Shown here piece by piece: positions 1 to 64,000 of a stretch of DNA of 64,000 nucleotides. Location: positions 62,001-126,000 of the forward strand of contig NZ_JANHDO010000005.1 in NCBI RefSeq assembly GCF_024494575.1. The letters are read 5' to 3'. Under the pieces are notes generated by a model that saw only the letters and a list, made by a program, of their open reading frames with translations, had not been told where the DNA came from and ran no database searches. Origin of the DNA: Halorubrum salinum (GTDB lineage: Archaea; Halobacteriota; Halobacteria; Halobacteriales; Haloferacaceae). Within the stretch, counting starts at the first letter, position 1; each line of letters opens with the position of its first letter. The translations under genes were made by a program, and so were the position numbers.

Positions 1-303
1 GAGCTGGATCGGGATCGCGGTCCCGCGTACCAGGTTCGTCTTTAACAGTCCGGTGAGGTACTCGGAGACGCCCGTGTTCTGGCTCGCCTGAAACGTCCAC
101 GCGTTGTTGAACACGTACGACAACACGATCGTGATCTCGATGGCGACCGTCGCGCCGATGAGGTAGTTCACGCCCGCGGCGTCGACGAACGCCCACAAAA
201 GGGCCATCTGGATCCCGGCCGTGACCGCGCCGACGATGACGAACCGACGGAGTTGGACGGCGATCGGTCCGCTCGCGAGGTCGCGGAGGATCGCCCGTAG
301 CAT
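1..303 (-). CDS. GtrA-family membrane protein, N-terminal part (cut by window edge)
   Basis: The visible 101 residues read MLRAILRDLASG at the start, then two hydrophobic helices at about residues 20-41 and 47-67, followed by the VFNNAWTFQ motif typical of the GtrA/DPMS transmembrane family. Such proteins act in the membrane in moving or making lipid-linked sugars for cell-surface glycans. The ATG shares bases with the TGA of the sulfatase gene upstream, so the two are probably co-translated. The family usually has about 130-150 residues, so roughly a third is missing beyond position 1. Family assignment is good; the substrate is unknown. Confidence 0.85.
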   Translation of the reverse strand, partial: MLRAILRDLASGPIAVQLRRFVIVGAVTAGIQMALLWAFVDAAGVNYLIGATVAIEITIVLSYVFNNAWTFQASQNTGVSEYLTGLLKTNLVRGTAIPIQL

Positions 304-1847
304 CACCGATACCCGAGCGCCTCCAGTCGGGCTTCGAGGTCGGCGTCGACCTCGTCCCCCTCGCCGCCCGCCGCCGCGGACTCCGCTCCGCGCTCGCGGA
401 GCTCCGCGGCGTGGGCGGCGGCGATCGGCGCGAAGCGCTCGATGACGGCCCGCTGCTCCTCGGTCGGATCGGCGGACAGGTCCGTCTGCTGTGTCGGGTC
501 TGACGGCCTGTGGTACAGCTCCACCGTCTCCTCGTCGACGTTTTCGATGTACGTCCACTCGGCGTCGCGGACGCTCACGAGCAGGTCGCCGTCGGCCATC
601 GACCGCGGGATCGGCTGTTCCGTCACCTCCTCGCCGCGCACCGTCACGGAGACGACGGGATCGTCGTCGAGGGCCCCCTCACCGCGAACCGCCGGCACGG
701 CCGACTCGCCGCGCCAGTCGTCCGGCGCGTCGACGCCCAAGAGGTCGGCCACGGTCGGGGGAACGGCGTCGAGCCCGACGTGCTCGGTGACGCGCCGGCC
801 GCCGTCCGCGCCGGGGGCGTTCACGATGAGCGGCACGGAGATGAGCTCGTCGTACAGCTTCGGGTAGTGTGCGAGGTGGCCGTGTTCCTGGAACTCCTCG
901 CCGTGGTCGCCCGCGACGACGATCGCCGTCTCGTCGGCGATGCCGGCCGCGTCGAGCGCGTCGAGCAGTCGCCCGACGCTCGCGTCGACCTGTCGCACCG
1001 TCGCCTGATACAGCGTCCGAAGCTCTCGAAGGGTCCGCTCGCCGACCTCCCAGCCGAGGCTCGTCCGGGTGTGCGCGTGCAGCATGCGGTGTGTCCCCAC
1101 GATCCCGTCGGACACCTCGCGGATGTACCGCGGCGCGGGCACGTACGGCGTGTGGGTGTCCATGTAGTGGACCCAGAGGAAAAACGGGTCGTCGGTGTCG
1201 TCGATGAACCCCGTCGCGGCGTCCTCCACGTCGAACATCCGCGAGGCGTCGAGGAACGGTCGGTCGTCGCTCTCGCCGCGGAACTTCGAGCCGAGCCGGC
1301 GGATCGGCGAGGTCGCGAGCTGTATCCACGCCTCGACGGTCGGGTGTGCCGCGAGGTACCGGCTGTACCGGCTCGATCCGACGCTCGTGACGAACGGCTC
1401 GAACTCGTCGAACCCCTCCGGATACCCCCAGTGGGAGGTGAGAAAGCCGTTCGCGGCGTTGAAGCCCGCGGTCGCGAACCCGGCGTCGGAGAGCACCGAC
1501 GCGAGCGTCTCCGCACCTCGAACGCCGATGTCGCCGTTGCGGGCGAAGACGGGCTCGGAGGCGAGGATGGAGGGGAACGAGAAGGGCGTCCAGTTGCCGG
1601 TCGCGAAGGCGTTGTCGAACACGGTGCCGCCGTCGGCGAGGCCCTGTAACACCGGCGAGTGGCGGTCGCCGTCGTACGGCGCGATCGCGTCCGCCCGGAG
1701 CGAGTCGATCGTGACGAGCAGGACGTTCGAGACGTCGGGACGGTCGGCGTCCGGTTCCGACGACGCGCCGGCGCTGTCGAGGTCGCCCGCCGAGCCGTTC
1801 GTTTCCTCCGGTGCTGTCCCGTCCGGTGATGACGTGTTCGATGCCAT
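303..1847 (-). CDS. Sulfatase / alkaline-phosphatase-superfamily hydrolase
   Basis: This 514-residue protein belongs to the sulfatase family of the alkaline phosphatase superfamily. After an acidic low-complexity lead of about 40 residues it shows VLLVTIDSLRAD (metal-binding Asp near 48), the core NWTPFSFPS near 85-93, HYMDTHTPY, and the second metal site VVAGDHGEEFQEHGH. The classic Cys/Ser-x-Pro-x-Arg formylglycine motif is not seen, so it may be a phosphohydrolase or phosphotransferase rather than a true sulfatase. The frame stays open upstream to 2216, but that part is Arg/Pro-rich and non-family-like, so the ATG at 1847 was chosen. Its overlap with a GtrA gene suggests a role in surface glycan or lipid modification (inference). 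Confidence 0.85.
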   Translation of the reverse strand: MASNTSSPDGTAPEETNGSAGDLDSAGASSEPDADRPDVSNVLLVTIDSLRADAIAPYDGDRHSPVLQGLADGGTVFDNAFATGNWTPFSFPSILASEPVFARNGDIGVRGAETLASVLSDAGFATAGFNAANGFLTSHWGYPEGFDEFEPFVTSVGSSRYSRYLAAHPTVEAWIQLATSPIRRLGSKFRGESDDRPFLDASRMFDVEDAATGFIDDTDDPFFLWVHYMDTHTPYVPAPRYIREVSDGIVGTHRMLHAHTRTSLGWEVGERTLRELRTLYQATVRQVDASVGRLLDALDAAGIADETAIVVAGDHGEEFQEHGHLAHYPKLYDELISVPLIVNAPGADGGRRVTEHVGLDAVPPTVADLLGVDAPDDWRGESAVPAVRGEGALDDDPVVSVTVRGEEVTEQPIPRSMADGDLLVSVRDAEWTYIENVDEETVELYHRPSDPTQQTDLSADPTEEQRAVIERFAPIAAAHAAELRERGAESAAAGGEGDEVDADLEARLEALGYR

Positions 1848-2155
1848 GGTGTGCGATCCGCGCGTTCCGACGCGACCGAGACGTCGGCCGACTCGGACGG
1901 ATCCGACGGACCCCGGCCCGACCGAACCGCGTTTCGCCGGCCGATCCGATCCGAGCTGTCCCGGTTCGATCCGGTGCCGTCCGGTCCGTCCCGGACCGTC
2001 GCCGTCCGTCGCGGGCGACGTCCCCACCGCGTCCGGGCCGGGCGTCAGAATCGCTAGTCTACCCGGACTGGCGACTGCCAGCGGCTTGAGGATTTCGATT
2101 GCACCGACGTCGGGCCCGAGCGTAGCTATTTGCCGCTGGCGACCCACGGTCGGGT
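1848..2155. other. Intergenic spacer between divergent genes, GC-rich and CCGNCC-biased
   Basis: The 308 bases between the sulfatase and the hydrolase hold no convincing gene. Most of it is low-complexity CCG/GTCCG-type sequence. The AT-richer end at 2091-2135 includes GCTATTTGC about 26 bases before the hydrolase ATG, a plausible TATA element for that gene. No clear TATA box sits at the usual distance from the sulfatase start. Confidence 0.5.
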
Positions 2156-3154
2156 ATGCACGAAGCCGGTATCGATCCGAGTGACGGGACCGACCCGAGC
2201 GGCGGGACCGACGCACCCGCCGTGCGGAGCGCTGACATCCTCGACGAGCCGGTTCCGGCCGACGAGATTCCCGATTCGGTACCCGGCGAGTCGCGAGCGG
2301 TGGAGACGAACGGGGTCCGGCTCCACGTCGTCGAGGCCGGCCCCGAAGACGGGAAGCTCCTCGTCCTGCTACACGGGTTCCCCGAGTTCTGGTACGGCTG
2401 GCACGAGGCGATCGCGCCGCTCGCGAACGCGGGCTACCGGGTCGTCGTCCCCGACCAGCGCGGGTACAACTGCTCCGAGAAGCCGCCGGCCGTGCGCGAC
2501 TACCGGATCGGCGAACTCGCGCGGGACGTGGTCGGCCTTATCGACGCCTACGGGCGGGAGACTGCGGCGGTCGCCGGCCACGACTGGGGCGCGGCCGTCG
2601 GCTGGTGGCTCGCGCTCCACCACGCGGAGCGCGTCTCGGAGTTCGTCGCCGTCAACGTCCCGCACCCGACCGTCTTCGAGCGGGAGCTTCGCGGCTCGTG
2701 GGACCAGCGGCTCAAGAGCTGGTACGTCCTCGCGTTCCAGCTTCCGAGGGTGCCAGAGGCCGTCGCCCGCGCCGGGAACTGGCGGCTCGCGGTGCGCGGC
2801 CTCCGCGAGTCGAGTCTGCCCGGAACGTTCGACGACGAGGACGTCAGACGGTACCGCCGGGCGTGGAACCGCGACGGCGCGTTCCAAGCGATGGTGAACT
2901 GGTACCGAGCGATCGTCCGCGAGCGCCCCTCGCCCGAGCGGACCGCGGTCGAGGTCCCGACGCTCGTGCTCTGGGGCGCGAGAGATCAGTTCCTCACCAG
3001 GCGGATGGCCGGGCGGAGCGTCGAGCACTGCGCCGACGGCCGGCTCCTCACGCTGGAGACGGCCACCCACTGGGTCGTCCACGAAGAGCCGCACCGCGTC
3101 GCCGAGGCGATCGCCGACCACGCCGACCCGCTGCCGCCCGGCGCGCGCGAATGA
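2156..3154 (+). CDS. Alpha/beta hydrolase, epoxide hydrolase-like
   Basis: This 332-residue alpha/beta-hydrolase shows the oxyanion-hole segment LLHGFPEFWYGW, the nucleophile elbow GHDWGAAVGWW with an Asp nucleophile as in epoxide hydrolases and haloalkane dehalogenases, an acid site in LWGARDQFL, and a catalytic His in ATHWVVHEEP. HGFPE and an Asp nucleophile favour soluble epoxide hydrolase activity. The first 45 residues are an acidic extension rich in Asp, Gly and Thr. A TATA-like box about 26 bases upstream supports the start. It stands alone divergent from the sulfatase; its substrate cannot be told. Confidence 0.88.
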   Translation: MHEAGIDPSDGTDPSGGTDAPAVRSADILDEPVPADEIPDSVPGESRAVETNGVRLHVVEAGPEDGKLLVLLHGFPEFWYGWHEAIAPLANAGYRVVVPDQRGYNCSEKPPAVRDYRIGELARDVVGLIDAYGRETAAVAGHDWGAAVGWWLALHHAERVSEFVAVNVPHPTVFERELRGSWDQRLKSWYVLAFQLPRVPEAVARAGNWRLAVRGLRESSLPGTFDDEDVRRYRRAWNRDGAFQAMVNWYRAIVRERPSPERTAVEVPTLVLWGARDQFLTRRMAGRSVEHCADGRLLTLETATHWVVHEEPHRVAEAIADHADPLPPGARE

Positions 3155-3184
3155 TTTAGGTGTCGCCGCCGCGGACGGACGGCC

Positions 3185-3511
3185 ATGACGATAGACCGAT
3201 ACGCCGACGCCGTCGACGACCTGCGACCCGACCCGGGCGCGGTCGAGACGGCCGAACTGGTCGTCACCGACGACGTGCTCGTGAAGGCGTTCGTCCTCGG
3301 CCCCGGGGCCGCGATCGACCCGCACGAGCACGGCGACGCGACGAACGTCTTCCACGTGATCGAGGGGGAACCGACCGTGGTCCGCGGCGACGACGCCGAA
3401 CCGCTCGCGGCCCCGGCGGTGGTGCCGAACGAGCGCGGCGTCGTCCACGGGCTCAGAAACGACACCGACGAGCGCGCCGTGGTCACGGCGAGCCTCTGTC
3501 CGCTCCCCTGA
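3185..3511 (+). CDS. Small cupin-domain protein
   Basis: This 108-residue single-domain cupin has the first motif as DPHEHGDATNVFHVIEGE (His, His and Glu metal ligands) and the second around VVPNERGVVHGLRN. Small stand-alone cupins bind a metal ion and act as dioxygenases, isomerases or sensors, so the reaction is open. A TTTAG-type box lies about 25 bases before the ATG. The TGA overlaps the ATG of the rhodanese gene by one base, so the two form a translationally coupled pair. Confidence 0.85.
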   Translation: MTIDRYADAVDDLRPDPGAVETAELVVTDDVLVKAFVLGPGAAIDPHEHGDATNVFHVIEGEPTVVRGDDAEPLAAPAVVPNERGVVHGLRNDTDERAVVTASLCPLP

Positions 3512-3921
3512 TGGTCGACGAGATCGACCCCGACGACCTCGCGTCGCTGTCCGACGGCGAGCGTCGCGAGACGCGGATCGTCGACATCCGCGACCGGCGC
3601 GCGTTCGACCGCGGGCACATCCCGGGAAGCGAGTGTATTCCCTTCCCGGAGTTGTCGACTCGGATCACGGAACTCTCGGGCGCGTCTCGCGTCGTCACCG
3701 TCTGTCCCCACGGGATCGCGAGCCAGCAGGCCGCACAGCTGATCGGGAGCTACGCCGACGCGCAGGACGCGCGCGTCGAGAGCCTCCGCGGCGGGCTCGA
3801 AGCCTGGGGACGCGAGGACGGCGACCTGGTCGCCACGTCGGGCGAGCACGCTGGGGGCGACGCCAGCGACACCGGCGGCCACGCCTCCGACACCGACGAG
3901 GGCCCCGACGCGCCTTTCTAA
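3511..3921 (+). CDS. Rhodanese-domain protein
   Basis: This 136-residue protein is a single rhodanese domain (about residues 8-98). It has IVDIRDRRAFDRGHIPGS near the N terminus and the active-site loop VCPHGIAS, in which the Cys carries the persulfide in sulfur transfer. The family fold ends at SLRGGLEAWGRE; the last 35 residues are a Gly/Asp/Ser tail with a near-repeated ASDTGGHASDTDE unit. Its start codon overlaps the stop of the cupin gene. Sulfur trafficking is the likely general role; a specific partner is not evident. Confidence 0.88.
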   Translation: MVDEIDPDDLASLSDGERRETRIVDIRDRRAFDRGHIPGSECIPFPELSTRITELSGASRVVTVCPHGIASQQAAQLIGSYADAQDARVESLRGGLEAWGREDGDLVATSGEHAGGDASDTGGHASDTDEGPDAPF

Positions 3922-3955
3922 CTCGCCCGACGCGCCCCGTTTCGGTCCGATGCGT

Positions 3956-4879
3956 TCAGATCGCGTGTATTCGCGCCGTCCAGAAGTCGCGGAACGCGTC
4001 GTCGAGCGCTTCCTTCGGACTTCCCGTCGCGTCGGAGACGTCGGTGACGTCGGCGTGCTCGCGGACCCGACCGAGGACGCTCCGCTCGCCGACGACGATG
4101 ACTCGGTCGGCGTCGATCGCGGCGGACTCCGTCCCGTCCGCGTACGCCGCTATCGCGCTGTTCGCGTCGTCGAGGTGCTCCTCGATCTGCCCCTCACGCC
4201 GGCGCTCGAACCGCCCCTGCGAGAACCCGCCCTTCGAGTGCGCAGACTTCACCTCAGAGGTGAATCCCTCGAAGTCGACGCGGTCGCCGTCCTCGTACAC
4301 GCCGAGCGCGAAGGTGTCCGAACGGACCACGGCGAAGACGAGCGTGCCGGCCGGCCGGAACCACGACCGTTCCAGCCGGAACCGGTCGTCCCATCGGTCG
4401 AAGGCCGCCGGCTCGACCGGCGGCGTGATCGCGGCGCTCACCGCACCGGTGTCGTCGGCGAGGACCACGGCCGGGGCGGCCCGCCGCACCAGCGCGGTCC
4501 GCTCTCCGAACCAGTCGGAGACGCTCTCCGGCACGGCGTTGGCGTCGGGGACGAACGCCGTGAGGAGCCCCTCCGGGTCGTCGCTTTCTATCGCCCGAAG
4601 CCTGTCGAGCGCGTCGTCGAGGCGCGCGCCGCGGGCGTCGCTCACGCGGCGGTACTCGACCGCGGCCTCGTCGCCGCCCGTTCGCTCCAGTCGCTCCTCC
4701 AGCGATTCGATCCGGTGTTCGAGCTCGTTGACGCGCTCTTCGGCGCGCTGGCGGTCGGCGACGGCGTCGGAGCGCCGCTCCTCTTCGGCCTCGGCGCGGC
4801 GTTCGAGGTGGCGGTTCGCCTCCTCGAGCTCCGCGATCCGCTCTTTGAGTTCGGCCCGACCGAGCAGCCGGTCTATCAT
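3956..4879 (-). CDS. Vms1/VLRF1-type peptidyl-tRNA hydrolase homologue
   Basis: This 307-residue protein has a coiled coil at about residues 8-67 followed by an eRF1-like VLRF1 domain. The loop SKGGFSQGRFERRREGQ (GGFSQ at 217-221) is the hallmark that replaces the GGQ loop of release factors. Vms1/ANKZF1 proteins cut nascent chains from tRNA on stalled, split ribosomes, and archaeal members are thought to serve ribosome-associated quality control. The N-terminal helical hairpin is the kind of element that would dock on the large subunit (inference). It is transcribed alone, towards the rhodanese gene. Family recognition rests on the GGFSQ loop and its flanking basic residues. Confidence 0.8.
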   Translation of the reverse strand: MIDRLLGRAELKERIAELEEANRHLERRAEAEEERRSDAVADRQRAEERVNELEHRIESLEERLERTGGDEAAVEYRRVSDARGARLDDALDRLRAIESDDPEGLLTAFVPDANAVPESVSDWFGERTALVRRAAPAVVLADDTGAVSAAITPPVEPAAFDRWDDRFRLERSWFRPAGTLVFAVVRSDTFALGVYEDGDRVDFEGFTSEVKSAHSKGGFSQGRFERRREGQIEEHLDDANSAIAAYADGTESAAIDADRVIVVGERSVLGRVREHADVTDVSDATGSPKEALDDAFRDFWTARIHAI

Positions 4880-4970
4880 ACGGAGTGCGGAACGCCCGAC
4901 GACCTAAAAGGTGCGTCCGTCGAGCCGGCGGTCGGGTCCGTCACGACCGAACCGCTCGCGCAGCCACGGC

Positions 4971-5006
4971 CGCTCGCGCGGCGGCGACCGCTCGCGCGGC
5001 GGCGAC
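4971..5006. repeat. 18-base tandem duplication
   Basis: Two exact head-to-tail copies of an 18-base unit (4971-4988 and 4989-5006) lie in the spacer between the divergent VLRF1 and threonine-synthase-like genes. A partial related copy (CGCTCGCGCAG) occurs just before. It probably arose by slippage; no function is visible. Confidence 0.7.
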
Positions 5007-5084
5007 CGCCCGGTCGAGCGAGTCGGGTGCGGCGACGCACCGCCGAGAGGGAAGCGATTAGTCGCCGCCGCCGAAAGGGCGGGT

Positions 5085-6320
5085 ATGGATTCGACGGAGC
5101 CGATCGAGACCACGGCCGCGTTCCGCGGGCTTGCGAGCCGCGCGTCGGGACGCGTCCACGAGACGGCCGACCCGACGACCGTTCCCGACGACGAGCAGGC
5201 GCGGGGGCTCGACCCCGCCTACGACTACGACGCGGTCGACCCCGAGGCGCTGCTCGCGCCGGCGCGCGACGGCCCCGCCGGTGCCGGCCGCGGCCACTGG
5301 CGCTTCGACGACCTCCTTCCGTTCCCGGCCGACGAGGCGCTCTCCGCGGGCGAGGGATCGACGCCGCTCGTGCCGACCGAGCGGCTCGCAGACGAGCTCG
5401 GCGTCGACGCGGTGTACGTCAAAGACGAGGGCCGGAACCCCACCGGCACCGTGCTCGACCGCGGGCTCTCGGTCGCGCTCACCGCGGTCGCGGCTCGGGC
5501 GGAAGCGGGCGCGGACGTGGAGCCGCTCGCGTGTGCGAGTCCCGGCAACGCCGGGCAGTCGATGGCGGCGTACGCGGGCCGGGCGGACCTCCGGTCGTAC
5601 GCCTTCGTCCCCTCCCGCTGCGCGTTCTCGAACAAGGCGATGACGAACGTTCACGGCGGCGACATGCGCGTGGTCGGCGGGCGGTTCCCGGACGCCGCAG
5701 AGGCGGTCGACGACCAGCTGGAGACCGACTACACCGACCTCGGCGAGTTCGCGACGCCGTACCGCCACGACGGGGTGAAGACGCTCGCGTTCGAGCTGGT
5801 CGCCGACCTCGATGCGGCTCCCGACGTGGTCGTCGTCCCGACGGGCACCGGCGAGGTCGTTGCCGGCGTGTACAAGGGATTCAGCGAGCTGGAGCGGGTC
5901 GGCGCGATCGAGGCGGTCCCGAAGGTCGTCGCGGCGCAGGCGGCCGGCTGCGCGCCGATCGCCGCCGCGTTCGAGCGCGGTCTGGACGAGCCGGAACCGT
6001 GGGAGACGCCCGACACCATCTGCGGCGAGCTGGAGATCGCCGACCCGGCGGGCGGGGCGGCCGCGCTGGAGGCGATCCGAGAGAGCGGCGGAACGGCCGT
6101 CGGCGTCGAGGACGAGGACGTGCTCGCGAGCGCGGTCGCGGTCGCGCAGAACGAGGTCATGGAGATGGGCGCGACCGGCGGTGCCGCGCCCGCCGGCGCG
6201 TGGGCGCTCGCCGAGGACGACTTCTTCGACGGCGACGAAACGGTCGTCCTCGTCAACAGCGACGCGGGGCTCAAGACGCCGGACGTGCTCCGGAGCCACC
6301 TGATGGGACAGGGAATCTGA
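5085..6320 (+). CDS. Threonine synthase-like fold-type II protein lacking the PLP lysine
   Basis: This 411-residue protein has the layout of threonine synthase: a short helical lead, the GSTPLVPTERLADELG segment, VYVKDEGRNPTG, the phosphate-binding loop ASPGNAGQSMAAYA, and the C-terminal VVVVPTGTGEVVAGVYKGF region. In active members the lysine that binds pyridoxal phosphate sits in GSFKDRG. Here the same place reads GTVLDRG, with Leu at 124. Normal Schiff-base chemistry therefore looks impossible unless another lysine takes over. The ATG at 5085 was chosen because the open frame upstream to 4911 is Arg/Gly-rich and unlike the family. It stands as a single gene. Assignment to the fold is firm; threonine synthesis is doubtful. 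Confidence 0.85.
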   Translation: MDSTEPIETTAAFRGLASRASGRVHETADPTTVPDDEQARGLDPAYDYDAVDPEALLAPARDGPAGAGRGHWRFDDLLPFPADEALSAGEGSTPLVPTERLADELGVDAVYVKDEGRNPTGTVLDRGLSVALTAVAARAEAGADVEPLACASPGNAGQSMAAYAGRADLRSYAFVPSRCAFSNKAMTNVHGGDMRVVGGRFPDAAEAVDDQLETDYTDLGEFATPYRHDGVKTLAFELVADLDAAPDVVVVPTGTGEVVAGVYKGFSELERVGAIEAVPKVVAAQAAGCAPIAAAFERGLDEPEPWETPDTICGELEIADPAGGAAALEAIRESGGTAVGVEDEDVLASAVAVAQNEVMEMGATGGAAPAGAWALAEDDFFDGDETVVLVNSDAGLKTPDVLRSHLMGQGI

Positions 6321-6415
6321 GTCTCTGACGAGCCGACTGTCGGGGATGGACGCCTCGCCCGTCCCGCGATCCGCTCCGGGGAACCGTTTTTACGTGCCCC
6401 CGCGTACGTTCGGGT

Positions 6416-7006
6416 ATGTACGTCCGCGACGCCAAGAACCGTGACGAGGCGTGGTTACTGGACGCGATCGAGCGGCTCGGGCTCGACGACGTCGCCTTCC
6501 GGTCGCGGGACTACGTGATCGCGGTCGATCAGGACTCCGGGGACCGCGCGGGGTTCGGTCGGCTCCGTCTCCACCGCGGCGACGACGACGAAGCGGACCG
6601 GATCGAACTCACGGGGATCGGGGTGCTCCCCGAGTGGCGCGGCCGCGGCGTCGGCGCGCACGTCGTCGAGCGGCTCGTCGACACCGCCGACGCAGAGGGG
6701 TTCGAGACGGTGTACGTGCTCACCGACCAGCCGGAGTATCTGACCCAGTTCGGCTTCGAGCGCGTCGACACCGACGACCTCCCGCCGGCGCTCTCCGACC
6801 GGCTGACGGAGAAGCGAGAGTTCCTCGGCGGCGGCGTCACCGGACTCGAACTCGCCGACCGCGAGTTCTCCATGCCCGACCGGTTCCGCGAGGCGTTCAA
6901 GGCCGCAGAGCCCGCGGACGCCGCGGACGACGACACGGTGGAGTCGCCGGAGGACTTCGGCATCGACCCCGACTCGGCGACGTACAAGTACGACACCGGG
7001 CGGTAA
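6416..7006 (+). CDS. GNAT-family N-acetyltransferase
   Basis: This 196-residue protein contains a GNAT core at about residues 30-120. Motif A reads IGVLPEWRGRGVGAHVVERLV, which forms the acetyl-CoA pyrophosphate loop (R/Q-x-x-G-x-G/A), and strand motif B appears as TVYVLTDQPEYLTQFGFERV. The C-terminal third is acidic and ends with DPDSATYKYDTGR, not part of the usual fold. A TTTTTAC box about 27 bases before the ATG supports the start. The substrate is not predictable from sequence. Confidence 0.85.
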   Translation: MYVRDAKNRDEAWLLDAIERLGLDDVAFRSRDYVIAVDQDSGDRAGFGRLRLHRGDDDEADRIELTGIGVLPEWRGRGVGAHVVERLVDTADAEGFETVYVLTDQPEYLTQFGFERVDTDDLPPALSDRLTEKREFLGGGVTGLELADREFSMPDRFREAFKAAEPADAADDDTVESPEDFGIDPDSATYKYDTGR

Positions 7007-7093
7007 GGCGGACGGGGTCGCAGCAGCCGACAGCCGTCGCGGCTTCGACCCCGAACACAGCCTTCAATACGGTCGTCTGCCGACGTACGACCA

Positions 7094-7750
7094 GTGACGA
7101 CGGATCTCTCCACGGTGCTTTTCGGCGACCCGTTCGCCGTGATGAACACGGTCGGCCTGATCGCGTTCGCGCTCGTCGGGTCGACGAAGGCGATCCGCGA
7201 GGAGTTCGACCTGTTCGGGATCACGGTCGTCGGGCTCGCCATGGCGTTCGTCGGGGGCGTCACGCGCGACCTCCTCGTGGCGCGCGTGCCGCTCGCGCTG
7301 CAGTCGCCGATCGAGATCGGGCTCGGACTGCTCGGCGTCGGCTTCGCGGTCGCGCTGCGCGTCGTGCTCGCGTCGCCGGACACCCATCCGATCACGGTCG
7401 TCTCGGACGCGATCGGCCTCGGCGCGTTCGCCACGACAGGGGCGATCGTCGCCACCGGGGCGGGGGTGTCGGCGTTCGGGGTCGTCGCCGTCGCGACGAT
7501 CAACGCGGTCGGCGGCGGCGCGTTCGCCGACATCCTCCTCGACCGGTCGCCGTTCATCCTCTTCGACGACTTCTACGCGAGCTGTGCGGTGTTGGGCGGC
7601 GGCGCGTACTGGCTCGTGGCCGCCGTCGGCTTTCCGGGGAGCACCGCCGCCGCGGTGTGTGCGGCGGTGACCGTCGGGACGCGGCTCGCCGCGGTCGCGT
7701 ACGGCTGGGAACTCCCGACGATACAGGCGCTCGGGATCGCCGGCAGGTGA
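7094..7750 (+). CDS. TRIC / UPF0126 family membrane protein
   Basis: This 218-residue protein has seven likely membrane helices and the internal two-fold repeat of the UPF0126 family: VGLIAFALVGSTKA with GGVTRDLL in the first half, and IGLGAFATTGA with GGGAFADILL in the second. Prokaryotic members form trimeric cation channels (TRIC), and a transport role is likely here. The start is a GTG (VTTDL); there is no upstream ATG that keeps the helix arrangement. It precedes the cytidine deaminase gene by 90 bases with no obvious link. Confidence 0.87.
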   Translation: MTTDLSTVLFGDPFAVMNTVGLIAFALVGSTKAIREEFDLFGITVVGLAMAFVGGVTRDLLVARVPLALQSPIEIGLGLLGVGFAVALRVVLASPDTHPITVVSDAIGLGAFATTGAIVATGAGVSAFGVVAVATINAVGGGAFADILLDRSPFILFDDFYASCAVLGGGAYWLVAAVGFPGSTAAAVCAAVTVGTRLAAVAYGWELPTIQALGIAGR

Positions 7751-7840
7751 CCGCCGCGGTGCGGCGGCGGCCCGCTCGATCGACGCCTGCCCACCGACGG
7801 GACACCACCGTTATCCTCCCGCCGCCCGACCCCTTCTAAC

Positions 7841-8245
7841 ATGGACGACCTGATCGACGCCGCCCGTGACGCGCTCCGTGACGCGCACGTCCCGTACTCC
7901 GAGTACCGCGTCGGTGCCGCGCTCCGGACCGCGGACGGAACCGTGTACACGGGCTGTAACATCGAGAACGCCAACTACTCCAACAGCCTCCACGCCGAGG
8001 AGGTCGCGGTCGCGGAGGCGGTGAAGAACGGCCACCGAGAGTTCGACCGGATCGCCGTCTCCTCCGGGGTGCGCGACGGCGTCACCCCCTGCGGGATGTG
8101 CCGACAGACGCTCGCCGAGTTCGCCGCCGCCGACCTCGTCGTCGTCTGTGACGAGGGCGACGGCGAGACGAGCGAGTACACGCTCGGCGAACTGCTCCCG
8201 AACGCGATACACGAGGGCACGCTCGACGACGCGCGGAACCGGTGA
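7841..8245 (+). CDS. cdd: Cytidine deaminase
   Basis: This 134-residue protein matches small homotetrameric cytidine deaminases over its full length. It converts cytidine or deoxycytidine to uridine or deoxyuridine in pyrimidine salvage. The substrate loop is YTGCNIENANYSNS, and the zinc site is formed by Cys in HAEEVAVAEAV-type context (this branch has His/Glu in LHAEE) together with PCGMCRQTL. The next gene is uridine phosphorylase, so the pair would take cytidine to uracil and ribose-1-phosphate. The two are 93 bases apart and the second has its own TATA box. Confidence 0.92.
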   Translation: MDDLIDAARDALRDAHVPYSEYRVGAALRTADGTVYTGCNIENANYSNSLHAEEVAVAEAVKNGHREFDRIAVSSGVRDGVTPCGMCRQTLAEFAAADLVVVCDEGDGETSEYTLGELLPNAIHEGTLDDARNR

Positions 8246-8308
8246 GTTCGGAGCGCGGCCGTCCGCGCGGACACCCCGATCGGGAACCGCTCTCCGAGCC
8301 GGAACGCC

Positions 8309-8315
8309 TTTTAAA
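8309..8315 (+). promoter_or_regulatory. TATA box for uridine phosphorylase gene
   Basis: The run TTTTAAA lies 24-30 bases before the ATG at 8339 in otherwise GC-rich sequence. That is the spacing expected for a leaderless haloarchaeal transcript and supports the chosen start. Confidence 0.65.
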
Positions 8316-8338
8316 CGTCTCGGCGAAGGTCCGGGGAC

Positions 8339-9178
8339 ATGACTGACGAGCGCGGCGCGAGCCCCGGCGACAGCGAAGATCCCGGCGACGAGGTGCAGTA
8401 CCACGTCGAGGTGGGACCGGACGACGTCGCCGACGCCGTCCTCCTTCCCGGAAACCCCGAGCGCGTCGACACGATCACCGGGCTGTGGGACGACGCCGAG
8501 GAGGTCGCCTCCCACCGCGAGTACCGCACCGCGACCGGGAGCTACGACGGTACGCCGATCTCCGTGACCTCCACCGGAATCGGCTCGCCGTCCGCCGCCA
8601 TCGCCGTCGAGGAACTCGCTCGCGTCGGCGTCGACACCTTCGTTCGCGTCGGCTCCTGCGGCGCGATCCGGCCGGAGATGGACGTCGGCGACCTCGTCAT
8701 CACGACCGGCGCGGTCAGACAGGAGGGAACCAGCGACGAGTACGTTCGCGAGGATTACCCGGCCGCCGCCGACGGCGAGGTCGTCTCCGCGCTCGTCGCC
8801 GCCGCAGAGCGGCTCGGATACGACTACCACACCGGCGTCACGATGAGCGCCGACTCCTTTTACGCGGGGCAGGGCCGCCCCGGCTTCGAGGGGTTCGAGG
8901 CGGCCGGGTCGGCCGAGTTGGTCGCGGAACTGCGAGAGGCGAACGTGAAGAACATCGAGATGGAGGCGTCGGCGATCCTCACGGTCGCGAGCGTCTACGG
9001 CCTCCGCGCCGGCGCGGTCTGTTCCGTCTACGCCAACCGAGTCACCGGCGAGTTCAGGACCGAGGGCGAGTCGCGCGCGTCCGAGACGGCGAGTCTCGCG
9101 GTGGCGCTTCTCGCCCGCATGGACGAGGTCAAACGCGAGGCCGGTGCCGACCGCTGGCACGCCGGGCTGTCGCTGTAG
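8339..9178 (+). CDS. udp: Uridine phosphorylase-type nucleoside phosphorylase
   Basis: This 279-residue protein belongs to the PNP/UDP phosphorylase family, which splits nucleosides with phosphate into base and ribose-1-phosphate. It shows AVLLPGNPERVDTI (phosphate loop), the family signature VRVGSCGAIRPEMDVGDLVI with ITTGAVRQEGTS, and the base/ribose segment NIEMEASAILTVASVYGLRAG. The signature favours uridine over purine nucleosides. The first 20 residues are an acidic lead. With the cytidine deaminase gene just before it, a joint role in pyrimidine salvage is likely. Confidence 0.9.
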   Translation: MTDERGASPGDSEDPGDEVQYHVEVGPDDVADAVLLPGNPERVDTITGLWDDAEEVASHREYRTATGSYDGTPISVTSTGIGSPSAAIAVEELARVGVDTFVRVGSCGAIRPEMDVGDLVITTGAVRQEGTSDEYVREDYPAAADGEVVSALVAAAERLGYDYHTGVTMSADSFYAGQGRPGFEGFEAAGSAELVAELREANVKNIEMEASAILTVASVYGLRAGAVCSVYANRVTGEFRTEGESRASETASLAVALLARMDEVKREAGADRWHAGLSL

Positions 9179-9236
9179 TCGGGCGAATCGCGACCGTTCC
9201 AAAGCGACTTTACCCGCGCGCGTCGGACTGACAGGC

Positions 9237-10418
9237 ATGACCACCCAGATCGTCGTCGTCGGCTCCGGGTACGCCGGTGCCGGGGCAGTGAAGGCGTTCG
9301 AAGACGAGGTCGGCGAGGGCGAGGCCGAACTCACCTGGATATCCGAACACGACTACCACCTCGTGCTCCACGAGGTCCACCGCGCGATCCGCAACCCCGC
9401 GGTCGAAGACAAGATCACGATCCCCGTCGACGAGATCAAATCGCCCGAATCGGCGTTCGTGCAGGGCCGCGTCGTCGACGTCGACGTCGACGACCGCGTC
9501 GTCGAGACCGACGACGGAACGACCGTCGACTACGACTACCTCCTCTTGGCCGTCGGCTCGACGACGGCCTTCTTCGGCATCGAGGGGTTAGAGGAGAACG
9601 CCCACCAGCTGAAGGGCCTCGACGACGCGAAAGCGATCCACGAGGACGTCCGCTCGGCCGCCGCGGAGGCGACGCGCTCCGAGCCGGTCGAGGTCATCGT
9701 GGGCGGTGCCGGCCTCTCCGGCATCCAGACCGCCGGCGAGATCGCCGAGTACCGCGACAAACACCGCGCGCCGATCGAGATCACGCTGGTCGAGGGGCTC
9801 GACGAGATATTCCCCAACAACGACCCGCAGATACAGGGCGCGCTGCGTCAGCGAGTCCAGGACGCCGACATCGACATCCGCACCGGGGACTTCATTTCGA
9901 AGGCCGACGAGGACACCGTTTACCTCGGCGGCGGCGAGGACGAAGCGCCCGAGGAACTGGACTACGACGTGCTGATCTGGACCGGCGGCATCACCGGGCA
10001 GCCGGAGATCGAAGACGTCGACGTCGAGAAGGACGAGCGGTCACACCGCGTCCACGCCGGCTCCGATTTCACCACCAGCGACGACCGCGTGTTCGCCATC
10101 GGCGACACCGCATTAGTCGAGCAGGGGGACGACGACGTGGCCCCGCCGACCGCGCAGGCCGCGTGGCAGGCCGCCGAAGTCGCCGGCGAGAACCTCGCTC
10201 GCGCCGCCCGCGGCGCGCCTCTCAAGTCGTGGACACACGAGGACAAAGGCACCGTCATCTCCGTCGGCGAGGAGGCCGTCGCACACGACGTCATGGGAAT
10301 GCCGATCCAGACGTTCGGCGGCACGCCCGCGAAGCTCCTCAAGAAGGCCATCGCCACGCGCTGGATCGCCAAGGTCTCCTCGACCGGGCGCGGCGTCAGC
10401 GCGTTCGGCGACATGTAG
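9237..10418 (+). CDS. NAD(P)/FAD-dependent oxidoreductase, type II NADH dehydrogenase-like
   Basis: This 393-residue flavoprotein has two Rossmann domains. The FAD site is at the N terminus (IVVVGSGYAGAGAVKAFED), the NADH-binding site is near residue 155 (VIVGGAGLSGIQTAGEIAEY), and the second FAD motif is DDRVFAIGDTALV near 285. The C-terminal segment (IATRWIAKVSSTGRG) is amphipathic, as in NDH-2 enzymes that dock on the membrane. Such enzymes pass electrons from NADH to menaquinone without pumping protons and replace the missing NADH-input module of haloarchaeal complex I. The ATG at 9237 starts directly on the Rossmann fold. Confidence 0.85.
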   Translation: MTTQIVVVGSGYAGAGAVKAFEDEVGEGEAELTWISEHDYHLVLHEVHRAIRNPAVEDKITIPVDEIKSPESAFVQGRVVDVDVDDRVVETDDGTTVDYDYLLLAVGSTTAFFGIEGLEENAHQLKGLDDAKAIHEDVRSAAAEATRSEPVEVIVGGAGLSGIQTAGEIAEYRDKHRAPIEITLVEGLDEIFPNNDPQIQGALRQRVQDADIDIRTGDFISKADEDTVYLGGGEDEAPEELDYDVLIWTGGITGQPEIEDVDVEKDERSHRVHAGSDFTTSDDRVFAIGDTALVEQGDDDVAPPTAQAAWQAAEVAGENLARAARGAPLKSWTHEDKGTVISVGEEAVAHDVMGMPIQTFGGTPAKLLKKAIATRWIAKVSSTGRGVSAFGDM

Positions 10419-10634
10419 GAGACGGGGAACGCACCCGATCGAACGCACGCGACCGATGTTCGGCAGGTGACGCGACTACCCGTCGTGTTCACGTGAGATC
10501 AAGCGACGCCGCCGCCTCCAGTCGACGCGTGCTGTGAACGGCGGTCTGGTTCTGGTAAAGTCGAGGGAGAAGTCAGTCTGGTCGTGTACGGCGGAGCGGA
10601 TCGCTCTCGTCGGAGACGACGGTGTGCTCCGCGG

Positions 10635-11168
10635 TCAGTGCTCGGCGGGCTCGTCGGGCGCTCGCATGTCGTCGATGCGGAGGATGAGGACGTTCGCGGT
10701 GTCGTCTTTCCCGTCGACCGTGCCGTCGATGACGAGCTTCGAGAGCGGCGTCGGGCCGACCGTGACCGAGTCGCCGTCGTGGAACTCGCGGACGGAGCCC
10801 TGGACGTGGATCTCGGCGCGGCACAGCTCGGGGTGGTGGACGCTGGAGAGGTCGATCCCGTCGACGTTGACGCCGGTCAGCTCCTCGCCCTCGTGGAAGA
10901 TCGGCACGTCTGCGGGCTCGTCCATCCGCTGGATGTCGAGCGCCTCGTACGCGTTCGAGGTGGGCTTGTAGCCGCCTTTCGGCCCCGGTACGCCCTCGAC
11001 CAGCTGGAGAGCTTTGAGGCTCTGCATCTGGTTCCGGATCGTGCCCGGGTTGCGGTCGACCTCCTCGGCTATCGCCTCGCCTTTGACGGCGTCTTCCTGT
11101 TCCCCGTACAGGTTGATGAGGGCCGAGAGGATGCTCTTCTGACTCGATGTGAGTTCGATCGATGACAT
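10635..11168 (-). CDS. Winged-helix transcriptional regulator with C-terminal beta-rich domain
   Basis: This 177-residue protein starts with a winged helix (residues 3-70: LTSSQKSILSALINLY, EAIAEEVDRNPGTIRNQMQSLKAL, LVEGVPGPKGGYKPT). The same N-terminal module occurs in archaeal regulators that carry C-terminal CBS pairs. Here no CBS domain follows; instead residues 80-170 look like a small beta barrel (ELCRAEIHVQGSVREFHDGDSVTVG). It is likely a DNA-binding regulator whose ligand is unknown. It points away from the neighbouring two-helix membrane protein gene. Confidence 0.75.
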   Translation of the reverse strand: MSSIELTSSQKSILSALINLYGEQEDAVKGEAIAEEVDRNPGTIRNQMQSLKALQLVEGVPGPKGGYKPTSNAYEALDIQRMDEPADVPIFHEGEELTGVNVDGIDLSSVHHPELCRAEIHVQGSVREFHDGDSVTVGPTPLSKLVIDGTVDGKDDTANVLILRIDDMRAPDEPAEH

Positions 11169-11235
11169 ACGACCGAATACAGGTCGGTACCGCTTAAATG
11201 CGATGGAACCCCGTTATAAAAACACGTACGCACCG

Positions 11236-11526
11236 CTAGCCTCCGTACCGTCTGCGGAGCCGGACGTACGCGATCGGACTCGACAGCGCGACCACGACGC
11301 CGACGCCGACGAGCGCCAGTCCGAGGTTGGCGACGACGAGCGACACCGCGGCTCCGACCAGCCCGATCACGGCTCCGGTGAACGCGACGACGATCAGTCC
11401 CGCCATCGGCGTGATAGACGAGGGATCGATGTCGGTCGGATCGTACTCGGTCGACTCCGCATCGTCGTCGGCCGTCCCGTTCTCGGACTCCACGCCGTCT
11501 GCGGGATCACCCGCGGCGTCGCTCAT
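11236..11526 (-). CDS. Small two-helix membrane protein, haloarchaeal
   Basis: This 96-residue protein has an acidic Asp/Glu/Thr-rich lead (1-40), two hydrophobic helices (about 43-62 and 64-86) and a basic end, RLRRRYGG. That arrangement puts the acidic lead and the basic tail on the same side of the membrane. I do not recognise a characterised family. The ATG at 11526 is the only start that gives this layout; the longer open frame upstream is antisense to arginase. Confidence 0.65.
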   Translation of the reverse strand: MSDAAGDPADGVESENGTADDDAESTEYDPTDIDPSSITPMAGLIVVAFTGAVIGLVGAAVSLVVANLGLALVGVGVVVALSSPIAYVRLRRRYGG

Positions 11527-11658
11527 GTTCCGCGGTTCGACTCCCAGCGTGAAAACGGTGGGCGTTCGGCGAGGCGGACACGGCGGTAGCCGAGGTCCGA
11601 GGGTACGCTCACTTCCCGAACCCGACAATTCAAGCGTCGGCGCGTCCGGCGTTCGGGT

Positions 11659-12564
11659 ATGACCACAGTCAGGATCATCGGCGCGCCGACCGACTACGGG
11701 GCGAACCGGCGGGGCGTCGACATGGGGCCGTCCGCCATCCGGTACGCCGGCCTCGCCGATCAACTGGTGAGCGCGGGGATCGACCCGGTCGACGCGGGCG
11801 ACCTCGCCGTCCCCCGCGCGGAGGAGCGCGATCCGGACGCGGACACTCCGAGCGAGTGGAACGCCAAGTTCCTCCGCGAGACGGCGGACGTCTGTGGTCG
11901 CCTCGCCGAGGAGGTGAGCGACACGCTCGCGGACGGGAGCGTCCCGCTCGCGCTCGGCGGCGACCACTCGATCGCCATCGGCTCCCTCTCCGGGTCGGCG
12001 CGCGGCGCCGAGATCGGCGCGGTGTGGTTCGACGCCCACGCCGACCTCAACACGCCGACGACGACGCCGTCGGGGAACGTCCACGGGATGCCGCTCGCGG
12101 CCGCGCTCGGGATCGGGGCGTTCGCCGACACCGAGTGGGCGAACGCACCCGGCCTCTCTCCGGAGAACGTCGCCCTGGTCGGCCTTCGGTCCGTCGACGG
12201 TGCGGAGGCGGACCTCCTCCGAGAGCGCGATTTCTCCGTCTACACGATGTCCGACATCGACGAGCGCGGGATTACAACCGTCACGGAGGAGGCGATGGCG
12301 ACCGCCGCCGCGGACGTCGACGGCGTTCACGTCAGCCTCGACCTCGACTGGCTCGACCCCAACGAAGCGCCCGGGGTCGGGACGCCCGTCCGCGGCGGCG
12401 TCACCTACCGAGAGGCCCACAGCGCGATGGAGATCGTCGACGAGACGGGCTCGTTGCGGTCGATGGAGCTCGTCGAGGTGAATCCCACACTTGATCAACA
12501 CAACGAGACGGCCGAGCTCGCGACGGAGCTCGCCGCGAGCGCGTTCGGCAAGCGAGTGCTCTGA
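11659..12564 (+). CDS. rocF: Arginase (ureohydrolase family)
   Basis: This 301-residue protein contains all metal-binding stretches of the ureohydrolase family: LGGDHSIAIGS, VWFDAHADLNTP, SGNVHGMPL, and SLDLDWLDP. The combination SGNVHGMPLA with a DAHADLNTP site is typical of arginase rather than agmatinase. It would split arginine into ornithine and urea using two manganese ions. The next gene, six bases away and convergent, belongs to the ornithine cyclodeaminase family, which could take ornithine on to proline. Start at 11659 lies directly on the first beta strand (VRIIGAPTDYG). Confidence 0.9.
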   Translation: MTTVRIIGAPTDYGANRRGVDMGPSAIRYAGLADQLVSAGIDPVDAGDLAVPRAEERDPDADTPSEWNAKFLRETADVCGRLAEEVSDTLADGSVPLALGGDHSIAIGSLSGSARGAEIGAVWFDAHADLNTPTTTPSGNVHGMPLAAALGIGAFADTEWANAPGLSPENVALVGLRSVDGAEADLLRERDFSVYTMSDIDERGITTVTEEAMATAAADVDGVHVSLDLDWLDPNEAPGVGTPVRGGVTYREAHSAMEIVDETGSLRSMELVEVNPTLDQHNETAELATELAASAFGKRVL

Positions 12565-12570
12565 CCCGCG

Positions 12571-13569
12571 TCACTCGCCGGTGAGCGCCTCGCTCGCGGG
12601 CGCGAACTCGATCGTTTTCCCTCGTCCCGCCTCGCTCGCCCGCTCGTAGAGCATGTGTGCGGCTGCGACGGTCTCGATCCCGGTCCCGCCCGAGTCGAAC
12701 ACCGTGACCTCCCCGTCGCTCGTCCGCCCGGGGTGACGACCGGCCACCACTTCGCCGAGGTCCGCCGCGACGTGGTCGTCGCCGATCAGGCCGGCAGACC
12801 GCGCCGCGAGGAAGGAGCCGGCGTCCTGAGTCGCCCGCTCGCGGATATCGGGAACGTAGGTTGCCCGGGCGACGAGTTCGGGCGGCAGTTCGTTTCTGTC
12901 CGGATCGTACTGGCCCATCGCGGTGACGTGTGCGCCGGGCGCGACGTCGGCGTCGTCGATCACGGGGTCGCTCGCCGTCGTCGCGGTGACGATCACGTCC
13001 GCTCCGTCGACCGCCGCCCCGGCGCTCTCCGCCGCCGAGACGGTCGCGTCGAGGCGGTCGTCGAACGCGTCGGCGAACGCCTCCCGGCTCTCCGCCGTCG
13101 GCGAGAAGACGCGGACCGACTCGAACGCCCGGACCGTCGCGGTCGCGGCGAGCTGTCCCCGGGCCTGCGCCCCGCTGCCGATCACGGCGATCTCGGTGGC
13201 GTCCTCGCGGGCGAGCGCGTCGACGGCGACGGCACCGGCCGCGCCGGTCTTGAACGGGTTCATCGACGCCCCGTCGAGCAGCGCGAGCGGCTCGCCCGAG
13301 TCGGCGTCGAAGAGCGGCGTCATGAACCAGGCGTCGCGCGCGCCGAACCCGGCCGAGTAGGTGTACCCGCCCATCGCGCCCGTCTCCGGAAGGATCGCGG
13401 CGTACGTCGTCAACATGCCGGCGGGGTCGCGGCTGGGAAGCAGCGTCCGCGGCTCCGCGGGCGCGCCCTCGCCGACCTGCCGGTAGCCGTCGCGGACGGC
13501 CGCGACGTAGTCCGCCGGCTCAGCGAGGTCGTCGACGTCGGCGCTCGTGAGAAACAGCGTGTCGGTCAT
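12571..13569 (-). CDS. Ornithine cyclodeaminase / mu-crystallin family protein
   Basis: This 332-residue protein matches the ornithine cyclodeaminase/mu-crystallin family. It has the substrate Lys/Arg region (GGYTYSAGFG), GASMNPFKTGAAGAVAVDAL, the NAD-binding loop IAVIGSGAQARGQLAA near 127-142, and the C-terminal DSGGTGIETVAAAHM. Family members are ornithine cyclodeaminases, alanine dehydrogenases or related imine reductases, and sequence alone does not settle which. The arginase gene next to it favours ornithine to proline conversion (inference). The genes are convergent, so they have separate promoters. Confidence 0.85.
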   Translation of the reverse strand: MTDTLFLTSADVDDLAEPADYVAAVRDGYRQVGEGAPAEPRTLLPSRDPAGMLTTYAAILPETGAMGGYTYSAGFGARDAWFMTPLFDADSGEPLALLDGASMNPFKTGAAGAVAVDALAREDATEIAVIGSGAQARGQLAATATVRAFESVRVFSPTAESREAFADAFDDRLDATVSAAESAGAAVDGADVIVTATTASDPVIDDADVAPGAHVTAMGQYDPDRNELPPELVARATYVPDIRERATQDAGSFLAARSAGLIGDDHVAADLGEVVAGRHPGRTSDGEVTVFDSGGTGIETVAAAHMLYERASEAGRGKTIEFAPASEALTGE

Positions 13570-13734
13570 GGTCGGAACGTCGAGCCCCGCGAACTAAACC
13601 CTACAGGCTCCGTTTGAATCCTCAATTGGTGATCCGTTCTCGGCGTCCCGCTGAATACAGGGCACGAATGTGGTACGAACAGGGGCCAATCGACGGGAGA
13701 GAACGATCGGTCAACAGAAGGTATTGACGAGGGA

Positions 13735-14283
13735 TCATGTCTCCGAAATGGTGATATCTAACTCGTACGTCTCGCCTCCGAGCGTGAGGGGGTTTCCGGT
13801 CCGCTGTATCGAATAGCTCCCCGGAGAGGCGGTAAATTCATACGTTTCAGATCGAGACTCCCCGGGAGAGAGCCTAACACTGATCCCGATATCGTTCATT
13901 CCGGTTATCCGACGGCCGTCCGTCTCTACGTGTTGACTCTCGACGTACTTCTCGGTCCATAAAATTGCTTCAGGCGAATCTGGATCGTAAAGCGCTCCGA
14001 ATGGGCTCGGGGCACCGGTCCCGTACTCGATTTCACTTTCCGTCTCGTTTTTCGCTATCAGTTCGATCACCGCCGGAGACTCTTCAGTAATCTCCGAGCG
14101 ATGAACGTTGTAACTGAAACTGATCGCTTCATCGCCGGCCACGTGTGTGAGCGCAATCGTAACCGAACGCCCGTCAGTTGATCCGGAGTCCTCGGCCGTC
14201 CCACCTTCAGTACGGTTATCCAAACACCCCGAAAGGGCAAGTGTTGACGTTCCGATAGCCGAGAGAACACATCTCCGATTCAT
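13735..14283 (-). CDS. Putative lipoprotein of unknown function
   Basis: This 182-residue protein begins with a lipoprotein signal: MNRRCVLSAIGTSTLALSGC, in which the lipobox LSGC places the lipidated Cys at 20. The twin-Arg at residues 3-4 could suit Tat export, common in haloarchaea. The mature part, about 160 residues, is acidic and beta-rich, with SPGSYSIQRTGNPL near its end, and may form a single immunoglobulin-like domain. Base composition is clearly lower in GC than the flanking genes. The end of an IS1341-type element lies about 30 bases upstream of the ATG, so its native promoter was probably separated from it. Confidence 0.75.
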   Translation of the reverse strand: MNRRCVLSAIGTSTLALSGCLDNRTEGGTAEDSGSTDGRSVTIALTHVAGDEAISFSYNVHRSEITEESPAVIELIAKNETESEIEYGTGAPSPFGALYDPDSPEAILWTEKYVESQHVETDGRRITGMNDIGISVRLSPGESRSETYEFTASPGSYSIQRTGNPLTLGGETYELDITISET

Positions 14284-14317
14284 AGCCTCGATTAGTAACT
14301 AGCCGCGATTGACATCC

Positions 14318-14520
14318 TCCCGCGCCTGAAGACGCGGGAATCCCACGGTACCGCACCGCTGAGTTGGGATATTACGGTTCGCGGTTCACGACCTGTTCTC
14401 GCGGGGCAAAACTGCCCACGCTGCGGTCGAACAGGCGAACCGCTGGCTGTGCCAACCAGCCGTTATCCCTATCACCGCCATCCGTGGCGAGACTCGGGAG
14501 TACCTTTTGTCGGATGTTCT
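14318..14520 (-). ncRNA. Predicted omega RNA / sotRNA over the tnpB 3' end
   Basis: In this element type the guide RNA scaffold spans the last part of tnpB and the right end. Sense-overlapping transcripts (sotRNAs) were described at this place in Halobacterium IS1341 genes. Here the region has several short GC stems after the zinc-finger codons, ending in the right-end hairpin. The guide would be the bases next to the element, from about 14310 downwards. Extent is approximate and inferred from family knowledge. Confidence 0.5.
14319..14338. repeat. Right-end hairpin of IS1341-type element
   Basis: CCCGCG (14319-14324) pairs with CGCGGG (14333-14338) around the loop CCTGAAGA. It lies 34 bases beyond the tnpB stop codon and would form the last stem of the omega RNA, just before its guide. 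Confidence 0.75.
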
Positions 14521-15658
14521 CCGCACCATTCACATCAGCGTTCGCCACCGTGTCGCACTCCTCACATACGTACAGTCCACGCTCCGCACGCTGGTTGTCA
14601 TCCGTATGACCACATGCTGAACACGACTTCGATGTATCCCGCTCCGACACCAACTCCACGTCGATGCCCTCGGCTTCCGCCTTGTAGTCGAGTAGCGTCG
14701 TGAACCGATCGAACGCCCACCCGTGCAAGTCCAAGTTCCCATGGTCGCCCCAATTTCGAGACTCACCAGTCTCGTCGTCTTCTCGGATGCCACCGAGGTC
14801 ACCAACGACAAGCGTACCAATATCGCGTTCGACGCACTCCTCTACGATCGCTTTCGAGAGGGCGTGTAAGAAGTGTGTCCGGCGAGCGGTGCGTTTTCGG
14901 TCAAGACGCTTCGCTTCGCGTGAAGCCGAATCGTCCGTCTCGGCACGCTTCTTCGTGAAATAGTATTCGTCCTCTTTGAGTGCGCCACCGGGATACAACA
15001 CCGATTCCCCGCCGAACGAGACGGCGGCAAAGTTGCAAATTCCAAAGTCAACACCAGCCACTTCGTTGCCCGGTGGTTCCGGGTCGATAGTGGTTCGACA
15101 GACGAATTGTAGCCGCCACTCATCTCGATTGTAGACGGCACGAACCTGTTGAATGTCCCACTCGGTCAGGTCAACATCCGGGCGCGTCTGGTACTCGCAC
15201 AAGATGAAGTCTGAACGGTGTTCTTTGAGGTTACGGCCTTTCGAGAGGCGGACACGGGCGAACTGTGCGTCGTGCTTGAAGCCAGCCGCTTTGAACGACA
15301 CAGTGGAGCGTGGATGGGAGTCTCCGTGCTTGCGGTAGCCGGGCGGTCGGGCACGGTCGTCGCCGTTCCGACGCTTGCCGAACCAGCCGTTGAACGCTTC
15401 AGCGAGTTCTTCGAGAACGCGCTGACTGGATTGAGAGTGCAAGTCCGTGTAGCGTTCGTGGCGTTTGAGTTCAGCTTTGAGTTCCCCGTCATCGGGAATC
15501 TCGCCCGTTTCATCCCACTGTTCTTGCGTGTAGTAGCGACCGACATTCCAGAGTTTTGAGGCCGCCCATCCGAGTTGATCGAGGTCGTCACGAACCTGTT
15601 GCTGGTTCGTGATGGTGGCCTCGAAGGTTCGGATGGTTCGACTCATTTCTGGCTTCAT
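14372..15658 (-). CDS. tnpB: RNA-guided endonuclease TnpB (IS1341 type)
   Basis: This 428-residue protein has the TnpB layout: N-terminal helical/wedge part to about 190, RuvC-I GVDFGICN (Asp 204), an Arg-rich bridging helix (EAKRLDRKRTARRTH), RuvC-II near LVVGDLGGIRED, a zinc ribbon (Cys 346, 349, 365, 368), and RuvC-III ADVNGAENI (Asp 375). The glutamate expected in RuvC-II is Gly 286. A Glu at 339, just before DTSKSC, could stand in for it, as described for TnpB/Fanzor branches with a rearranged site. All other parts look intact. A CTATTAAC box 24-30 bases upstream supports the 15658 start; MSRTIR four codons later is the alternative. Confidence 0.88.
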   Translation of the reverse strand: MKPEMSRTIRTFEATITNQQQVRDDLDQLGWAASKLWNVGRYYTQEQWDETGEIPDDGELKAELKRHERYTDLHSQSSQRVLEELAEAFNGWFGKRRNGDDRARPPGYRKHGDSHPRSTVSFKAAGFKHDAQFARVRLSKGRNLKEHRSDFILCEYQTRPDVDLTEWDIQQVRAVYNRDEWRLQFVCRTTIDPEPPGNEVAGVDFGICNFAAVSFGGESVLYPGGALKEDEYYFTKKRAETDDSASREAKRLDRKRTARRTHFLHALSKAIVEECVERDIGTLVVGDLGGIREDDETGESRNWGDHGNLDLHGWAFDRFTTLLDYKAEAEGIDVELVSERDTSKSCSACGHTDDNQRAERGLYVCEECDTVANADVNGAENIRQKVLPSLATDGGDRDNGWLAQPAVRLFDRSVGSFAPREQVVNREP

Positions 15659-15680
15659 AACTGGTTATGGATACTGTTTT

Positions 15681-15688
15681 GTTAATAG
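15681..15688 (-). promoter_or_regulatory. TATA-like box for tnpB
   Basis: Read on the minus strand the box is CTATTAAC, 23-30 bases before the tnpB ATG. It lies inside the element, so tnpB would carry its own promoter when it moves. Confidence 0.5.
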
Positions 15689-15755
15689 TGCCGGTTGGTG
15701 TGGAATATCCGGCCTTGCTATTGACGGTGGAGTGCGTAGGAGTTGTCGGATTCAT

Positions 15756-15775
15756 CCTGCGCCTAAAGGCGCAGG
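15756..15775. repeat. Left-end hairpin of IS1341-type element
   Basis: CCTGCGCC (15756-15763) and GGCGCAGG (15768-15775) form a perfect 8-base stem with loop TAAA. It marks the 5' end of the element relative to tnpB. The flank just outside (CTTGATTC on the plus strand) would contain the target-adjacent motif. Confidence 0.75.
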
Positions 15776-15781
15776 TATTCT

Positions 15782-15980
15782 CCTTGATTCTGTATAATTT
15801 TGATGATAGAACAAACGTTCATTTGAGAGTCCGTTCGCAGCGCTCATCGATCGGCTGTTTCAGAAGAGAATGTGCCTGAAGAATAGGACTTCAACAGAGC
15901 CACCCTACGGGAACCGGGAGTCAGTTCGACGTACCGCCGGATATCCTCGACACGCCGTCCGAGTCCCCGGTCGAGGCTTC
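15782..15980. other. AT-rich flank of the IS element without a clear gene
   Basis: With the left part of the element this makes a gene-free stretch of 322 bases (15659-15980). The outer 199 bases are AT-rich up to about 15840 and then return to normal composition. A minus-strand frame ends at 15844 (LLKSYSSGTFSSETADR) but its upstream part is antisense to the small membrane protein, and it looks like a remnant at most. Confidence 0.45.
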
Positions 15981-16181
15981 CTACGGGTTCGACCGAGCAC
16001 CGGCGTCCGCGGGCCGAATCGGAGCCCGGACGAACATCGCGTGGGCCATTATCGTCCCCGCGACGAGCGCGCCTCCGGGCAGCGCAGCCGTCGTCGGCAC
16101 CCCGACCAGATAGAGCGCCGCGGTCACGCCGATCAGTGCGGCCGGAATGAGTCCGAGGACGTAGTCGTAGTACCCGGTCAT
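15981..16181 (-). CDS. Small two-helix membrane protein
   Basis: This 66-residue protein has two hydrophobic helices (about 7-27 and 34-52) and a polar C terminus (PIRPADAGARSNP). A good TATA-like box at 16209-16217 with leaderless spacing supports expression from the ATG at 16181. I do not recognise the family. It is followed on the same strand by the IS-containing island. Confidence 0.65.
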   Translation of the reverse strand: MTGYYDYVLGLIPAALIGVTAALYLVGVPTTAALPGGALVAGTIMAHAMFVRAPIRPADAGARSNP

Positions 16182-16208
16182 GCTCGCTTCGATCTAGGGC
16201 AAAACGAC

Positions 16209-16217
16209 TATTAAATT
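16209..16217 (-). promoter_or_regulatory. TATA box for the 66-residue membrane protein gene
   Basis: The minus strand reads ATTTAATAG 28-36 bases before the ATG at 16181, followed by a GC-richer leader. It is one of the clearest AT boxes in this region. Confidence 0.6.
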
Positions 16218-16377
16218 TTTTTCGTGGTTTTTCGTTACGCTGAGAGTAAGTATGGAAAATCAACGCATAACTTATAGAATCGCATCGGACGATGAGAACT
16301 GCGAGGTCGGCTCTGGGAACGGGTCGTACGGAGTCGAGAAGCACGAGCGGTGCGGAGCGCAGCCGGACGCGACGGGC

Positions 16378-16788
16378 CTACCGCACCCGGAAGTACAGCG
16401 CGCGCCAGCCGCCGAGGAACACGGATCCGGCTACGAGCATGACGACGGCGAAGCTCAGTTCAGCGCCCCCGCGGAAGACGAACGCGCGGAGCGCGAGCGC
16501 GAGAACGGCGGCCGGAATCCACGACCGGACCGCGAGCGGCACCGACGACTTCGCCGTCTCCGCCGCGCCGGCGGAGTACGCGCCCACCAGCGGGGCGACC
16601 AGGACCCAGGCGATCAGAAACGGCGCGTAGACGCCGGGCAGGTACAGGGGGTTCGCCGTGAGGAACCCGACCGAGGTGTGATTGAGCGTGCCGACGGTCA
16701 GCATGACCATCAGCGCGAGGAGGTCCCCGATCAGGAGCGGCGCGGCGGCGCGGTCGAGGCGGTCCGAGAGGAACGACGGGGCGTCCAT
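16378..16788 (-). CDS. DUF3054 family membrane protein
   Basis: This 136-residue protein has four predicted helices (about 18-36, 48-72, 84-104, 110-128). The pattern with GDLLALMVMLTVGTLNH near the start and FLIAWVLVAPLVGAY in the middle fits the DUF3054 family, found in actinobacteria and haloarchaea. Function is unknown. It follows glyA on the same strand with a 97-base gap and probably has its own promoter. Confidence 0.8.
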   Translation of the reverse strand: MDAPSFLSDRLDRAAAPLLIGDLLALMVMLTVGTLNHTSVGFLTANPLYLPGVYAPFLIAWVLVAPLVGAYSAGAAETAKSSVPLAVRSWIPAAVLALALRAFVFRGGAELSFAVVMLVAGSVFLGGWRALYFRVR

Positions 16789-16885
16789 GTCGACCAGTCG
16801 GAGACGCCCCTACTTTGTACGCACGGATTCGGTCGGCCGCGGGAGGTGCCGGGAGCGACCCGGGACCACTCGCGTGTCTCCGTGG

Positions 16886-18133
16886 CTATTGATACAGCGG
16901 GTACTCCTCGCAGAGTTCGGCGACGCGCTCGCCGACCTCGTAGATCACGTCGTCGCTGTCGACGTCGTCGACGACGCGGTAGATCAGGTCGCCGACCTCC
17001 GCCATCGCGTCCTCGTCGAACCCGCGAGTGGTGAGCCCGGCGGTGCCGGCGCGGATCCCCGAGGGGTTGAACGGCGACCGCGTCTCGCCCGGAACCGTGT
17101 TCCCGTTGAGGACGATGTTCGCGGCCGCGAGCGCGTCTTCCGCGTCGCCGCCGGGGAGGTCCGGGTGCGAGTCGCGGAGGTCGGCGAGCACGAGGTGGTT
17201 GTCGGTCCCGCCGGAGACGAGAGAGAGGCCGTGGTCCTGCAGCGTCTCGGCGAGGACTTGAGCGTTCGCGACGACCTGTTCGGTGTACGCCTCGAACTCG
17301 GGCTCTAACGCCTCCTTGAACCCGACCGCCTTGCCGGCGACGTTGTGCATGAGCGGACCGCCCTGTCCGCCGGGGAAGACGGCCTTGTCGATGTCGTCGG
17401 CGAACTCCTCGTCACACATGACGATCCCGCCGCGGCCGGCTCGGATCGTCTTGTGAGTCGAGCCCGTGACGAAGTCGGCGATCCCGACCGGCGAGGGATG
17501 CACGCCGGCGGCGACGAGCCCGGTGATGTGAGCGATGTCCGCGAGGTGGTAGGCGTCGACCGCGTCGGCGGCCGCCTGAATGCGGTCCCACTCGACCGTC
17601 CGCGGGTACGCGGAGTACCCGGAGACGATGATGTCGGGCTCGAACGACTCCGCGGCGGCGCGCAGCCCGTCGTAGTCGATGTAGCCGGTGTCGGGGTCGA
17701 CCTCGTACTGCTCGACGTCGTAGATCTGTCCGGTGAAGTTCGCCGGGTGACCGTGCGAGAGGTGACCGCCGTGAGTGAGATCTAACGAGAGGATCTTGTC
17801 GCCGGGATCCAACACCGCGTAGTAGACGGCCTGATTCGCCTGCGTCCCCGAGTGCGGCTGGACGTTGACGTGGTCTGCGCCCCACAGCTCCGTCGCGCGT
17901 TCGATCGCCAGCTCCTCTACGTCGTCGGCGTACTCGCAGCCGGCGTAGTACCGGGACCCCGGATATCCCTCGGCGTACTTGTTCGTGAGGACGCTCCCCT
18001 GCGCCTCTAAGACCGCCTCGCTGACGTGGTTCTCGCTCGCGATCATCGCGAGGGTCTGCTCCTGCCTGTCGCGCTCGCCGGCCAGCGCGTCGGCGACCGC
18101 CGGATCGACCTCCCGGACGTGCTCTGTGTCCAT
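16886..18133 (-). CDS. glyA: Serine hydroxymethyltransferase
   Basis: This 415-residue enzyme interconverts serine and glycine with a tetrahydrofolate-type C1 carrier, using pyridoxal phosphate. Key parts are MIASENHVSEAVLEAQGS, NKYAEGYPGSRYYAGCEY, NVQPHSGTQANQAVYYAVL, and the PLP lysine in TGSTHKTIRAGRGG, where most members read TTTHKTLRGPRGG. The length is typical. The ATG at 18133 begins the conserved protein; the frame continues upstream without family character. A GATTAATG box at 18158-18165 gives leaderless spacing. No fol gene is adjacent. Confidence 0.95.
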   Translation of the reverse strand: MDTEHVREVDPAVADALAGERDRQEQTLAMIASENHVSEAVLEAQGSVLTNKYAEGYPGSRYYAGCEYADDVEELAIERATELWGADHVNVQPHSGTQANQAVYYAVLDPGDKILSLDLTHGGHLSHGHPANFTGQIYDVEQYEVDPDTGYIDYDGLRAAAESFEPDIIVSGYSAYPRTVEWDRIQAAADAVDAYHLADIAHITGLVAAGVHPSPVGIADFVTGSTHKTIRAGRGGIVMCDEEFADDIDKAVFPGGQGGPLMHNVAGKAVGFKEALEPEFEAYTEQVVANAQVLAETLQDHGLSLVSGGTDNHLVLADLRDSHPDLPGGDAEDALAAANIVLNGNTVPGETRSPFNPSGIRAGTAGLTTRGFDEDAMAEVGDLIYRVVDDVDSDDVIYEVGERVAELCEEYPLYQ

Positions 18134-18302
18134 GCACGAACGCCGGTCCGATCGCGCATTAATCCTTGCGTAACGCCGCCGGACGAGGATCGGTCGCACG
18201 GGCGGCGGCGGCGCGGCGTTCCGGCCGCGCTACGAACTCCGTCGATCCGCCGTGTTCGCCCCGCTCAGACGCTATTCTCGGTTGTTCACTCGCCGCTTCC
18301 CG

Positions 18303-18317
18303 TTAATATTAAATATG
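18303..18317 (+). promoter_or_regulatory. Palindromic AT element and TATA box before tbsP
   Basis: TTAATATTAA (18303-18312) is a perfect 10-base palindrome that runs into ATTAAATA, the likely TATA box 27-35 bases before the ATG at 18344. A dimeric regulator, possibly TbsP itself, could bind over the TATA box (inference). Confidence 0.55.
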
Positions 18318-18343
18318 CATGTGCCATTTATTCGAAGACATCT

Positions 18344-19165
18344 ATGGTATCGAATTTATTGGAAGCCGACGTGGAACGCGTCCTCGACGCGGCCTTCGCC
18401 GGGGACGACGAGGAAGTCGTCGTCGTCGACCCGTCGGCGGAGACGATCGCGGCGCTGATCGAGGCGGCCACAGCCCGTGAGGACCTGCCGTCGATGTCGA
18501 TGCTGGCCGCCGACAGCGAGCTCGCGAGCGTGATGGACGACTTCCTCGCCGCGTCCACGGCCGCGGACCTCGTCGCGGACGAGGCGCTCGGAATACGCCT
18601 GCTTCCCGACGACGTCGACAACGCCCTGTTCGTGTCGCCGTCGAAGCTCGTCGTGCTCGTGAGCGCCGACGACCGCGTCGCGGCGCTCTCGACCGACGAC
18701 GCCGAGTTCGTCGGCGAAGTGTTCGAGACCAACCGCGCGGCCTTCGACGACGCCGCGGAGTACGACCTCCGGACGCCGGCGATCAGCCGCGTCCGCGAGA
18801 CGATGGCGGCCGAGATCGACGCGGCCACGCGGGACGACTTCGACGCGCTCCTCGCCTCGGTCGAGGCCGCCCGCGGCTCCGACGCTATCGACGAGGTGAC
18901 CGCCTCGCTGCTCGTGGCCGCGAAAAACGACGTGCTCCTCTACGACATCTCGAAGTGGGGCGAAGACGTCGGTATCGCCTCGAAGGCGACGTTCTCACGG
19001 ACGAAGACGCGGCTCGAAGACGCGGGACTCGTCGACACAGAGAAGGTTCCGATCGACGTCGGTCGCCCGCGACTCCGGCTCAAACTCGGCGACGAGCGGC
19101 TTCGCGGCGTCGACGCCGCCGACCTCGCCGACGTCGCGACAGAGATGCTCTCGTCACGCTCGTAG
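18344..19165 (+). CDS. tbsP: TbsP-family transcriptional regulator
   Basis: This 273-residue protein matches the haloarchaeal TbsP family (formerly a DUF5821-type protein). The N-terminal half (SNLLEADVERVLDAAFAGDDEEVVVVDPS to about 170) is an alpha/beta domain, and the C-terminal 90 residues hold a very conserved winged helix with DEVTASLLVAAKNDVLLYDISKWGEDVGIASKATFSRTKTRLEDAGLVDTEKVPI. TbsP has been linked in Haloferax to control of sugar metabolism together with TrmB. The gdh-gfcR pair 2 kb away fits that theme. The ATG at 18344 is supported by the TATA box; 106 open codons upstream are not family-like. Confidence 0.8.
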   Translation: MVSNLLEADVERVLDAAFAGDDEEVVVVDPSAETIAALIEAATAREDLPSMSMLAADSELASVMDDFLAASTAADLVADEALGIRLLPDDVDNALFVSPSKLVVLVSADDRVAALSTDDAEFVGEVFETNRAAFDDAAEYDLRTPAISRVRETMAAEIDAATRDDFDALLASVEAARGSDAIDEVTASLLVAAKNDVLLYDISKWGEDVGIASKATFSRTKTRLEDAGLVDTEKVPIDVGRPRLRLKLGDERLRGVDAADLADVATEMLSSRS

Positions 19166-19216
19166 ACGTCGGCCGGCCTCGGCCGCAGGAAACCGCGCGA
19201 CCGTTCTAGCAGCCGG

Positions 19217-19786
19217 TCAGTCCGAAATGAACTCGTTGTCGCGCCAGTTGACGCCGCCGTCCCCGTCGCCCGCTCCCTGCGGGCTCTCGACGACTTCGAT
19301 GCTCGCCGGGCGGGCCTCACCCTCCACGATGCGGGTCGCCTCCAGATCGTCACCCGCCTCCGTGATCGCGGTCAGGGTGCCCTTCTCCGAGAGCAGCGCC
19401 AGTTCGCGGAGCACGAGGAACATGGGATACTGGAGCGCGGAGTTCTGGAGGACGGTCTCGCGGTCACCCTTGAAACACGCGAACTCGACGAGCTCGGAGG
19501 GGATCTCCTCTTCCTCGTCGTCCATCCACTGCGGGCCGCCGGCGCGCGGCGGCTCCTCTTCCCACACGCGGGTCTCCGTGACGGACGCCTTGAGCTGTGC
19601 CGTCGGGGTGTACTTGCTTATCGATTCGTCGTCGGACAGGGCTTTGATGATGAGAGTGTTGTTTCGACGCGTGATGTCGATGTCGTCGATCTCCGCGGGC
19701 AGATCGGGATCTTCTTCGAAGTACGTCTCAACGTCTTCGAGGGGCAGTTCGAGCGTCGAATGAAGTCTGAACACGCGGCCTGTCAT
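19217..19786 (-). CDS. Conserved haloarchaeal protein (DUF7110-like)
   Basis: This 189-residue acidic protein opens with MTGRVFRLHSTLELPLEDVETYF and contains DIDITRRNNTLIIKA, SKYTPTAQLKASVTE, an acidic WMDDEEEEIP run, and SELVEFACFKGDRETVLQNSALQYPMFLVL. These blocks are strongly conserved in Halobacteria in my memory, probably as DUF7110, with no known function. The middle segment looks like a small winged-helix or adaptor module. A TATA box and an inverted repeat over the expected transcription start (19843-19876) suggest regulated transcription. Confidence 0.75.
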   Translation of the reverse strand: MTGRVFRLHSTLELPLEDVETYFEEDPDLPAEIDDIDITRRNNTLIIKALSDDESISKYTPTAQLKASVTETRVWEEEPPRAGGPQWMDDEEEEIPSELVEFACFKGDRETVLQNSALQYPMFLVLRELALLSEKGTLTAITEAGDDLEATRIVEGEARPASIEVVESPQGAGDGDGGVNWRDNEFISD

Positions 19787-19842
19787 TGTTGGGTGGGTGA
19801 GGTGGGGTCGAGCCGGTCGTCGGACCGACAGCGGCAACGGCT

Positions 19843-19876
19843 GCACCTACCCGATGTAGGTGCCGTGGGTTTATAT
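19843..19876 (-). promoter_or_regulatory. Promoter with perfect inverted repeat over the expected start site
   Basis: ATATAAA on the minus strand (19870-19876) is a TATA box. Seven to 33 bases further lies the perfect inverted repeat GCACCTAC-CCGAT-GTAGGTGC (19843-19863), just where transcription should begin for the gene starting at 19786. It has the size and position of an operator. Confidence 0.6.
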
Positions 19877-19965
19877 GGCCTACCCTTCGAGCATCACCGT
19901 TCGGACGCGCTGTCGCGTCTCGGCCGCGCCCGCAAGCGCGGTCCGCGCGACGTCATCCGCGTGAG

Positions 19966-20310
19966 TCACTCGGCTCCGAGTTCTGCGGCCAGCTCGCCGC
20001 GCTCCTCCAGTTCGCCGAGCACGTCGCTCCCGCCGACGAACTCGCCGTCGACGAACGTCTGCGGAATGGTCTCCCAGCCGCTGTGGGATTCGAGCGCCTC
20101 GCGGTACTGCGGGAGCGCGGGGAGCACGTCGACCGTCTCGAACTCCTCGACGTGCTGTGAGACGAGTTCGACCGCGCGCTGTGAGTAGCCGCACTGGGGC
20201 ATCAGCCGGTTCCCCTTCATGAAGAGCACCACGTCGTTGTCGGCGATGGTCTCCTCGACGCGCTGTTCGATCTCCTCGGCGTCGGCGTCGGCTTCGGGAC
20301 TGAACGTCAT
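19966..20310 (-). CDS. Monothiol glutaredoxin
   Basis: This 114-residue protein follows the Grx4/Grx5 monothiol pattern: IADNDVVLFMKGNRLMPQCGYSQRAVELV, WETIPQTFVDGEFVGGSDVL. The active site reads CGYS where the common form is CGFS. Such proteins carry Fe-S clusters or reduce mixed disulfides. In haloarchaea the thiol partner would be gamma-glutamylcysteine, not glutathione, and gshA is 6.5 kb away. The start at 20310 was preferred over an upstream GTG/ATG frame that adds only MPRRRVRAL. Confidence 0.88.
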   Translation of the reverse strand: MTFSPEADADAEEIEQRVEETIADNDVVLFMKGNRLMPQCGYSQRAVELVSQHVEEFETVDVLPALPQYREALESHSGWETIPQTFVDGEFVGGSDVLGELEERGELAAELGAE

Positions 20311-20405
20311 GAGGGCCCGTACGCGACGGCGAGGCAAATGGGTTCCGCACAGCCACGGAGACTATCCCAATCGATACCGCGCGCCCCGGCCGCGCAGTCG
20401 CGGAC

Positions 20406-21038
20406 CTACTCCTGGCGGTCGACCCGCACGACGTCGACGAGCGAGTAGACGGGCACGCCGTCGATCTCGTCGAACCCGCGCTTGTCGACGAGAACGACGC
20501 AGGCGACCGGCTCGCCGCCCTGATCGCGGATCGCGTCGATCGACTCGCGCATCGTCGTCCCCGAGGTGATGATGTCGTCGACGACGTAGCAGTCGCGGTC
20601 GCGGATCCCGGCGAAGTTGCGCGAGAAGCCGCCGCCGTGCTCGTCGATGTCGCCCTCCTCCCACTGGTGTTTCGCGGGCGCGTACGTTCCGAGGTCCGTG
20701 TCGAGCTGCCCGGCGACCGCGGTCGCGAGCGGCGCGCCGGCCTTCTCGATGCCGACGGTGAGATCGACCTCCTCGCCCTCTTTGGCCAGCAGGTCCGCCA
20801 TCGCGCTCGCGGCGTACCGGAGCCGGGTCGAGTCCCGGCCGAGCGCCGACCAGTCGACGTGGATGTCGGCGGTCGACGCGGACGCCGCCGTCTCCGCGGT
20901 GTCGTTCCCGCCGGCGCGCTCGACGAGCCAGCTCGCCGTCTCGCGCGAGACGTTCAGTTCGTCCGCGATCTCTCCCTTCGAGAGGCCCCGCTCTGCGAGT
21001 TCCGCCGCGCTGTCTATCAGGTCGTCAACGTTCTTCAT
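20406..21038 (-). CDS. gfcR: GfcR, PRTase-fold transcriptional regulator of sugar catabolism
   Basis: This 210-residue protein joins an N-terminal helix-turn-helix (LSKGEIADELNVSRETASWLVERA, about 18-41) to a phosphoribosyltransferase fold with the signature CYVVDDIITSGTTMRESIDAI near 150-170. This is the PyrE-like GfcR family, shown in Haloferax to activate genes of glucose and fructose breakdown. Its ATG lies inside the end of gdh (14 shared bases), so it is very likely co-transcribed and translationally coupled with glucose dehydrogenase, an enzyme of the pathway it controls. Confidence 0.88.
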   Translation of the reverse strand: MKNVDDLIDSAAELAERGLSKGEIADELNVSRETASWLVERAGGNDTAETAASASTADIHVDWSALGRDSTRLRYAASAMADLLAKEGEEVDLTVGIEKAGAPLATAVAGQLDTDLGTYAPAKHQWEEGDIDEHGGGFSRNFAGIRDRDCYVVDDIITSGTTMRESIDAIRDQGGEPVACVVLVDKRGFDEIDGVPVYSLVDVVRVDRQE

Positions 21039-22095
21039 ATACGTCGAATTCGACCGCCGTTTTAATAGTCGTGTCGTCATCCGCGAACGCGGCCTCGAAC
21101 TCGTCGAGCCCGTGGACGCCGGTGACGAGATCGTCGAGAAATCGAGGATCGAAGTGAGACAGCGAGTCGACGGCCGCCTCGAAGTGCTCGTACCCCGAGT
21201 TGACGCTGCCGACGAGCGCCTTGTTGTGGAGCACGAACTCGCGGTGGAGCCGCCCGCCGTCGACCTCGAACTCCCAGTCGGCGGGGACGCCGAGCAGCGC
21301 GCCGACGCCGTTCGGCGCGAGCGCCTCGATAGTCTCGAAGGCGTGCGGGGCGTAGCCGGTCGCCTCGAAGACGAAGTCCATCGGCTCGTAGGCGTCCGGC
21401 ACGTCGGGCACCGGCGTCTCGTTCGAGTTCACGTACGTCGCGCCGAGCGACTCGATGATCTCTATCGTCGGGTCCGGTCGCTCGCGTCGGCCGAGACAGT
21501 GGACCCGATCGAACGACTCGTCGAGCGTCGCGACCGTAAGCAACCCGAGCGATCCGTTCCCGAGCACTAGCGCAGACTCCGGATCCCAGTGGAAGGCTGA
21601 CCGGCTGGCGTAGGCGTGTTCGATCGCCTTCTCGGCGATGGAGATCGGTTCGACGAGGAACCCCCACTCGGCCAGCGCCGGCGGGATCTCGACGAGGAAC
21701 TCCGCGGGGCTGGTGAAGTACTCGGCCATGAACCCGTGTGCGCCGACGATGCCGCGCTCGTGGTACTCGCCGTCCGGTGCCATGTCGGGCTCGCCGCGGG
21801 CGAAGTACTCGTTCGCGCCGTTCGGCGGCCGGCGGACCGTCGGCACGACGACGTCGCCGGCCTCGAACGGCGTGTCGTTCGGGTCTTCCACGACGCCGAC
21901 CGCCTCGTGACCCAACACGAGGTGGTCTTCGCCCTCCGGCGCGCCCCCGTGCCCGCCGGCGATGACCTCGTGGTCCGTCCCGTCGACCCCGACGCGGAGC
22001 GTGCGGACGAGCGCCTCCCCGGGTGCGGGCTCCGGTCGCGGCCTCTCCGTCACGACCGGCTCGTCGGCCCCTTCGTACACGGCGATCGCGTTCAT
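21025..22095 (-). CDS. gdh: Glucose 1-dehydrogenase (medium-chain, zinc type)
   Basis: This 356-residue enzyme belongs to the haloarchaeal glucose dehydrogenase group. It shows VGVDGTDHEVIAGGHGG, HLVLGHEAVGVV (catalytic zinc His-Glu), VVVPTVRRPPNG, GIVGAHGFMAEYF, the coenzyme loop ALVLGNGSLGLLTVA near 183, and HNKALVGSVNSGYEHF. It oxidises glucose to gluconolactone in the semi-phosphorylative Entner-Doudoroff route, with NADP preferred in this family. The structural-zinc cysteines of other alcohol dehydrogenases are absent, as usual here. The gene overlaps gfcR, and its start codon lies inside a 16-base palindrome. Confidence 0.9.
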   Translation of the reverse strand: MNAIAVYEGADEPVVTERPRPEPAPGEALVRTLRVGVDGTDHEVIAGGHGGAPEGEDHLVLGHEAVGVVEDPNDTPFEAGDVVVPTVRRPPNGANEYFARGEPDMAPDGEYHERGIVGAHGFMAEYFTSPAEFLVEIPPALAEWGFLVEPISIAEKAIEHAYASRSAFHWDPESALVLGNGSLGLLTVATLDESFDRVHCLGRRERPDPTIEIIESLGATYVNSNETPVPDVPDAYEPMDFVFEATGYAPHAFETIEALAPNGVGALLGVPADWEFEVDGGRLHREFVLHNKALVGSVNSGYEHFEAAVDSLSHFDPRFLDDLVTGVHGLDEFEAAFADDDTTIKTAVEFDVYEER

Positions 22096-22108
22096 ACGCC
22101 GGCGTATG
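22093..22108. promoter_or_regulatory. Perfect 16-base palindrome covering the gdh start codon
   Basis: CATACGCCGGCGTATG reads identically on both strands and includes the gdh ATG (22095-22093 on the minus strand). With leaderless transcription it would cover the transcription start. It could be a repressor site or a translation-blocking hairpin. Confidence 0.55.
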
Positions 22109-22119
22109 CGGCCACCCAC

Positions 22120-22135
22120 CAAAAGATTTCTTTTG
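22120..22135. promoter_or_regulatory. Inverted repeat overlapping the gdh TATA region
   Basis: CAAAAG (22120-22125), spacer ATTT, CTTTTG (22130-22135) is a perfect inverted repeat 25-40 bases before gdh, where the TATA box should be. It is a good candidate site for GfcR or another regulator, and it may also affect the divergent TANGO2 gene. Confidence 0.55.
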
Positions 22136-22218
22136 TTGTGAGTAAAGAATGGCTCAGCTGACTGCCCCCTCCGGGGACCAACCGCGGGATTTTCCCTCGC
22201 TCCCGCGTAGCCGGTATC

Positions 22219-23160
22219 GTGTGCACGCTGACGCTCGCGTGGCGGGCCTTCGAAGACGCGCCGGTCGCGCTCGCCGCCAACCGGGACGAGGCGCTGGACC
22301 GCCCGGCCGAGCCGCCCGCGATCCGCGGCGGCGAGACCGACGCCACCGACGCCATTGACGCCGACACCGCTGTCGCCACCGACGCCGACACCGCTGTCGC
22401 CACCGACGCCGACACCGCTGTCGCCACCGACGCCGACACCGACCCGGCTGTCGCCGCCGGCGCTCCCGCCGACGCCGCCGAGGCCGGCCGGTACGTCGCC
22501 CCGCGCGACGCGGAGGCCGGCGGGACGTGGATCGGCCTCACTGAGGGCGGCCTCGTCGTCGCCGTCACCAACCGCTGGCTCGATACCGACCGCGACGGGG
22601 ACCGGTCCCGCGGACTGCTCGTCCGCGACTGCCTCCAAGCCGACTCCGCCCTCGACGCCCGTCGCATCGTCGAACGAGAGACGGACGCGCGTATGTACGA
22701 CGGATTCAATCTCGTACTCGCCGACGCGCGGTCGGCGTTCCTGCTCGCGTACGACGGCGCGCTCACGGCGACGCGACTCGATCCCGGCGTCCACGTCGTC
22801 GGCAACGTCGGCGGCGTGATCAACGGGACGGAACGGTTCGCGGTCCCCGAGCGACGACGGGAGTTCGGCGAGGAACGCGCGGAGAGCGCGCGGTCGGTCG
22901 CCGACGCGCTCGCGCCGGGTTCCGGGGAGTCGGGGGGCGCGTGGCTCGACCGCGCCGGCGAGGTCCTCTCCGACCACGAGTACGGAGCGTGTCTCCACGG
23001 CGACGGGTTCGGGACGGTGTCGTTCACGCGGATCCGGACCGGCTCCGATCCCGCGTTCGCGTACGCGGACGGCCCGCCCTGCGAGACTGAGCCGGCGCCC
23101 GTGTCGCTTCCGGCCGGATTCGGCACTGCCGCCGCCGACGGCGCGGAAAGCCAGTTTTAA
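22219..23160 (+). CDS. TANGO2 / NRDE family protein
   Basis: This 313-residue protein carries the NRDE signature at its N terminus: MCTLTLAW, then ALAANRDEALDRPAEPP. Later conserved parts are GGTWIGLTEGGLVVAVTNRW and DGFNLVLADARSAFLLAY. The Cys at 2 is exposed after Met removal, as in N-terminal nucleophile hydrolases, but the biochemical role is unsettled; TANGO2 has been tied to heme or acyl-CoA handling. The GTG start is fixed by that Cys. An insert after the NRDE motif contains three exact 24-base repeats coding DADTAVAT. Confidence 0.85.
   Translation: MCTLTLAWRAFEDAPVALAANRDEALDRPAEPPAIRGGETDATDAIDADTAVATDADTAVATDADTAVATDADTDPAVAAGAPADAAEAGRYVAPRDAEAGGTWIGLTEGGLVVAVTNRWLDTDRDGDRSRGLLVRDCLQADSALDARRIVERETDARMYDGFNLVLADARSAFLLAYDGALTATRLDPGVHVVGNVGGVINGTERFAVPERRREFGEERAESARSVADALAPGSGESGGAWLDRAGEVLSDHEYGACLHGDGFGTVSFTRIRTGSDPAFAYADGPPCETEPAPVSLPAGFGTAAADGAESQF
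22357..22440 (+). repeat. In-frame 24-base tandem repeat inside the TANGO2 gene
   Basis: Three exact 24-base copies (22357-22380, 22381-22404, 22405-22428) are followed by half a copy. Each encodes DADTAVAT. Being in frame, copy number changes would only lengthen an acidic linker. Confidence 0.9.
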
Positions 23161-23185
23161 GCGACTCGCGGGCGGCTGTGAGTGT

Positions 23186-23539
23186 ATGAGCGCGACCGAA
23201 CTCGAGGCCGACCTGTCCCCCGACGAGCGCGCCGGCCTCGACCTCATCCGCGAGACCGGTGGCATCCATCAGAGCGACTTCTGGAAGGAACTCGACGTCT
23301 CCTCGCGGAAGGGGAGCCGCATCGCGGAGGCGTTGGCTGAGTCCGGGCTCATCCAGCGCGAGGAGACCGTCTACGACGGCCACAACACCTACTACCTGGA
23401 GCCCGCGCCCCGCGACCTGGACTTCTCGCTTCTGATGGCCGGCGACATGCTGTCGCCGTTCATCGGCGAGGAGGAGGTCGACCCGCAGGCCGACGCCTTC
23501 TCGCAGTGGATGATGAACCTCGCGTACGAGGAGTACTAA
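23186..23539 (+). CDS. Small winged-helix transcriptional regulator
   Basis: This 117-residue protein is a single winged helix: LDLIRETGGIHQSDFWKELDVSSRKGSRIAEALAESGLIQREE with a wing at VYDGHNTYYLEP. The tail (MAGDMLSPFIGEEEVDPQADAFSQWMMNLAYEEY) may form a dimer helix. It looks like the small MarR/Lrp-type regulators frequent in haloarchaea. It follows TANGO2 by 25 bases and may be co-transcribed. The ligand and targets are unknown. Confidence 0.75.
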   Translation: MSATELEADLSPDERAGLDLIRETGGIHQSDFWKELDVSSRKGSRIAEALAESGLIQREETVYDGHNTYYLEPAPRDLDFSLLMAGDMLSPFIGEEEVDPQADAFSQWMMNLAYEEY

Positions 23540-23654
23540 TCCGGGCGCTCCGGCGAGAGCCGAGCCCCCGCGAGCACCGAACGCGCGCCGCGCCGCCTCC
23601 GTCGCCGGGATATACGACTCACGTCACCCCACGTCGCTGCCGGTCGCGGGGTCC

Positions 23655-23660
23655 TTTTAT
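23655..23660 (+). promoter_or_regulatory. TATA box for the DJ-1/PfpI gene
   Basis: CTTTTATGC contains TTTTAT 26-31 bases before the ATG at 23686, with no Shine-Dalgarno sequence between. It supports a leaderless start. Confidence 0.6.
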
Positions 23661-23685
23661 GCTGAGCGCGTGAACGACGAGACAC

Positions 23686-24363
23686 ATGACACGCGCGCTG
23701 TTCGTCGTGAGCGAGGAGGGGTACTGGGCCGAGGAGTGTATCGAGCCGCTGTCGACCCTGGAGAGCGAAGGCGTCGACGTGACGGTCGCGACGCCCTCCG
23801 GGTCGCCGCCGGTCGTCGACGAGCGCTCGCTGGAGCCGGACGCGGCCGGCGGCGAGGAAGCGGCCGCCGAGTTCCGCGAGGTCGACGAGACCCACCCGGA
23901 ACTCACCGATCCAGCCCCGCTCGCGAGCGTCGACGCCGACGGGTACGACGCCGTGGTGTTCCCCGGCGGCCACGGCACCGTCTGGGACGTGAACCAGGAC
24001 CGGCACGCCCGCCAGCTCCTGCTCGACGCGGTCGCCGGCGACGACGGCGTCGCGCTCGTCGTCTGTCACGCGGTCGGCATCCTCGCCTTTACCCGCGAGG
24101 CCGACGGGACGCCGCTCGTGGAGGGACGCGACGTCACGGGCTTCCCGAACGAGTGGGAGGAGGGGATAGTCGACGACGAGGACGTGCTGCCCGACGGCCG
24201 AAAGCTCCCCTACTGGGTCGAAGACGAGGTCGTGCTCGCCGGGGCGAACTGGGACGCCGAACTCGACGCCGACGAGAGCGTCACCGTCGACGGCGACCTG
24301 CTAACCGCCCGCGGGCCGGGGTCGTCGTCCGCGGCCGCCCGGACGCTCCTGGACGAACTGTAA
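23686..24363 (+). CDS. DJ-1/PfpI family (class I glutamine amidotransferase-like) protein
   Basis: This 225-residue protein resembles the Hsp31/YhbO-like part of the DJ-1/PfpI family. It has ALFVVSEEGYWAEECIEPL at the N terminus, DAVVFPGGHGTVWDV (conserved Gly-rich turn), the nucleophile elbow LVVCHAVGIL, and DVTGFPNEWEE. Members are chaperones, glyoxalase III or deglycase-type enzymes acting through the Cys. The Cys-His pair in VVCHA is present. It has its own promoter and no clear partner nearby. Confidence 0.85.
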   Translation: MTRALFVVSEEGYWAEECIEPLSTLESEGVDVTVATPSGSPPVVDERSLEPDAAGGEEAAAEFREVDETHPELTDPAPLASVDADGYDAVVFPGGHGTVWDVNQDRHARQLLLDAVAGDDGVALVVCHAVGILAFTREADGTPLVEGRDVTGFPNEWEEGIVDDEDVLPDGRKLPYWVEDEVVLAGANWDAELDADESVTVDGDLLTARGPGSSSAAARTLLDEL

Positions 24364-24423
24364 ACGATCGAACCGCGTCGTGGCCGTCGGACGACGCGCG
24401 CCGACTCGCCCGCCCGTCGGGGG

Positions 24424-24714
24424 TCACCGGATCACGAACCGCGGCTCCGCGATCCGCTCGCTCTTGCAGTCGGGACACCGCGACGGCTCGTTGACCGGGT
24501 CGTCGAACCCGTCGAACCCGCACGCGCGGCACTCCGGCGGCGCGACGAGGAACTGCTCGGACGCGTCGCTGTCGGCGACGGACCGCGAGACGTGGTCGAG
24601 GTGGTCGTACACGACGGGCGTCGGCAGCGCCAGCGACGCGCCGAGGTCGCTCGCGGTCGCCGGTCCCTCACGGAGGGCCTCGGTGATGCGCTGACGGGTC
24701 GTCTCCGTCTCCAT
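24424..24714 (-). CDS. Winged-helix regulator fused to zinc ribbon (COG3357-like)
   Basis: This 96-residue protein has a compact winged helix (residues 5-50: RQRITEALREGPATASDLGASLALPTPVVYDHLDHVSRSV) and a zinc ribbon with Cys pairs CRACGF and CPDCKSE, ending in IAEPRFVIR. This fusion is an archaeal predicted regulator family of unknown target. The length is complete. It is 42 bases beyond the next minus-strand gene and could be in one transcript with it. Confidence 0.8.
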   Translation of the reverse strand: METETTRQRITEALREGPATASDLGASLALPTPVVYDHLDHVSRSVADSDASEQFLVAPPECRACGFDGFDDPVNEPSRCPDCKSERIAEPRFVIR

Positions 24715-24756
24715 GCGGGCCGTTCGTCGCCATCGAATAAAACGCCACGGGCGCGG

Positions 24757-25164
24757 TCACGCGAGCCAGAGCAGACGGAGGTTGCTCGCGGTGAGGATCG
24801 CGCCGACGAGCGTGAGGAGGATCGGGGGAAAATAATAGAGGTGGGCGTCGCCCTCGTTCGCGCCCTGCACGCTGATCCAGAGCATCGCGAGGTAGACGGC
24901 GATCTTCAGCGCGACCAGCCCGCCGAGACCGAACGCGTCGACCGCGCCCGCGACGAGGGGGTTCGCCTCGCTGACGGCGGGGACGTACCGAAGGAAGGCG
25001 ATGGTCGAGACGACGTCGCCGACGCCGTACGTCGTCGTCGCCGCGATCCACAGCGAGTAGAACTCGCGCGTGCGGCGACGGTAGACGGGCGGGCGGGAGT
25101 CGGCGTCACCGGGACGGGACACGACTGATCCAGTCGCGGACCGGGCCTGAATCTGTCGGGTCAC
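24757..25164 (-). CDS. Small membrane protein with three helices (DUF5658-like)
   Basis: The conserved part begins with RRTREFYSLWIAATTTYGVGDVVSTIAFLRYVP and contains three to four hydrophobic helices up to SNLRLLWLA. This recalls the DUF5658 family, whose function is unknown. The start is uncertain: GTG at 25164 (VTRQIQ), GTG at 25122 (VSRPGD) and a TTG at 25245 are all in frame. The 25164 start was taken as a middle choice; the residues before the first helix are Arg-rich and likely cytoplasmic. Confidence 0.65.
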   Translation of the reverse strand: MTRQIQARSATGSVVSRPGDADSRPPVYRRRTREFYSLWIAATTTYGVGDVVSTIAFLRYVPAVSEANPLVAGAVDAFGLGGLVALKIAVYLAMLWISVQGANEGDAHLYYFPPILLTLVGAILTASNLRLLWLA

Positions 25165-25260
25165 AGTCCGGGCACGACTCCGTCGTCCGCGGCGCGGCCC
25201 AAGGGAGCCGCGCCGCGGACGGTCGCCTGCATCCGGATCGTTCAATGTCGACCGGGCGGA

Positions 25261-25953
25261 GTGACTGACATGGGCACGCCACTCGACTCGCGGGACGAAC
25301 AGGTCGCGGAGGTCCTCGACCGGCTCTACGAGGAGTATCCCGACTCTACTATCTCGCTCAACTACTCGAACCGGCTTGAACTTCTCATCGCCGTGATACT
25401 ATCGGCGCAGTGTACGGACGAGCGCGTGAACGCGGTGTGTGCAGACCTCTTCGAGACGTACGAGACCCCCGAGGACTACGCGAACGCCCCGCAAGAGGAG
25501 CTCGCGGAGGCGATAAACTCCATCACCTACTACAACAACAAGGCGTCGTACATCCGTTCGGCGTGCGCGGACATCGCGGAGAAACACGACGGCGAGGTCC
25601 CCGACACGATGTCGGAGCTGACGGACCTCGCCGGTGTCGGCCGCAAGACGGCCAACGTCGTCCTCCAGCACGGCCACGACGTGGTCGAGGGAATCGTCGT
25701 GGACACCCACGTCCAGCGGCTCACGCGTCGGCTCGGAATCACGGAGGAGGAGAGCCCGCAGAAGATCGAGCGGGACCTCCTCGACGTCGTCCCCGAGAGC
25801 GACTGGCAGCAGTTCACGCACCTCATGATCGACCACGGCCGCGCGGTGTGTACCGCGCGGAACCCCGACTGTGGCGACTGCGTGCTCGCCGACCTCTGTC
25901 CCTCTGCGAAACCCGACGCCGACGTCGACCTCGCCAGCGGCGAGGCGTGGTGA
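25261..25953 (+). CDS. nth: Endonuclease III (DNA glycosylase / AP lyase)
   Basis: This 230-residue enzyme removes oxidised pyrimidines and cuts the abasic site in base excision repair. It shows LLIAVILSAQCTDERVN, the helix-hairpin-helix with catalytic Lys LAGVGRKTANVVL, the catalytic Asp in VVDTHVQRLTRRLG, and the 4Fe-4S cluster spacing Cys-x6-Cys-x2-Cys-x5-Cys (CTARNPDCGDCVLADLC). All residues are in place. The start is either GTG at 25261 or ATG three codons later (MGTPLDS); the latter is equally plausible. Confidence 0.94.
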   Translation: MTDMGTPLDSRDEQVAEVLDRLYEEYPDSTISLNYSNRLELLIAVILSAQCTDERVNAVCADLFETYETPEDYANAPQEELAEAINSITYYNNKASYIRSACADIAEKHDGEVPDTMSELTDLAGVGRKTANVVLQHGHDVVEGIVVDTHVQRLTRRLGITEEESPQKIERDLLDVVPESDWQQFTHLMIDHGRAVCTARNPDCGDCVLADLCPSAKPDADVDLASGEAW

Positions 25954-26089
25954 AACGCCGGCACAGACACGCTCTCGAATATAAAACCCCCGCCGACCGG
26001 GGGAGCGATCGACCCGTTTCTCTTCGAAAGGGAACTCGCGTCCGGGTTTATCCTCGTACTCGTCGTACTCGCAAGTGAGGAGAGACACT

Positions 26090-26644
26090 ATGTCAACTAA
26101 CGCGACCAACGAGTTCGGCGGGGAGTTCGGCGGTGTGACGCTGCTCGGGAAGGCACACTCGCTGTCGGCGCTGTTCATCGTTCTACTGCGGGCGACGATA
26201 GGCGGGATGATCCTGTTCGCGGGGCTCGGAAAGCTCGCGGAGTGGCCGTTCGACGCGAGCGGCTACCTCGCGAACGTCGGGTCGGCGAGCCCGGTCAGCG
26301 GCCTGTACGCCGCGATGGCGTCGACGCCGTGGTTCGTCGAGTTCGCGAACGTGTTCGTCCCGGCCACGCAGGTGCTCATCGGCGCGGCGCTCGTGGTCGG
26401 CGCGTTCGTCCGGCTGGCCGCACTCGGCGGGGCCGCCCAGATGCTGTTGTTCTACCTCGGCGGCTGGTCGGGAGACGCCCTCGCGCTGTTCGACTCGACG
26501 CTCGTGTACGCGGTCGTGTTCCTCACGGTCGCGGCGTTCGGGGCGGGTCGGATCCTCGGGCTCGACGCCTACATCGAGCGCATTCAGGTCGGCGGCGAGG
26601 CGCTCGTCGAGCGGTTCCCGAAGCTCCGATACGTCCTCGGGTAA
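26090..26644 (+). CDS. DoxX family membrane protein
   Basis: This 184-residue protein has four membrane helices and the DoxX signature in LLRATIGGMILFAGLGKLAEWPF, with later helices at VFVPATQVLIGAALVVGAFVRLAAL and VYAVVFLTVAAFGAGRILGL. DoxX proteins include the small subunit of archaeal thiosulfate:quinone oxidoreductase, but most members, probably this one, have unknown electron partners. ATG at 26090 was preferred over the start five codons upstream. The sequence before it contains two CGTACTCGT-like repeats and a GGTTTATCC box. Confidence 0.83.
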   Translation: MSTNATNEFGGEFGGVTLLGKAHSLSALFIVLLRATIGGMILFAGLGKLAEWPFDASGYLANVGSASPVSGLYAAMASTPWFVEFANVFVPATQVLIGAALVVGAFVRLAALGGAAQMLLFYLGGWSGDALALFDSTLVYAVVFLTVAAFGAGRILGLDAYIERIQVGGEALVERFPKLRYVLG

Positions 26645-26744
26645 CCGGGGACGACCCCGGGACGGCGGCGAGCGAGGCGTTCGTGCGCGCCGGCGGCCCG
26701 GGTCTCATTTCGCGGCACCGGCCCTGCGTTTCGGGTTCCAATCG

Positions 26745-26751
26745 ATATAAG
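26745..26751 (+). promoter_or_regulatory. TATA box for gshA
   Basis: ATATAAG lies 26-32 bases before the gshA ATG at 26777 in GC-rich surroundings. It is one of the best TATA matches in the window. Confidence 0.65.
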
Positions 26752-26776
26752 AGCGCGGGGGCGGAACAGGCGGGTA

Positions 26777-27859
26777 ATGGACCTCGGTTCGCGGGACGCG
26801 TTCGCTCGGATGGGGACGCTCGGCATCGAAGAGGAGTTCTACATCGTGGACGCCGAGGGCCGCCCGACCTCCGGAACCGACGACCTCGTCTACGGGCGAG
26901 ACCCCCCGCCGGAGATCCCAGAGGGGTTCGACCACGAGCTTTTCACCTGTACCATCGAGGCGCAGACGCCGCTCATCGAGGACCCGAGCGACGCCGGGTC
27001 GGCCCTCTCGACCGTGCGCCGCGCCCTCGTCGACCACGCGGCCGACGACGGGTACCAGATCGCCGCGGCGGGGCTCCATCCGACCGCGAAGTGGCGGGAG
27101 CTGGAACACGTCAAAAAACCTCGGTATCAGGCCCAACTGGACCGAATCCAGTACCCGCAACACCGGAACCTCACCGCGGGGCTGCACGTCCACGTCGGCG
27201 TCGACGACGCCGACAAGGCGGTGTGGGTCGCCAACCGGCTCCGCTGGCACTGTCCCGTGTTGCTCGCGCTGTCTGTGAACTCCCCCTACTGGTACGACTT
27301 CGACACCGGGCTCGCGTCGGCCCGCGCGAAGGTGTTCGAGAACCTCCCGAACACCGGTATTCCGTCGGCATTCGCCGATTTCGAGGCGTTTCAGCGGTAC
27401 GAGCGCCGGATGGTCGAGACGGACTCCATCGCCGACCGCGGCGAACTCTGGTTCGACGTGCGGCCGCACACCGGCCACGGGACCGTCGAGGTCCGCGCGC
27501 CGGACGCCCAGCGCGACCCCGAAATCACCCTCGCTCTGGCCGAGTACGTCCACGCGCTCGTCGTCGACTACGCCGAGCGCTACGCGGACGGGGAGCGCTC
27601 GGCGGATCCGCTCCGGCGCGAGCTCCTCGACGAGAACAAGTGGCGGGCGATCCGCCACGGCCACGACGCGTCGTTCGTCGACCGGGACGGCGAGTCGACG
27701 GTATCGCTCGGTGAGGTGGTCGACGCCGAGTGCGACCGACTGGGAATATCCGGCATCCGCGACGTGTACGAGTCGGAGAGCGGGTCGGCGCGCCAACGAC
27801 GCCTCCGGGACGAGGCGGGCGTCGACGCGCTGTGTGACGACCTGATCGTCTCACCGTAG
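26777..27859 (+). CDS. gshA: Glutamate-cysteine ligase, haloarchaeal GshA
   Basis: This 360-residue enzyme of the GCS2 family joins glutamate and cysteine with ATP to give gamma-glutamylcysteine, the main small thiol of haloarchaea. It starts with [13 protein letters not shown] (Glu metal ligands), has [34 protein letters not shown], and ends with [10 protein letters not shown]. The layout equals the Haloferax enzyme. No glutathione synthetase gene is near, as expected. Glutaredoxin, the CoA-disulfide-type reductase and coaD lie within 7 kb. Confidence 0.9.
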
Positions 27860-27940
27860 CCCGCGCCACCGACTTGCCGGGTTCCGTCGTCGCAGAAACG
27901 ACGAGAAACCCTTTTGAGCGAGCGGACCCCAGATTCGGGC

Positions 27941-28513
27941 ATGACCACGGACGACGCCGACGGCGAGGAGTCCCCGACGGAACGCACCCGCGAGGAGCTT
28001 CGCAAGACCAAAGCGCGGCTCGGCGAAGGCGCGGACAAGGCGGTACGGGAGTTCGACGACAACGTCGTCGACCTCCTCTCGTGGCTGTTGGACACGGAGA
28101 CGCGCGCCCGGATCTACGTCTACCTCCGCGACAACCCACAGAGCACGAGCGACGAGGTCGCCGACGGCACCGGGCTCTACCCGAGCACGGTCCGAGAGGC
28201 GCTCGCCGAACTCCACGACGAGGGGACCGTCGAGCGCGACAAGCGCGAGGCGAGCGGGGCGGGAAACAACCCCTACGAGTACGAGGCGATCGCCCCGAGC
28301 GAGCTGGTCCGCGGCGTCGTCGGCGACGTGCAACAGGAGCTGAACGCCGTGTTCAACCTCGACCGTCGGCTCGGCGGCGAGTCACCCGAAGGCGACGCGG
28401 ACCCCGTCAGGATCTCCGTCGGCGACGCCGGATCCGACACGGATGACGAGTCGGCGGCCGACGAGTCGGCGGCCGACGAGACGCCGGACGAGTCGGGTTC
28501 GGACGGCCGCTGA
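27941..28513 (+). CDS. Winged-helix transcriptional regulator
   Basis: This 190-residue protein has an acidic, helical lead (EELRKTKARLGEGADKAVREFDDNVVDLLSWLLDTETRARIYVYL), then a winged helix, NPQSTSDEVADGTGLYPSTVREALAELHDEGTVERDK, with wing ASGAGNNPYEYEAI. The tail is acidic with a 15-base tandem repeat coding DESAA. ATG at 27941 was chosen because a CTTTTGAG box lies about 25-30 bases upstream; an ATG nine codons earlier is possible. It resembles haloarchaeal ArsR/GntR-like regulators; target unknown. Confidence 0.78.
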   Translation: MTTDDADGEESPTERTREELRKTKARLGEGADKAVREFDDNVVDLLSWLLDTETRARIYVYLRDNPQSTSDEVADGTGLYPSTVREALAELHDEGTVERDKREASGAGNNPYEYEAIAPSELVRGVVGDVQQELNAVFNLDRRLGGESPEGDADPVRISVGDAGSDTDDESAADESAADETPDESGSDGR

Positions 28514-28585
28514 ACCGCCATTCGTCGATCCGAGCGCGCGTTCGAGCGCCTCGCCGACGCAGCTCGCGGACCCGGCTTCGTGACC

Positions 28586-28592
28586 ATTTAAG
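28586..28592 (+). promoter_or_regulatory. TATA box for coaD
   Basis: ATTTAAG lies 24-30 bases before the coaD ATG at 28616. Spacing fits a leaderless transcript. Confidence 0.6.
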
Positions 28593-28615
28593 TCCCGCCC
28601 GCGCAACGGACGGAC

Positions 28616-29110
28616 ATGAACGTCGCGCTGGGGGGTACGTTCGATCCCGTTCACGACGGCCACCGGAAGCTGTTCGAACGGGCGTTCGAGCTGGGGGACG
28701 TCACCGTCGGGCTCACGTCCGACGAACTCGCGCCGAAGACCCGACACGTCGAGCGGTACGTCCGTCCGTACGACCGCCGGAAGCGCGACCTCGAAGCCGA
28801 ACTCGCGCCGCGCGCGGAGAAGTACGACCGCGAGTACGCGATCCGCGAGCTGACCGAACCGACCGGCATCGCCGTCGAACCGGAGTTCGACGCGCTCATC
28901 GTCTCGCCCGAAACGAGAGACGGCGGAAAGCGGATAAACGAGATCCGCGCCGAGAACGGACACGAGCCCCTTGAGGTGGTCGTCGTCGACCACGTCGAGG
29001 CCGACGACGGCAAGCGCATCTCCTCGACGCGGATCGTCGCCGGCGAGATCGACGAACACGGCCACCTCACCCCCGACCGAGAGGGCCGGGGTGCGACGCG
29101 TCCGGAATGA
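28616..29110 (+). CDS. coaD: Phosphopantetheine adenylyltransferase (archaeal type)
   Basis: This 164-residue nucleotidyltransferase adds AMP to 4-phosphopantetheine in coenzyme A synthesis. The N terminus gives the T/HxGH motif as VALGGTFDPVHDGHRKLFERA, and the C-terminal ISSTRIVAGEID matches the second adenylate-binding motif. In between, GLTSDELAPKTRHVERYVRPYDRRKRDLE is typical of archaeal and eukaryotic PPAT. The stop overlaps the next gene by four bases, so they are probably coupled. Confidence 0.92.
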   Translation: MNVALGGTFDPVHDGHRKLFERAFELGDVTVGLTSDELAPKTRHVERYVRPYDRRKRDLEAELAPRAEKYDREYAIRELTEPTGIAVEPEFDALIVSPETRDGGKRINEIRAENGHEPLEVVVVDHVEADDGKRISSTRIVAGEIDEHGHLTPDREGRGATRPE

Positions 29111-29652
29111 CGGACGGCTCCGACTCCTCCCGGCTCGTGCGTGCTCTCCTCGGAAACGCCGGGTTCGAGCGCGCCGCCGTGTGGAGCGCCGCCGGCTTCG
29201 GCGTCTCGTACGTCGCCTTCGACGTCGTCGCGCTCGGAGCGGACATCCTCGCCACGCTCGGCGTCGCGTCGTCGACCGCCGCCAGCGCGACGACCCTGCC
29301 GGCCGCCGCCGTCGTCACGGCGGTGACCGTCGCCGGCGTCGCCGCCTTCGGCGCGACCGGCGGCGGCGTCCTCCCCGCCGCGGCGCTCGCGTACGGCCCC
29401 CTCGCGGCCGCGCTCCTCAGGACGATCGGACCGACGGCGTACGCGCTGCCGGTCGACGAGGGGGTCTCGCTCGCGGTCGCGCTCGGTGAGCCGCTGGCGG
29501 CCGCCGTCGCCGGCGCGGTCGCAGTCGGCGTCGTCGGATCCGGTCTCGGTCGCGCGATCGCCGGAATCGGATCGAATGCCGACGAGACCGCGGGCTCCTC
29601 GTCGACCGACGACGACGGCCCGGACGCGTCGGGTGCGACCGCGGACGACTGA
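29107..29652 (+). CDS. Hydrophobic Ala-rich membrane protein
   Basis: This 181-residue protein is Ala/Gly/Val-rich with about four hydrophobic stretches (roughly 25-47, 56-80, 88-106 and 120-147) and an acidic Ser/Asp tail. No family is recognised. Its ATG overlaps the stop of coaD in an ATGA arrangement, which supports the start and indicates one transcript. A role linked to coenzyme A cannot be claimed from this alone. Confidence 0.65.
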   Translation: MTDGSDSSRLVRALLGNAGFERAAVWSAAGFGVSYVAFDVVALGADILATLGVASSTAASATTLPAAAVVTAVTVAGVAAFGATGGGVLPAAALAYGPLAAALLRTIGPTAYALPVDEGVSLAVALGEPLAAAVAGAVAVGVVGSGLGRAIAGIGSNADETAGSSSTDDDGPDASGATADD

Positions 29653-29708
29653 CCGCGGGTCGAACGGGTGAACGGGTCGGTCGCGTTCTCCGCCTCCGAC
29701 GGCGTTCT

Positions 29709-31148
29709 CTACTCCACGCTCCCGTTGAGCACCTTCGCCGCGACGAGAACGGGGTCCCACACGGGGCTGAAGGGCGGGGCGTACGCCAGATCCAGCCGCT
29801 CCACCTCGCCGACCGTCATGTCCGCTTCGAGCGCGGTCGCGACCGTGTCGATCCGGACCGCGGCGCGGTCGGGTCCGGCGATGCTCCCGCCGAGCAGCCG
29901 GCCGGTGTCGCGGTCGGCGACGAGGGTCACGTCGGTCTCGGCCGCGCCGGGATAGTAGCCGGACCGCGAGCCGGCCGTCACCGTCTCGCGGACCGGGTCG
30001 AATCCGGCCTCGCGAGCCGCCGCGTCGTCGAGGATTCCCGCGCGGCCGGCCTCCATGTCGAACGCCTTCACGACGGCGGTTGCGGCGATGTCGCCCACCG
30101 GCGTGGGGTCGCCTGCGACCGTCGCCCCTATCGCTCGCCCGGCCCGATTCGCGGTGAGCCCGAGCGGCATCCACGCGTCCTCGCCCGTGACAGCGTGGCG
30201 CGCGGTCGCGCAGTCGCCGGCGGCGTACACGTCCGAGAGGTTCGTCCGGCCGTACTCGTCGGTCCGGACCGCGCCGCCCTCGCCGAGGTCGACGCCGGTT
30301 CCGTCGAGCAGCTCCGTGTTCGGACGGATACCGACGCCGACGATCGCCATGTCGACCGCGAGCGTCTCCGGGTCGCCGTTTGCGTCCTCGAACGCGATCG
30401 ACTCGATCCGGTCGCCGCCGTCGATCGATCCGACGGGCGCGTTCGTGTGGACCGTCACCCCCCGCTCGGCGATCGCTTCCTCGACGCGCTCGCCGACGGC
30501 CGCGCCGAAGTCCGAGAGGAGGTGACCGGAGCGGTGGAACAGGTGCACGTCGAGCCCGCGCTCGGTGAGCGCCTCCGCCATCTCGACGCCGACGTACCCG
30601 CCGCCGACGATCGCGGCGGTCTCCGGCGCGTCCATCGCGGCGTTGCGCTCGACGCGCTCGCGGTCGACGGCGCTCACGTCCGCGCGGTCGGGGTCGTACT
30701 CCGCGGGGTCGGCGACGTACGCGTCGATCGCGGCCGCGGCGTCCATGTCGTGGAGGGTGAACGCGCCGTCGAGCCCGCGCACGTCGAACGGTCCCGTCGT
30801 CGCGCGTCCGCCGGTGGCCACGAGCAGGTCTTCGTACGACTGCTCGAACCGGTCGCCCTCGGCGGTCGCGACCGTGACCGCCTTCGCCTCCGGGTCGACC
30901 GTGACCACCTCGCAGGCCCGCCGGAGGTCGATCCCGCGCTCGTCGACTTCGCTCGGCGACAGCGACAGCAGATTCGACATGCGCTCGACGCGCCCCTCGA
31001 TGAAGTACGGCATCCCGCAGAAGGCGTACGAGATCCACCGCCCCTTCTCGAAGACGACGACCTCGCGATCGGGTGCCTCCCGACGGAACTTGCTGGCGGC
31101 GCTCAGGCCGGCCGCGTCCGCACCGACGACGACGAACGGATCGCTCAT
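29709..31148 (-). CDS. CoA-disulfide reductase-like FAD/NAD(P) oxidoreductase
   Basis: This 479-residue flavoprotein belongs to the single-Cys branch of the pyridine nucleotide-disulfide family. It has the FAD loop FVVVGADAAGLSAASKFRRE, the redox Cys in SYAFCGMPYFIEG near 43, the NAD(P) loop AAIVGGGYVGVEMAEAL, the second FAD motif VYAAGDCATARHAVTG, and a dimer domain ending in YAPPFSPVWDPVLVAA. The SYAxCGxPY site is that of CoA-disulfide reductases and NADH oxidases. The first FAD loop has Ala where Gly is usual (GADAAG). The start at 31148 begins on the Rossmann fold. Confidence 0.87.
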   Translation of the reverse strand: MSDPFVVVGADAAGLSAASKFRREAPDREVVVFEKGRWISYAFCGMPYFIEGRVERMSNLLSLSPSEVDERGIDLRRACEVVTVDPEAKAVTVATAEGDRFEQSYEDLLVATGGRATTGPFDVRGLDGAFTLHDMDAAAAIDAYVADPAEYDPDRADVSAVDRERVERNAAMDAPETAAIVGGGYVGVEMAEALTERGLDVHLFHRSGHLLSDFGAAVGERVEEAIAERGVTVHTNAPVGSIDGGDRIESIAFEDANGDPETLAVDMAIVGVGIRPNTELLDGTGVDLGEGGAVRTDEYGRTNLSDVYAAGDCATARHAVTGEDAWMPLGLTANRAGRAIGATVAGDPTPVGDIAATAVVKAFDMEAGRAGILDDAAAREAGFDPVRETVTAGSRSGYYPGAAETDVTLVADRDTGRLLGGSIAGPDRAAVRIDTVATALEADMTVGEVERLDLAYAPPFSPVWDPVLVAAKVLNGSVE

Positions 31149-31209
31149 GGTGCGGGGAACGGCGGGTGCGTTCAAAAAGCCACGGCGGTCGGACGGTCCC
31201 GTCGTCCGA

Positions 31210-31674
31210 TCAGGCGTCGTCGGTCGCGGCCGGTCCGTCACCGTCATCGGCCAGCCGCGACAGCGTCTCGCGCGCGTTCTCGACGGCCTTCTCTTTCTTC
31301 GCCGGATACGCCTCTACCTTCGCCCGAACGGTGATCCCGGGGCCGAGCCGGACCTCGCCGCGGAAGGCGGCCTGTTTGTCGACGCGCAAGAAGAGCGCGC
31401 AGTTGTCGTCGACGCGGTCGTCGAGCTCGTCGATCACGCGATCGACGCCGTCGAGGTCGGCGAGGGCGTCGAGCACGTGGCGCATCCCGTCGGCGTTCTC
31501 GACGCGGGCGGAGAGCACGACGATGCGGTCGCCGTGGTGGCCGACGTTCTCGGCGCGGTCGATTTCGGCGTCCTCGGGGAGGAACGTGCGGAGGGCGTCC
31601 GTGACCCGCTTTTCGTCTTCAGTGGCGTACGCGAACGCGCGGAGATCGACGTAGTGGAACGGGACTGTGGGCAT
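31210..31674 (-). CDS. RNA-binding protein of COG1325 (exosome-associated)
   Basis: This 154-residue protein fits the archaeal COG1325 family, described as a predicted exosome subunit. The fold starts with VPFHYVDLRAFAYATEDEKRVTDALRTFLP and has NVGHHGDRIVVLSARVENADGMRHVLDAL, then CALFLRVDKQAAFRGEVRLG. The Lys-rich KVEAYPAKKEKAVENARETL helix precedes a short acidic tail. Direct evidence of RNA binding is lacking in the sequence itself. It is followed by the DUF1918-like small gene in the opposite order of transcription (upstream of this gene). Confidence 0.78.
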   Translation of the reverse strand: MPTVPFHYVDLRAFAYATEDEKRVTDALRTFLPEDAEIDRAENVGHHGDRIVVLSARVENADGMRHVLDALADLDGVDRVIDELDDRVDDNCALFLRVDKQAAFRGEVRLGPGITVRAKVEAYPAKKEKAVENARETLSRLADDGDGPAATDDA

Positions 31675-31698
31675 TACGGGGTAAAACGGTGGGAGGCG

Positions 31699-31887
31699 TT
31701 ACTCGTCGCTCTCGACGGCGTCGAGGGACTCCTCGGGAACGCCGGTCTCCTGACCGTCCTCGAAGCTGACGGTGTAGGTCGCGTCGCCGAACATCGTCTC
31801 CATGACCTGCGTGATCGTGCCCGTCTCGCCGTCGTACTCGCTGTGTTTGTCGTGGAGTACGACCTCGTCTTCCTTCTCGAAGCTCAT
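31699..31887 (-). CDS. Small SH3-like protein (DUF1918-type)
   Basis: This 62-residue acidic protein, MSFEKEDEVVLHDKHSEYDGETGTITQVMETMFGDATYTVSFEDGQETGV and a short end, looks like a single SH3-like barrel of the DUF1918 kind. Its function is unknown. It lies 24 bases upstream of the COG1325 gene on the same strand, so the two may form an operon. The ATG at 31887 gives the compact domain; the longer frame upstream is not similar. Confidence 0.72.
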   Translation of the reverse strand: MSFEKEDEVVLHDKHSEYDGETGTITQVMETMFGDATYTVSFEDGQETGVPEESLDAVESDE

Positions 31888-31987
31888 GAATGCCCGTTCC
31901 GCTGGGACAGTTAAAAGCGCGCGGATCCCGAACGCCGCCGTCGAAACTCCGGAGAACGTCATCGCACCGCAAGCGGGGCGGGCGCAG

Positions 31988-32575
31988 TTACCACACCGCA
32001 AGCAACGCGGCGATCACCGACACCGCGATGACCACGCCGACCGCGACGGAGACGATCACGCTGTCGACGGTGAGCGCGACCGAGACACCCGCGACGACGG
32101 CCACGAGCGCGAGCAGGGCGGCGGGCACGCCGCCCCGCTCGACGAGCCGGTCGAGCGCGTTCTCGACGCGTTGTCTCAGCGGCGTCTCCGGGGGGCGCTC
32201 CGGCGGCTTCGTGAACGTCTCGTCGACCGCGACGGTGTCGGCCTCGGTGTCGGCCGGCGGGTCGATCTGCACGTCCACGTACCGCGTCTCCGAGCCGTAC
32301 CCGGTGACGATCTTCAGCTTTCCGCGGACCGGCTCTCGGAGGTCGTCGGCCGAAACGGACACGTGAACGTGTCTCGTCGCCTCGTCGTCGACGAAGTGGT
32401 TCGTCTCGTCGACGGACGCGACCCGGTCTAGGTCGTCGTCGAAGTGGACGTGGACGTGGGTCGAGCGTCCACGGTTCTCGAACGCGATAGGGAACGGCCC
32501 GCTCGCCGAGAAACGGTCCGGGGCCCGTATCTCGTGGACCGAGTCTCCGTTCAGTTCGACGACGAGTGTCGGCAC
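31988..32575 (-). CDS. Haloarchaeal membrane-anchored beta-domain protein (DUF7524-like)
   Basis: This 195-residue protein has a soluble, beta-rich N-terminal domain (1-110: MPTLVVELNGDSVHEIRAP, PIAFENRGRSTHVHVHFDDDLDRVA, HVHVSVSADDLREPVRGKLKIVTGYGSETRYVDVQI) and two C-terminal helices (about 148-166 and 170-192). The anchor suggests that the domain faces one side of the membrane. I connect it with a haloarchaea-only family (perhaps DUF7524) of unknown role. Start at 32575 is supported by an AT-rich leader with TTTTTTAG on the minus strand. Confidence 0.65.
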   Translation of the reverse strand: MPTLVVELNGDSVHEIRAPDRFSASGPFPIAFENRGRSTHVHVHFDDDLDRVASVDETNHFVDDEATRHVHVSVSADDLREPVRGKLKIVTGYGSETRYVDVQIDPPADTEADTVAVDETFTKPPERPPETPLRQRVENALDRLVERGGVPAALLALVAVVAGVSVALTVDSVIVSVAVGVVIAVSVIAALLAVW

Positions 32576-32663
32576 GTGTGGGTCGACGGACTCACACTAA
32601 AAAAAGATGCAGTACGATTCGTCGCGTGCGTCTACTCCGCTAGGCGTCTCGATTCGCACCGAC

Positions 32664-32858
32664 TCAAGCGGCCGCCTCGTCTCGCATGTCCGGGGGAAGG
32701 AGGTTCGGGATGCCGTCTTCGATCGGGTACGTCTCTCCGCACTCGGTGCACGTGAGCGTCCCGCGCAGCACCTCTCCTCCGTCCCGCTCGTCGGCGTCGA
32801 GGTCGAGGTCGGCCTTGTCGAGCGGACAACAGACGACGTCCATCAGAGATTCCTTCAT
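32664..32858 (-). CDS. Trm112-family zinc protein
   Basis: This 64-residue protein carries the Trm112 zinc site in two halves: VVCCPLDKADL and TCTECGETYPIEDGIPNLLP. Trm112 is a partner that stabilises several methyltransferases acting on tRNA, rRNA and release factor; in Haloferax it has been shown to bind multiple methyltransferases. Length and motif order are complete. The gene stands between a membrane protein and the divergent RNase P gene. Confidence 0.88.
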   Translation of the reverse strand: MKESLMDVVCCPLDKADLDLDADERDGGEVLRGTLTCTECGETYPIEDGIPNLLPPDMRDEAAA

Positions 32859-32986
32859 ACCTCCCGGTTCGCGTGCGCCGGTAAAAAACCGTGCGGGTCG
32901 GACGCACCGGTGGGACCGGGCGAGTCGACCGGCCCGGACGGCGGCCGATGACAACGATTTTGACGGTTGGCTCCCCCGGACGGCGT

Positions 32987-33265
32987 ATGGGGATCCCGTC
33001 GGAACGGATCGAGCGACTGTTCACGCTGGCACGCGAGGCGGTCGTGGACGACGAGTACGACAGGGCTCGCGAGTACGTGGCGCTCGCGCGCCGGATCGCG
33101 GAGCGGAACCGATGTGGCGTCCCCGCCGCGTTCTCGCGGCGCACCTGCGACGACTGCGACGTGTACCTGCGCCCGGGGAAGACGAGCCGGGTCAGGCTCG
33201 GACCGGGCCGCGTCGTCGTCCGCTGTCGCGAGTGCGGATCGACCGCTCGGTACCCGTTCGACTGA
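32987..33265 (+). CDS. rnp4: RNase P protein component 4 (Rpp21)
   Basis: This 92-residue protein has the Rpp21/Rpr2 layout: two N-terminal helices (IERLFTLAREAVVDDEYDRAREYVALARRIAERN) followed by a zinc ribbon with TCDDCDVYLRPGKTSRVR and VVVRCRECGSTARYPFD. It is one of the archaeal RNase P proteins that help the catalytic RNA to process tRNA 5' ends. ATG at 32987 was chosen; an in-frame ATG at 32948 would add 13 residues without family character. A CGATTTTGA box about 30 bases upstream supports it. Confidence 0.9.
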   Translation: MGIPSERIERLFTLAREAVVDDEYDRAREYVALARRIAERNRCGVPAAFSRRTCDDCDVYLRPGKTSRVRLGPGRVVVRCRECGSTARYPFD

Positions 33266-33280
33266 CGTGCTTCGGTCCGC

Positions 33281-33739
33281 TCACTCCGCGTAGGCGACGC
33301 GGACCTGCTCCCACTTCCCGACGTCTTCCAAGTGCGCCTGCAGCTCGTCGGCGTACTCCTGTACGAGCCGTTCGGCCGCGTCGAGCTCCTCCTCTGAAAC
33401 CCCGTCGTCACCGCCCCCGCCGAGGCCGAGCGCACCTTTGATCGAGTCGACGATCCCTCCGCCGGACTCGCTTCCCCCGCCCGACCCGCCCGGCGCGCCG
33501 CCCATCGCCGCGACCTGTGACCTGACGTTCTCCAGCTCCGGCATGATCGTCGGGAGGTTCGACGTGTCGGCGACCAGACTGGCCGCGTCGGGGTCGTCGT
33601 GGTTCTCGATCTCGAAATCGACCGCGGTCATGATGAGCCCCCACTCTTGGCTGGTAAACCGGGAGTCGGCCACGCGGTCGTTGAACTGGGTGTCGACGGT
33701 CATTCGCTCGCCGACGATCGCGTCTGTCCACTCGCTCAT
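33281..33739 (-). CDS. Haloarchaeal DUF5799-like protein
   Basis: This 152-residue acidic protein has a conserved first half (TVDTQFNDRVADSRFTSQEWGLIMTAVDFEIE, ASLVADTSNLPTIMPELENV), a glycine-rich linker (AMGGAPGGSGGGSESGGG), and a helical C terminus (LDAAERLVQEYADELQAHLEDVGKWEQVRVAYAE). I associate it with a family restricted to Halobacteria (DUF5799) with no known function. The Gly linker suggests two parts that move independently. It converges on rnp4. Confidence 0.75.
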   Translation of the reverse strand: MSEWTDAIVGERMTVDTQFNDRVADSRFTSQEWGLIMTAVDFEIENHDDPDAASLVADTSNLPTIMPELENVRSQVAAMGGAPGGSGGGSESGGGIVDSIKGALGLGGGGDDGVSEEELDAAERLVQEYADELQAHLEDVGKWEQVRVAYAE

Positions 33740-33850
33740 ACGCGGCCGTTCGGCGCTCGCGAGTAAAAGCCCGTCCCCGCGCGCTCGATGCGTCCGGTCC
33801 CGTCTCCCGGACTGCGCGCGCCGCCGCCGCCCACGTGAGCGCGCCGCCGC

Positions 33851-34924
33851 CTACCTGAGCGCGTCGAACGCGCCGCCCGCCAGCCCCGGATCGCTCGGTA
33901 CCGCAACGGCCCCGTCGGCGACCGGACACGGGTCGGGAGCGAGGTCGTCTTCGAGGAGCGACCCGGTCGCGACCCCGCATGGGCGCACCTCGGGGATCGC
34001 GGCCGCGACGTGGACCGCAGCGGTCCGGGCGACGACCGCGTCGATCGTCGTGGTGACGACCGGGTCGACGCCGGCCGCGAGCGCCCGCAGCGCCGCCGAC
34101 AGCGCGCGGTCGGGGCCGCCGAGCGCCATCGGTTTTACCACGAGCGCGTCGGCCGCGCGAGCGTCGAGGACCGCGTCGAGGCCGTGGTCGGAAAGCGACT
34201 CATCGAGGGCGATCGGCACCGGTGCGTCCGCTCGGAGGCGAGCCGCACCGTCGAGGTCGGCGGCGGGGAGCGGCTGCTCGACGTACGCGAGATCCAACGG
34301 CGCGAACCGGTCGAGCGCCTCGCGCGCCGTCCGCCGATCCCACGCGCCGTTCGCGTCGGCCCGCAGCGCGACCGCGTCGCCGACGGCGTCGCGGACCGCT
34401 CGGAGCCTCGCGGCGTCCGCGTCGACCGACCGCGCGCCGATCTTCACCTTGAGACAGTCGAACCCCTCACCGACGGCGCGGCTCGCGGCCGCCGCCGTCG
34501 CGTCCGGGTCGGCGTCGCCGATCGTCGCGTTGACCGGTACCGTCTCGCTCGGGGACGGGAGGCCGCGATCCGCGGCGAGTTCCGCCGACAGCGACCGCCC
34601 GGCGTCGCGGGCCGCGGCGTCCGTGAGCGCGAGGGCGAGTCCGTGGCGGGCCGCGGGCGCATCGGCCGAGTCGAGGCGGACGAGCGGATCGGAGGCGAGC
34701 GTCTCGTCGGCCCCCGCGTCCCGAAGCGCGGACTTACACGCCGACAGCGACTCGGTCCAACCGGGCAACGGGGTCGCTTCGCCGATCCCCGTCGCCGCCG
34801 ACGAGCCGGACGCTTCGGCGTCGACGGCGACGACGAACCCCTCGCGCTCGCGGATCGGTCCGCGAGCGGTGTCGAGCGGGTTCGTCAGTTCGAGCGCGAA
34901 CGGGCGCAGCGACGCCCGGGTCAC
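33851..34924 (-). CDS. menC: o-Succinylbenzoate synthase (enolase superfamily)
   Basis: This 357-residue enolase-superfamily enzyme would dehydrate SHCHC to o-succinylbenzoate in menaquinone synthesis. The catalytic Lys pair is in FDCLKVKIGA, metal ligands are in ALRADANGAWD, YVEQP and IALDESL, and the second Lys is in ALVVKPMALGG. The GTG start (VTRASLRPF) overlaps the TGA of menA in a GTGA arrangement. That overlap ties it to MenA, which supports MenC over a dipeptide epimerase. Confidence 0.88.
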   Translation of the reverse strand: MTRASLRPFALELTNPLDTARGPIREREGFVVAVDAEASGSSAATGIGEATPLPGWTESLSACKSALRDAGADETLASDPLVRLDSADAPAARHGLALALTDAAARDAGRSLSAELAADRGLPSPSETVPVNATIGDADPDATAAAASRAVGEGFDCLKVKIGARSVDADAARLRAVRDAVGDAVALRADANGAWDRRTAREALDRFAPLDLAYVEQPLPAADLDGAARLRADAPVPIALDESLSDHGLDAVLDARAADALVVKPMALGGPDRALSAALRALAAGVDPVVTTTIDAVVARTAAVHVAAAIPEVRPCGVATGSLLEDDLAPDPCPVADGAVAVPSDPGLAGGAFDALR

Positions 34925-35850
34925 AGCGCGATCCCGACGGCGAACGCGACGGCGTACGCCGCGAGGAGCTTGCCGGTCGATTCCAGCGCCGGGTTGAGCG
35001 CGTCTCCGGCCGTCTCCGTCAGGACGGTTCGGGCGACGGCGACGGCGAGCGGGAGCGTGACGACCGGGAGGAGCGCGGTGAGCCCGCGTCCGGTCGCGAC
35101 GAACCAGAGCGGGACGAGGTACGCGAGCGCGAGCAGCGCGCAGAACTGCGCGCGCGAGAACCGGTAGCCGAACCGCACCGCGAGGGTGCGTTTCCCCGTC
35201 TCGGCGTCCTCGTCGCGGTCGCGGACGTTGTTGACGACGAGGATGTTCGTCGAGAGCGCGGCGATCGGGAGGCTGGCGACGACCGCGGACGGCGTGACGG
35301 TTCCGGGCGGCACCCACAGCGGGAACGCGCCGGCGGCGAGCGCCGCGGCCTGCACGTAGTAGGTTCCGGTCACGGCGATCACGCCGAAAAAGAGGAACAC
35401 GAACACGTCGCCGAGCCCGTGGTACCCGAGCGGGTACGGACCGCCCGTGTAGGCGATCCCCGCGGCCACGGACGCGAGCCCGATCACGAGGATCGGGACA
35501 CCGCCGACGGCGACGAGGTAGGTCCCGACGGCGATCGCGGTCGCGAACGTGAGCCACATCGCCCGCTTCACCTCGTGCGGCTCGATGAGTCCGCTAGCGA
35601 CCACGCGGGTGAACCCCTCGCGGTCGTCGGTGTCCGCGCCCTGAATCGCGTCGTAGTAGTCGTTCGCGAAGTTCGTTCCCACTTGGATCAGCGCCGCGCC
35701 GACGAGCGCCGCCAGCGCGGGAAGCGGGGCGAACACGCCGGCGTCGACCGCCAGTCCGACGCCGACGATCACGGGCGCGGCCGCCGCGGGCAGCGTCTGC
35801 GGCCGCGCGGCGATCAGCCACGCCCGCCGCCGCGACACCTCAACGTTCAT
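34921..35850 (-). CDS. menA: 1,4-Dihydroxy-2-naphthoate polyprenyltransferase
   Basis: This 309-residue UbiA-superfamily membrane enzyme has about eight or nine helices. It transfers the isoprenoid chain to dihydroxynaphthoate. The first Asp-rich motif is NFANDYYDAIQGAD and the second NNVRDRDEDAETGKRTLAVR; LIAARPQTLPAAAAPVIVG at the start is typical of MenA. A leaderless TATA box at 35875-35882 fixes the ATG at 35850. With menC it forms a two-gene menaquinone operon; the product is needed by GlpABC and NDH-2 encoded in this window. Confidence 0.92.
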   Translation of the reverse strand: MNVEVSRRRAWLIAARPQTLPAAAAPVIVGVGLAVDAGVFAPLPALAALVGAALIQVGTNFANDYYDAIQGADTDDREGFTRVVASGLIEPHEVKRAMWLTFATAIAVGTYLVAVGGVPILVIGLASVAAGIAYTGGPYPLGYHGLGDVFVFLFFGVIAVTGTYYVQAAALAAGAFPLWVPPGTVTPSAVVASLPIAALSTNILVVNNVRDRDEDAETGKRTLAVRFGYRFSRAQFCALLALAYLVPLWFVATGRGLTALLPVVTLPLAVAVARTVLTETAGDALNPALESTGKLLAAYAVAFAVGIAL

Positions 35851-35874
35851 TACGCTCAGTTGGGTCGGTTCGCC

Positions 35875-35882
35875 CCTTAAGG
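35875..35882 (-). promoter_or_regulatory. TATA-like box for menA-menC
   Basis: CCTTAAGG lies 25-32 bases before the menA ATG. It is also a palindrome, which is common for CTTAAG-type TATA boxes. Confidence 0.55.
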
Positions 35883-36014
35883 TTACCATCGCCGACGCCG
35901 GGACGCGCCCCGCGGGGCCGCCATCGTCTCCGTCGCGGCTGGACCCGCCACGACAGTCCCGGCCAACGCTACCGAGGCGCACACAGCTATCCCCGTGCGT
36001 CGCGAGGCGGTCGT

Positions 36015-36557
36015 ATGGCCCGCGTACCATACGCCGACGCGTCAGACGTTCCGGACGAACACGAGGACCTCCTCCGGTCGTCGCTGCAGGGCAAGCCCAT
36101 GCACGTCTACGAGTCGATCGGGAACAACCCCGACGTGCTCGTCGGGCTCCGGTCGTTCTTCGGAGCGCTGTGGACGGACAGCGGGCTCACGGACCGGGAA
36201 CGAGAGCTCGTGATCCTCGCGGTCGCAGCCGAAGTCGGGAGCCGGTACGAGTGGCACCAGCACGTCAACATCGCGCGCGATGTGGGGATCGACGACGCCG
36301 AGATCGCCGCGGTCGGACGAGGTGACCTCGCCTCGCTCGACGACGACGAGGGCACGCTTCTGGAGTACGCGCTGGCGGTGGCCCGCAACGAGGTCGACGC
36401 GATCGTCCACGCCGAAACCGCCGCGCTGTACGACGACGACGCGATCGTCGGTGTCGCCGCGATCGCGGGTGCTTACGGCGCGCTCGCGCAGATGATCGAC
36501 GCCTTCGACCTCGAATTAGAGGAGGGCACGTCGTTTCACGGCTGGGACCCGCGGTGA
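36015..36557 (+). CDS. Carboxymuconolactone decarboxylase-like (AhpD fold) protein
   Basis: This 180-residue protein has the CMD helical fold: HVYESIGNNPDVLVGLRSFFGALW, LTDRERELVILAVAAEVGSRYEWHQHVNIARDVGI. In AhpD-type members the central motif is Glu-x-x-Cys-x-x-His. Here it is EWHQH with no Cys, so it is not a thiol peroxidase-type member and is closer to the decarboxylase-like branch. The Glu and His residues for acid-base chemistry are present. It stands alone, divergent from menA; substrate unknown. Confidence 0.83.
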   Translation: MARVPYADASDVPDEHEDLLRSSLQGKPMHVYESIGNNPDVLVGLRSFFGALWTDSGLTDRERELVILAVAAEVGSRYEWHQHVNIARDVGIDDAEIAAVGRGDLASLDDDEGTLLEYALAVARNEVDAIVHAETAALYDDDAIVGVAAIAGAYGALAQMIDAFDLELEEGTSFHGWDPR

Positions 36558-36622
36558 CATCTCCGCGGCGCGACCCCGTGCGGAACCGATAGATACGACC
36601 GCGTTCGGTCCGTTCCGCGTGT

Positions 36623-36901
36623 ATGAGCGACACCACGACCGCGGAGGCGAACGGCGTCACCGCGCGCTACGAGGAGGCCGACGGCGAGCGGCTGCTCACG
36701 TTTTCGACAGAAGGCGGGACCGCGACGGTCGCCCAGAACGTCGACGGCTACGCGATGTTGAAGGTCCGGACCGGCCCCGACGGGGACGAACTGGAGCGGT
36801 ACTACGGCTTCGACATGGCGCTCGATCACGCCGCGGAGCTGCTCGGCGTCGCGGTCGGCGACCTCCCCGTCCCCGAGGCCGCCGCGGACATGGGGATGTA
36901 G
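36623..36901 (+). CDS. Small haloarchaeal protein (DUF7111-like)
   Basis: This 92-residue acidic protein reads EANGVTARYEEADGERLLTFSTEGGTATVAQNV, then YAMLKVRTGPDGDELERYYGFDMALDHAAELLGV, ending PVPEAAADMGM. It appears as one small alpha/beta domain. I connect it with a family known only in Halobacteria; no function is known. The ATG follows a GATAGATAC element about 30 bases upstream. Confidence 0.7.
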   Translation: MSDTTTAEANGVTARYEEADGERLLTFSTEGGTATVAQNVDGYAMLKVRTGPDGDELERYYGFDMALDHAAELLGVAVGDLPVPEAAADMGM

Positions 36902-36944
36902 CGCGGTCGACACCGTTTTTTCCGCGGTCGCCGATCGGCGATCC

Positions 36945-37418
36945 GTGACCGACTCACCTTCTGTGACCGACTCCTCGCTCGCGTCCGACTCACCGTCCGC
37001 GTCCGATCCGACCGCACACCACGTCGGCGTCACCGTCTCCGACCTCGACCGCGCGGTCGAGTTTTACACCGATACGTTCGGGCTCGACGTCGTCTCCGAG
37101 TTCTCGGTGGGCGGCGAGGCCTTCGCCGAGGCGGTCGACGTGGAGGGGGCGGCCGCGTCGTTCGCGCACCTCGACGCCGACGGCGCGATCGTCGAACTCG
37201 TGGCGTACGACCCGCGAGGCGAGCCGGAGCCCGACCCCGAACTGAACCGGCCGGGAGCGGTCCACCTCGGGCTCTCCGTCGACGACGTGGAGGGGTTCTA
37301 CGCCGACCTCGACGACGCCGTCGAGACGCTTTCTCCGCCGCGGACCACGTCGAGCGGCACGACGATCCTGTTCGTCGTCGACCCCGAAGGGAACCTGATC
37401 GAAGTGCTCGACGCCTGA
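36945..37418 (+). CDS. VOC/glyoxalase-fold protein
   Basis: This 157-residue protein has a single VOC domain from about residue 24: AHHVGVTVSDLDRAVEFYTDTFGLDVV, FAHLDADGAIVELVAYDP, VHLGLSVDDVEGFYADL, and FVVDPEGNLIEVLDA. His near 26 and the Glu residues in IVELVA and LIEVLD would bind the metal ion. The family includes glyoxalase I, dioxygenases and isomerases, so the reaction stays open. The start is a GTG; the first 23 residues are a Ser/Asp repeat and the true start could be further in. An ACCGTTTTTT box lies about 30 bases upstream. Confidence 0.85.
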   Translation: MTDSPSVTDSSLASDSPSASDPTAHHVGVTVSDLDRAVEFYTDTFGLDVVSEFSVGGEAFAEAVDVEGAAASFAHLDADGAIVELVAYDPRGEPEPDPELNRPGAVHLGLSVDDVEGFYADLDDAVETLSPPRTTSSGTTILFVVDPEGNLIEVLDA

Positions 37419-37491
37419 CCGGAACGTCCGGCGCGAGGCTCGGTCCGCGGGCGGCGTCTCACTTCGTCTTATTCACTACCCCCGTCTCGCC

Positions 37492-39618
37492 TCACTTCAC
37501 CTTCGTTCCGGGAGCGGCGTCTTCGTAGGTCGTCAGGAGGTCGGCCTCCTCGCCGGCCGCGAGCACCATCCCGTTCGACTCGACGCCGAACAGCTCCGCC
37601 TTCTCCATGTTCGCGAGGACGATCACCTTCGTGTCGGGCAGGTCGTCGACGTCGTGGAGCCGTTTGAGTCCCGCGACGATCGTCCGCGTCTCCGCACCGA
37701 GGTCGACGCGGAGCTTGAGGAGGTCGTCCGCGCCCTCGATGCCCTCGGCCTCTTCGATCCGGCCGACCCGGATGTCGAGTTCCTGGAACTGGTCGAAGCC
37801 GATGCGGTCGTCGCTGAGGGGTTCGATGTCGGTCATGTCGTCGGTGTCGTCGTGGTCTCCGTCGGTCGCGTCGCCGTCCTCGCCGTCGTCAGCGTCGCCG
37901 CCGTCGCCGGCTTCCGCCTCGGCGACGCGCGATTCGAGCTTCTCGTTCAGCGCCTCGACGCGCTCGTCTTCGATCTGTGCGAACAGCTCGGTCGGTTCCG
38001 CGAGGTCGCCCGCGGGGCCCTCGCGAGCGGCTTCGACGGTGACCTCGTGGACGGAGCCGTCCTCGCCGAGCTGGTCCCAGAGGCGCTCGCACTTCTCGGG
38101 GGCGATCGGCTCGAAGAGGACCGCGATCGCCTTCGCGACCGCGACGCAGTCGTGGATGACCTGCGCGGCCTCCTCCGGCTCGTCGTCGACGAGCTTCCAC
38201 GGCTCGCTCCGCTGGATGTACTCGTTGCCGAAGCGCGCGAGGTCGGTGACGGCGTCGCCGAGCGCCCGCACCGAGTAGTCGTTGACGGCCGCCTCGACGT
38301 CGGCTATCGCCTCGTCGATCCGCCCTTCGACCTCGTCGCTCGTCGCCTCGGCGATCGGGGCCTCGTCGTAGTTGCGGTGGGCGAACAGCAGCGACCGGTA
38401 GAGGAAGTTGCCGACGGTCCCGACGAGTTCGGTGTTCACGCGGTCTGCGAACTTCTCCCACGAGAAGTCGACGTCCTGCTGGAACCCGCCGTTGGTCGCG
38501 AGGTAGTAGCGCAGCGGGTCGGGGTGAAATCCCTCCTCCAGGTACTCGTCGGCCCAGACGGCGCGGTCGCGGCTCGTGGAAAAGCCCTTGCCGCCGAGCG
38601 TGACGAACCCGCTCGCCATCACCGCGCGCGGCTCGGCGTGGTCGGTCGCCTCCAGCATGGCCGGCCAGAAGATCGTGTGGTGCTGGATGATGTCGCGGCC
38701 GATGACGTGGATTATCTCGCCGCCCTCGGGGTGGGCGTCGTGCGCGCCCTCTTTCCACGCCGCCTCCCAGTCGAAGGCGTCCGCGCCGACCCGCTCCGAG
38801 AACTGTTTGGTCGAGGAGATGTACTCGATGGGGGCGTCGACCCAGACGTACAAGACGAGGTCCTGCGGGTTCTCTCCGGGGTAGTCGATCCCCCAGTCCA
38901 TATCGCGGGTGATACACCAGTCTTGGAGCCCCTGATCGATCCACTCGCGGGGCTGGTTCCGTGCGTTAGAGGTCCCCTCCAAGCGATCGAGGAACTCGGA
39001 GAGGTAGTCGGCGAACGCGGAGACCTCGAAGAACTTGTGGGTGCGCTCGCGGTACTCGGCGGGGTTGCCGGTGATCGTCGAGACGGGGTCTTCGACCTCG
39101 CCGGGTTCGAGGTGGCGCTGACATCCCTCGTCGCACTCGTCGCCGCGGGCGTGCGCGCCGCAGTACGGGCAGGTCCCCTCGACGTACCGGTCGGGGAGGT
39201 ACTGGTCGTCGACGGGGTCGTACGCGACCATGATCTCCTTCTCGTAGAGGTGACCGCCGTCCGCTAGGTCGCGGACGAGCCCTTGGGTCGTCTCCGTGTT
39301 CGTCTCGTCGTGCGTGTGGCCGTAGTTGTCGAACTCGACGTTGAATTTCGGGAACGTCTCGGCGTACGTCTCGTGCCAGTCGAGCGCGAACGACTCGGGC
39401 GAGACGCCCTCCTTCTCGGCGTTGACCGCGACGGGCGTGCCGTGCATGTCGGAGCCGGAGACGAACGCGGTCTCCTGTCCGAGGCGGTCGAGCGCGCGGC
39501 TGAACACGTCGCCGCCGACGTAGGTGCGGAGGTGGCCGATGTGGAGGTCGCCGTTGGCGTACGGCAGTCCACAGGTCACCACCGCCGGGTGGTCGGTGGG
39601 AAAGTCGTCGTGGCTCAT
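37492..39618 (-). CDS. metG: Methionyl-tRNA synthetase
   Basis: This 708-residue enzyme charges tRNA-Met. It has the HIGH motif in ANGDLHIGHLRTYVGGDV, a zinc insert (CPYCGAHARGDECDEGC), DWGIDYP, and the KMSKS equivalent as GGKGFSTSRDRAVW. The anticodon domain covers about residues 400-570. An acidic linker of Asp, Gly and Glu (about 580-600) leads to the C-terminal EMAPII-like tRNA-binding domain (IGFDQFQELDIRVGRIEEAEG). The layout equals full-length archaeal enzymes with the fused tRNA-binding domain. A GCTTTAGG box on the minus strand, about 35 bases upstream, serves as promoter. Confidence 0.96.
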   Translation of the reverse strand: MSHDDFPTDHPAVVTCGLPYANGDLHIGHLRTYVGGDVFSRALDRLGQETAFVSGSDMHGTPVAVNAEKEGVSPESFALDWHETYAETFPKFNVEFDNYGHTHDETNTETTQGLVRDLADGGHLYEKEIMVAYDPVDDQYLPDRYVEGTCPYCGAHARGDECDEGCQRHLEPGEVEDPVSTITGNPAEYRERTHKFFEVSAFADYLSEFLDRLEGTSNARNQPREWIDQGLQDWCITRDMDWGIDYPGENPQDLVLYVWVDAPIEYISSTKQFSERVGADAFDWEAAWKEGAHDAHPEGGEIIHVIGRDIIQHHTIFWPAMLEATDHAEPRAVMASGFVTLGGKGFSTSRDRAVWADEYLEEGFHPDPLRYYLATNGGFQQDVDFSWEKFADRVNTELVGTVGNFLYRSLLFAHRNYDEAPIAEATSDEVEGRIDEAIADVEAAVNDYSVRALGDAVTDLARFGNEYIQRSEPWKLVDDEPEEAAQVIHDCVAVAKAIAVLFEPIAPEKCERLWDQLGEDGSVHEVTVEAAREGPAGDLAEPTELFAQIEDERVEALNEKLESRVAEAEAGDGGDADDGEDGDATDGDHDDTDDMTDIEPLSDDRIGFDQFQELDIRVGRIEEAEGIEGADDLLKLRVDLGAETRTIVAGLKRLHDVDDLPDTKVIVLANMEKAELFGVESNGMVLAAGEEADLLTTYEDAAPGTKVK

Positions 39619-39790
39619 GTGGTGGGTGTTCGTGTTGTCGTGGATACGGGCCTAAAGCCCCCTGATTTCCGGGTGCGATCGAGGCGGATCCCCCCGTGAG
39701 TGCGAGGCCGCACCCGGCCGTGCCAACGAGTGCCGCACGCGACCGATCGCGAGTACGCGACCGACCGCGACGGCGTCCGGGAGCCGCTCG

Positions 39791-40243
39791 TCAGGGCTCC
39801 ATCGACCGTTCGGCCCGACCGGTGAGTCGGTCGGGATCGAGCCGGTAGAACTCGAAGGTCACTTGATTCGTGGGTTTACCGAAGACGTCGACTATCGGTA
39901 TCCGGCTCGTCCGTTCGAGTCCGGCGAGCGCCTCGGTCGAGAGGGACTCGTCCGCCGTCGACACCAATCGGCCGCTCGCGACCACGCTCTTCCACCGGTC
40001 GCCGCGCTCCCCGTAGGTGACGAACGTGGCGTCGCGCTCCGTCGGCTCCGCCTTTCCGCTCTCCTCTCCGACGGCCAGTCGGAAGTAAAACACCGCGTCG
40101 ACCGGATCGTACCCGTACGAGACAGGAACCGAGTGCGGGGGATCGCCGTCGCCCGTCGACAGCGAGAGGACCCCCGTTCCCGCCCGTCCCAGGAACTCGT
40201 CGCGCTCGTCTGCGTCCATCCGAACTGCGTCGAGATCGCTCAT
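39791..40243 (-). CDS. Pyridoxamine 5'-phosphate oxidase-fold flavin-binding protein
   Basis: This 150-residue protein has the split-barrel PPOX fold seen in many haloarchaeal small flavoproteins: MDADERDEFLGRAGTGVLSLST, PHSVPVSYGYDPVDAVFYFRLAV, ATFVTYGERGDRWKSVVASGRLV. It likely binds FMN or F420 and works as a reductase or sensor. Nothing nearby identifies the substrate. The N-terminal start agrees with family members. Confidence 0.82.
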   Translation of the reverse strand: MSDLDAVRMDADERDEFLGRAGTGVLSLSTGDGDPPHSVPVSYGYDPVDAVFYFRLAVGEESGKAEPTERDATFVTYGERGDRWKSVVASGRLVSTADESLSTEALAGLERTSRIPIVDVFGKPTNQVTFEFYRLDPDRLTGRAERSMEP

Positions 40244-40323
40244 ACGTCACCTTCGTCCGGGACGGTAATGAAGACCGATCACGAACCGTCCACAGATGGG
40301 AGCAGCCGCCAGTCGCGTCTCGC

Positions 40324-41238
40324 TCACACGATTTTCCGGACGATCGCGGCCGCCTCGGACGCGGTCGGCGCGAGGACGTAGATGATCGGCTCGATGCCGA
40401 CCGCGCCGGTCTGATAGCAGACGAGCGGTCCGTCGTCGCTCTCTGCTGAGAGGTCGGCGGCCGCGACCGCCTCCCGTACCGCCTCGCGCGTCGGGCGCTC
40501 CGGATCGAACTCGACGGTCGGGTACGAGTCGGCGAGCGTCTCGACGGTCTCGGGACCGTACCGGAGGTTCACCGCGCCCCGGGCGGTCGATCCGGCCTCG
40601 CGGGCGGCGAGCAGGACGCTCGCGACGTGCTCGCTCACGCCGAACTCCGGCTCGCCCGGGACCATCGCCTGCCCCTTCACGTCGACGAGCCGGCCGGGGA
40701 CGGCGGCGACGTCGTCGACGGTCGCCGCGTCGTCGAGACACTCCACGACGTTCGCGCCGACGTTCGGGATCAGGCCCGCGAACCCCGACGCGTTCGTCAG
40801 GGTGCGGAGCCCGCGCCGGACCGACCCGAGGACGCGCTCGCGCTCGCGGAGCCCGCTGTCCGGGTCGTGGACGGAGAACTCGACGTCGGCGTCCGACAGC
40901 GCCGGCATCGCCTCCTCGTGGAGGTCGGCGAGCAGGTCGCCCTCCTCGAGCCGGCGGATCAGCACCTCGATCTCGACGAGCGCGCCGACGGGCGTGAGGT
41001 CGCCAGCGGCGAGTCCCTCGCCGACGCGGTCGACGAGGTCGCGGACCCGGTCGTCGGCGACGACGCGCTCGTGTCTGGCGACCTCGCCGTGGGCGTACTT
41101 CGAGACCGCAGACTGCGAGATCCCGAGCGCGTCAGCGACTTCCAGCTGCGTGAACCCCCGCTCGCGGAGGTCCTCGGCGAGCATCGAGCGCACCGTGGGT
41201 AAGAACTCGTCGACGACGACCTCCTCGATGAACCTCAT
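40324..41238 (-). CDS. thiR: ThiR: HTH-ThiN thiamine-responsive regulator
   Basis: This 304-residue protein joins an N-terminal XRE-type helix-turn-helix ([28 protein letters not shown], about 27-54) to a ThiN domain at the C terminus ([55 protein letters not shown]). ThiN alone is a thiamine-phosphate synthase module. In archaea the HTH-ThiN fusion acts as ThiR, a repressor of thiamine genes that senses thiamine phosphate. The ATG overlaps the stop of dcd (ATGA), so it is coupled with dCTP deaminase, an unexpected partner. Confidence 0.86.
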
Positions 41239-41840
41239 CGGGAGTCGCCCTCCGAGCCGCCGTCCGAGAACTCCGGATCGTCGCCGATCCGCGAGGCCTG
41301 CGGGCCGTCCTGGTTCTGGTACTTCGAGCCGCGCTCCGCTCCGTACGGCCTGTCTGCCGCGGAGGTGAGCTCCGTGAACGTGAGCTGTGAGACGCGCATC
41401 CCCGGCGAGAGCGCGACGGGCGCGGTCCCGAGATTCGAGAGCTCGAGGGTGATCTGTCCCTCGTATCCGGGGTCACAGAGCCCGGCAGTCGCGTGCACGA
41501 CGATCGCCAATCGGCCGAGCGAGGAGCGCCCCTCGACGTGCGCGACGAGATCGTCTGGGATCGCGACGCGCTCCGCGGTCGTACCGAGGACGAAGTCGCC
41601 GGGGTGAAGGATGAACTCGTCGCCCTGATCGACGGTGGTCTCCGTGACGTACTCGCCGACCTCGGCGGCCTCCGTCGGGTGGATACACGGGATGTTGGTC
41701 CGCTGGAACTCCAAGAACCGCTCGCCGAGCCGGAGGTCGACGCTGGCCGGCTGGACCTGCTGGTCGACGTCGTCGAGGGGTTCGATCGCGAGGTCCCCGT
41801 CCGCGAGCCGGGAGAGGATGTCCGCGTCCGACAATATCAT
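41235..41840 (-). CDS. dcd: dCTP deaminase
   Basis: This 201-residue enzyme turns dCTP into dUTP for thymidylate synthesis. It opens with [15 protein letters not shown], has [18 protein letters not shown], the catalytic block [36 protein letters not shown] and [16 protein letters not shown]. The Arg-Ser-Ser and Glu residues of the active site are in place. The TTTATA box 24-30 bases upstream fixes the ATG at 41840. thiR follows with a four-base overlap. Confidence 0.94.
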
Positions 41841-41863
41841 ACCGGGAGAGGGTGCGCGGTCGG

Positions 41864-41869
41864 TATAAA
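41864..41869 (-). promoter_or_regulatory. TATA box for dcd-thiR
   Basis: TTTATA on the minus strand lies 24-29 bases before the dcd ATG. It is a near-ideal haloarchaeal leaderless promoter. Confidence 0.65.
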
Positions 41870-41956
41870 TTCCTCCAAAACGCTCGGACGAACGCACGCG
41901 GCGTCTCCCCCTTCCCGACCGCTAACTCCTTTGACCTCGGCGCAGATCGATACGAC

Positions 41957-43096
41957 ATGGACGAACACGGGACCGACCCGCTCGCCGACGAGGACGTGGT
42001 CCGGGTGCTCGACGCGGACGGGCGTCCGCTCCCGGACGCGACCGTTCCCGACCTCTCTGACGACCGGTTTCGGGCGATTTACCGCGACCTCGTCGTCACC
42101 CGGCGGTTCGACGAGCGCGCGGTCAGCCTCCAGCGACAGGGCCGGATCGGGACGTACGCGCCCTGTGCGGGACAAGAGGGGTCCGCCGTCGGCTCGACGC
42201 ACGCGCTCGCGGACCGCGATCTCATCAGCTACCAGTACCGCGAGCACGGCGCGATCGTCGTCCGCGACCTGCTCACCGAGTACCTCCCCTACTGGATGGG
42301 CCACGAGGTCGGCACGGAGGCGATCGCCGCGGGCAACGTCTTCCCGCTGAACATCGGCATCGGTGCGCACATTCCGCACGCGGTCGGCGCGTCGTGGGCG
42401 TTCGACTACCGCGACGAGGACCGGATCGTCGCCTGCCACTTCGGGGGCGGCGCGACGAGCGAGGGCGACTTCCACGAGGCGATGAACTTCGCCGGCGTGT
42501 TCGACACCCCCACGCTGTTCTGCTGTCACGCCAACGGCTGGGCCATCTCGATCCCCGAGTCGGACCAGACCGCGAGCGAGACGTTCGCGCAGAAGGCGGA
42601 CGCCTACGGCTTCGACGGCGTCCGCGTCGACGGGATGGACCCGCTGGCGAGCTACGCGGTCACGCGCGAGGCGGCGAAGCGAGCGCGGGCGGGCGGTGAC
42701 GGGACGGACGCCACTGCGTCCGACGACGCCCACCCTCGTCCCGCGCTCATCGAGTTCGTCGAGTACCGGTTCGGCGCGCACACGACCGCCGACGACCCCA
42801 CCGTCTACCGCGACGAAGAGGAGGTCGATCCGTGGCGCGCGCTCGACCCGATCGATCGGATGGAAACGTTCCTCCGCGAGACGGGCCGGATCGACGACGA
42901 GGGCGTCGCGGCGGTCCGCGAGGAGGCGGACGAGGTCGTCGCAGACGCCATCGACGCCGCGGAATCGGTCGAGGCCGACCCCGCGGACATGTTCGATCAC
43001 GCCTACGCCGAACTCCCGCCGGAGGTCCGCCGCCAGCGCGACGCACTGCTCGCCGCGGTCGACGAGCACGGCGAGGACGCGTTCCTGCGGGAGTAG
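41957..43096 (+). CDS. Thiamine-diphosphate dehydrogenase E1 alpha-like subunit, orphan
   Basis: This 379-residue protein matches E1 alpha subunits of pyruvate/branched-chain 2-oxoacid dehydrogenases. It shows RRFDERAVSLQRQGRIGTYAPCAGQEG, QYREHGAI, GHEVGTEAIAAGNVFPLNIGIGAHIPHAVG, and the thiamine-diphosphate region CHFGGGATSEGDFHEAMNFAGVF to HANGWAIS. The usual GDG is GGG (163-165), so the Mg-binding Asp is Gly, and the first Asn of the usual NN is Ala. No beta subunit, E2 or E3 gene is next to it. It may have a special substrate or depend on an E1 beta elsewhere. Confidence 0.85.
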   Translation: MDEHGTDPLADEDVVRVLDADGRPLPDATVPDLSDDRFRAIYRDLVVTRRFDERAVSLQRQGRIGTYAPCAGQEGSAVGSTHALADRDLISYQYREHGAIVVRDLLTEYLPYWMGHEVGTEAIAAGNVFPLNIGIGAHIPHAVGASWAFDYRDEDRIVACHFGGGATSEGDFHEAMNFAGVFDTPTLFCCHANGWAISIPESDQTASETFAQKADAYGFDGVRVDGMDPLASYAVTREAAKRARAGGDGTDATASDDAHPRPALIEFVEYRFGAHTTADDPTVYRDEEEVDPWRALDPIDRMETFLRETGRIDDEGVAAVREEADEVVADAIDAAESVEADPADMFDHAYAELPPEVRRQRDALLAAVDEHGEDAFLRE

Positions 43097-43126
43097 CGAG
43101 AAGCGGGAACGCGCGGCCACACGAGC

Positions 43127-44446
43127 CTACAGGTACGTTCGCGCCGCCTCCGCCGCCGTCCTCCCGCTCTCCATCGCTCCCTGAATCGACGACCACTCCG
43201 TGTAGTCGCCGGCGAGCACGACCGGCCCCTCGGGGTCGTCCGTGTCGGGGAGCGCCGCGTGGACGCCCGGCGGCTGTGCGAACTGCGCGAACCGGATCCG
43301 GTGGACGTCGACGGTCTCCAAGTCGGCGAAGTCGCCCTCCGGGAACCACGCGCGAAGCGCGTCGCGGACGTCGTCGCGGAGCGCGTCCGCGGGGCGGTGT
43401 AGCGGTCCGTCGCCGAGGAACGTCGCCGCGAGCAGCGCCCGACCGTCGGGCGCGTACTCCGGCGCGACCGTCGACATCGGCACGACCGCGTTCGGCGACT
43501 CGCCGGCGGCGTTGAGCAGGATCCGGGAGCCGGCATCGGGGGCCGCGTCCGCCGGCAGCGCGTACCAACCGGTGACGTTGGGGACGCCCTCCGTGGGGAT
43601 CGCGTCGACGCCGGTAAGCTCGCGGGCCTCCGGCGGCGACGCGGCCACGACGACCGCGTCGCTCTCGCGCGTCGAGCCGTCTTCGAGCTCGACGACGGCG
43701 CGCCCGGCGGACGCTCCGCCTCGGAAGGGGAGCCGCCCGCCGCCCGCCGCTCGGACCGACTCGACGGCCGCGTCGGTCCGTATCTCGACGCCCGCCGACC
43801 GGGCGCGATCGGCGAGCGCCTCGGGGAGCGCCGCCATCCCCGCCGCCGGCACGCCGATCGCGCCGCGGCTCATCGCGCGGAACGTGTACTCGAAGACCTG
43901 CTTGGAGGTCGACAGCGTGCGGTCGAGGGTGATCCCGCCGTAGAACGGCTCGACGAAGTTCGCGAGGTAGTCGTCGGCGAACCCCCAGTCGCGGAGGTAC
44001 TCGCGGATGGACGCGTCCGGTCCGGAGAAGAAGTCGCTCTCGTTCCGTCGGTCGAGGTCGTACCGGAGCGCGAGCGTCCGGAACTTGTCAGAGAACGACA
44101 CCTCGTCGTTTCGCAGCGACGCGAGCGCGTGCCGGGGGTCGCGGATCGGATCGGCGAGCACCGCGCGCGACCCCGGTCGACAGATCGTCGCGCCGGGAGC
44201 GAACCGCCGGAGGTCGAGGTCGTCGACCCCGTCGGAGCCGAGTTCGCGCTCGACGGCGGGATAGCCCGTGAAAAGCACCTGGAACCCGCGGTCGAGCGTG
44301 AATCCGTCGACCGTCTCGGTCCGCACGCGGCCGCCGACCTCCGGGCGGCGTTCGAGAAGCGTCACGTCCGCGCCCGCGTCCGCGAGTCGGGCCGCCGCGA
44401 CGAGCCCGCTTAGCCCGCCGCCGACGACGGTGGCGTCTCCGTCCAT
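43127..44446 (-). CDS. FAD-dependent amine oxidase / protoporphyrinogen oxidase-like protein
   Basis: This 439-residue flavoprotein begins on the FAD fold (ATVVGGGLSGLVAAARLADAGADVTLLERRPEVGGRVRT) and ends with the second FAD motif PVVLAGDYTEWSSIQGAMESGRTAAEAA. Substrate-side parts such as FVEPFYGGITLDRTLSTSKQVFEYTFRAMSRG resemble the PPOX/phytoene-desaturase-like branch. A GGRL insert of Gly/Arg near residue 225 is family-variable. No heme or carotenoid gene is next to it, so the substrate is open. A TATA box at 44469-44474 fits the start. Confidence 0.83.
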   Translation of the reverse strand: MDGDATVVGGGLSGLVAAARLADAGADVTLLERRPEVGGRVRTETVDGFTLDRGFQVLFTGYPAVERELGSDGVDDLDLRRFAPGATICRPGSRAVLADPIRDPRHALASLRNDEVSFSDKFRTLALRYDLDRRNESDFFSGPDASIREYLRDWGFADDYLANFVEPFYGGITLDRTLSTSKQVFEYTFRAMSRGAIGVPAAGMAALPEALADRARSAGVEIRTDAAVESVRAAGGGRLPFRGGASAGRAVVELEDGSTRESDAVVVAASPPEARELTGVDAIPTEGVPNVTGWYALPADAAPDAGSRILLNAAGESPNAVVPMSTVAPEYAPDGRALLAATFLGDGPLHRPADALRDDVRDALRAWFPEGDFADLETVDVHRIRFAQFAQPPGVHAALPDTDDPEGPVVLAGDYTEWSSIQGAMESGRTAAEAARTYL

Positions 44447-44468
44447 ACAGGCGTATCGGGACGCGGGA

Positions 44469-44474
44469 TTATAA
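44469..44474 (-). promoter_or_regulatory. TATA box for the amine-oxidase-like gene
   Basis: CTTATAATC on the minus strand puts TTATAA 23-28 bases before the ATG at 44446, as expected for leaderless transcription. Confidence 0.6.
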
Positions 44475-44518
44475 GCGGCGGCGGGTCGCTGGCGGACGGG
44501 TCGACTGTCGCCGCGGGG

Positions 44519-45976
44519 TCACCGCCCCGCCGACGACCCGCCGACTCGACCGCCGCGCCGTCGCGTCACGGCCAGGTTCGACGGGTGTTCGACGCCGATC
44601 GACGCGTTCGTCGGGAGATCGGTCAGGGTCCGTTCGCGGCCGTCCGGCCAGCGGACGGTCGCGCTGAGGGGCGTCGCGTCCCCGAGGCCGAAGTGCGCCA
44701 CCGGCTCGGTCTGACAGAGACAGCCCCCGCCGGCGTCGATCGCGCGGCACTGGGTTCCGTCCGTCGTATCGAGGCTGACGACCGCGCCGCGGGCGGGGGC
44801 TCCGTACCGCGTCGAGGGCCGGATCCGAAGCCAGTCGGCGTCCGCGGCGTCCGAATGTCGGTACACCGTGATCGGCTGTGCGGCGACCTCGCCGTGGACG
44901 ACGACCAGTTCGAGGACCCCGTCGCCGTCGAGGTCGGCGGCGACCGCTCCCGTACCGAACCCGTCCGGCTCGGCTGCGGGCCCGGGGTCGACGCGCCGCC
45001 AGCGCGCGTCCTCGCCGGCGTCGGCCCGGTCGGTCCGGTCGGTGGCCCGTTCTTCGACGCGCTCGTAGAGGCGGTTCGGCTCGCCGGCGGCGTTGTAAAA
45101 CAGCTCCTCGCGGCCGTCGTTGTCGAAGTCGGCGGCGACGACCGTTCGGACGCGCCGAGGACCCCGGAGCGAGTCCGTCGCCACGTCCGAAAACGACCCG
45201 GACTCGGTGCGGCGGAGGAGGCGGTTCGGCCCGTCCTCGTTGCCGATGGCGAACGCGAACGCGCCGCCCTCGTCGACGAGCGCGGCACCGCGGGTGTCGC
45301 CGGCCGGGTCCGCGAGCGCCGGGACGTCGCCGGACCCGTCGTAGTGGCCCCCCTCGTTCCGGAACAGCCGGTTCGCTCCCCGCTCGACGCCGGCGAACAG
45401 GTCGCCCTCGCCGGAGCAGTCGGGAATCGAGAGCAGCGAGCGACAGCCGCCCTCGACCGTGAGGCCGACGGCCTCTGCCATGTCCGTTATCTCCCCGTCG
45501 TCGCCGAGCTCGTAGAACGCGAGCGGTGCGGCGTATCCGGAGACGGCGACCCCGTATCGTCCCGTTCCGAGGCGGTCGAGCGCGGCCACGGAGCGCCCGG
45601 CGCGGACGTCGAGGCGGTCCGCGTTGACGTCGAGAGCGAACACGTCGGTCCAGCGGAACCGATCCGATTCGACCCGGCTCAAGAGCAGGTCCGGATCGCC
45701 GCCGTCGACCCCTCTCGCGCAGTTGTGTACGTACACCTCCTCGCAGCCGTCGGCGTCGAGGTCGGCGGCGCAGACGCCCATCCCGTGGCGGGTCCCGTCG
45801 GCGACGATCCCGCAGGCGGTGTCGACGAAGCGGTCGCCGTCGCGGGCGTACAGGCGGTTCGGCTCTCCGTAGCCGGCGACGAAAAGGAGCGGCCCCTCCC
45901 GGCCCGGCGTCACCGCGATACCGTAGCCGCGAAGTGGGTCGTCGCCCGCGAGGAGGTCCGACCGCTCCGTGAACAT
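44519..45976 (-). CDS. FG-GAP/VCBS repeat protein with C-terminal ASPIC/UnbV domain
   Basis: This 485-residue protein has at least four FG-GAP-like blades with Ca-binding DxDxDGxxE loops (ADLDADGCEEVYV, ADFDNDGREELFY, ADLDGDGVLELVV) and repeated GEPNRLY or GANRLF phrases. The end is an ASPIC/UnbV domain (RYGAPARGAVVSL, RAIDAGGGCLCQTEPVAHFGLGDAT, VRWPDGRERTL), the arrangement of CRTAC1-type proteins. No signal peptide or membrane helix is seen, odd because relatives are usually extracellular. A TATA box at 45998-46007 supports the ATG. Function is unknown; calcium-dependent binding is likely. Confidence 0.82.
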   Translation of the reverse strand: MFTERSDLLAGDDPLRGYGIAVTPGREGPLLFVAGYGEPNRLYARDGDRFVDTACGIVADGTRHGMGVCAADLDADGCEEVYVHNCARGVDGGDPDLLLSRVESDRFRWTDVFALDVNADRLDVRAGRSVAALDRLGTGRYGVAVSGYAAPLAFYELGDDGEITDMAEAVGLTVEGGCRSLLSIPDCSGEGDLFAGVERGANRLFRNEGGHYDGSGDVPALADPAGDTRGAALVDEGGAFAFAIGNEDGPNRLLRRTESGSFSDVATDSLRGPRRVRTVVAADFDNDGREELFYNAAGEPNRLYERVEERATDRTDRADAGEDARWRRVDPGPAAEPDGFGTGAVAADLDGDGVLELVVVHGEVAAQPITVYRHSDAADADWLRIRPSTRYGAPARGAVVSLDTTDGTQCRAIDAGGGCLCQTEPVAHFGLGDATPLSATVRWPDGRERTLTDLPTNASIGVEHPSNLAVTRRRGGRVGGSSAGR

Positions 45977-45997
45977 GACCGTCCGTCACCGCTCGGA

Positions 45998-46007
45998 GAA
46001 TATGAAC
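45998..46007 (-). promoter_or_regulatory. TATA box for the FG-GAP/ASPIC gene
   Basis: GTTCATATTC on the minus strand lies 22-31 bases before the ATG at 45976. Confidence 0.5.
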
Positions 46008-46089
46008 TCACGGGTTGGATTCACGACGCGGGCGACGTGGTATTTACTCGGTCGCCTCGCCGCGACGGTCGCGGGACGCGCCCCGGCGG

Positions 46090-47226
46090 CTACAGGTTTC
46101 GATCGATGTACCGGTGAATCGCGCGGACGCGATCCGGCTCGAACGACCAGAGCCCGCGCCAGACGCGCGGTTCCGACTCGACCGCGAGGAGGGCGACGCC
46201 GCCTTCGAGCCCGCGCTTGATATCGGCACCCGCGTCCGGCCCGACCGGCCGCGGTCCGTCCGGCGGCCGGTACACGACGAACCAGCTGTCGGTGTAATCC
46301 GGCGTGTAGCCGCTGTGAATCGTCGCGTCGAGCCCGTTCGGCACGTCGTCGGGCACGCCGTAGAGGTGCGTCTCGACTCCGCCGCCGGCAACGCGCTCGT
46401 ACACGTCTCGGGTTCCGACCTCGTCGTCGAGACGGGAGAGCCGCTGGAACGACGAGCGGAGCGTGCCGTTCCCGGCGATCCACGCGGCGCGTTCGATGAA
46501 CCGAGAGATGGTGATGAGAAGCAGTTTCTGTCTGTTCGATTCCGGATAGCCCCGCAGCGTGAACAGCGTGTCGTCGAGCCCGGAGATGACGGCCGGGAGA
46601 TCGAGGTCGGCGATGGGGCGGCTGCCCGTGATATAGAGGTCGGAGTTGACGAAAAGCACGGCGTCACCCAGTTCGCCGAGCGTCGACCCCGCTATCACCT
46701 CGTCGCCCTCGACGAGGAGCGCGAGGTTCTCGACGTCGGCCAGACTGTCGCCGTCGAACGACACCGCGTCGTTCCGACGCAGCTCCTCCGCGTCGATCAC
46801 GAGATCGGGCGCGGCCTCGGGGTCGTCCCCGGTGGTCCGTATCGCGGTGAACTCGCTCGCGGTGAGGCCGCTGTCGCGCGTCGCCCCAGAGGAGACTGCT
46901 CTGCGGTCCGCCTCCGTTCTCGTGCCGTCGGCCGCCTCCGTTCTCGCGCCGTCTGCCGCCTCCGTCCTTGCCCCGTCTGCCGCCTCCGTTCCCGCGCCGT
47001 CCGCCCGCTTCCGGGCGTGGGTGCCCGTGTCCTCTGACCCTTCGCCGTCCGCCGATCGCCTCTCCCCCGTCGTCTCTCCCACCGCTTGTCCGTCGATCAC
47101 GGTCACCCCGTCGTCCCCGAACGTGTCGACGAGCATGTTCAACACGGGGTCGGGGTCGGTCCGGTTGACCACGACGAGGGATCGCTCGACGCCGTCGAAG
47201 CGGTCGAGGAGCTGTTCGAGCGTCAC
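46090..47226 (-). CDS. DICT sensory-domain protein
   Basis: This 378-residue protein has the haloarchaeal DICT layout: MTLEQLLDRFDGVERSLVVVNRTDPDPVLNMLVDTFGDDGVTV at the start, and the conserved half ITISRFIERAAWIAGNGTLRSSFQRLSRLDDEVGTRDVYERVAGGGVETHLYGVPDD. The end (VWRGLWSFEPDRVRAIHRYIDRNL) matches sensor proteins of this group. DICT domains are thought to sense light or other signals near diguanylate-type or histidine kinase systems, but no partner is nearby. Residues 72-104 are a Thr/Glu/Ala-rich insert built from a 24-base repeat. A TTATA box 24-31 bases upstream supports the start. Confidence 0.78.
   Translation of the reverse strand: MTLEQLLDRFDGVERSLVVVNRTDPDPVLNMLVDTFGDDGVTVIDGQAVGETTGERRSADGEGSEDTGTHARKRADGAGTEAADGARTEAADGARTEAADGTRTEADRRAVSSGATRDSGLTASEFTAIRTTGDDPEAAPDLVIDAEELRRNDAVSFDGDSLADVENLALLVEGDEVIAGSTLGELGDAVLFVNSDLYITGSRPIADLDLPAVISGLDDTLFTLRGYPESNRQKLLLITISRFIERAAWIAGNGTLRSSFQRLSRLDDEVGTRDVYERVAGGGVETHLYGVPDDVPNGLDATIHSGYTPDYTDSWFVVYRPPDGPRPVGPDAGADIKRGLEGGVALLAVESEPRVWRGLWSFEPDRVRAIHRYIDRNL
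46911..47006 (-). repeat. In-frame 24-base tandem repeat inside the DICT gene
   Basis: Four copies with a 24-base period start at 46911, 46935, 46959 and 46983 on the plus-strand numbering. They encode variants of ADGARTEA. The copies differ by a few bases, so the array is older than the exact repeat in the TANGO2 gene. Confidence 0.85.
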
Positions 47227-47249
47227 GAAACGTGTTCCGGGTGAATCTC

Positions 47250-47257
47250 GTATAAGT
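47250..47257 (-). promoter_or_regulatory. TATA box for the DICT gene
   Basis: ACTTATAC on the minus strand lies 24-31 bases before the ATG at 47226. A perfect inverted repeat (CCGTTTT-GA-AAAACGG, 47274-47289) stands a little further upstream. Confidence 0.6.
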
Positions 47258-47326
47258 ATTGGCTCGCGGTTATCCGTTTTGAAAAACGGCGGTCGAGGGC
47301 CGTCAGGCCGGGGATTTTTCAGTCTG

Positions 47327-47349
47327 CGCGTCGGTCACTCACCGACGCG
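47327..47349 (-). terminator. Stem-loop after glpC
   Basis: A perfect 9-base stem, CGCGTCGGT (47327-47335) with ACCGACGCG (47341-47349) and a 5-base loop, lies 20 bases past the glpC stop. No U-run follows on the transcribed strand, so it may act as an RNA-stabilising end or processing signal instead of a terminator in the strict sense. Confidence 0.4.
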
Positions 47350-47368
47350 TTCTCGTTCGCTGGACCTC

Positions 47369-48886
47369 TCAGGCGACCGTGTCTTCGAGCAGTTGGAGCG
47401 GGTGTCTGATCTCGTAGCCCGTGCCGTGTTCCATCTGCATCGCGCAGGTCGGACACTCGGTCATCCCCACGTCGCCCTCGGCGTCCTCCATGTGCTCGAA
47501 CATCTCCGCGCCGATCTCCATCGACTTCTCGTACTTCTCTTCTTTCCAGCCGTAGGTCCCGGAGATGCCGGAACAGGAGTCGCCGACGTCTTCCATCTCG
47601 ACGCCCTCCACGTCGCGGAACGTCTCGACGGCCTGCCGAGAGAGTCCCTGGTTGCGGGCGTGACACGGCGCGTGGTACGCGAACGACTGCTCGTCGGCGA
47701 GCTCGGTGTCCGCCAGCTCACCCTCCAGATCCTCGTGGATCCGGAGGTATTCGAGCGCCTCGAAGGTGTGCTCGGAGACGTCCTCGATCCCGTGGATGTC
47801 GAACAGTTCGGGGTACTCCTGTCGCAAGGAGAGCGAACAGGAGGTACACGACGCGATCACGTCCGCGCCCTCGCCTATCGCCTCGACGAGGTTCTCGACG
47901 TTCGTCTCCGCGTGTCTCCGGGCGTCTTTCAACATCCCGTTCGCGAACATCGGCGTCCCGGAGCACTTCTGGGGCGGCACCATGACCTCGTACCCGAAGT
48001 GCTCGTACACCCGCACCATGGCCTTGCCGACCTCTGGGGTGTTGTAGTTCGAGTAGCAGCCGTGGAAGTACGCCACCCGCTTGTCCGGGTTCTCGACCTG
48101 CGCGCCGCCGCGCTCGCGCCACCACTCGCGGAACGTCTGGGTGGCGAACTCGGGGAAGTCGCGCTCGCCGGCGATCCCGAGCACCTTCTCGCCGAGCGTC
48201 ATCGCGCCCGGGATCTTCGCCGCCGCGTTCGCCAGCCGCGGGACCTTGCTCGCGATGGAGGCGAAAAAGCGGTAGTTCGAGAGGATCCGATTGCGAACGT
48301 ACTCCCGCGAGAGCTTCTCCATCTGCTCTTCGACGAACTGCCCCCGCGCCTCGTTGTGCATCTGCGAGAGCGGCACAGAGGAGGGACACGCGGAGTCACA
48401 CCGCATGCAGTTCGAACACGACGTGATCGACTCGTCGATGTCGTGGTCGTCCTTGCGCTTGAGCCGCCACTGCTCCGGTCCCTGGAACTTCGGCCCCGGG
48501 AACTCCTCGTCGACCTCGGCGACCGGACAGGAGGTGTCACAGCTCGTGCACTTGTAACAGGAGTCCGCGCCCTCCCTCAGGTCGAGGTCGCCGCCGGGGA
48601 ACACGTCGACCGGGTCGTAGGCGTCGGGGTCGAGCTCGGCCGAATCGGAGCCGCCGGTCGCGCTCTCGACGCCGCCGTCGGTGGCGGCGCGGTCCGAAAG
48701 CCGCGCCGCGTCTCCCCCCGCCGAGTCCCCCTCGTCCGGGACGAAGATCGACGGCTGCTCGTCGCGGCCGACCCGGGGCACGCCCGGCCCCGGACGCGGC
48801 GTTTCGTCCGAGTCGTCGGTCGTCTCTCCCGGTTCGCCGGTCGTCTCTCTCCCGTCGTCCTCGTCGGTTCGTGTGTCTCGTGTCAT
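47369..48886 (-). CDS. glpC: Anaerobic-type glycerol-3-phosphate dehydrogenase subunit C
   Basis: This 505-residue subunit carries two 4Fe-4S motifs (CYKCTSCDTSCPV and CSNCMRCDSACPS) and two CCG domains (FHGCYSNYN, PQKCSGTP, CTSCSLSLRQEYP; APCHARNQG, SCSGISGTYG, ECPTCAMQMEHG). It anchors the GlpAB dimer to the membrane and passes electrons to menaquinone. The first 110 residues are an acidic Gly/Asp/Thr extension not found in bacterial GlpC. Its ATG overlaps the glpB stop (ATGA), so glpA, glpB and glpC form one operon. Confidence 0.92.
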   Translation of the reverse strand: MTRDTRTDEDDGRETTGEPGETTDDSDETPRPGPGVPRVGRDEQPSIFVPDEGDSAGGDAARLSDRAATDGGVESATGGSDSAELDPDAYDPVDVFPGGDLDLREGADSCYKCTSCDTSCPVAEVDEEFPGPKFQGPEQWRLKRKDDHDIDESITSCSNCMRCDSACPSSVPLSQMHNEARGQFVEEQMEKLSREYVRNRILSNYRFFASIASKVPRLANAAAKIPGAMTLGEKVLGIAGERDFPEFATQTFREWWRERGGAQVENPDKRVAYFHGCYSNYNTPEVGKAMVRVYEHFGYEVMVPPQKCSGTPMFANGMLKDARRHAETNVENLVEAIGEGADVIASCTSCSLSLRQEYPELFDIHGIEDVSEHTFEALEYLRIHEDLEGELADTELADEQSFAYHAPCHARNQGLSRQAVETFRDVEGVEMEDVGDSCSGISGTYGWKEEKYEKSMEIGAEMFEHMEDAEGDVGMTECPTCAMQMEHGTGYEIRHPLQLLEDTVA

Positions 48887-50262
48887 TCGTTCGCCTCCGT
48901 CGCCGCCTCTCGTCCGGCCGTCACGCCGGTCGCGAGCGACACCCCGCTCGCGGATTTCTCTCTCGCCACGTCCGCGCCGCCGACGACCCCGCCGGCCGCG
49001 AAGACGTTCTCGTACTGTACCCCCCCGTCCGCGTCCAGCGGCCGACACCGCTCGTCGGGACGCACTCCGAACCGGGCGTACGGCTGGTCGCCGAACGCGT
49101 CGTCGACGAACCAGTCGTAGCGGTCCGCCGGCTGGTCGACGTGCAGGTCGAAGACGGGCTCGCGGACGCCCTCTCGGTCGGAGTCGAGCCCCTTGCCCAC
49201 GAGTCCGCCCGTCGCCAGCACGAACGCGTCCGCGCCGTACGGCGTCTCCCGGCCCTTCCGGTCGACCGAGACGGTCTCGATCCGCCCGTCTGCGGCCGCG
49301 TCGATCCCCACGACGGGGTTGCCGGTCTCGAACCGGACGCCGGCGTCGGCGAGCGCGTCGTACAGCCGGTCTTCGAGCCGGAGCCCCGGCAGGCTCGGCG
49401 GCCCCATCGGAATCTCGAACACGTCCGCGCCGAGCCGGTCGGCGAGCTCGGCGCGGACCTCGTCGCCGCGGTCGTCGCCGAGGAACGCCGGGAACCCCAC
49501 GCGGTCGACGCGCTCGACGCCGCCCGCCTCGTCTTCGGCGTCGTGGAGGTGCGGCGCGACCGCCCTCGCGAGCGCCTCGCGAGCGGGCGTCCCCTCGATC
49601 TCCTCGTCGTGGTCGAGCGCCTTCGCGACCCGCGTCACCTTCGTGTCGGCGCGGAACGCCTCCGCGAACTCGACTTCCGCGCCGGCGACGTCGAACGGGA
49701 CGCCGGCGGCCTCCAGCCGCCCCGCGAACGCCCGCGCGTCGTACTCCGTGAGCGACCGGAACCCGACGATGAGCGTCGGCCGCGGGTCGCTCGCGAGTCC
49801 CGCCTCGGCGGACGCGGGGTACCGCGCGGTCGGCTTCACGCTCCCGCCGAACGTCGGAACGAGGGCGTTGCGGTCGGTGTGGCCCCCGCGGTAGGCGTCG
49901 CCGGCGAGGTCGTCGAAGAGCGCGAGCCCCTCGCGGAGCGCGTCCGCGCCGACGATCCGGTACGGATGCGAGTCGGGAAGCCGTTCGATCCCCTCGAACG
50001 GGTCGGAAAGCGGCCCCTCCGGGTCCGGCCACTCGTCGCGGTCGAGTTCGCGGCCCGCCGTCGGCGGCCCCTCTCGGAGCGGCGTCGCGGGCTCGGTCGC
50101 CGGGACGTAGCCGAGCGCGTCGATCAGCCCGGAGGCCTGCCGGAGCGTGCTCGACTTGTGCGAGACGAGCCGCACGTCCGCGCCCTCGCGGGCCGCCGCG
50201 ACCGCCGCCGCGACCGCCGCTAGGCCGCCGCCGACGACGAGCACGTCGCTATCGATCGCCAT
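48883..50262 (-). CDS. glpB: Anaerobic-type glycerol-3-phosphate dehydrogenase subunit B
   Basis: This 459-residue flavoprotein starts with [32 protein letters not shown] and has the GlpB phrases [11 protein letters not shown] and [19 protein letters not shown], closing with [19 protein letters not shown]. It binds FAD or FMN and works with GlpA to pass electrons from glycerol-3-phosphate. It overlaps glpA by 14 bases at its start and glpC at its end, so the three proteins are probably made in fixed ratio. Confidence 0.92.
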
Positions 50263-52030
50263 CGGTCACCCCGTCCGTCGCGGCGTTCTCGCCGACCCGG
50301 CCGCCGTCGGCCGCGGCGGTTCCGGCGGGTTCGGAGCCGTCCGAGCCGGCCGCGTCGGCGTCGGCACCGGCGTCGAACGCGCCGAAGTCCACCGAGCCGT
50401 CGAGGCTCGCCGGGTCGCCGTCGCGGTTCATCGTCGTCGCGTGCAGCAGGTGGTTCAACATCGCCTGCGAGAGCTGCCGGCCCCACAGCGCGTGCCGCTG
50501 TCCCTTCCAGCGCTCCTGATACAGCTCGTCTTCGGCGTCGCGGACGACCGGTTCCGGGTACTCCCGAGCGAGCTCCGCGGCGATCCGGTGTGAGCAGAAC
50601 CCGCCCTGACAGTTGCCCATCGAGGCGCGGGTCCGGAGCCGGACCGCGTTGAGGTCGCTGCCTGCCTCGTCGATCGCGTCCCGCACCTCCGCGCGCGTGA
50701 CGCCCTCGCACTCGCAGACGACGGGGTTGGGGTCGACGCCCTCCAGCACGTCCTCGGCGCGCGACCCGAGCCGCTGGCCCGACCGCCGGGCGACCGGCGA
50801 CCGGAGGCCGAACTCGTCCATCAGCTCGTTCATCCGCGCCGGGCTCTCGGAGCCGGGCAGCGGCGCGTCGGCGGTGTCGCAGGTCGCCTCGTGGCCGAGC
50901 GCGTCGCAGACGTGATCGGAGATGGACTCCGCCATCATCCGGTAGGTGGTGAGCTTCCCGCCGACGATGGTCGTCATCCCCGGGAGGTCGTCGCGGTCGC
51001 CGTGGTCCAAGAGGAAGTAGTCGCGCGTGATGTCGGTCGGGTCCTCGGTGCCCGTGCCCGGCGGCTCGTACAGCGGCCGGACGCCCCAGAACGACCGGAG
51101 CGTCCGGGCGTTCTTGAGCTCCGGCACCAGCTCGGAGAGCGTCTCGATCATCAGGTCGACCTCCCAGTCCTCCTCGGGGTAGTCCTCGGGGTCGTCGACC
51201 TCCTCGTCGGTCGTTCCGAGGATGCAGGCGGTCTCGTGGGGAACGATTATGTCGGCGTCGCCCTTCGGCCGGCAGCGGTTGATCACGGTGTCGACCTGCC
51301 GGGTGTTCATCACCGTCATCACCCCCTTCGAGGGGCGTACCTCCACGTCGACGCCGGCCATCTCGCCGACGTTGCCCGCCCACGCGCCGGTGGCGTTGAC
51401 CACGTGGCGCGCGCGGATCTCCTCCGTCGCCCCCGGCTCGCGGTGGACGCGCTTGCCGGGGCCCGTCTCGTGTTCGATCTCGACGCCGACGACCTCGCCG
51501 TTCTCGACGAGCACGTCGGTGACCGGCGCGTGGGTCTCGATCCGCGCGCCGTGCTCGCGGGCGTCGGCCGCGTTCGACACGCAGAGCCGGAACGGGTCGA
51601 CCGCGCCGTCGGGTAACGCGATCGCCTTCTCCACGTCTCGCGCGAGGTACGGCTCGCGTCGGCGAGCCTCGTCGCCGTCGATCACCTCCGCAGGGATGTC
51701 ACACGCGCGACACCCCTCCAGTTTCTCCTGGAAGTACTCCTCCGAGTCCTCCGGTCGCTTCACGAACAGCCCGCCGGTCTCCTCGACGCAGTGGGCCGCG
51801 ATGTCGCGGAGCACGCGGTTCTCCTCGATACACTCGCGGGCGCTCTTCTGGTCTGAGACGGCGTACCGCCCCCCGCTGTGTAACAGTCCGTGCATGCGCC
51901 CCGTCGTCCCGTGCGTCAGGTTCCCCTTCTCGACGAGGACCGCCTCCAGCCCCCGCCGCGCAAGGTCCCTGACGACGCCGCATCCCGTCGAACCCCCACC
52001 GACGACGACGACGTCCACCTGTCTGTCCAT
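50249..52030 (-). CDS. glpA: Anaerobic-type glycerol-3-phosphate dehydrogenase subunit A
   Basis: This 593-residue catalytic subunit oxidises glycerol-3-phosphate to dihydroxyacetone phosphate. It shows [55 protein letters not shown] and [12 protein letters not shown]. The C-terminal BFD-like domain has the Cys set [13 protein letters not shown] and MGNCQGGFC for a [2Fe-2S] site. The last 50 residues are a low-complexity acidic tail. ATG at 52030 was chosen; a GTG eight codons upstream is also in frame. It is the first gene of the operon. Confidence 0.94.
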
Positions 52031-52438
52031 GCGTATCGCTTGGACCCTGCCCACTTTACTTTATCTCCTACCTACTACCGCGGGTAACGATACGAGTTAT
52101 TCATATAGGTTGTCGGGCAGAGTCACCGAGAAGATTATATACTGTCTTTTTCATACGGCGCTCAATCGAGATTTTAACGGGAAGTTTATTATGGTAGTAC
52201 GTTATGTTCACGAACGGCGTGGTAGCTTCCGTGAAGATATGTCGCGTCGGCGATGGCGACGTGCTCGCGTTCGGGCGACGAGTCGGTCTCGCCGCCGAAC
52301 GCGGGGTCTGCGGCGAACGCCGCAGGGGGGACGCCGCGGCGTGTTCCGGACGGTGGCGGTGGTCCGGTCGACCACCGCGACGCCGTTTGCGACCGTCGCC
52401 GTCGAGACCGGACCAGCGCCACAGGAGGGATCAAACAC
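52031..52438. promoter_or_regulatory. Divergent glpA / glpK control region (408 bases)
   Basis: This AT-rich spacer holds the promoters of both glycerol transcripts. For glpA, the minus strand has CTATATGA at 52101-52108 and a GATAAAG box at 52060-52066. For glpK, the plus strand has GATTATATACTG near 52133 and GTTTATTATGG near 52186, both far from the ATG, giving a leader of about 200-280 bases. GTTC-AC-GAAC near 52206 is a short inverted repeat. A Shine-Dalgarno GGAGG lies 11 bases before the glpK ATG. Binding by a GlpR-type regulator is likely but not shown. Confidence 0.6.
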
Positions 52439-53968
52439 ATGACACAGTACGTCGGTGCGATAGACCAGGGGACGACTGGCACCCGCTTTATGGTGTTCGA
52501 CCACGGCGGGCAGGTCGTCGCGAACGCTTACGAACAACACGAACAGATCTACCCCAATCCCGGCTGGGTCGAACACGACCCGATCGAGATCTGGGAGAAC
52601 ACGCAGCAGGTGGTCCTCGACGGCCTCGCGGACGCGGGGCTCGAAGCGGACCAGCTCGACGCGATCGGGATCACGAACCAGCGCGAGACGACGATCGTCT
52701 GGGACAAGGACTCCGGCAAGCCGGTCCACAACGCCTTAGTCTGGCAGGACCGTCGGACGACCGACCGCGTCGAGGAACTGCAGGAGGCGGACATGGTCGA
52801 GGAGATCCGCGAGAAGACCGGCCTCGAAGCAGACGCGTACTTCTCCGCGACCAAGACCGAGTGGATCCTCGACAACGCGGAGCCGCTCAAGATGCAGAGC
52901 TCCCGCGGCGGCGACCTCCGCGACCGCGCCCGCGACGGCGAGCTGGTGATGGGGACGATCGACTCGTGGCTCATCTATAACCTCACGGGCAACCACATCA
53001 CGGACGTCACCAACGCCTCCCGGACGATGCTGTACAACATCCGGGACTTGGAGTGGGACGACGAACTGCTGGAGGAGTTCGACGTGCCGAAGCAGATGGT
53101 GCCCGAAGTACGCCCCTCCTCGGACGAGGAGTACTACGGCCACACCGACGCGGACGGCTTCCTCGGCGAGGAGGTCCCCGTCGCCGGCGCGCTGGGCGAC
53201 CAGCAGGCCGCGCTGTTCGGGCAGACCTGCTTCGACGAGGGCGACGCCAAGAACACGTACGGCACCGGCTCCTTCTACCTGATGAACACGGGCACCGACG
53301 CCGTCGAGTCCGACCACGGACTCCTGACGACCATCGGCTTCCAGATGTCCGGCGAGCCGGTTCAGTACGCGCTCGAAGGCTCGATCTTCATCACCGGTGC
53401 CGCGATCGAGTGGTTAGAGGACGTCGACCTGATCAACAACGCCGCACAGACCGCAGAGCTCGCTCGGTCGGTCGATTCGACCGACGGCGTCTACATGGTC
53501 CCGGCGTTCACGGGGCTCGGCGCGCCCCACTGGGACGGTCGCGCCCGCGGCACCATCGTCGGGATGACCCGGGGCACGAGCAAGGAACACATCGTCCGCG
53601 CCACGCTCGAATCGATCGCCTACCAGACGCGCGACGTCGCGGAGGCGATGGAGGCCGACTCCGGCGTGGAGACGACGAGCCTCCGCGTCGACGGCGGCGC
53701 GGTGAAGAACAACTTCCTCTGTCAGCTCCAGTCCGACATCATCCAGACGGACATCGCCCGACCGGAAGTCGACGAGACGACCGCGCTCGGCTCCGCGTAC
53801 GCCGCCGGGCTCGCCGTCGGCTACTGGGACACCGTCGACGAACTCCGCGACAACTGGCAGGTCGACCGCGAGTTCACGCCCGAAAAGAGCCAGTCGGAGG
53901 TCGACCCGCTGTACGACCGCTGGGGCGACGCCGTCGAGAAGTCGCTCGACTGGGCACAGGAGGAGTAG
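52439..53968 (+). CDS. glpK: Glycerol kinase
   Basis: This 509-residue FGGY-family enzyme phosphorylates glycerol with ATP, committing it to the cell. It has YVGAIDQGTTGTRFMVFDHGG, the catalytic Asp region GALGDQQAALFGQTCFDEGDAKNTYGTG, and AFTGLGAPHWDGRARGTIVGMTRGTSKEHIVRATLE. All parts match haloarchaeal glycerol kinase, the entry of their glycerol catabolism. ATG at 52439 follows a GGAGGGA ribosome site, one of few in this window. The membrane protein gene begins three bases after the stop. Confidence 0.95.
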   Translation: MTQYVGAIDQGTTGTRFMVFDHGGQVVANAYEQHEQIYPNPGWVEHDPIEIWENTQQVVLDGLADAGLEADQLDAIGITNQRETTIVWDKDSGKPVHNALVWQDRRTTDRVEELQEADMVEEIREKTGLEADAYFSATKTEWILDNAEPLKMQSSRGGDLRDRARDGELVMGTIDSWLIYNLTGNHITDVTNASRTMLYNIRDLEWDDELLEEFDVPKQMVPEVRPSSDEEYYGHTDADGFLGEEVPVAGALGDQQAALFGQTCFDEGDAKNTYGTGSFYLMNTGTDAVESDHGLLTTIGFQMSGEPVQYALEGSIFITGAAIEWLEDVDLINNAAQTAELARSVDSTDGVYMVPAFTGLGAPHWDGRARGTIVGMTRGTSKEHIVRATLESIAYQTRDVAEAMEADSGVETTSLRVDGGAVKNNFLCQLQSDIIQTDIARPEVDETTALGSAYAAGLAVGYWDTVDELRDNWQVDREFTPEKSQSEVDPLYDRWGDAVEKSLDWAQEE

Positions 53969-53971
53969 ATC

Positions 53972-55060
53972 ATGAGTGGACTCCTCTTGACGGTCCCGGT
54001 CATCGGGATGCCGGTCGAGCAGTTCCTGCTCCTCATCATCACCGCGCTCGCGGGCGGCGCGTTCGGTGCCGCGATCGGCGCGCTGCCGGCGTTCGTCTTC
54101 ACGGGCTTCGTCGTGTTCCTCGGTGAGGGCGTCGCAATTCTGCAACGGCAAGTGACCGGCCAGATCGGTGCTATCGAACCCGGACAGCTCGCCACCGGCA
54201 TCACCGGCGTCCTCGGCTTCGGGGCCATCACCGGGCCGCACATCGCGTTCGCGGGCGGCGTGGCCGCCTCCGCGTACGCCGGCAAGAAGTACCCCGAGAT
54301 GGAGCCCGCCGGGTGGGACTACCACTTCGGGAAGAACATCCTGTACGCGTTCGGCACGAAGCCGGACATCCTCGCCGTGGGCGCGATATTCGGCGTGCTC
54401 GGCGTCGTCATCAACCAGCTGTCCGCGAGCCTGCTCGTCGTGAGCGGCACCGGCGTGACCGACTCCATCGCGCTCACGGTCGTGTTGAGCGCGTTCATCG
54501 CCCGGGCCGCGTTCGGGTATCCGATCGTCGGATCGCCGAACGGCTCCGGTTACCTCGACATGTCGCCGTTCGAAAACGAAGAGCCGCATCCGCAGGCGGA
54601 CGGCGGCCCGGAAGAACACGCCGGGCGGCTCGCGACGGAGCCGTGGCTCCCGCAGCAGTACAAGTGGCTGAACGTCGCCGTCATCGGCGTCGTCGGGGGC
54701 CTTCTCGGCGGCTACATCTGGATCCAGACGGGGAGCATCTTCCTCGGCTACGCGATCTCGGCGATGAGCCTGCTGTTCTTGCAGCTCGGCGTCGAGAACT
54801 TCCCGGTGACCCATCACATCACCCTGATCGGTGCCGTCGGCGCGGTCGTCGTCGACCCCATCGCCGGGAGCGTCGTCGCGCTGCTCGCCGCCGGCGCGTT
54901 CGGTGCCGTGAGCGGCCTCCTCGGCGAGGTCACGCAGCGGCTGTTCTACTCGCACTCCGGCACGCACGTCGACCCGCCCGCGATGGCTATCGCCATCGCG
55001 ATGGTCGCCGTGGCGATCCTCTCGATCCTCGGGATACTACCCAACGCGGGCTACCTCTGA
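53972..55060 (+). CDS. Polytopic membrane protein of the glycerol locus (haloarchaeal GlpX-type, putative glycerol transporter)
   Basis: This 362-residue protein has about ten hydrophobic helices, a hydrophilic loop at about 195-230 with ENEEPHPQADGGPEEH, and repeated Gly/Ala-rich helix starts such as ALAGGAFGAAIGALPAF. It begins three bases after glpK, so it must belong to the glycerol operon. In Haloferax the same place holds a membrane protein called GlpX, suggested to take up glycerol; it is unrelated to the fructose bisphosphatase GlpX. It is not like the aquaporin-type facilitator GlpF: no NPA motif is seen. A transport role is an inference from context. Confidence 0.8.
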   Translation: MSGLLLTVPVIGMPVEQFLLLIITALAGGAFGAAIGALPAFVFTGFVVFLGEGVAILQRQVTGQIGAIEPGQLATGITGVLGFGAITGPHIAFAGGVAASAYAGKKYPEMEPAGWDYHFGKNILYAFGTKPDILAVGAIFGVLGVVINQLSASLLVVSGTGVTDSIALTVVLSAFIARAAFGYPIVGSPNGSGYLDMSPFENEEPHPQADGGPEEHAGRLATEPWLPQQYKWLNVAVIGVVGGLLGGYIWIQTGSIFLGYAISAMSLLFLQLGVENFPVTHHITLIGAVGAVVVDPIAGSVVALLAAGAFGAVSGLLGEVTQRLFYSHSGTHVDPPAMAIAIAMVAVAILSILGILPNAGYL

Positions 55061-55331
55061 GGACGATCGCGAGACCGTTTCGCGGCCGAGAGCGAGACCG
55101 CCGCGGCACGCGTCGCCGGACCGTCCCCGCGGCCCTCCGCGGCCGCTCGGAGACGCTGAGCCGCGAGCCGCGTAGCACCCACCGAACGCTCATGATCACG
55201 CCACAGGATCCACCGAGACGCCGAGTTCGAGAACCGCCCGCCGACGCGCTCGAAAGCGCCGCGAGCGGCGCTTCGGGGGACGCCGACAACGCTCCGGTCC
55301 GGTTTTATTCCCGGCCGATGGACGGTGACCC

Positions 55332-56495
55332 GTGAACATCGACGACCGGATCGAGCGCCGGCTCGGATACGACATCGGTGCCGGCGTCCTCGTCGACCTT
55401 GAGGCCGTTTCGCCGGTCTCCCACGTCGACTCGCCCGTCGGCCGGGGACCGGCCTTCGAGCGGCTGCTCGACGTCTTCGAGCCGGCCTTCTCCGGCGGGC
55501 TCCCCCCGAGCGCCTACATTCACGGCCCGAAGGGGAGCGGGAAGTCCGCGATCGTCTCTGCGCTGTTCGAGCGGCTCGCGGCGCACAGCGGCCCGCGACG
55601 GGCGATCCAGACGTCGACCCGAGCGATCGAGCCGACGCTTCCGGGGTTCGTCTACGTCGACGCGCGGCTGTCGGCCACGCGGTTCCGGCTGTACCACGCC
55701 ACGCTCGACGCGGTGAGCGACGAACCGGTGCCGGAACACGGCGTCAGCACCGAGGGGCTCGCAGAGAAGCTCCGAAGCGCGATGCGGACCGGCCCGGACC
55801 TCGTCGTCGCGGTCGACCACGTGAACGAACCGGAGACGCCCGATCCGATCACCGTCGTCGACTGGCTCGACGACGTGGGCGGCGGCATCGTCCCGGTGTG
55901 TCTGGGTCGGCAGTCCCCCGACGCGATCGAGTGGGAGGTGTCGGAGTCGGTCGCCTTCGAGCCGTACCGCCGGCACGTCCTCGTCGAGCTTCTGACCAGC
56001 CGGTGTTCGACCGGCCTCGGCCGCGACGCGGTCAGTCACGACCAGATCCGCGAGGTCAGCGAGTGGGCGGAGGGAGACGCCCACGACGCGCTCGCGGCGA
56101 TCACGGGGGCGGCGGTCACGGCCGAGCGCGAGGGAGCGTCGACGATCCGCCCGCGCGACCTCGACGCGGGCATCGAGGAGATCACGAAGCCCGGCGTCGC
56201 GCTCGGCCGCGTCCTCTCGCTTTCGGAGAGCCGGAAGCGCCTCCTCTACGAACTCGTGAGCCTTCCCGAGTCGAACCGGAAGTCGGTGAGCGCCGCGACC
56301 GAGACGATCGCCTCGCGGCCGACCGTCGACCTGTCGGCCTCGACCGTGCGCCGCGTCCTCTACGAGCTGGCCGACGCCGGCCTCCTCGACCGAGTGACCG
56401 TCGCGCGAAGCGACGGCAAGGGACGTCCCCCGAGCCGGCTCGTTCCGCGGTTCCCCACGCTCGTGTTTCGCGAGCTGTTCGACCGTCCCCGCTAG
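55332..56495 (+). CDS. Orc1/Cdc6-like AAA+ protein, divergent
   Basis: This 387-residue protein has an AAA+ domain with Walker A GPKGSGKS (65-72) and a weak Walker B, LVVAVDHVNE, where the Asp (162) is followed by His rather than Glu. The lid helices follow, and the C terminus holds a winged helix (STVRRVLYELADAGLLDRVTVARSDGKGRPPSRLVPRFP). The layout follows archaeal Orc1/Cdc6 initiators, but the loss of the catalytic Glu and a short N terminus suggest a non-initiator or plasmid-type relative. No origin repeats are seen around it. The start is a GTG. Confidence 0.72.
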   Translation: MNIDDRIERRLGYDIGAGVLVDLEAVSPVSHVDSPVGRGPAFERLLDVFEPAFSGGLPPSAYIHGPKGSGKSAIVSALFERLAAHSGPRRAIQTSTRAIEPTLPGFVYVDARLSATRFRLYHATLDAVSDEPVPEHGVSTEGLAEKLRSAMRTGPDLVVAVDHVNEPETPDPITVVDWLDDVGGGIVPVCLGRQSPDAIEWEVSESVAFEPYRRHVLVELLTSRCSTGLGRDAVSHDQIREVSEWAEGDAHDALAAITGAAVTAEREGASTIRPRDLDAGIEEITKPGVALGRVLSLSESRKRLLYELVSLPESNRKSVSAATETIASRPTVDLSASTVRRVLYELADAGLLDRVTVARSDGKGRPPSRLVPRFPTLVFRELFDRPR

Positions 56496-56651
56496 CGCCC
56501 CACGGCCCTCGGCAGCGCCCCACCGCCCCCGGTCATCCTCTGCCGACCGCGGTCGTCATCCGCCGACCGCGGTAGCCCTCCGACAACCGCGGTGGCTCCC
56601 TCGTTCGCCGCCGAACGCAAGACAGTTGCCTCGGTCGCTCCGATCCGCGGT

Positions 56652-57344
56652 ATGGTTCCGCCCCTCGCGTTAGACATCGACGGGACGCTGACGACGGCGA
56701 GCGGCCGGATCGACTCGCGCGTCTTCGAACTGCTCCCCGACTGGGACGCGCCGGTCGTGTTCGCGACGGGCAAGGCGTTCCCGTATCCGGTCGCGCTGGC
56801 GCACTTCCTCGGCCGCCCGGAGACCGTGATCGCGGAGAACGGCGGGGTCGCGTACGTCGACGGCGACACGTCGATCCTCGGTGACCCGGCCGCGCCCCGC
56901 GCCGTCGTCGAGGCGTTCGAGGCGCGCGGCGGCGAGATCGGCTGGGGGGACGGCGACACCGTCAACCGCTGGCGCGAGACGGAGGTCGCGCTGTCTCTCG
57001 ACGCCGACGAACGCCTGTTGCGCGAGGTCGCGGCCGACGCCGACGGCGTCGAGGTCGTCGACACCGGCTACGCGTACCACGTCAAATCGACGGACGTGAG
57101 CAAGGGACAAGCGCTCGAACGGGTCGCCGACGCGCTCGGGCTCGCCACGGACGGCTTCGTCGCCGTCGGCGACAGCGAGAACGACGCCTCCACGTTCGCC
57201 GTCGCCGGCGAATCGTACGCCGTCGCCAACGCGGACGCGACCGCTCGCGACGCCGCAGACACCGTCTTAGCGGAGTCGTACATGGACGGGACGGCAGGGC
57301 TGTTGCGAAGGCTCCGCGAGCGCACAGAGCGAGGGCCGAAGTGA
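56652..57344 (+). CDS. HAD phosphatase, archaeal phosphoglycolate phosphatase type
   Basis: This 230-residue HAD hydrolase has motif I LALDIDGTLTTASGRI, a Cof-type cap, Lys in YHVKSTDVSKGQALERVA, and motif IV GFVAVGDSENDASTFAVAGESYAVANAD. It resembles the archaeal phosphoglycolate phosphatase group, which removes the by-product of DNA repair or Rubisco-like reactions. Sucrose-phosphate-phosphatase-like members look similar, so substrate is not certain. ATG at 56652 starts at motif I; 20 upstream codons in frame are not similar. Confidence 0.87.
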   Translation: MVPPLALDIDGTLTTASGRIDSRVFELLPDWDAPVVFATGKAFPYPVALAHFLGRPETVIAENGGVAYVDGDTSILGDPAAPRAVVEAFEARGGEIGWGDGDTVNRWRETEVALSLDADERLLREVAADADGVEVVDTGYAYHVKSTDVSKGQALERVADALGLATDGFVAVGDSENDASTFAVAGESYAVANADATARDAADTVLAESYMDGTAGLLRRLRERTERGPK

Positions 57345-57451
57345 GCGCACAGAGCGAGGGCGAGGTCGGACACGCCGTCGGCGAGCCCTCCGCCGCGGCA
57401 GTCAGTGACACGGCGTAACCGCTTTCTCCGCCGTCGGCGTGAGACACACGC

Positions 57452-57496
57452 ATGGTCGGAGGACACGGAACATGACCGGAGGACACGGGGCATGAC
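57452..57496 (+). repeat. 20-base tandem repeats each carrying GGAGG and ATG
   Basis: Two near-identical 20-base units (57457-57476 and 57477-57496) of the form CGGAGGACACGG..CATGAC stand head to tail, with a partial unit ahead. They place ATG codons at 57452, 57472 and 57492, each in another frame, each after GGAGGACACG. Only the last is the MOSC start. Confidence 0.8.
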
Positions 57497-58001
57497 CGGG
57501 CGGGTCGAAGCCGTCCACACCGCGCCCGAGTCGGGCGCGCCCATGGAGGAACGGGACGGCGTCGAGGCCGTCTCGGGCCGCGGGCTTCGCGGCGACCGGT
57601 ACTTCCTGGACCGCGGGACCTACTCGCAGTCGTCCCGCGACGTGAGCCGGGAGGTCTCGCTCATCGAACGCGAGACGCTCGACGCCGTCGAGCGCGACTA
57701 CGGGATCCCCGTCGGCGCGGACGAACACCGGCGGAATCTCACGACCGCCGGCGTCGGACTCAACCGCCTCGTGGGCGCGCGGTTCCGCGTCGGCGACGCG
57801 GTCTGTGAGGGCGTCGAACTGTGCGAGCCGTGCTCGTACCTCGAACGGCACCTCGCCCGCGAGGGGATCCGCGACGCGCTCGTCCACCGGGGCGGGCTCC
57901 GCGCGCGGATCGTCTCGGACGGGACGATAGAGCGCGGGGACGCGATCGCGGTCGTCGGAGACGCGCGCGACGCCGCGCGCTCGCGGCTCGACGACGCGTG
58001 A
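57492..58001 (+). CDS. MOSC-domain protein
   Basis: This 169-residue protein is a stand-alone MOSC domain: RVEAVHTAPESGAPMEERDGVEAVSGRGLRGDRYF, VSLIERETLDAVERDYG, RRNLTTAGVGLNRLVGARFRVGDAVCEGVELCEPCSYLERH. Cys in CEPCSYLE is the expected molybdenum-ligand or sulfur-carrier region. MOSC proteins bind sulfurated molybdenum cofactor or act as mARC-like reductases. The start at 57492 was chosen because it begins the domain; two more ATG codons upstream are part of tandem repeats and out of frame with the domain. Confidence 0.87.
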   Translation: MTGRVEAVHTAPESGAPMEERDGVEAVSGRGLRGDRYFLDRGTYSQSSRDVSREVSLIERETLDAVERDYGIPVGADEHRRNLTTAGVGLNRLVGARFRVGDAVCEGVELCEPCSYLERHLAREGIRDALVHRGGLRARIVSDGTIERGDAIAVVGDARDAARSRLDDA

Positions 58002-58052
58002 CCGCCGCTCGACGGCGCGAAGGCGATTTCCGGTTCGTCGACGGCCGGGCAC

Positions 58053-58337
58053 TCACGTGGTGAACAGCTCGGTGTCGTCCGGCACCGCGAACAGCCCCAT
58101 CCGGACGCCGGCGTCGAGCCAGCCGTAGCCGTACGAGTACGACGCGAGCGCGTTGACCGGATCGCTCGCCTCGCGGAAGTGCCGGCCGTCTTCGAGGTAC
58201 GACTCGGCCATCTCGGCCACGTCGGCCGCGGCCGCGCCGAGCGGCGTGCCCGCGGGCGGGCGGGGCTCCGCGACCGCGAGCGCGTCCGCGAGCATCCGCT
58301 CGTACCGGTCCGTCTTTTCTTCTAAGTCGGCGGCCAT
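58053..58337 (-). CDS. DUF357 family protein
   Basis: This 94-residue helical protein matches the archaeal DUF357 family: LEEKTDRYERMLADALAVAEPRPP, VAEMAESYLEDGRHFREASDPVNALASYSYGYGWLDAGVRMGLF. The family forms a helical bundle of unknown role and is found in most archaea. The start at 58337 agrees with that domain; the frame upstream is not similar. It is divergent from the DUF6498 gene. Confidence 0.87.
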   Translation of the reverse strand: MAADLEEKTDRYERMLADALAVAEPRPPAGTPLGAAAADVAEMAESYLEDGRHFREASDPVNALASYSYGYGWLDAGVRMGLFAVPDDTELFTT

Positions 58338-58440
58338 GCCGCCGGATTGCGGGGAGCGCACAAAAAGGGCGTCGGGGCGTCTTGCGCACCGACGCCGGTT
58401 CTCCGTGGATTTATGCCCGCCGCGACCGCCACGTCGGGTG

Positions 58441-59337
58441 ATGTTCGCCCTCCAGCCGCCCGCCGCGAGCGATCGCGGAGGGCTCGCGGTCGTGCTCGTC
58501 GCCAACCTCCTGCCGGTCGCCGGCGTCGTCTTCCTCGGCTGGCGCGTCGCCGAGATCCTCGTCGTCTACTGGATCGAAGTCGTCGTCATGGTCGCCGCCT
58601 ACAGCGCCGCCGCGCTGTTCGCAGAGCGGCCGATCGACCTCGACGACAGGGAGTTCTACATCGTCGGCTTCTCCGAGAACTCCGAGATCGACGCCGACCA
58701 CTGGAGCGGCGATCCCGAGCCGGTCGGGGTCGTCGACCGCCTCCGCCACGTCCTTCCGACGCCTATCACAGACCGGCTACCGCCGGTCTACCGGCGCAAC
58801 GCCCCTGTCGTCGCCCGCTCGCTCGGGATCGCCTGGTTCCTCGCGATAGGCGCGTTCATGATCGCCGACGCGATCGCCGTCGACCCGGTCGCCGCGGCCG
58901 CGTCGCCGACGGTCCTCGCCGCGGCGCTCGCGGTCTGCGTCTCCCAGGCGGTCGAGATCCGCCGGGAGTTCTTCGTCACGCCGCGGTACGAGGCGTGGTC
59001 GGCGTACATGGTCTTGGAGGCCGCCCAGCGTGTCGTCGTCTTCTACCTCTGTGTCGGCGTGGTGGCCGTCCCCGTCTCGTTCCTCGGGGCCGTTGCCGTC
59101 GCCGGGGCGGTCGACGCAGCAGGCGTCGCTCCCGCCGCGCTCGGTCCGCTCGCGCCGACCGCGGGTCTCGATCCGTTCGCGGTCGCGTACGTGGTCCCGT
59201 TCGCGCTCGCGAAGGCCGCGGCCGACCGGTCGCGTCAGATCGCGTTCGACGAGGCCGACCCGAGCGGGCTCGCGGGGTGGTTCGCGCCGGAGGACCCCCG
59301 TCCCGAGTGGCAACGAGAGCGCGATCCGATGCTGTGA
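58441..59337 (+). CDS. DUF6498 membrane protein
   Basis: This 298-residue protein has about six helices: two at the start (LAVVLVANLLPVAGVVFLGW, VAEILVVYWIEVVVMVAAYSAAALF), a soluble loop with DLDDREFYIVGFSENSEIDADHW, then helices at about 135-155, 160-180, 200-225 and 240-262. The Tyr-Trp-Ile-Glu motif in the second helix is characteristic of the DUF6498 family. Function is unknown. It is followed by rnp3 after 83 bases. Confidence 0.75.
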   Translation: MFALQPPAASDRGGLAVVLVANLLPVAGVVFLGWRVAEILVVYWIEVVVMVAAYSAAALFAERPIDLDDREFYIVGFSENSEIDADHWSGDPEPVGVVDRLRHVLPTPITDRLPPVYRRNAPVVARSLGIAWFLAIGAFMIADAIAVDPVAAAASPTVLAAALAVCVSQAVEIRREFFVTPRYEAWSAYMVLEAAQRVVVFYLCVGVVAVPVSFLGAVAVAGAVDAAGVAPAALGPLAPTAGLDPFAVAYVVPFALAKAAADRSRQIAFDEADPSGLAGWFAPEDPRPEWQRERDPML

Positions 59338-59420
59338 GCCCGCAGGCCTCGGCCCGCGAGCGCGCCAGCGACGACCGGGAAAGCGCAACCGGGATACGGC
59401 CGGAGGCGAAAGGAGACGCC

Positions 59421-60224
59421 ATGTACGAGGCCGTTCACGCGCACCCCGACGGCGACGCGACCGTCGCGCGCCACGCCGCCACCGCCGCGCGGTACGGCTA
59501 CGACGGGATCGTCGTCCGGACGCGCGAGGCGCTCGATCCGGTCCTAGTCGATCCGACCGGCGACCGCGGCGCGACGGGCGACGCCGGCGACCCCGCCGCC
59601 GACGCCAGCACCGACGGTGCTCCGGCGTCCGGGGACCGCGAGCGCGACCCGGCCGCGCTCGGCGAGGAGTACGGCGTCGACGTCGTCGACGCGGTCGAGA
59701 TCGACGCCGACGACCCGACGAGCGCCTCCGGGTCGGTCGGCAACTACCGCCCCGAACGCACCGTCGTCTGTCTCGTCGGGGGCGACGACGCGCTGAACCG
59801 GTTCGCCGTCGAGGAACCCAGGGTCGACGTGCTCGCCCGACCGATGGCGGGGTCGGGCGGATTCAACCACGTCCTCGCGAAGGCCGCCCGCGACAACGGC
59901 GTCCACGTGGAGTTCGACCTCGGTCCGCTGTTCCGAGAGACGGGCGGGAAGCGCGTCCGCGCGCTCGCCGACCTCCGGAAGCTCCGGGAGATCGTGACCA
60001 ACTACGACGCCCCGCACGTCGTGAGTGCGAACGCCGCGTCGCACCTCGAACTGCGGGCCCCCCGGGAGGTCGTCGCCGCCGCGGAGGCGGTCGGCTTCGA
60101 CCCCGAGTGGGTTCGCGAGGGGCTCGACGCGTGGGGCGAGATCGCGGCCCGAACCCGGGAGCGGCGCTCCGAGGCCTTCATAGCGCCGGGGGTCCGACGT
60201 GGACGGTATGAAGAAGACGGTTGA
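59421..60224 (+). CDS. rnp3: RNase P protein component 3 (Rpp30)
   Basis: This 267-residue protein is the Rpp30-type RNase P subunit with a PHP-like TIM barrel: MYEAVHAHPDGDATVARHAATAARYGYDGIVVRTR, DVLARPMAGSGGFNHVLAKAARDNGVHVEFDLGPLF, RALADLRKLREIVTNYDAPHVVSANAASHLELRAP. An acidic insert of about 35 residues (50-84) is a haloarchaeal feature. It begins the cluster with the methyltransferase, rnp2 and psmA, an order kept in other haloarchaea. The start at 59421 begins the domain. Confidence 0.9.
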   Translation: MYEAVHAHPDGDATVARHAATAARYGYDGIVVRTREALDPVLVDPTGDRGATGDAGDPAADASTDGAPASGDRERDPAALGEEYGVDVVDAVEIDADDPTSASGSVGNYRPERTVVCLVGGDDALNRFAVEEPRVDVLARPMAGSGGFNHVLAKAARDNGVHVEFDLGPLFRETGGKRVRALADLRKLREIVTNYDAPHVVSANAASHLELRAPREVVAAAEAVGFDPEWVREGLDAWGEIAARTRERRSEAFIAPGVRRGRYEEDG

Positions 60225-60858
60225 GGAACACGCGGCGCGGTTCTCCGAGATGGCGGACGAGTACGACGACTCGAAGAGCGACGAGTACCACGCCTGCGCG
60301 AGCCTCGTGATCGAGTACGCCGACCCGTCGGCCGCGGACACCGTCCTCGATCTCGGGGCGGGCACGGGCGCTATCGCGCTCGCCCTCGCGCCCGACGCCG
60401 AGCGCGTGCTCGCCCGAGACATCAGCGAGGGGATGATGGACGAGGGGCGACGGAAGGCCGAGGAGGCGGGGCTCTCGAACGTCGAGTTCGCGTACGGCGA
60501 GTTCCGCGACCCCGAGATCGACCCGGACCAGCGGGTCGACGTCGTCACCTCGAACTTCGCGCTCCACCACCTCGCCGACGACGAGAAGCGCGAGGCGATC
60601 CGCGTGATGGCGGCCACCGGTGCGCGGCGGGTCGTCCTCGGCGACGTGGCCTTCTTCGAGGAGCCGGATCCCGCGGCCCCGTTCTACGGTCCGGAGGTCG
60701 ACGACCCGGCGACCGTCGGCACGCTCGTCGAGGCGTTCACGGACGAGGGGTTCGCGGTGACGACGGTCGAGCGCGTCCACGACCAGGTGGCCGTGATCGT
60801 CGCGGAGCGCGGCCAAGCGCTCTCAGAGCCCGGCGCAGAGACCGGCGGTCCGGAGTGA
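60208..60858 (+). CDS. Class I SAM-dependent methyltransferase
   Basis: This 216-residue enzyme has the SAM-binding motif VLDLGAGTGAIALALAP near 47-63, an acidic second site LARDISEGMMDEGRRKAEEAG, and DVVTSNFALHHLADDEKREAIRV. Its ATG lies 17 bases before the rnp3 stop, so the genes are translationally coupled; a GTG three codons earlier is possible. It always seems to stay between rnp3 and rnp2 in haloarchaea, which suggests an RNA substrate (inference), though the fold resembles small-molecule methyltransferases. Confidence 0.87.
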   Translation: MKKTVEEHAARFSEMADEYDDSKSDEYHACASLVIEYADPSAADTVLDLGAGTGAIALALAPDAERVLARDISEGMMDEGRRKAEEAGLSNVEFAYGEFRDPEIDPDQRVDVVTSNFALHHLADDEKREAIRVMAATGARRVVLGDVAFFEEPDPAAPFYGPEVDDPATVGTLVEAFTDEGFAVTTVERVHDQVAVIVAERGQALSEPGAETGGPE

Positions 60859-60865
60859 TCGACGG

Positions 60866-61345
60866 ATGAAACACCTCCCGAAGTACCTCAGACCGCGGTG
60901 GCGGTACGTCGCCGTCGGCATCGAGACGTGGCCGGACGCCGACGTGGGACGGCGGGCGTTCCAGCGCGCGCTGTGGTACGCCGCCGGCAATCTCGTCGGT
61001 GACGCCGGCAGCGCCGACGCCGACCTCTCTCTGCTCTCGTTCGCGTACGCCGACGGCCGCGGCGAGGCGGTCGTCCGCGTCAGGCACGGTCACGTCGCCG
61101 AGGCGCGGGCGTCGATCGCGTGCGTGAGCGAGGTCGACGGCGAGCCGGTCGGGATCCGAGTGCGGGGGATCTCGGGGACGGTACGTGCCTGTGAGGAAAG
61201 ATATATGGGTCGCGCGGGCGGTACTTCGACACAGCGAGACGTCGCGTTCGAGGACGCCGAGCGGCCCGCGGTCGTGCGCGGCGACGCGTGCGACGTGCGG
61301 ACCGAGTCGGGACACGTCGGCGCGACGACGTTCGACATCGAGTGA
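60866..61345 (+). CDS. rnp2: RNase P protein component 2 (Pop5)
   Basis: This 159-residue protein is of the Pop5/Rpp14 type: MKHLPKYLRPRWRYVAVGIETWPDADVGRRAFQRALWYAAGNLVGDAGSA, LLSFAYADGRGEAVVRVRHGHVAEARASIACVSEV, VRVRGISGTVRACEERYMGR. Pop5 pairs with Rpp30 to activate the RNase P RNA. The last 40 residues are an acidic extension common in haloarchaea. It is seven bases after the methyltransferase stop and four before psmA. Confidence 0.88.
   Translation: MKHLPKYLRPRWRYVAVGIETWPDADVGRRAFQRALWYAAGNLVGDAGSADADLSLLSFAYADGRGEAVVRVRHGHVAEARASIACVSEVDGEPVGIRVRGISGTVRACEERYMGRAGGTSTQRDVAFEDAERPAVVRGDACDVRTESGHVGATTFDIE
61200..61207 (+). promoter_or_regulatory. Possible internal promoter for psmA within rnp2
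   Basis: GATATATG lies in the rnp2 coding region, about 145 bases before the psmA ATG. It could start an extra psmA transcript. It is also simply codons for ERYMG, so the call is weak. Confidence 0.35.
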
Positions 61346-61349
61346 TATC

Positions 61350-62165
61350 ATGCAGGGTCAATCCCAACAGCAGGCGTACGACCGAGGCATCACCATCTTC
61401 TCTCCGGACGGCCGACTCTACCAGGTCGAGTACGCCCGGGAGGCGGTGAAACGCGGGACGGCGAGCGTCGGCGTCCGCGCCGAGGACGGCGTCGTCCTCG
61501 CGGCGGACAAACGGGCCCGATCTCCCCTGATGGAGCCCGCGAGTATCGAGAAGCTCCACAAGGCCGACGACCACGTCGGCGTCGCGAGCGCGGGCCACGT
61601 CGCCGACGCCCGCCAGCTCATCGACTTCGCGCGTCGGCAGGCGCAGGTCAACCGCCTGCGCTACGGCGAGGCGGTCGGGATCGAGACGCTGACGAAGAAC
61701 ATCACCGACCACATCCAGCAGTACACGCAGGTCGGCGGCGCGCGCCCCTTCGGCGTCGCGCTGATCGTCGGCGGGATCGAGAACGGCGAGCCGCGCCTGT
61801 TCGAGACGGACCCCTCGGGGACGCCCTACGAGTGGCAGGCGCTCTCGATCGGCTCGGACCGCAGCGACCTCCGCGACTACCTCGAATCGGAGTACGAGGA
61901 AGGCATCGCCACCGACGAGGCGGTCGGGCTAGCGCTCGACACGCTCGCGCAGTCGAACGACGGCGAGCTCTCTCCGGAGGGCGTCGGCGTCGCGACGGTC
62001 ACGGTCGATGAAGGATACACCGAGCGGTCGGTCGACGAGATCGAAGCGATCCTCGACGACCACGACCTGCTCGCGACCGAGGAGGCCGACGCTGAGGACG
62101 CGGAGGCCGACGGTGACGACGCGGACGACGACGCTGAGGACGCGGACGAAGACGCCGACGCCTGA
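61350..62165 (+). CDS. psmA: 20S proteasome alpha subunit
   Basis: This 271-residue protein has the alpha-subunit signature: QQQAYDRGITIFSPDGRLYQVEYAREAVKRGTASVGV, followed by ADKRARSPLMEPASIEKLHKADDHVGVASAGHVADAR. Seven copies form the outer ring that gates the proteasome. It ends in an acidic tail of about 30 Asp, Glu and Ala residues, longer than in non-halophiles. It closes the rnp3-rnp2 cluster. N-terminal MQGQSQQQ agrees with haloarchaeal homologues, whose N terminus is acetylated. Confidence 0.95.
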   Translation: MQGQSQQQAYDRGITIFSPDGRLYQVEYAREAVKRGTASVGVRAEDGVVLAADKRARSPLMEPASIEKLHKADDHVGVASAGHVADARQLIDFARRQAQVNRLRYGEAVGIETLTKNITDHIQQYTQVGGARPFGVALIVGGIENGEPRLFETDPSGTPYEWQALSIGSDRSDLRDYLESEYEEGIATDEAVGLALDTLAQSNDGELSPEGVGVATVTVDEGYTERSVDEIEAILDDHDLLATEEADAEDAEADGDDADDDAEDADEDADA

Positions 62166-62260
62166 CGGCCCAGTCACGCGTCGGCGTCTGCCGCGGCCGC
62201 TGTCTTCTTGTGTGCCGGCCGGTCGGGAGAGTTATGCCGCCGGGGGCCGACGGCAGAGGC

Positions 62261-63118
62261 GTGCAGAAGACGGCACTCATCACCGGCTGTTCCTCCGGTA
62301 TCGGTCGCGCCGCGGCGCACGCCTTCGCCGACGAGGAATGGACCGTGTACGCGACGGCGCGGAACCCGGCGGACATCGAGACGCTCGGCGAGGCGGGCTG
62401 TGAGATCGCGACTCTCGACGTGACGGACCAGTCCGACGTCGACCGCGTCGTCGACCGCGTCCTCGACGAGGAGGGCGCGTTCGACGCGCTGGTCAACAAC
62501 GCCGGCTACGGCCAGTTCGGTCCGATAGAGGAGGTGCCGACCGAGAAGGTCCGCGAGCAGTTCGACGTGAACGTATACGGCCCGCATCGACTGATCAGGG
62601 CGGTGCTGCCGAGCATGCGGCGCGAGGGCGACGGGACGATCGTGAACGTCTCGTCGGTCGCCGGCCGCGTCTCGTTCCCCGGCGGCGGCGTCTACAGCGG
62701 CTCGAAGTTCGCGATCGAGGCGATGTCGGACGCGCTCCGAAACGAGGTCGGAACCCACGGGATCGACGTGGTGGTCGTCGAGCCCGGCCCGGTTCGGACC
62801 AACTTCGCGGACCGCGCCGAGCGCGAGGCCGGCGGACGAAGCGGCGAGACGCGAGGCGACGGCTCCGACGCGGGCCGAACCGGCGCGTACGAGGACGTGT
62901 ACGCCCTGTTCGAAGACGCCGAACTCGTCGGCGGTGACGGCCCGGGATCGGTCGAGCCGGAACTGGTCGCCGACGCGATCGTGAACGCCGCGAGCGCGAC
63001 GCAGCCCCCGGCCCGCGTCCAGCCCGGAACCGCCGCCCGGGTCGGCGTCCTCGCGCGGTTCCTCCCCGACGCGGTGCTCGACGCCGGGTACGACTTCGTC
63101 CGGAAGCTCGTCTCCTGA
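62261..63118 (+). CDS. Short-chain dehydrogenase/reductase
   Basis: This SDR of about 285 residues has the cofactor loop TALITGCSSGIGRAAAHAF, ALVNNAGYGQFGP, the catalytic Ser in VNVSSVAGRVSFPGGG and the YSGSK Tyr-x-x-x-Lys. The TGCSSGIG loop is typical of classical NADP-using members. The GTG at 62261 (VQKTALITG) places the loop at the usual distance; an ATG nine codons earlier (MPPGADGRG) is the alternative. An acidic insert after residue 190 (REAGGRSGETRGDGSD) is halophile-like. Substrate unknown. Confidence 0.87.
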   Translation: MQKTALITGCSSGIGRAAAHAFADEEWTVYATARNPADIETLGEAGCEIATLDVTDQSDVDRVVDRVLDEEGAFDALVNNAGYGQFGPIEEVPTEKVREQFDVNVYGPHRLIRAVLPSMRREGDGTIVNVSSVAGRVSFPGGGVYSGSKFAIEAMSDALRNEVGTHGIDVVVVEPGPVRTNFADRAEREAGGRSGETRGDGSDAGRTGAYEDVYALFEDAELVGGDGPGSVEPELVADAIVNAASATQPPARVQPGTAARVGVLARFLPDAVLDAGYDFVRKLVS

Positions 63119-63143
63119 CGCCGCCGGCAGTCGAGACGCTCGA

Positions 63144-63683
63144 TCAGTCCCTCGCGACCCCGAACGGACTCTCTCGCTCCCGCCAGTTCCATCCCGGAAG
63201 GCGCGTCTGGAAGCCGGCCGCGAGCGCGGCGTCGAGATCGTCCGCGCCGGCGGAGCCGGGAACGCGCCCCGCGGATCCCTGCTCGCCCTCAGCGCCGTCT
63301 GACCGCTCCCGGGCGTCGCCGTCGACGTGCACGTCGACGAAGTGAAACGTCGCCTGCGCGAGCAGCGAAAGCGGTCTCCCGCCGGCGATCGTCGCCGCCA
63401 GTTCGCGGCCGAGCACTTCGTCCACGACGAACCCCGGGTAGTCGTCCGCGACGTCGAGGTCGCGGAGGATCCCCGCGAGGGCCGCGACGTTGACCGCGAC
63501 CTCGCCGTCGGCGAAGACGGTTTCGACCTCGTCGCGGTACGTCTCGACGGTGACCGTGTCCACCTCCGTCTCGAAGAGCCGACCCAGTCGGTCTCGGGCG
63601 TCGTTTATGAGCGGGACGACGACGGGGGCACGGTCGCGGACCCAGTCGCGCTCGGCACGGACCGACTCGGGAGTGACACGCAT
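63144..63683 (-). CDS. Haloarchaeal protein of unknown function
   Basis: This 179-residue protein is all-helical in its first 120 residues (ESVRAERDWVRDRAPVVVPLINDARDRLGRLFETEVDTVTVETYRDEVETVF, VAALAGILRDLDVADDYPGFVVDEVLGRELAATI), then has an acidic linker (DARERSDGAEGEQGSAG) and ends with AAGFQTRLPGWNWRERESPFGVARD. No family is recognised. It is divergent from the FttA gene and shares its AT-rich promoter region. Confidence 0.65.
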   Translation of the reverse strand: MRVTPESVRAERDWVRDRAPVVVPLINDARDRLGRLFETEVDTVTVETYRDEVETVFADGEVAVNVAALAGILRDLDVADDYPGFVVDEVLGRELAATIAGGRPLSLLAQATFHFVDVHVDGDARERSDGAEGEQGSAGRVPGSAGADDLDAALAAGFQTRLPGWNWRERESPFGVARD

Positions 63684-63711
63684 GCAACGCGATTCACCTT
63701 CCGGGGGCTTG

Positions 63712-63733
63712 CCCTTTGCGAAGGGTTTTATAA
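63712..63733. promoter_or_regulatory. Shared promoter with inverted repeat between the 63683 gene and FttA
   Basis: TTTTATAA (63726-63733) can serve as a TATA box in both directions. The adjacent CCCTT-TGCG-AAGGG (63712-63725) is a perfect inverted repeat. For FttA this would mean a leader of about 125 bases, unless the weaker TTATG element near 63809 is used. Confidence 0.5.
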
Positions 63734-63882
63734 CGGCCGGGACAATCCTGAGCTAAGCGGGTTTTCGCTGGCTGTTCCCGCACGGTACCACCTACGGACA
63801 GTACTCCCATTATGCCTATCCCGTCACGGTCGACCGTTTGCGACTCGACGGCGGCGGCGACCCAGACGACCCGCGGTAAGAT

Positions 63883-64000
63883 ATGAGTCAAGTCGATAAG
63901 CAACTCGATACACTGAAATCAGAGATCGAACAGGAGATTCCGAACGACATCACGGTCACCGACGTCAAATACGAGGGACCGGAGCTGGTCGTGTACACCC
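63883..64000 (+). CDS. aCPSF1 / FttA beta-CASP ribonuclease, N-terminal part (cut by window edge)
   Basis: The first 39 residues (MSQVDKQLDTLKSEIEQEIP, then a block with TDVKYEGPELVVYT) match the start of the KH-like domain of archaeal CPSF1. FttA/aCPSF1 cleaves nascent RNA at U-rich ends and releases RNA polymerase, the main termination factor in archaea. Only the beginning is visible; the metallo-beta-lactamase and beta-CASP domains would follow beyond the edge. The ATG follows GGTAAGAT without a clear ribosome site. Confidence 0.82.
   Translation, partial: MSQVDKQLDTLKSEIEQEIPNDITVTDVKYEGPELVVYT

Follow-up and report, generated by a model that had tools for sequence, protein, structure and literature searches.

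Directly behind the glycerol kinase gene glpK, the Halorubrum DNA analyzed here (a stretch of 64,000 nucleotides, hereafter the window) carries a gene for a membrane protein, and the locus raises the question of what this protein does beside the kinase and whether it could be the route by which glycerol enters the cell. The open reading frame, at 53972–55060 on the forward strand, is real and intact; it starts with ATG, and its 362 codons encode 362 residues of a predicted facilitator for glycerol or small polyols. It begins three bases past glpK, as a sequence-only reading of this DNA had stated: the glpK stop codon TAG occupies 53966–53968, the trinucleotide ATC follows, and the ATG of the membrane gene stands at 53972. 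The sequence GAGGAG at 53960–53965 on the same strand, inside the 3' end of glpK, is its likely ribosome-binding site. The kinase gene (52439–53968, forward strand) encodes a 509-residue protein that scores 716.5 bits against NCBIfam TIGR01311, for which the cut-off is 590.35, and its start is likely the ATG at 52439, preceded by AGGAGGG, rather than position 52253 of the mechanically called frame. Divergent from glpK, on the opposite strand, lie glpA for subunit A of glycerol-3-phosphate dehydrogenase (50249–52054; Pfam DAO and Fer2_BFD), glpB (48883–50262; Pfam FAD_binding_2, named from its position and from kinship in glp clusters), and a glpC-like gene with a provisional start (47369–48886; Pfam CCG and Fer4_8 on 47369–48829). 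Neither dhaK nor dhaL was found in the 64-kb window.

The membrane protein matched no Pfam family and no NCBIfam family at E ≤ 1, and a search of solved structures by sequence returned nothing meaningful (best E 0.92). When 70 members of its family were scanned for known families, the matches were scattered and weak, the commonest being RTX in 19 members with a best E of 7.4e-4, and we took these as chance. An identity as a major facilitator superfamily (MFS) protein was rejected, with no Pfam match at E ≤ 1, nine long helices as against about 12, and Foldseek rows for MFS proteins that reached a TM of at most 0.20. Membership of the MIP/aquaglyceroporin family was also rejected, as the protein has neither a PF00230 match nor the two NPA motifs; that it carries no aquaporin NPA motif had been noted from the sequence, and none occurs in the translation. 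The tripeptide alone is no test, however, because the string NPA occurs in 4 of 96 family members. A PF00230 protein was not found in the same genome, and the window protein has no Pfam match to the urea transporters (UT; PF03253) or to the Amt/Rh proteins (PF00909).

The family was present in 46 of 59 relatives, and the membrane gene lies directly behind glpK on the same strand in all 30 of the relatives' loci examined. The same adjacency was found at 70 of 80 named loci drawn from GTDB, and this synteny survey bears out the earlier claim that the gene is conserved beside glpK. Two further named loci (L052 and L080) do have glpK upstream of the gene and in the same orientation, with a shortened match, and one locus (L066) begins at a contig end. 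Seven are not behind glpK: three of the Halonotius/Halohasta branch (L083, L084, and L098) and four from bacteria (L082, L089, L092, and L106). In the last of these, from Salinivenus, a glycerol-3-phosphate-dehydrogenase-like gene and glpK lie directly beyond the membrane gene on the facing strand. Nine such loci were traced to their genomes, and all eight underlying genomes carry glpK or part of it somewhere. Homologues adjoining glpK in Haloarcula are 50–56% identical to the window protein. In Haloferax volcanii the homologue beside glpK is probably HVO_1542, going by a published numbering with glpK as HVO_1541 and dhaKLM as HVO_1544–1546, although the paper in question also uses HVO_1542 once for glpK. 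No relatives were confirmed on viral contigs.

The association also holds at the level of whole genomes. Among 391 sampled Halobacteria genomes, with glpK counted at E ≤ 1e-100, the family was found in 305 (including three, G022, G326, and G337, with fragments only) and glpK in 342; 298 genomes have both, 7 the family only, 44 glpK only, and 42 neither. The family is thus present in 298 of 342 genomes with glpK compared with 7 of 49 without it, an odds ratio of 40.6, with kinship not corrected. Taken with the 30 loci out of 30 in which the gene stands behind glpK, this is far from chance. The glpK region was examined in 39 of the 44 genomes with glpK only. In two of them a MIP gene directly follows glpK, in one a 12-helix open reading frame lies 508 nucleotides behind it, and nearly all others show no membrane gene directly behind glpK in a heuristic list of frames of at least 100 residues. 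The family protein is therefore not needed for owning glpK. In G384, which has glpK and no family gene, the opposite strand downstream of glpK carries a glycerophosphodiesterase gene and ABC-transporter genes for an ATPase and two permeases (L155, 5705–9281); they are possibly another uptake route for glycerol compounds.

Within Halorubrum (a genus assignment made by way of named relatives), the slot behind glpK is occupied by either of two membrane gene lineages. Of 34 genomes of this genus with a match, 22 were compared, giving 14 type-A loci (L001–L014) and 8 type-B loci (L023–L030). The membrane proteins share 49% identity across the two groups (45–53) and 83 and 88% inside each; for GlpK the figures are about 94% across the groups, and 95 and 93% inside each. 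Judged by these identities, a single gene of the glp cluster appears to have been exchanged in place while the kinase was kept. The slot pattern would thus amount to a natural experiment, in which the importer is exchanged around a constant kinase.

A MIP (GlpF-family) gene was found in 20 of the 391 sampled genomes, and in at least four of these (G102, G150, G022, and G289) it lies directly behind glpK, with 3–75 nucleotides between the match ends. In G022 (L131), where the MIP gene takes this place, all that is left of the family gene is a C-terminal remnant of 108 residues about 5 kb downstream. We regard a constant kinase with an exchanged neighbor, where one of the options is a channel family with glycerol-conducting members, as the best evidence that the occupants of the slot share a job. 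Across the 342 glpK genomes, 13 have both the family and a MIP gene (the family gene of G022 being the fragment), 6 have MIP only, 285 the family only, and 38 neither. A strict rule of either MIP or this family was considered and found weak, with a Fisher p of 0.02 that is uncorrected for kinship and with both genes in 13 genomes. Where there is much glycerol, passive diffusion is reported to account for most of the influx, and an E. coli glpF mutant is described as growing well (PMC6912568). A channel that is optional at high glycerol could explain the 38 genomes with neither gene.

A confident AlphaFold model of the window protein was obtained from the 70-member alignment (pLDDT 89.1, pTM 0.89), with nine long helices, two short ones, and a 4-residue turn; the previous count of about ten helices was thus roughly right. 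A second model, of the Salinivenus protein, which is 48% identical to the window protein, reached a pLDDT of 86.8 and a pTM of 0.87, although the two are not wholly independent, as the alignment behind the second overlaps with the first, exactly or nearly, in 25 haloarchaeal and four bacterial rows. Comparison of the window model by VIA-align placed urea transporters in rows 1–10 of the 50 listed with Z of 7.5–8.0, a Z of about 8 being middling for a helical bundle and, according to the tool's note, one that can reflect a common arrangement. Amt/Mep/Rh proteins made up 12 of the next 13 listed rows (Z 5.0–6.4). For the Salinivenus model, urea transporters filled rows 1–12 of 50 listed (Z 7.5–8.3), the next row was an ABC permease at 6.8, and the Amt rows were fewer and lower than for the window model. 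In both models the urea transporter rows aligned over 177–209 residues with an rmsd of 4.3–6.3. Foldseek gave no match at E ≤ 0.001 for either model; urea transporters had the highest probabilities for the Salinivenus model (0.95 and 0.77, with TM of 0.30–0.37), and none was among the top 50 for the window model. Profile-profile comparison by hhalign against UT or Amt gave no signal (probability 0.2%), but the UT-versus-Amt control gave none either (0.1%), so this test is blind. Urea transporters and Amt-type channels share a fold. That two models agree, and that they lead to two channel families of this shared fold, argues for more than a common arrangement, without being proof, and hints at a urea-channel-like structure for the family.

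The two halves of the protein appear to be related to each other. With 96 members, hhalign aligned the N-terminal and C-terminal halves over 66 columns with a score of 35.4 and a probability of 63%, and with 70 members the score was 39.7 and the probability 81–82%. As controls, 60 block shuffles scored no higher than 21.2 and the reversed half scored 14.9; no repeat was detected with a split that omitted helices T4–T5. The alignment pairs His-90 with His-282 and Asp-164 with Asp-334. The first element consists of the motif FGxxxGPHxxFAGG and helix 3 (residues 83–106; 54218–54289, forward strand) and follows a short helix; Phe-83, Gly-84, Pro-89, and Phe-93 are present in 96 of 96 members. Its C-terminal repeat-mate is the motif PVTHHxxL with helix 7 (residues 278–298; 54803–54865, forward strand), where Pro-278, Thr-280, His-281, and His-282 are equally constant. 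A third stretch (residues 319–337; 54926–54982, forward strand) holds Glu-319, Arg-323, His-332, and D334-P-P-A, again without exception. Across all 96 members, as far out as Rhodococcus, the unchanged residues include Pro-89, Asp-164, Thr-280, His-281, His-282, Glu-319, Arg-323, His-332, Asp-334, Pro-335, and Pro-336. Position 90 is histidine in 87 members and alanine in nine (L077, L085, L091, L094, L097, L101, L103, L105, and L107), in which SPA replaces GPH. A fully conserved histidine pair is thereby ruled out and cannot be essential to the family, so the first histidine would be dispensable or replaced in one branch.

These features invite comparison with three known channel families. 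To the urea transporters (UT/SLC14) the protein has its best structural resemblance in two models, as well as repeated halves and, on the reading favored below, a small uncharged polar solute; it differs in lacking a Pfam or profile-profile signal, in the low TM of the Salinivenus model, and in a C-terminal half that shows no helix equivalent to T1. Urea transporters proper gave a weak match in 1 of 97 haloarchaeal genomes and one above the cut-off in 0 of 97. The pore of AmtB carries a twin-His motif, which the repeat-related His-90 and His-282 recall, although the window protein has neither a Pfam match nor a profile signal to Amt/Mep/Rh proteins and the first histidine is alanine in part of the family. 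MIP proteins have two homologous halves with short helices, as does the window protein, but they have six helices, and the haloarchaeal MIP frames are about 256 residues long compared with 362 residues and nine long helices here; the likeness to GlpF extends to the slot behind glpK and to the same proposed job. Lysine and arginine lie mainly in loops T3–T4, T5–T6, and T8–T9 in archaeal, Bacteroidota-type, and actinobacterial members, and the loop before helix 7 has 0.3–0.9 of them per protein. For helices T4–T5 and T8–T9, as distinct from T1–T3, these charge counts would fit opposite orientations, as in inverted-repeat channels.

Taken together, these data lead us to consider it probable that this gene supplies the glp cluster with its glycerol entry protein, most likely a passive facilitator for small polyols that feeds GlpK. 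The protein would be a membrane-embedded channel some 360 residues long with two homologous halves, each contributing a short helix, a conserved loop (usually G-P-H90 in the first half and always P-V/A-T-H-H282 in the second), and a longer helix. The two loops may meet in the membrane to form a narrow polar pore, through which uncharged C3 polyols (glycerol, perhaps dihydroxyacetone and related diols) would pass down their gradient. GlpK, presumably translated from the same mRNA, would then trap glycerol as glycerol-3-phosphate for oxidation by GlpABC. In Haloquadratum, HQ1732A is described as co-transcribed with glpK (PMC5496347).

An ion-coupled transporter could equally have such invariant charged residues, and the strongest of the competing explanations is that the protein is an active glycerol symporter driven by H+ or Na+, with Asp-164, Glu-319, Arg-323, and Asp-334, all constant in the 96 members, as the coupling site. 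Active uptake would presumably pay off at low glycerol. We nevertheless think symport unlikely, as the closest structural resemblance of the models is to urea/ammonium-type channels and the place behind glpK is elsewhere taken by MIP genes, which belong to a channel family.

The genomic contexts of more distant relatives bear on the substrate. One paralogue (L246) has dhaK, dhaL, and a dhaM-like gene immediately after it, and dhaK and dhaL occur on the opposite strand within the fetched DNA at 6 of the 80 named loci. Another (L244, in G304) has second copies of glpA and glpB nearby, together with genes for a DeoR regulator, an FGGY kinase, and a PdxA-like protein; a further paralogue of the same genome (L254, G304 C5) is followed by PEP_hydrolase-like and UPF0261 genes. 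A Microbacterium relative on a plasmid record (34% identity, E 6e-11) immediately precedes glpK and a gene for a glycerol-3-phosphate dehydrogenase/oxidase, and a Rubrobacter relative (35%, E 1e-5) is near a DeoR/GlpR regulator, a transketolase, and an FGGY kinase. Rhodococcus relatives were reached via the Microbacterium protein with E of about 1e-11. In two of five Rhodococcus records the cluster contains genes for an aldehyde dehydrogenase and an NDMA-dependent alcohol dehydrogenase, and the relative sits between the latter and genes for an enoyl-CoA hydratase, a propionate-CoA-ligase-like protein, and an acrylyl-CoA reductase. Judged by gene content, the cluster reads like C3 diol oxidation through 3-hydroxypropionate; no papers on this Rhodococcus pathway were found.

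These contexts could mean that the main substrate is another small polyol or dihydroxyacetone and glycerol a secondary one, a reading for which the paralogue directly in front of dhaKLM, the six loci with dhaK and dhaL on the opposite strand, and the Rhodococcus and Rubrobacter relatives in other pathways all speak. For the window gene we find this still less likely than symport, as it adjoins glpK and glpABC with no dhaK or dhaL in the window, and glpK is the partner at most named loci. A glycerol entry function has evidence against it as well: 38 of the 342 glpK genomes have neither the family nor a MIP gene, seven of the 80 named loci are off glpK, and neither a polyol kinase nor a glp gene was found nearby at several of 20 paralogue loci, at L083, L089, and L092, or at a Haladaptatus plasmid copy. 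That the protein is instead a membrane anchor or regulator that holds GlpK at the membrane and transports nothing would suit its tight linkage with glpK, and one paper, going by its title, concerns the facilitator as an activator of E. coli glycerol kinase. This is very improbable, as relatives adjoin dhaKLM or C3-acid genes where glpK is not the neighbor and many of the invariant positions fall within the membrane helices or beside them.

A glycerol uptake role, which the sequence-only reading had proposed, is thus the best-supported one, through genomic linkage, the MIP gene in the same slot, and the C3-polyol and dihydroxyacetone contexts of some paralogues, whereas the transport system is, as a prediction, not undescribed. 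Anderson et al. (2011; PMC3102087) predicted that a family of haloarchaeal membrane proteins encoded next to glpK are glycerol transporters, and report bacterial homologues, many of them near glycerol or propanediol genes; the prediction is repeated in PMC3402447 (2012) and repeated or echoed in PMC5496347 (2017). In the open-access literature we found no experimental proof of glycerol transport by the family. The proteins of that family (rrnAC0550, NJ7G_1712, and probably HQ1732A) are of the same kind, uncharacterized membrane proteins adjoining glpK, and no difference from them was seen when the window protein was compared via the Haloarcula and Haloquadratum members adjoining glpK in our alignment (L073, L075, L090, and L078). 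The window gene is therefore one more member of the family predicted in 2011, and it probably imports glycerol. New here are the urea-channel-like structural hypothesis, for which the models provide hints, and stronger genomic evidence from co-occurrence, slot exchange, and the contexts of relatives.

More tentatively, and with somewhat less than even confidence, we suggest that the family as a whole may be one of polyol channels independent of the aquaporins and distant structural cousins of the urea/ammonium channels, through which haloarchaea, some bacteria of the Balneolota/Rhodothermota type, and actinobacteria would move glycerol, dihydroxyacetone, and C3 compounds related to them. The repeat-related loops GPH90 and THH282 would lie in the pore, and within the glp cluster these proteins and GlpF-type channels would be able to replace each other. 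Algal glycerol is a main carbon source in brines, and few haloarchaea have a GlpF-type gene. If the reading as a glycerol channel is right, the family would be the usual door for glycerol in haloarchaea, and a urea-channel-like architecture would be used for glycerol.

The bacterial copies from Balneolaceae, Salinivenus, and their relatives (L082, L089, L092, L106, and L182–L193) form two separate nests inside an archaeal part of the tree with moderate support, which suggests at least two transfers from haloarchaea to bacteria; in the class of the Salinivenus genome the family was found in 12 of 146 genomes. Haloferax sp. Q22 has two glpK genes (L071 and L086), each partnered by a membrane gene from a different branch of the family. 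In the window, a Cdc6-like AAA gene (55332–56495) follows the membrane gene, and such a gene is repeatedly found just downstream of glpK or of the pair of glpK and membrane gene (also at L131, L132, and L143). A gene for a HAD-type phosphatase with a DIDGTLT motif (56592–57344) likewise recurs near glpK (e.g. L138, L141, and L151), even at loci without the membrane gene, and a link of this phosphatase to glycerol or glycolate phosphate is possible.
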